Shown: one piece after another, positions 1-12,696 of the stretch
Layout: the number at the start of each line of letters is the position of its first letter
Position numbering within the stretch: the stretch's first letter is position 1
Origin: an uncultured Lachnospiraceae bacterium
GTDB lineage: Bacteria; Bacillota; Clostridia; Lachnospirales; Lachnospiraceae
Direction of reading: 5' to 3'
Length of the DNA stretch: 12,696 nt
NCBI GenBank assembly: GCA_902766655.1
Contig: CACXEL010000292.1
Coordinates: forward strand, 1 to 12,696
The notes under the pieces: generated by a model
Told to the model about the DNA's origin: nothing
What the model saw: the letters and a program-made list of their open reading frames with translations, nothing else
Database searches by the model: none
Program-made: the position numbers and the translations under genes

Positions 1-972
1 CAGTATCTGGAGGAGCAGTTCCAGGCAGCCGGTTATGAGACCATCCTGACCTTCTCCGACAACGTCGCCGACCGCCAGGTCAATGACATCCAGAACATGA
101 TCGCTGAAGGCGTTGACCTTCTGATCGTAGCCGCCATCGACGGCGAGGCTCTGAACACAGCCATGAACGAGGCTGCTGAGGCCAACATCCCGGTCATCTC
201 CTATGACCGCCTGATCCTGAACGACGCTGTCTCCTACTACGTATCCTTCGACAACTACACCGTCGGCAAGCTCCAGGGCACCTTCGTCAAGGACACCCTT
301 GATCTCGACAACGCCGGCGATGCCGTCTACAACATCGAGTTCACCGCCGGCGATCCCGCCGACAACAACGCCGGCTACTTCTTCAACGGCGCTTACGACG
401 TCCTTTCTCCGTACATTGAGAGCGGTGTCCTGAATGTCGTCTCCGGCCAGACCGATTTCACCTCCGTCGCCACCAACCAGTGGTCCACCGACACCGCCCT
501 TGAGAGAGCCCAGAACCTGCTCGGCTCCTACTATGCGGACGGCACTCAGCTCGACGTATGGCTCTGCTCCAATGACTCCACCGCCCTCGGCGTAGCCCAG
601 GCCATCACCTCCGACTATGCAGGCACCAACCCCGTCATCATCACCGGCCAGGACGGCGACGAAGCCAACCTCAAGAACATCGTCGACGGCATCCAGACCA
701 TGACCGTTTACAAGAACGTCGCCAACGAAGCCATCGTCACCCTCGGCCTTGCCCAGGCTATGATGGAAGGCAAGACCATCGACGAGAGCCTCTGCGATTC
801 CTTCGGCATCGAGTGCGCTTACGACGTTGAGTCCTATGAGACCTCCGCCGGCAACAAGTGCCCCTCCTTCCTGCTGGTTCCCTCTGTCATCACCAAGGAC
901 AACCTTCAGGATCTGGTCGACACAGGCCTCTACACCATGGGTGAGGACGGCTATCTGGCAGCTGTCAAGTAA
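1..972 (+). CDS. chvE: Sugar-binding protein of a multiple-monosaccharide ABC importer (5' partial)
   Basis: The reading frame is open from base 1, so the start, signal peptide (a lipoprotein signal would be expected in a Gram-positive) and first part of the N-lobe lie upstream; 323 residues are visible. It is a periplasmic-binding-protein-like type I fold of the ChvE/XylF group. Motifs seen in the fragment are ISYDRLI near residues 66-72, FDNYTVGKLQ near 83-92, WLCSNDSTALG near 187-197 and TGQDGDEAN near 215-223 followed by an MTVYKN segment; the last two line the sugar site in this family. It would capture an aldose outside the cell and deliver it to the MmsA/MmsB proteins encoded next. A hairpin lies between it and the ATPase gene, the usual way of making more binding protein than transporter. 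Codons are strongly C-ending, as in the next two genes, suggesting high expression. The ligand cannot be read from the sequence. Confidence 0.93.
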   Translation, partial: QYLEEQFQAAGYETILTFSDNVADRQVNDIQNMIAEGVDLLIVAAIDGEALNTAMNEAAEANIPVISYDRLILNDAVSYYVSFDNYTVGKLQGTFVKDTLDLDNAGDAVYNIEFTAGDPADNNAGYFFNGAYDVLSPYIESGVLNVVSGQTDFTSVATNQWSTDTALERAQNLLGSYYADGTQLDVWLCSNDSTALGVAQAITSDYAGTNPVIITGQDGDEANLKNIVDGIQTMTVYKNVANEAIVTLGLAQAMMEGKTIDESLCDSFGIECAYDVESYETSAGNKCPSFLLVPSVITKDNLQDLVDTGLYTMGEDGYLAAVK

Positions 973-1009
973 TTATCCGATATCCGCATAACGAACTAAA
1001 TACCGCAGA

Positions 1010-1040
1010 GCGGGACAGATTTCTGATCCGTCCCGCCCTT
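1010..1040 (+). terminator. Intercistronic hairpin, probable attenuator between chvE and mmsA
   Basis: GCGGGAC (1010-1016) pairs with GTCCCGC (1030-1036). The stem continues through one mismatch into GAT/ATC around a five-base loop, and CCTTTT follows. It lies 38 bases after the stop codon of the binding protein and just before the ribosome site of the ATPase. The short T run suggests partial termination, which would leave the transporter genes on a minority of transcripts. Confidence 0.7.
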
Positions 1041-1054
1041 TTACTTGAATGAAG

Positions 1055-1074
1055 AAAGGGGGAGATTACTTTTG
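1055..1074 (+). promoter_or_regulatory. Ribosome binding site that selects the TTG start of mmsA
   Basis: AAAGGGGGAG at 1055-1064 stands seven bases before TTG 1072-1074. An earlier in-frame TTG at 1045 has no good ribosome site and sits directly after the terminator, and the extra N-terminal residues it would add are not typical of the family. Starting at 1072 gives the family-like N-terminus MADIILEMKNITKEFPG. Confidence 0.75.
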
Positions 1075-2607
1075 GCTGATATCATTCTGGAAATGAAGAA
1101 CATCACCAAAGAATTTCCGGGCGTTAAAGCTCTGTCAGACGTTAACCTGACAGTAGAACGAGGCGAGATTCATGCTCTGATCGGAGAAAACGGAGCCGGC
1201 AAATCGACCCTCATGAACGTGCTCTCAGGCACCTACCCAATCGGTACCTATACCGGCGACATCTATTACAACGGCGAATTATGTCAGTTCAAGACGCTCA
1301 AGGACAGCGAGGCCAAGGGTATCGTCATCATCCACCAGGAGCTGGCCCTGATTCCGCTTCTCACCATCGGCGAGAACATGTTCCTGGGAAATGAAATCAA
1401 GAATGCCCAGGGCATCATCGACTGGAACCGGACCTTCCACGAGGCCGAGACCCACATGGCCCAGGTAGGTCTTCACGAGTCTGCTCAGACGCTGATCAAG
1501 GACATCGGCACAGGCAAGCAGCAGCTTGTCGAGATCGCCAAGGCCCTGTCGAAGGAGGTCAAGCTCCTCATCCTCGACGAGCCCACTTCTTCCCTGAACG
1601 ACGAGGATGCCAGGATGCTCCTCGACCTTCTGATCAGCTTCAAGAAAGAAGGACTGACTTCCATCATAATCACACACAAGCTCAACGAGATCATCTACTG
1701 CGCAGACAAGGCCACCATCATCCGTGACGGCTCCACCATCGAGACCCTGGTCAAGGGTGTCGATGAATTTTCCGAAGACCGGATCATCAAGGGTATGGTA
1801 GGCCGCGCCATGGACGACCGTTATCCCGACAGGGCCCATAACGTTTCAAACGAAGTGAGCCTCGAAGTCCGCAACTGGACGGTACACCATCCTCTCTATG
1901 AGGAAAAGATTGTCGATGACAACGTCAGCTTCAAGGCCCACAAGGGCGAGGTCGTCGGCTTCTCCGGCCTCCAGGGCGCAGGACGCACGGAGCTGGCCAT
2001 GTCCATCTTCGGACACAGCTACGGCACCGGAATCTCCGGTGAGCTCTATCTCCACGGCAAGAAGACCGATCTCAAGTCCCCTGAGGCAGCCATCAAGGCA
2101 GGCGTCGCCTACGTCACCGAGGACAGAAAGACCAACGGCCTGATCCTCGGCGAGAGCATCCGCTTCAACACCACTCTGGCGAGACTCGACAAGGTCTGCG
2201 ACAGAGGCATTATCAACACCGTTCTTGAGACGGACGTAGCCGAGAAGATGACGGCTGAGATGGGTACAAAGACCCCCTCCGTCCTCCAACAAATCGGCAA
2301 CCTCTCCGGCGGCAACCAGCAGAAGGCCCTGCTCGGAAAGTGGATGTTCACAGAGCCGGATATTCTCATCCTCGATGAGCCGACCCGAGGCATCGACGTA
2401 GGTGCCAAGTACGACATCTACTGCCTGATCAACAAGATGGTCGGCGACGGCAAGACAGTCATTATGATTTCCTCCGAAATGCCGGAGCTCCTTGGCATGT
2501 GCGACCGCATCTATGTCATGAACGAGGGCAGGATCGTCGGTGAATTCCCGGCGGCCGGCACGACGCAGGAAATGATCATGGGCGCGATCATCCGCTCATC
2601 CAAATAA
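1072..2607 (+). CDS. mmsA: Double-domain ATPase of a multiple-monosaccharide ABC importer
   Basis: This 511-residue protein (TTG start chosen from the ribosome site) has two fused ABC ATPase domains, the standard layout and length of MmsA/GguA, XylG and RbsA. N-terminal half: Walker A GENGAGKST (38-46), Q-loop HQE (88-90), a degenerate signature GTGKQQ (146-151), Walker B LLILDEP (165-171) and H-loop His202. C-terminal half: a degenerate Walker A GLQGAGRTEL (299-308) without the P-loop Lys, as is normal in this family, then LSGGNQQK (411-418) and Walker B ILILDEP (431-437). It would sit on the cytoplasmic face and drive sugar uptake through the permease encoded 22 bases downstream. It is intact and colinear with the usual chvE-mmsA-mmsB order. 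Confidence 0.95.
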   Translation: MADIILEMKNITKEFPGVKALSDVNLTVERGEIHALIGENGAGKSTLMNVLSGTYPIGTYTGDIYYNGELCQFKTLKDSEAKGIVIIHQELALIPLLTIGENMFLGNEIKNAQGIIDWNRTFHEAETHMAQVGLHESAQTLIKDIGTGKQQLVEIAKALSKEVKLLILDEPTSSLNDEDARMLLDLLISFKKEGLTSIIITHKLNEIIYCADKATIIRDGSTIETLVKGVDEFSEDRIIKGMVGRAMDDRYPDRAHNVSNEVSLEVRNWTVHHPLYEEKIVDDNVSFKAHKGEVVGFSGLQGAGRTELAMSIFGHSYGTGISGELYLHGKKTDLKSPEAAIKAGVAYVTEDRKTNGLILGESIRFNTTLARLDKVCDRGIINTVLETDVAEKMTAEMGTKTPSVLQQIGNLSGGNQQKALLGKWMFTEPDILILDEPTRGIDVGAKYDIYCLINKMVGDGKTVIMISSEMPELLGMCDRIYVMNEGRIVGEFPAAGTTQEMIMGAIIRSSK

Positions 2608-2629
2608 TCGGAAAGGGGACTAATTTAAC

Positions 2630-3805
2630 ATGAATGACAAGAAAAACTCTATCAACTGGAAAGATTTCCTGGGCAAATATACGATGGTCATCGCCCTGGT
2701 CGTGGTATTCTTCCTTTTCGTTTATCTGACCGGCGGCCGCCTCTTATTCCCGCAGAACATGTCCAACCTCCTTCTGCAGAACGGCTACGTTCTCGTCATG
2801 GCCTGCGGCATGCTCCTCTGCATCCTGACCGGCGGTAACATCGACCTCTCCGTCGGCTCCGTCATCTGTATGGTCGGCGGCGTCGCAGCCGTTATGATCA
2901 CGAACCTCCAGATGAATCCCTTCCTGGCCATCATCGTCGGCCTGGCCATGGGTATCCTGGCAGGTATCTGGCACGGCTACTGGATCGGATATGTCCGCAT
3001 TCCTCCCTTCATCACCACCCTGGGCGGTATGTTCATCTTCCGCGGCATCGGCCGTCTGGTCCTCAACTCCAAGACTGTCGCTGTCCAGAATGAGACCTTC
3101 CTGAACATCTTCACAGCCTACATCAGGATTCCGGGCCTTGACGGTGATGGCTACATGACCTCCCCCATCGTCGTGGGCGTCATCGCATCCGTCATCATGT
3201 TCCTGGGCGTTGTCCGCTCCAGAGCCAACAAGAAGAAGAACGGATACAGACAGAACAGCGCCATCGCCGACTTCGGCAAGACGGCCGTCATCTGCGCCGT
3301 CCTCCTCTTCTACTGCTGGAAGCTGGCCAACTACAAGGGCATCTCCGTTATGCTCGTCTGGGTCGTGGCCATCTGCCTGATCTACAACTTCATCACCTCC
3401 AAGACTGCATTCGGCCGTTACTTCTACGCTGTCGGTGGTAACGAGAAAGCCACCAAGCTTTCCGGTATCAACACCAACAAGGTCTACTTCCTGGCATACG
3501 CCAACATGGGCCTCCTGGCCGGCCTCTGCGGCCTCCTCTGCCTGGCCCGTATCGGCTCCGTCAACGGCTCCACCGGCACCTCCTTCGAGATGGACGCCAT
3601 CGGCTCCTGCTTCATCGGCGGCGCCTCCGCTTACGGCGGATCCGGTACCATTCCCGGCGTCATCATCGGTGCTCTCCTGCTCGGTGTCATCAACATGGGT
3701 ATGTCCATCCTCGGCATCGGCGACTCCTGGCAGTATGTCGTCAAGGGCGCCGTCCTCCTGGTAGCTGTTATCTTCTCTGTTGTTACCAAGAAGGGCAAGA
3801 ACTGA
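2630..3805 (+). CDS. mmsB: Permease of a multiple-monosaccharide ABC importer
   Basis: This 391-residue, very hydrophobic protein belongs to the BPD_transp_2 permease family. It starts at ATG 2630, 11 bases after GAAAGGGG (2611-2618). Visible membrane segments lie near residues 17-35, 50-67, 76-92, 98-118, 176-195, 217-231, 238-254, 287-306, 342-360 and 370-386. Family motifs are TGGNIDLSVG (67-76), the cytoplasmic coupling stretch around FGRYFYAVGGNEKATKLSG (261-279) and IGGASAYGGSGT (329-340). A charged insert near 197-216 followed by extra hydrophobic sequence fits the longer MmsB/GguB type (about 390-400 residues) rather than RbsC (about 320). It forms the membrane channel for the sugar bound by the first gene product and closes the transporter operon. 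Confidence 0.94.
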   Translation: MNDKKNSINWKDFLGKYTMVIALVVVFFLFVYLTGGRLLFPQNMSNLLLQNGYVLVMACGMLLCILTGGNIDLSVGSVICMVGGVAAVMITNLQMNPFLAIIVGLAMGILAGIWHGYWIGYVRIPPFITTLGGMFIFRGIGRLVLNSKTVAVQNETFLNIFTAYIRIPGLDGDGYMTSPIVVGVIASVIMFLGVVRSRANKKKNGYRQNSAIADFGKTAVICAVLLFYCWKLANYKGISVMLVWVVAICLIYNFITSKTAFGRYFYAVGGNEKATKLSGINTNKVYFLAYANMGLLAGLCGLLCLARIGSVNGSTGTSFEMDAIGSCFIGGASAYGGSGTIPGVIIGALLLGVINMGMSILGIGDSWQYVVKGAVLLVAVIFSVVTKKGKN

Positions 3806-3831
3806 TATCCACAATATGCGAAACAAACCTT

Positions 3832-3878
3832 CACGCAGAAGGCGGCAGACCGTTCTCCGGTCTGCCGCTTTTTGCGTG
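3832..3878 (+). terminator. Strong hairpin terminator after mmsB
   Basis: GCGGCAGACCG (3842-3852) and CGGTCTGCCGC (3858-3868) form a perfect 11-bp stem with a five-base loop, followed at once by TTTTT. Outer bases CACGCAGAAG and TTTTTGCGTG extend the pairing to about 21 bp with two G-U pairs. It starts 26 bases after the mmsB stop and ends the transporter operon. The A-rich left side means it could also work weakly from the other strand. Confidence 0.9.
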
Positions 3879-4054
3879 CGAAAAGGATTTCTCCGACTCA
3901 CCTGTTCCGTAGCATCTGCCCATTTCGGTGGTCCGCAGTAACTCTCCCTCAGGCACATGTCTCCCCTCTTCCCTTCTTCCCCAATCGGTGGTATCCTGAA
4001 TAGAGAAAAATGACCGCCGGGTGCCGGCCCAGCGGCCTCAGAAAGGACCAACCC
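3879..4054 (+). promoter_or_regulatory. Intergenic region with a possible extended -10 promoter
   Basis: No gene is seen here. The stretch TGGTATCCT (3989-3997) fits an extended -10 element (TGnTATnnT), about 58 bases before the chosen start of the membrane-protein gene, but no good -35 hexamer is present. A seven-base repeat CGGTGGT occurs twice, near 3926 and again at 3986-3992, about 60 bases apart; its meaning is unknown. Confidence 0.3.
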
Positions 4055-4696
4055 ATGAAAGAATCCTACTCCCTGACAACAAACCGCCTCAAGGGCGAGT
4101 ATAAAGCCGCCTTTGAGACCGTAGAAAAATACAGAATTGCCAGCCTGATCGAAGACGAGGACATCGACACCCGGATGATCGATCTCGTGGAAAAGCTTCA
4201 GAATGCCCAGGACTTCGGCGAGCCGGTCTCCACCGTAATCGGGCCGGACGCCGAGCGTTTCTGCTGGGGCTTCTTCAGCGAATGCGAGATGCGCAGCCTT
4301 CCGGAATCTGTCCTCCGCTCTTCCCACCGGATGGTCTGGGTGGTCTTCATTTTCACCGTCATCGAGCTGGCCCTCGAGGCAGCCGGCCGGGGACTCAGTG
4401 CGCGCGGCGGGATCGAGCCTGCCTGCATTTTCGCGGGGCTGGCCTGCGGTATTCTGCTGAACGTGGCGGCTTACCTGGCTATGCGGCCCTTGATGCGGCT
4501 CCTTCCAAAGGTTCGCGCAAGTCTCTGGACCAAGCTGCCGACGGCTGCGCTTCTCATTAGCCTGGCTGTTTTCATCAAATTCGGACCTGCTTGGAATCTC
4601 CGCTTCCCGGCCTGGGGACTTCTCCTTGTCAGCGGTACCGATCTGGCGGTTTACTATGTGCTCAAGGTAAAGACAGACCGCAGACGGCGTGACTGA
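4055..4696 (+). CDS. Hypothetical four-helix membrane protein with a helical cytoplasmic N-terminus
   Basis: ATG 4055 is preferred over an in-frame ATG at 4010 because GAAAGGA (4041-4047) lies seven bases before it; the product is 213 residues. Residues 1-90 are soluble and mostly helical. A stretch with VSTVIGPDAERFCWGF (58-73) resembles the DUF1048/DUF1700-type (HAAS-like) N-termini often found in small Firmicute membrane proteins encoded with PadR regulators. Four membrane segments follow near 92-109, 120-143, 160-178 and 184-204, ending in a basic tail KTDRRRRD. No PadR gene is adjacent here, so it appears to be an orphan. It lies alone between the transporter terminator and the convergent small gene. 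Its function is not known; the family resemblance is by eye and uncertain, but the gene itself looks real. Confidence 0.75.
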   Translation: MKESYSLTTNRLKGEYKAAFETVEKYRIASLIEDEDIDTRMIDLVEKLQNAQDFGEPVSTVIGPDAERFCWGFFSECEMRSLPESVLRSSHRMVWVVFIFTVIELALEAAGRGLSARGGIEPACIFAGLACGILLNVAAYLAMRPLMRLLPKVRASLWTKLPTAALLISLAVFIKFGPAWNLRFPAWGLLLVSGTDLAVYYVLKVKTDRRRRD

Positions 4697-4778
4697 TCCT
4701 CTCTGTATGCCTGAAAAGGCCATGCATGATGAACAAAGGCGACCGGCTCATTGAACTTTTCCGACCTTGCCAATCATC

Positions 4779-4826
4779 AAAAAAAGATCAGCCACATCCT
4801 TCCATAGTCGGAGCTGGCTGATCTTT
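4779..4826 (-). terminator. Terminator of the small gene on the minus strand
   Basis: AAAGATCAGCC (4783-4793) and GGCTGATCTTT (4816-4826) form an 11-bp perfect stem with a small inner TCC/GGA extension. On the minus strand the hairpin is followed by an unbroken T run (A tract at 4779-4785 on the plus strand). It lies 41 bases after the stop of the small ORF at 4868. Read from the plus strand it has only a weak T-rich tail, so it may also stop the membrane-protein transcript. Confidence 0.8.
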
Positions 4827-4867
4827 ATCATTTACTCAATTTGTCTGCCGGAAGCAGACGATCTATA

Positions 4868-5023
4868 TCAATCGAACAGAGCGCTGAAGAAGCGGCGGAT
4901 CGGATTCTCCTCCACGGAGCCGTCCTTGACTTCCAGGCTGTCCATTCTCTCGGGTCTCGTCCACTCAGGGCAGTAAACAGTAGTGTCGTTCATTGTGTAA
5001 TACTCCATAGGATAGAATCTCAT
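4868..5023 (-). CDS. Small protein of 51 residues, function unknown
   Basis: Reading leftward, ATG at 5023 is preceded by AAAGGAG (CTCCTTT at 5031-5037 on the plus strand) with seven bases between, an excellent ribosome site. The frame runs 51 codons to TGA (4868-4870) and is followed by a GTCTGC/GCAGAC hairpin (4843-4859) and a clear intrinsic terminator (4779-4826). The product begins MRFYPMEYYTMNDTTVYCPE and ends NPIRRFFSALFD. It is Tyr-rich at the start, has one Cys, acidic residues in the middle and a short amphipathic end, with no signal peptide or membrane helix. I do not recognise the family. The complete set of translation and termination signals is the main evidence that it is real; it could instead be part of a regulatory RNA. 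It diverges from the PucR-type regulator and shares its promoter region. Confidence 0.7.
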   Translation of the reverse strand: MRFYPMEYYTMNDTTVYCPEWTRPERMDSLEVKDGSVEENPIRRFFSALFD

Positions 5024-5071
5024 AATATTTCTCCTTTCCGCAGATTTCTCTCGGTGCTTGTTCGTATTTGT

Positions 5072-5100
5072 TTTACATTTGTATCTTATAGCTATATAAT
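5072..5100 (+). promoter_or_regulatory. Near-consensus sigma-70-type promoter for the PucR-family gene
   Basis: TTTACA (5072-5077), a 17-base spacer and a perfect TATAAT (5095-5100) are present. Transcription should start near 5107, giving a leader of about 120 bases before ATG 5230. The -10 region overlaps the palindrome TATAGCTATA (5087-5096). On the other strand, TATAAG- and TATTAT-like sequences in the same place may serve the divergent small gene, so the two promoters could compete. Confidence 0.75.
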
Positions 5101-5122
5101 ACGCCTTAGAGGTGGGAATTCT

Positions 5123-5143
5123 ATGGCCACTAACCCCAAATAA
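5123..5143 (+). CDS. Possible six-residue leader peptide
   Basis: ATG 5123 is preceded by AGAGGTGGG (5108-5116) at ribosome-site distance, and the frame reads MATNPK then TAA. It would begin only about 16 bases after the predicted transcript start. Its stop overlaps the ATG of a second small ORF. It may regulate expression of the downstream regulator gene, but sequence alone cannot exclude chance. Confidence 0.3.
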   Translation: MATNPK

Positions 5144-5184
5144 TGGCCAGTCAATATGTGCTCAGAGCACAAATATCAGCATAA
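5143..5184 (+). CDS. Possible 13-residue leader ORF overlapping the first by TAATG
   Basis: The start ATG (5143-5145) shares its A with the TAA of the preceding six-codon ORF, an arrangement that allows termination-reinitiation. The frame reads MASQYVLRAQISA and stops at 5182-5184, 45 bases before the PucR-family start. Both tiny ORFs begin ATGGCCA, exactly 20 bases apart. No independent ribosome site is seen. Confidence 0.22.
   Translation: MASQYVLRAQISA
5157..5171. promoter_or_regulatory. 15-bp palindrome, candidate operator in the regulator leader
   Basis: TGTGCTC (5157-5163), one central A and GAGCACA (5165-5171) form a perfect inverted repeat about 50 bases downstream of the predicted transcript start and 58 bases before the PucR-family start codon. 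The symmetry fits a dimeric regulator, perhaps autoregulation by PucR or binding by another factor. As RNA it could form only a short stem with a three-base loop. Confidence 0.4.
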
Positions 5185-5229
5185 AGCATTCATAAGGCAA
5201 CGGCTTGTGAAAAAAGGGAGATTAACGCG

Positions 5230-6384
5230 ATGGGCTTTACGATAGAGGATATGATGACTGTTTGCGCTTCCCGCTACAGCCTTAAAATGGAGGCCGGCAG
5301 GAACGGGTGGTCCAACTCCATCAGCTGGATCGTCATGGTCGAGGACTTGTCCATCCTCCACAATTTTGCCGGCAAGGACCTGGCTGTGACCACCGGATGG
5401 GGCTTCCAGGAACCCAGTGAACTGCTCTCCCTGGTCAGGGAGCTCAGCAGGCAGGAGGCATCCGGCCTGTTGGTCAATACGGGCATGTATATCATGGAAA
5501 TCCCCCGGGAGGTACTTGCATTCTGCGATGCAAACAACTTCCCGCTCATGACCGTACCCTGGGCCATACCGCTCTTTGAGATGATCAAGGACCTGAACAT
5601 CCGGATCCTTCTCCAGGGATTCACGGATGAGCAGATCACAGGCGCTTTGATCCATGCGATCGAGAATCCGGCTGATGCAGAGACAAGCCGCAAGGAGCTT
5701 CTTCCCTACTTCGACGTGGACGGCATCTTCCAGATAGTCACGATCGAGACCGGAGACCTGGACAAGATGGACACCGTGGAGAGGCGCAGGATCAGCTTCC
5801 AGCTCCAGCTCTACCTGGAGTCCATCAGCCACAATGCCTCCTTCTTCTATTTTGATGCAGCCTTTGTCATGGTGACCAATGCAGTCCCTGAACCGGACCT
5901 TCGCGTCATCCTGGAAAGGTTCGTCAAGCGTCTCTCTCTGCGCATACCGGACCGAACGTTCCGTGTGGGCGTCGGCAGCCCGATGAAGGATATCTCCAAT
6001 CTCCACCTGGCCTACATGCGCGCCCAGGCAGCCATGCGGATGGCCGCGCACACGGACAGGAGCCTTATATGGTTCGATGAGATGGGGCTTTACCGGATGC
6101 TCAGTCTCATTCAGGACCCGATGCTGAAAAGAGAGATGGGCGAAGACCTCCTCCGCCCCATTCTTGACCATGACAAGGCACATGGCACTGATTATGTGAA
6201 GATGCTGGAGATTTACCTCGAAACAGGCGGCAGCATCAAGGCAGTCGCCGAGGAGACCTTCACCCACAGAAATACAGCCATCTACCGGCTTGGCAACATT
6301 CGGAAGCTCCTCGGGAGTGACCTGGACAGCCCGGATGAACGAATGAAGTACTGGATAGCCTGCATGTTGATCCATACGCCTTGA
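5230..6384 (+). CDS. PucR/CdaR-family transcriptional regulator
   Basis: This 384-residue protein starts at ATG 5230, nine bases after AAGGGAG (5214-5220). Residues 1 to about 125 match the PucR N-terminal domain (start MGFTIEDMMTV, a core with VMVEDLSILHNFAGKDLAVTT near 36-56, then NNFPLMTVPW near 102-111). A middle GGDEF-like/CdaR region follows (about 130-290). The C-terminus is the PucR helix-turn-helix, with LEIYLETGGSIKAVAEETF near 326-344 and THRNTAIYRLGNIRKLLG near 345-362. PucR-type proteins usually sense a small metabolite and control a neighbouring catabolic operon, often as activators. The gene is convergent with the sugar operon on the right and lies downstream of the transporter on the left, so both are plausible targets. 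The effector is unknown. Confidence 0.92.
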   Translation: MGFTIEDMMTVCASRYSLKMEAGRNGWSNSISWIVMVEDLSILHNFAGKDLAVTTGWGFQEPSELLSLVRELSRQEASGLLVNTGMYIMEIPREVLAFCDANNFPLMTVPWAIPLFEMIKDLNIRILLQGFTDEQITGALIHAIENPADAETSRKELLPYFDVDGIFQIVTIETGDLDKMDTVERRRISFQLQLYLESISHNASFFYFDAAFVMVTNAVPEPDLRVILERFVKRLSLRIPDRTFRVGVGSPMKDISNLHLAYMRAQAAMRMAAHTDRSLIWFDEMGLYRMLSLIQDPMLKREMGEDLLRPILDHDKAHGTDYVKMLEIYLETGGSIKAVAEETFTHRNTAIYRLGNIRKLLGSDLDSPDERMKYWIACMLIHTP

Positions 6385-6392
6385 GGGGCGGA

Positions 6393-6483
6393 TGAAAATG
6401 AGAATCAGGGACGGTCCTTTTTTCTCATTTTTCGAATAATTCGAAAAATGAGAAAAAAGGACCGTCCCTGATTCTCATTTTCA
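6393..6483. repeat. Perfect 91-bp palindrome made of two inverted hairpin units (BIME/REP-like)
   Basis: Bases 6393-6437 are the exact reverse complement of 6439-6483 around a single central base (6438). Each arm is itself an inverted repeat: AAAATGAGAA (6395-6404) pairs with TTCTCATTTT (6422-6431) around a core with CAGGGACGGTCC. It is therefore a 37-base hairpin unit present twice head to head, joined by an 11-base CGAATAATTCG-type centre. It starts 8 bases after the PucR-family stop and ends exactly on the TGA of the convergent isomerase gene, so it supplies that stop codon and probably acts as a two-way terminator. GGGACGGTCC-containing repeats recur in many Firmicute genomes, as far as I know; this suggests a dispersed REP/MITE-type element. 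Confidence 0.9.
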
Positions 6484-7827
6484 GTACCTTACAAGAGGAA
6501 TATTCAGCATATGCCCCACCATCTCCAGACTGTCCGCCGCATCGCCGTAGATCACCGCGTAATGGGGCTCCCAACCGCATTCCACGGTCTTCTGGACGAT
6601 CTCCTCAGCCCGGGCGTCCGTTTTCACAGTAACGCTCGTACCGAAGAACTGCTTCGGCTTGTCCAAAGCCTCCCCTGAAGTGATCAGGAAGCGGAAGCCG
6701 CCCTCAGGCGCTCTCCCGACCCGGAATATGGTCACCCGCGGTGCCTTTTTGCACCCGAACTCCAGCGTCGGGCCGATGTGGCGGTTGCAATGCTCTCCGA
6801 TCACGGCGCCGGTGTCCTCGCGGGCCAGGGAGCAGGGCGCCATACCGCAGTGCCAGAAGGTGATGGTGTTCTCATTTTCATCCAGGGAGACGGGGTCGCC
6901 GAAGAAGGATGGCTGCCCTGTGAGCTGCATCCCCATATACATGGAGAGGGCGCCGTAGGCATCCGTCTCGCAGCTGGCGGGCACGCCCAAATCGTTCATG
7001 AGTCCCAGGACCGTGCACACCGGCGTGCCGAAGGACGTGAAGAAGTCCGGCCAGCAGCGCGAACAGAGAGCGCCGATCCCGTTGTCACGGACGTATTCGG
7101 CGTAGGCCTTGTAGAGCCTCGCGAAGTCCAGGCGATTCTTCTCAGGCACTTTGGAGAGCCCAACCGTCCGCTTCTCCGCGTCCGCAAGGTATTCCCGGCA
7201 CTCTTCGTCCGTGAAACTCTTCGCCTTGTCGATCAGCTCTCTGGCCTCGATGGACTTGAGCCGCACTCCGAAGGCGGCAAGCATCTCGGCATCCAGCGCC
7301 CGGCCGAAGCCGAAGCCCTGCGGCGTCTGGCCGATGGCTGCCAGCTTTAGACCCTTAAGCGAGTGCACCAGCTCAGCCGCTTTGACTGCCGCCGTGAGCT
7401 TCCGCCTGACCTTTTCTTCCCCCGGCGCCCCGAAAATGAAGTCCACCGGCTCCTTTTTCAGCTGCCGCAGAGTGTTGCCCGCCGAGTAGGCGCCGGTCAG
7501 CGAATTGAGGCGCAGCCTCCCTCCGTCTATGACCGGTTCCCGGAGGGCCCAGAGCACCACCGGCACATTCGGAAATCTGTGGATGATCTCCTGCGTGTAG
7601 GCAGCGTTCGCGAACGTGATATTCTGAAGAACGATGAGGTCCGGATCCAGCGTATCCAGAAAGGTGTTGAGCTTGTCCAGGGACAGCAGCATTTCATCCG
7701 GGACTCGGACGTCGCCGCAGATCTCCCTCAGCAGCCCGACTGACTTTTCGAACTCTTTTCCGGCGCTCTCAAGGTGAAAAGTGGGTACGCCGATCGGCAC
7801 ATATGCCGCCTGAAATGATTTCTTCAT
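6481..7827 (-). CDS. L-fucose-isomerase-family protein, probable aldose-ketose isomerase of the operon
   Basis: This 448-residue protein belongs to the L-fucose/L-arabinose isomerase superfamily. C-terminal features are CETDAYGALSMYMG (286-299) and FFGDP (308-312), so Glu287 and Asp311 are 24 residues apart. That is the same spacing as the metal ligands Glu337 and Asp361 of E. coli FucI. FWHCG (324-328) and GWEPHYAVIYGD (418-429) follow, with His422 a likely third ligand. It is shorter than FucI (about 590), like many uncharacterised members. It is the last gene of the operon, 15 bases after the reductase stop, with GGGGTGG as its ribosome site. In context it should isomerise the hexose released by the glycosidases to a ketose for the transaldolase; in a sulfo-TAL pathway that is sulfoquinovose to sulfofructose. 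Substrate is inferred from neighbours only. Its stop codon lies inside the 91-bp palindrome. Confidence 0.85.
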   Translation of the reverse strand: MKKSFQAAYVPIGVPTFHLESAGKEFEKSVGLLREICGDVRVPDEMLLSLDKLNTFLDTLDPDLIVLQNITFANAAYTQEIIHRFPNVPVVLWALREPVIDGGRLRLNSLTGAYSAGNTLRQLKKEPVDFIFGAPGEEKVRRKLTAAVKAAELVHSLKGLKLAAIGQTPQGFGFGRALDAEMLAAFGVRLKSIEARELIDKAKSFTDEECREYLADAEKRTVGLSKVPEKNRLDFARLYKAYAEYVRDNGIGALCSRCWPDFFTSFGTPVCTVLGLMNDLGVPASCETDAYGALSMYMGMQLTGQPSFFGDPVSLDENENTITFWHCGMAPCSLAREDTGAVIGEHCNRHIGPTLEFGCKKAPRVTIFRVGRAPEGGFRFLITSGEALDKPKQFFGTSVTVKTDARAEEIVQKTVECGWEPHYAVIYGDAADSLEMVGHMLNIPLVRY

Positions 7828-7842
7828 CCCGCCACCCCATTT

Positions 7843-8706
7843 TCAGGCCTTGCCCGTCCTGACGACCTTGACGGTCGCGCAGAAGTCTTCTTTGCCGATG
7901 CCCATCTCCAGGGCCTTGTCGTAGACCCGGACGGCATTGTCGAGTCCCGGCATGGCGAAGCCGCACTCCCTGGCCAGGTTCTGGCAGATATGGACGTCCT
8001 TGTGTTCATTTTCAACGGAGAAGGCCGTGGTGTAGTCCTCGTGGGAGAGAACGTCCTTCTTGGAATCCAGGTACCAGTTGCCGGCGCCGCCGTAGGAAAT
8101 GGCCTGGGCGTAGGTCAGGATGTCGATCCCGTTCAGGGCGGCCAGCGTAGAGGTCTCGTTCACGCCGTTCTGGATCTGGGAGACCAGGGCGTTGTGGCAT
8201 ATCTTCATGACCAGGCCCTTGCCGTTCCCGCCCAGGCGGATGATGTTCTCGCCCATGTAGAGGAGGATGGGCTTCATTTTTTCGTAAGCCTCCTCCGAGC
8301 CGCCCACGTAAATGCCCAGCTTGCCGGCGATGGCGGCAGGCTTGCTCTTGACTACCGGCGCATCCAGGAACTCGGCACCGGTCTTCTTGACCATCTCCGA
8401 GATCTCAACGGATACAGAAGGATCGATGGTGCTCATGTCGATGCAGGTCTTTCCGGCCCCCAGTGCGGGCAGGATTCCCTCATAGACCGCTCTCGAGTGC
8501 TCGGACCTCGGCACCATGGAAATGAAGACATCCGCCTTCTCCGCCACTTCCCTCGCGCTCCCGCAGGCCACGCCCCCCAGGGCCGCCAGCTTGTCCGTCT
8601 TGTCCTTCACGACGTCGAAGACATAGACGGTATCGTCATGCTTTCTGATGATATTTTCACACATGGACTCGCCCATGATGCCGAGTCCCACAAATCCGAT
8701 CTTCAT
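7843..8706 (-). CDS. 3-hydroxyisobutyrate-dehydrogenase-family reductase, candidate sulfolactaldehyde reductase
   Basis: This 287-residue beta-hydroxyacid dehydrogenase has a Rossmann motif GLGIMG (7-12), Asp31 at the end of the second strand (VYVFDVVK, favouring NAD(H) over NADP(H)), VPRSEHS (65-71), IDMSTIDP (89-96) and the catalytic Lys168 and Asn172 in GKGLVMKICHN (162-172). The usual substrate loop DAPVSGG is replaced by DAPVVKSKPAAI (115-126). In E. coli YihU, the sulfolactaldehyde reductase, this loop carries Arg123-Thr124-Ser125 for the sulfonate; by alignment this protein has Lys120-Ser121-Lys122. A basic loop here suits an anionic C3 aldehyde, so reduction of sulfolactaldehyde to dihydroxypropanesulfonate is the best guess. 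Another hydroxyaldehyde, or the reverse oxidation, remains possible. ATG 8706 has AAAGGAG just upstream, next to the transaldolase stop. Confidence 0.88.
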   Translation of the reverse strand: MKIGFVGLGIMGESMCENIIRKHDDTVYVFDVVKDKTDKLAALGGVACGSAREVAEKADVFISMVPRSEHSRAVYEGILPALGAGKTCIDMSTIDPSVSVEISEMVKKTGAEFLDAPVVKSKPAAIAGKLGIYVGGSEEAYEKMKPILLYMGENIIRLGGNGKGLVMKICHNALVSQIQNGVNETSTLAALNGIDILTYAQAISYGGAGNWYLDSKKDVLSHEDYTTAFSVENEHKDVHICQNLARECGFAMPGLDNAVRVYDKALEMGIGKEDFCATVKVVRTGKA

Positions 8707-8718
8707 GCCCTCTCTCCT

Positions 8719-9402
8719 TTACTTGGCCGTGTTGTCCCAGGCGTTGCGGAAGTTCTCGATGCCCTGGCGGGTGTAGGGATGGGTCATAGCGTCCTTGTAG
8801 ACGGCCATGCCTGCCGTCACGATATCGGCGCCGGCGATGGCGCAGTCGGCGATCTGCCTGCCGGTCCTGACCGCCGCGCAGATGATCTGAGTCTTCCCGT
8901 AGAAGCCGTAATTCTTGTAGATCTGAACAATATCGGCGATATACTGTTTGCCGTCCTCGCCGTTGGCCTCCTTCCAGCCGATGAAGGGGGAGACAAAGAG
9001 AGAGCCGTTCTTGGCCGGCAGGATGGCCTGGGAGGTCGTGAAGACAAGGGTCACGTTGGTACGGATGCCCTCATTCTCAAGAGCGCGGGCTGCCGCAATA
9101 CCGTCGGGCGTGCAGGGGATCTTGATGACAAAGTTGTCAGAGATGGCCGAAATCTTTCTGGCCGCCTCCACCATCTCGTCAGCCTTCTCGATATAGGGAT
9201 CGATCTCCACGGATACCGGGAAGACTTCCTTTCCCTCAAGGCCTTCCTCCCGGATCCAGTCCGCTATGTCATGGATGGCGGTCAGGAAGGGCTTACCGGA
9301 ATTCATGATGTGTTTGGGGTTGGTGGTCACGCCGTCGATGCCGAAGGTGTGATAGGCCTCCCGGATCTCATCAAGCTTTGCGCTGTCCAAAAAATATTTC
9401 AT
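8719..9402 (-). CDS. Short transaldolase/fructose-6-phosphate-aldolase-family protein
   Basis: This 227-residue protein has the size of the short TalA/FSA family. Conserved parts are FLDSAKLDEI (4-13) with Asp6, DGVTTNP (23-29) with Asn28, SVEIDP (64-69), the Schiff-base Lys94 in FVIKIPCTPDG (91-101) and IVTAGMAVY (194-202). The normal phosphate site is changed: SPFVGR becomes SPFIGWK (138-144; Trp143 for Arg) and AASF becomes AAVR (176-179; Ala177 for Ser). A Lys-His pair follows NP (30-31) where Ser-Leu is common. In Firmicutes a protein of this family, SftT, splits 6-deoxy-6-sulfofructose and passes the C3 unit to a phosphorylated acceptor. Position between the YihQ-like glycosidase and a YihU-like reductase supports that role or a relative of it. 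AAGGAGG (9409-9415 on the plus strand, complement) lies six bases before the start. Confidence 0.9.
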   Translation of the reverse strand: MKYFLDSAKLDEIREAYHTFGIDGVTTNPKHIMNSGKPFLTAIHDIADWIREEGLEGKEVFPVSVEIDPYIEKADEMVEAARKISAISDNFVIKIPCTPDGIAAARALENEGIRTNVTLVFTTSQAILPAKNGSLFVSPFIGWKEANGEDGKQYIADIVQIYKNYGFYGKTQIICAAVRTGRQIADCAIAGADIVTAGMAVYKDAMTHPYTRQGIENFRNAWDNTAK

Positions 9403-9528
9403 AGTAAGCCTCCTTAAATGTGTGTCTTTCTAAATATCATGATAACTGTTCAGCACATCCGAAACAGTCTGCTCAGTCTGACAAGATCTTTGTCTGCCTG
9501 CTTATGTCCCTTCAAGACCGCGGCCTTG
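9403..9528 (-). other. 126-base gap inside the operon
   Basis: This is the only sizeable gap in the minus-strand operon. It holds the perfect ribosome site of the transaldolase gene (9409-9415) and a near-palindrome CAAGACCGCGGCCTTG (9513-9528) touching the GH31 stop codon. It also has a short inverted repeat GACAA/TTGTC (9480-9484 and 9490-9494) and a tandem CAGTCTG pair (9465-9471 and 9474-9480). I see no T-run terminator and no convincing promoter. The repeats could mark an RNA-processing site or an operator for a second transcript. Confidence 0.35.
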
Positions 9529-11502
9529 TCAGGATTTCTTTTTCACCCATATTTTCCTGATGTCAGTGACCAGCTCTCTCCAGGTGCTGGCCTTCCGGAT
9601 AAATACCGGAGGCAGACCGTGGGTGGCCACGGCCGGATATGTACCGCCGCAATACTCCTCACCGCTCAGCATGTCGATCCAGGCATCCTCCGGAAGCCAC
9701 ACTTCCCTGCGCGATGACCCCTTCTCCAGAATCGGTGCGACGAGGATATCCCGGCCCAGCAGGTATTCCGTCTTCTCGGTCCAGGCCCTCTCCTCCTCAT
9801 AGTGATAGAAGATCGGCCGCATGACCGGCGTACCCTTTTCGGTGTTCTCCTTCTCCAGGGCCTTGAGATAGCCCTTCAACGCCGCATGAACCCGACTGCA
9901 GCGTGCCAGGTGGGCCAGCAGCTCCTCGTCCTCGTCGAACTGGACGTTCCTCGATGGCTGATTGCCTTCATGGAACCTGTAAAGCGGCGAGAAGACGTTC
10001 AGCTCCTCCCAGCGAAGGAGAAGCTCGCGGCTCCGGGTCATCCGTGATACGGTCGTGTAGCCGCCGACGTCAGAATGCGCGATGCCGAACCCGCTCATAG
10101 CCAAGGACAAGGTGGCCGGAATGACCGCGCCAATCCCATCGTCCTCGGACCAGTCCACATGGTGGTCTCCCGTCCACATCATGGGCGAGCTGGCAGGCGT
10201 ACCCGTGTAGCCGGCCCTGGTGAAGAAAAAGACTTCATTCTCCTTGCCGGCCTCTCTGACTGCCTCCATGTTGAGCCTGGCCCACATGGCGGGCCACTCA
10301 TTGTGAACGTAATACGGATCTTCACCGGAAAAGAGCACGCAGTCTACGGGCAGATATTCCCCGAAATCCGCCATCCAGCCGCTCATCCCGAGGCCGATCA
10401 TATTGTCCCTGATGACGGACTTGTACCAGTCCCACGCGGCGGGGTTGGTCAGGTCGATCATGGCGGCCGGGAAGGTGGTGATGGTGACCAGGTAGTCATT
10501 TCCCGCCTTGTCCTTCACGCAGTACCCGTGCTCCGATGCATATCGGTAAAGCTCCTTCTCGATGGCCAGGAAGGGATTGATATATCCCAGGAAATGAATC
10601 CCCTTCCCCCGCCACTCTTCTATCTTCTTATCCAGGTCCTTGTAGAGTTCCCGGTCCCAGGCCCAGTTCCACATGACCTGGTAGCCGAAGCCGGTCCGCC
10701 GGCAGCCGCACCAGTCCTGGGACCAGACGCCGCAGACCGCAGCGCCCGCGCTTCGGGCGGACTCGATCTTCCTCTCGATCTCCTCTGTCCCGCCCTGGAC
10801 GGCAAGAACAGCGCCATTATAGACCCAGTCGGGAAGAGGTCTCTGACGGCCCAGGAGGCCCGTCAGCTTTTCTGACAAATCCGTGAAGGAATCAGCACGC
10901 CCGATCCAGAAGACCGGAGGCTCCTGGGTCCTGTAGGTGATCCGCCCGTCTTTGGTGAAATCGAACTCGCTGTAGCCTTTGGCTTCGGAGTGGAAGAACC
11001 ATTTTCCGCTGGTCGTAAAGGTGGGCTGGGCATAGTAGGATTCATACCGGCTGAAATGCATGGACTTCTCCGCGGACTTCATGCGCAGGCCCTTGCGGAC
11101 CAGCTTCCGCCCGATCCGGCTGGTATTCTGGTGCTCGGCGACAAAGATCCTGACCTTTTTGCCCGCGAGGTCGAACTCGGAATGGATCTCGCCGCACCCG
11201 TAGATATGGAGCCCCTCCTCCGCGGGAAATGAAATCCTGTACCGGTTCATGGCTGTCTCCCCGACCGGCTGCAGGCTGGCCCTGATGAGGCCATCCTTCT
11301 CCTCGGCAGTAAATAGGAAGCGCTCGCCTTCCCTGCTCTCGAACAGAATCCTGATACCTTTATCTGTCTTGCCTGCCCGTATCCTGTGGAGAGTCTCCCT
11401 TGTATACACCTGCTCCTGATAGCGAAAACTCCCGCGTGACATGGTGAACCGATTCTCACCCCTGCCGACGGAAACTCTGATTTTCTTTACGTATTCGATC
11501 AT
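9529..11502 (-). CDS. yihQ: GH31 alpha-glycosidase very similar to sulfoquinovosidase YihQ, with a changed sulfonate-binding residue
   Basis: This 657-residue protein is a GH31 enzyme like E. coli YihQ (recalled numbering in brackets) along its catalytic half. Catalytic residues are present: nucleophile Asp379 in GWMADFGEYLP [405] and acid Asp446 in WTGDHHVDW [472]; SLAMSGFGIAHSDVGGYTT (466-484) follows. Of the five YihQ substrate residues Gln262-Gln288-Arg301-Trp304-Tyr508, this protein has Gln236, Gln262, Trp278 and Tyr482 in register. The sulfonate-binding Arg is Gln275 (GFGYQVMW, 271-278), and a non-conserved Arg269 lies six residues earlier. It would release a hexose, in canonical SQases sulfoquinovose, from its alpha-glycoside. 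No signal peptide is seen, so it probably acts in the cytoplasm. Its ATG overlaps the GH2 stop (ATGA) with AAGGTG upstream, so translation is coupled. Fold and mechanism are secure; substrate is not. Confidence 0.93.
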   Translation of the reverse strand: MIEYVKKIRVSVGRGENRFTMSRGSFRYQEQVYTRETLHRIRAGKTDKGIRILFESREGERFLFTAEEKDGLIRASLQPVGETAMNRYRISFPAEEGLHIYGCGEIHSEFDLAGKKVRIFVAEHQNTSRIGRKLVRKGLRMKSAEKSMHFSRYESYYAQPTFTTSGKWFFHSEAKGYSEFDFTKDGRITYRTQEPPVFWIGRADSFTDLSEKLTGLLGRQRPLPDWVYNGAVLAVQGGTEEIERKIESARSAGAAVCGVWSQDWCGCRRTGFGYQVMWNWAWDRELYKDLDKKIEEWRGKGIHFLGYINPFLAIEKELYRYASEHGYCVKDKAGNDYLVTITTFPAAMIDLTNPAAWDWYKSVIRDNMIGLGMSGWMADFGEYLPVDCVLFSGEDPYYVHNEWPAMWARLNMEAVREAGKENEVFFFTRAGYTGTPASSPMMWTGDHHVDWSEDDGIGAVIPATLSLAMSGFGIAHSDVGGYTTVSRMTRSRELLLRWEELNVFSPLYRFHEGNQPSRNVQFDEDEELLAHLARCSRVHAALKGYLKALEKENTEKGTPVMRPIFYHYEEERAWTEKTEYLLGRDILVAPILEKGSSRREVWLPEDAWIDMLSGEEYCGGTYPAVATHGLPPVFIRKASTWRELVTDIRKIWVKKKS

Positions 11503-12696
11503 TTCTTCACCTTGCTCAGGGCTGCATGAAGCCTGCGGAGGAACTGCTCGCGCTTATCTTTGAGCATGATACCCATATACCCTTCCCCGCTGGCATCGGC
11601 AAAGCTCTTTGTCTTGTCACCTCCGAAAACGGCTGCCTCCGGGAAAGCCCTCTCGGCTATGGCCGTGATGGCACTCATCACGACCTTCCTGGCCTCCGCG
11701 TTCCCGCCGATCTCCTCCAGAGAGTCATGGACTGAGAAGCAGCCGGGAACGCGCTCCAGGGAGGCTGCGGTCTCCTCCACGCTCTCGAACCAGTTGACCG
11801 CGTCCATGGTCTCCTTGAAGCCCGGGAACATGAAGAGGCCTTCCTTGCCGCCGCCCTTCACTGTGATGGAATCGGTGCATCCATCCGCCCGGGCGACGAG
11901 AACGGTGCCTTCGGATGAAATGGGTACATTTTCGAAGATGAAGGTGTGGGCGCCGGCCTGTTTTCCGAGACTCTTCCCGTCCGCAAAAAGCTCCACGACA
12001 GGCTGGTTGGAGTGGATCCGTACCGTGGTGGTCTCACCCGGCCGCTCAAAGTAGCGCCGTCCGTCGATGTGGACGAAGGGATCGCGGCTGTACCAGGCCT
12101 TGTAGACGTAGTAGCTGTCCTTCCTGATCTTCCGGTCCATGGTCACCAGGCCTTTGTTGTTGCGGCCGGCGGTGCCTCCCTCATGGCGGAAGGAGGAGCC
12201 AAAGTCGAACATGTTCCAGACATAGGTGCCCCAGACGAAAGGTCTGGACGCCCAGGTCTCGCAGGCGTTCTCGTGGATGAGAACCTGGTATTCCTCAGTG
12301 TAGTCCATCTTTACAGGATTGTCGCTGTGATAAGAGATGACGCTGTCGCAGCCGTACTCGGTGATGGCGAAAGGCCGGTCCGGGTGGGCGGCGTGGTAGT
12401 CGTCGCACCACTTGGCCAGGTCGTCCATCTGTCCGCGGTACCAGCCGAAGTAGTGGTTCCAGCCGCCGGCATCCGGTATCTCATGAAGCGGGTGATCCCA
12501 GGAGGTAGGTCCTTCATGGGCGACGACCGTGGGACGTTTTGCGTCAAGCGCCTTGACCGCTTCGTTGAGATCGCGGTGGCACTGAAGAAGCTTGGGGTTG
12601 TCATTTCCGCCCAGGAGGACCTCGTTGCTCAGGCCCCAGAAGCAGATGGACGGATGGTTGTAATTCTGGGCGACCAGCTCGCGGATCTCATTTACC
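11499..12696 (-). CDS. GH2 family beta-glycosidase, C-terminal part (5' partial)
   Basis: The frame is open to the right edge of the window, so the N-terminal sugar-binding and Ig-like domains and the start are missing; 398 residues are visible. Catalytic motifs are CFWGLSNEV (18-26 of the fragment; Glu25 the acid/base) and FAITEYGCDS (109-118; Glu113 the nucleophile), with WNHYFGWYRGQ (79-89) between them. After the barrel comes WNMFDFGSSFRHEGG, then an Ig-like domain typical of DUF4982-type GH2 proteins, with PVVELFADGKSLGK as its recognisable strand pair. A C-terminal region of about 120 residues that I do not recognise follows. It would hydrolyse a beta-galactoside, beta-glucuronide or similar; the visible part does not settle which. 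It is the first visible gene of the operon and overlaps the GH31 gene by four bases, so the two glycosidases are made together. Confidence 0.92.
   Translation of the reverse strand, partial: VNEIRELVAQNYNHPSICFWGLSNEVLLGGNDNPKLLQCHRDLNEAVKALDAKRPTVVAHEGPTSWDHPLHEIPDAGGWNHYFGWYRGQMDDLAKWCDDYHAAHPDRPFAITEYGCDSVISYHSDNPVKMDYTEEYQVLIHENACETWASRPFVWGTYVWNMFDFGSSFRHEGGTAGRNNKGLVTMDRKIRKDSYYVYKAWYSRDPFVHIDGRRYFERPGETTTVRIHSNQPVVELFADGKSLGKQAGAHTFIFENVPISSEGTVLVARADGCTDSITVKGGGKEGLFMFPGFKETMDAVNWFESVEETAASLERVPGCFSVHDSLEEIGGNAEARKVVMSAITAIAERAFPEAAVFGGDKTKSFADASGEGYMGIMLKDKREQFLRRLHAALSKVKK

What the first reader, a model, noticed from the sequence alone, without database searches (positions are those of the whole stretch)
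6481..11502. Sulfo-TAL-like operon: YihQ-like GH31, transaldolase, YihU-like reductase and FucI-family isomerase
Four adjacent genes cover the steps of the known Firmicute sulfoquinovose route (glycosidase, isomerase, sulfofructose transaldolase, sulfolactaldehyde reductase). Gene families and order are read directly; the pathway is inferred from what is known of YihQ, YihU and SftT. Several substrate-site residues deviate, so this may be a diverged sulfo-TAL pathway or a sister pathway for another C6-modified or 6-deoxy hexose. In a 6-deoxyhexose version the C3 product would be lactaldehyde, reduced to propanediol.
Basis: partly seen in the sequence, partly recalled or inferred. Interest (0 to 1): 0.8.

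Follow-up and report, generated by a model that had tools for sequence, protein, structure and literature searches.

The report
Sulfosugar operon with a rewired glycosidase
A gut Clostridia genome carries the genes of a known pathway for a plant sulfosugar, but the first enzyme, which should cut the sugar free, belongs to a distinct branch that has lost the residue known enzymes use to grip the sulfur group, so its real substrate is an open question.

Summary
The four genes are real and form a minus-strand operon, with a truncated GH2 gene overlapping the GH31 start. Isomerase, transaldolase and reductase are of the sulfo-TAL type. The transaldolase is 59% identical to B. megaterium sulfofructose transaldolase and matches it at 11 of 12 active-site columns checked. 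These three proteins hardly differ from those of operons that hold a canonical sulfoquinovosidase, one of which is very close to the assayed E. rectale SftG. The 6-deoxyhexose alternative is therefore not supported. The oddity is confined to the GH31. It lies on a "Gln-type" branch, apart from YihQ and other Arg-type sulfoquinovosidases, in which the sulfonate-binding Arg (YihQ R301) is Gln, residue 474 is His and two loops are replaced. All 120 listed nearest proteins, the window's included, share Gln301 and His474. Gln-type GH31s lie in sulfo-TAL and sulfo-transketolase loci, mostly beside a GPH symporter (27 of 39; Arg-type 0 of 19), sometimes with an Arg-type gene in one cluster. They look like an alternative entry module to the same sulfoglycolysis cores. 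Whether their glycone is sulfoquinovose is not shown. The NCBIfam YihQ model accepts them.

The parts
11499..12695 (-). GH2 beta-glycosidase, 5' part cut by the contig end; best NCBIfam model beta-glucuronidase LacZ4 (252 bits, below cut-off)
   Evidence: 4-bp overlap with the GH31 start; also in L003
9529..11502 (-). GH31, YihQ-family fold, Gln-type branch (657 aa); catalytic D379 and D446 (YihQ D405, D472) kept
10678..10680 (-). codon of Gln275 = YihQ Arg301 (sulfonate-binding Arg; role recalled from the literature)
11104..11151 (-). loop 118-133, replaces the FPxWTSExGVGR(N/D)K loop of the four characterised sulfoquinovosidases
10459..10485 (-). segment 340-348 (TITTFPAAM), replaces (D/E)FGEFx(C/G)GV of the four characterised sulfoquinovosidases
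8719..9402 (-). sulfofructose transaldolase type (227 aa); Schiff-base Lys94 = B. megaterium Lys89; Trp143 where FsaA has Arg134
7843..8706 (-). sulfolactaldehyde reductase candidate, beta-hydroxyacid dehydrogenase family (287 aa; 30% identical to YihU)
6481..7827 (-). sulfoquinovose isomerase candidate, SftI/SqvD type, AraA/FucI fold (448 aa)

Best explanation
The operon encodes a sulfo-TAL (sulfofructose transaldolase) pathway whose glycosidase slot is filled by a Gln-type GH31. Proposed route: an imported alpha-glycoside that carries sulfoquinovose (SQ) is hydrolysed by the retaining GH31; the SftI-type isomerase makes sulfofructose; the transaldolase moves its C1-C3 unit through Lys94 to glyceraldehyde 3-phosphate, giving fructose 6-phosphate for glycolysis and sulfolactaldehyde; the reductase makes dihydroxypropanesulfonate (DHPS), which is exported. 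Shown here: gene families, the SF-transaldolase type, a core nearly indistinguishable from that of operons with a canonical SQase, and the separate GH31 branch with a changed sulfonate position and changed loops. Inferred: SQ as the released sugar, and a GH31 that binds another SQ glycoside than SQ-glycerol with a rebuilt C6 pocket. Transport and export in the window's own genome are not identified.
Against: No assay. YihQ R301 is, as recalled, needed for the sulfonate; 25 of 28 Q1 rows also have Tyr for Lys300, so SQ as glycone is uncertain. On the isomerase tree the Gln label is clustered (2 changes, shuffled mean 7.0, 0 of 500 as low), so the isomerase may partly follow the GH31 type. The isomerase misses the SftI cut-off (406 of 700 bits), though two isomerases beside Arg-type SQases miss it too (415 and 421). 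The reductase is nearer by HMM to tartronate semialdehyde reductase than to YihU (186 versus 153 bits). The window's operon lacks GPH, DUF4867 and TauE; a TauE search of the 76%-complete genome found nothing. In 8 of 39 loci the Gln-type GH31 has no core gene on the fetched stretch (L092, L098, L100, L150, L152, L153, L156, L160; L092, L153, L160 lie near contig ends). L154/L155 carry a much more distant isomerase and glucuronate genes beside GH31-TAL-reductase.
Confidence: 0.72

Rival explanations
1. The core is sulfo-TAL, but the Gln-type GH31 does not bind SQ in its -1 site. It removes a neutral or carboxylated alpha-sugar (glucose, quinovose, glucuronate) from a compound that also holds SQ, or serves a separate plant glycolipid headgroup eaten together with SQ.
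For: Arg301 is Gln in 41 of 41 Gln-type rows; Lys300 is Tyr in 25 of 28 Q1 rows, and the 13 Q2 rows change Tyr508 to Phe. Two loops change together with it. Arg- and Gln-type genes coexist in single clusters (L144, L089). The window's GH2 is coupled to the GH31, and L092 has another GH2 nearby.
Against: In 13 of the 16 family genomes with a Q1 gene it is the only YihQ-family GH31 found at E 1e-100, so the operon would lack an SQ-releasing enzyme of this family; GH188 was not searched. Trp304, Gln262, Gln288 and, in Q1, Tyr508 are kept. Q2 keeps Lys300 in 12 of 13 rows.
Confidence: 0.25
2. A sister pathway for a 6-deoxyhexose such as quinovose (or plain glucose): transaldolase gives lactaldehyde (or glyceraldehyde), reduced to propanediol (or glycerol).
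For: Gln301 would suit a neutral C6; aldolases of this family tolerate 6-deoxyketoses (recalled). The Gln label clusters on the isomerase tree.
Against: TAL, reductase and isomerase have 1, 0 and 2 columns that separate them from operons with a canonical SQase; the TAL is of SF-transaldolase type; TauE/SafE, DASS and DUF4867 genes in sister operons and transketolase neighbours of the Q2 group.
Confidence: 0.06
3. A glucuronate version: alpha-glucuronoside, fructuronate, then tartronate semialdehyde and glycerate.
For: The reductase scores best with tartronate semialdehyde reductase models; the GH2 resembles beta-glucuronidase LacZ4; L154/L155 hold UxuA and UxaC beside the operon.
Against: The same reductase type serves Arg-type SQase operons. 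In L154/L155 the UxuA and UxaC genes look like a classical route of their own. The window has no positive side chain at position 300 or 301.
Confidence: 0.05

Closest known systems
Sulfo-TAL (sulfo-SFT) pathway of Eubacterium rectale and Priestia megaterium
   Same: SF-transaldolase type (59% to B. megaterium), SftI-type isomerase, beta-hydroxyacid dehydrogenase reductase, YihQ-family GH31, gene linkage
   Different: GH31 is Gln-type (39% to the SftG-like L046 protein), and the window's operon has no DUF4867, SSF or TauE gene but a coupled GH2
GH31 sulfoquinovosidases (YihQ, SftG, B. megaterium and A. tumefaciens SQase)
   Different: Arg301 is Gln, Lys300 is Tyr, residue 474 is His, loops 146-158 and 366-374 replaced; 43% identity to YihQ
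Sulfo-transketolase pathway (SqwGH, SqwI)
   Same: shares the isomerase clade; Gln-type Q2 GH31s sit near transketolase genes in 8 of 12 loci
   Different: the window has no transketolase genes in its 12.7 kb
GH188 group with altered sulfonate-binding residue (PMC11465081, abstract and figure legend read)
   Same: precedent: a sulfoquinovosidase family with a subgroup changed at a sulfonate-binding residue and set in distinct gene clusters
   Different: other glycosidase family and mechanism

Membership tests
SF transaldolase (SftT/SqvA) | Schiff-base Lys and SF-type active-site residues, Trp in place of FsaA Arg134 | tested here: met
   Lys94; 11 of 12 columns as B. megaterium SF transaldolase; Trp in 29 of 29 SF-type rows
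SF transaldolase (SftT/SqvA) | cleaves sulfofructose | not testable with these tools
   needs enzyme assay
SftI as the NCBIfam equivalog model NF048012 | score above the curated cut-off | tested here: not met
   406 bits, cut-off 700; two isomerases next to Arg-type SQases reach only 415 and 421, so the cut-off fits a narrow subset
SQ isomerase of SftI/SqvD type | AraA/FucI fold | tested here: met
   arabinose and fucose isomerases, E 1e-24 to 6e-17, probability 1.00; PF02952 itself just under cut-off (27 of 29.3 bits)
GH31 sulfoquinovosidase (YihQ) | YihQ family model and fold | tested here: met
   748 bits, cut-off 553
GH31 sulfoquinovosidase (YihQ) | sulfonate-clamp Arg (R301) | tested here: not met
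   Gln in the window and in 120 of 120 listed nearest proteins (window included); Arg in the four characterised SQases
GH31 sulfoquinovosidase (YihQ) | catalytic Asp pair and the other clamp residues Gln262, Gln288, Trp304, Tyr508 | tested here: met
Sulfolactaldehyde reductase as the YihU equivalog | score above the curated cut-off of the YihU model | tested here: not met
   153 bits, cut-off 348; 30% to YihU; but the same type occurs in Arg-type SQase operons
Sulfo-TAL pathway | isomerase, SF transaldolase, reductase and glycosidase genes in one cluster | tested here: met
Sulfo-TAL pathway | dihydroxypropanesulfonate exporter | tested here: inconclusive
   no TauE match in the 76%-complete genome; other exporter families not searched there

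The most novel reading that the evidence does not exclude
Sulfoglycolysis in gut Clostridia has a second glycoside entry route. A Gln-type GH31 branch, usually paired with a GPH symporter, takes in and cuts a natural glycoside other than SQ-glycerol/SQDG (an unrecognised SQ conjugate or other sulfosugar glycoside) and feeds it into the same sulfo-TAL and sulfo-transketolase cores. Many genes counted as yihQ in the rumen would then not be sulfoquinovosidases in the known sense.
Probability: 0.45. Interest if true: 0.75.

Novelty: new variant of a known kind. Interest (0 to 1): 0.6.

Why it matters
yihQ is being used as a marker gene for sulfoquinovose degraders (PMC13219744), and the NCBIfam YihQ model accepted the one Q1 and the one Q2 protein I scanned above its cut-off (748 and 599 bits; cut-off 553). 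If Gln-type enzymes have another substrate, marker counts and pathway predictions for rumen and gut are off, and an undescribed sulfosugar glycoside may be eaten there. If they do cleave SQ glycosides, they show a second way to bind the sulfonate, against the Arg rule taken from YihQ. Either answer comes from one assay. Position 474, which also separates the types (His in 41 of 41 Gln rows, 0 of 23 Arg rows), should lie inside the rumen amplicon, to judge by the primer names (1201F, 1526R).

Tried and rejected
Idea that the whole operon serves another sugar (quinovose, glucose, glucuronate): rejected as the leading reading because TAL, reductase and isomerase hardly separate from operons with a canonical SQase. 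Idea that the 28-30% isomerase group (L056-L059) is the true SftI and the window's clade something else: rejected, since L056-L059 sit with ABC, class II aldolase and SIS genes, and L057 scores only 238 bits with the SftI model. Glycyl radical enzyme near the operon in L051 as a DHPS or propanediol dehydratase: rejected; it is 752 aa, 23% to the L045 enzyme, and looks like ordinary pyruvate formate-lyase. K for R in the reductase as a sign of another substrate: rejected. Placing a compensating Arg/Lys in the model: not possible, no model file was found in the box; group-specific basic residues are listed. Promoter/terminator scan: 2 promoter-like hits against 1.0 by chance, no terminator-like site (2.6 by chance); uninformative. 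Whether the rumen long branch is the Gln-type clade: not tested, those sequences were not at hand.

Limits: ORFs in fetched loci were called by simple scripts; mapping by tblastn. Distance windows for neighbours (1.2 kb for GPH, 2.5-4.5 kb for other transporters) were set after seeing the maps. Loci are not phylogenetically independent, so the Fisher values are only descriptive. Surroundings were fetched for 19 of the Arg-type and 39 of the Gln-type genes; G887, G1079 (Arg) and G1106 (Q2) were left out. Rows L106, L107, L108 repeat L045, L054, L051 and were dropped. L107 was still among the 5 Arg rows of TAL and reductase (4 distinct genes) and was dropped. L119 repeats L008. Trees are 'quick' ones with SH-aLRT only. 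The homologue search listed the best 120 of 4386 matches; 7995 candidates were scored. Papers on YihQ mutants and the SF transaldolase structure were not held, so the role of R301 and the residue numbers are recalled; the residues at those numbers agree with the E. coli sequence. The role of TauE/SafE proteins as sulfonate exporters is recalled. Paper searches for a Gln-type or Arg-variant SQase; none shows this branch in the listings (some capped), nor do the passages I read of PMC9594981, PMC10755693, PMC11659671 and PMC12890257. Most subscription papers are not held.
Full report
OBSERVATION. Pfam and NCBIfam agree with the families. A GH2 gene, cut by the contig end (11499-12695), overlaps the GH31 start by 4 bp and so belongs to the same operon. 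The plus-strand PucR-type regulator (5230-6384) is convergent to it. The genome is a 2.86-Mb draft in 484 contigs, 76% complete; named close relatives are Clostridia and Lachnospiraceae.

THE CORE IS SULFO-TAL TYPE. The best solved relative of the transaldolase is B. megaterium SF transaldolase (279 bits; next other enzyme 164). The window protein is 59% identical to it and 28% to E. coli FsaA. At 12 FsaA columns, 11 match the SF transaldolase, including Trp in place of FsaA Arg134, which is Trp in all 29 SF-type rows aligned. The isomerase matches only the SftI model (406 bits, under the cut-off of 700), as do two isomerases beside Arg-type SQases (415, 421). Its predicted structure (pLDDT 92) is an arabinose/fucose isomerase fold. 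PMC9594981 (passages read) names a FucI-family isomerase and DUF4867 as shared by sulfo-TAL, sulfo-TK and sulfo-EMP2. In 250 genomes of the family, the window's own included, 16 others have this isomerase at 58-71% identity; the next group drops to 28-30%.

SAME CORE, TWO GLYCOSIDASES. I fetched neighbourhoods and mapped the genes. The isomerase clade occurs with two kinds of YihQ-family GH31. One has Arg at YihQ position 301; the other, like the window, has Gln. The Arg-type of L046 scores 1262 bits against 6pnr, the E. rectale sulfoquinovosidase SftG, which cleaves pNP-SQ with kcat/KM 1.65e5 per M per s (PMC11968277, one stretch of the text and passages read). L046 also carries TAL, reductase, DUF4867, isomerase and a TauE/SafE gene, the make-up of a sulfo-TAL operon. 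Its TAL, reductase and isomerase are 72, 70 and 63% identical to the window's. Group-specific columns between Gln and Arg operons number 1 of 227 in TAL, 0 of 287 in the reductase and 2 of 448 in the isomerase, at an 80% threshold; GH31 has 35 at 85%. The Arg group was small there: 5 TAL and reductase rows, 4 of them distinct genes, and 7 isomerase rows, against 18, 18 and 17 Gln rows. On the core trees starred branches force at least 3, 2 and 2 changes of GH31 type in TAL, reductase and isomerase. In TAL and reductase the label is little clustered (4 and 3 changes; shuffled means 5.5 and 3.7). In the isomerase it is clustered (2 changes; shuffled mean 7.0, 0 of 500 shuffles as low), which speaks for some co-inheritance of isomerase and GH31 type. 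The clearest swap is L050 (Gln) and L054 (Arg): sister pairs in all three core trees, 86, 81 and 72% identical, yet their GH31s share 40%.

DISTRIBUTION. Of 397 family genomes, 26 have a YihQ-type hit at E 1e-100 (29 genes): 16 genomes with a Q1 gene (window included), 12 with an Arg gene, 1 with a Q2 gene. Three genomes (G066, G164, G291) have both Q1 and Arg (types). In 350 genomes of the family of L008 (titled Oscillospiraceae), 25 genes were found in 21 genomes: 4 Q1, 12 Q2, 8 Arg, 1 outlier; four genomes have both kinds. Butyrivibrio sp. FCS014 has one hit at E 1e-60, a Q1 gene, in an operon with GPH, TAL, reductase, TauE, isomerase and ROK (L007).

ENTRY MODULES. Near the GH31 (windows set after viewing the maps): a GPH symporter for 27 of 39 Gln-type genes and 0 of 19 Arg-type; ABC, SSF or Tct transporter genes for 2 of 39 and 19 of 19. 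L144 holds isomerase, Arg-type GH31, a binding-protein ABC transporter, Gln-type GH31 and GPH in a row beside transketolase genes; L089 has both modules too. So the two GH31 kinds look like alternative entry modules with different transporters that feed the same cores. In 8 of 39 loci no core gene was found on the fetched stretch. The window itself is an exception on transport: no GPH is adjacent, and a ChvE/GguA/GguB-type ABC system lies on the other strand, 2.7 kb away, with no proof that it belongs.

HOW IT LIKELY WORKS. SQ-bearing alpha-glycoside in; Gln-type GH31 releases the sugar; SftI-type isomerase to sulfofructose; transaldolase with glyceraldehyde 3-phosphate to fructose 6-phosphate and sulfolactaldehyde; reductase to DHPS; export. 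Steps after the GH31 rest on sequence type and shared operons; the GH31 glycone is inference. Loss of Arg301 together with two replaced loops points to a different glycoside. Trp304, Gln262, Gln288 and, in Q1, Tyr508 are kept, so an SQ glycone with rebuilt contacts is not excluded.

LITERATURE. The cow-rumen study PMC13219744 (abstract, sections 14 and 15, section 16 part 1 and passages read) reports far higher yihQ richness than in human or mouse gut. It finds 64% of 1220 and 47.5% of 1548 rumen variants on one long branch, two yihQ copies in some Ca. Limivicinus, and only a few variants that rose on SQ, among them Ca. Limivicinus ones. The Gln-type branch, common in Oscillospiraceae-like genomes and sometimes beside an Arg gene, is a plausible cause of the long branch; I did not test it, and if the SQ-enriched variants are Gln-type they would count for SQ as glycone. 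PMC11465081 (abstract and legend read) describes an analogous altered sulfonate residue in GH188. Seven library searches listed no report of this GH31 branch; many relevant journals are not held.

VERDICT. Sulfo-TAL is right for the core. The finding of interest is the Gln-type GH31 branch as a second entry module to sulfoglycolysis, a new variant of a known kind, with an unknown substrate that one assay would settle.

Noticed in passing
L154:6162-8627 and L155:6140-8605: An 821-aa protein overlapping the start of a Gln-type GH31 gene; the L154 copy has no Pfam, NCBIfam or PDB-sequence match at E 0.001.
   Followed up: partly
L154:12174-19273 and L155: After GH31-TAL-reductase the isomerase slot holds a much more divergent FucI-like protein (186 bits to the SftI model), followed by DUF937, UxuA, SDR and UxaC genes; a KDPG aldolase-like and a sugar kinase-like gene between them were only read by eye.
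   Followed up: partly
L130-L138, L141-L143 and L055 (Gln-type Q2): A second Gln-type group with Phe at YihQ Tyr508 and motif G(K/Q)QV(W/Y)WNW, near transketolase genes in 8 of 12 loci and GPH in 11 of 12.
   Followed up: partly
NCBIfam NF007746: The YihQ model accepted both Gln-type proteins scanned (window 748 bits, Q2 of L145 599 bits; cut-off 553), so annotation by this model would label them as YihQ.
   Followed up: partly
window 1-3805 (+): ChvE/GguA/GguB-type multiple monosaccharide ABC transporter, 5' end cut; relation to the operon unknown.
   Followed up: no
window 4010-4696 (+): 228-aa ORF without a family match.
   Followed up: no
L052, L089, L105, L112 (and L093): Loci with transketolase genes also hold an SF-type transaldolase and, next to it, a second, longer transaldolase-family protein (L093 from the clustering only).
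   Followed up: partly
G000:C131:1975-2583: The window's genome has a DUF4867 relative elsewhere (42% identity), which could be the missing SftX-like partner or a paralogue of other sugar pathways.
   Followed up: no
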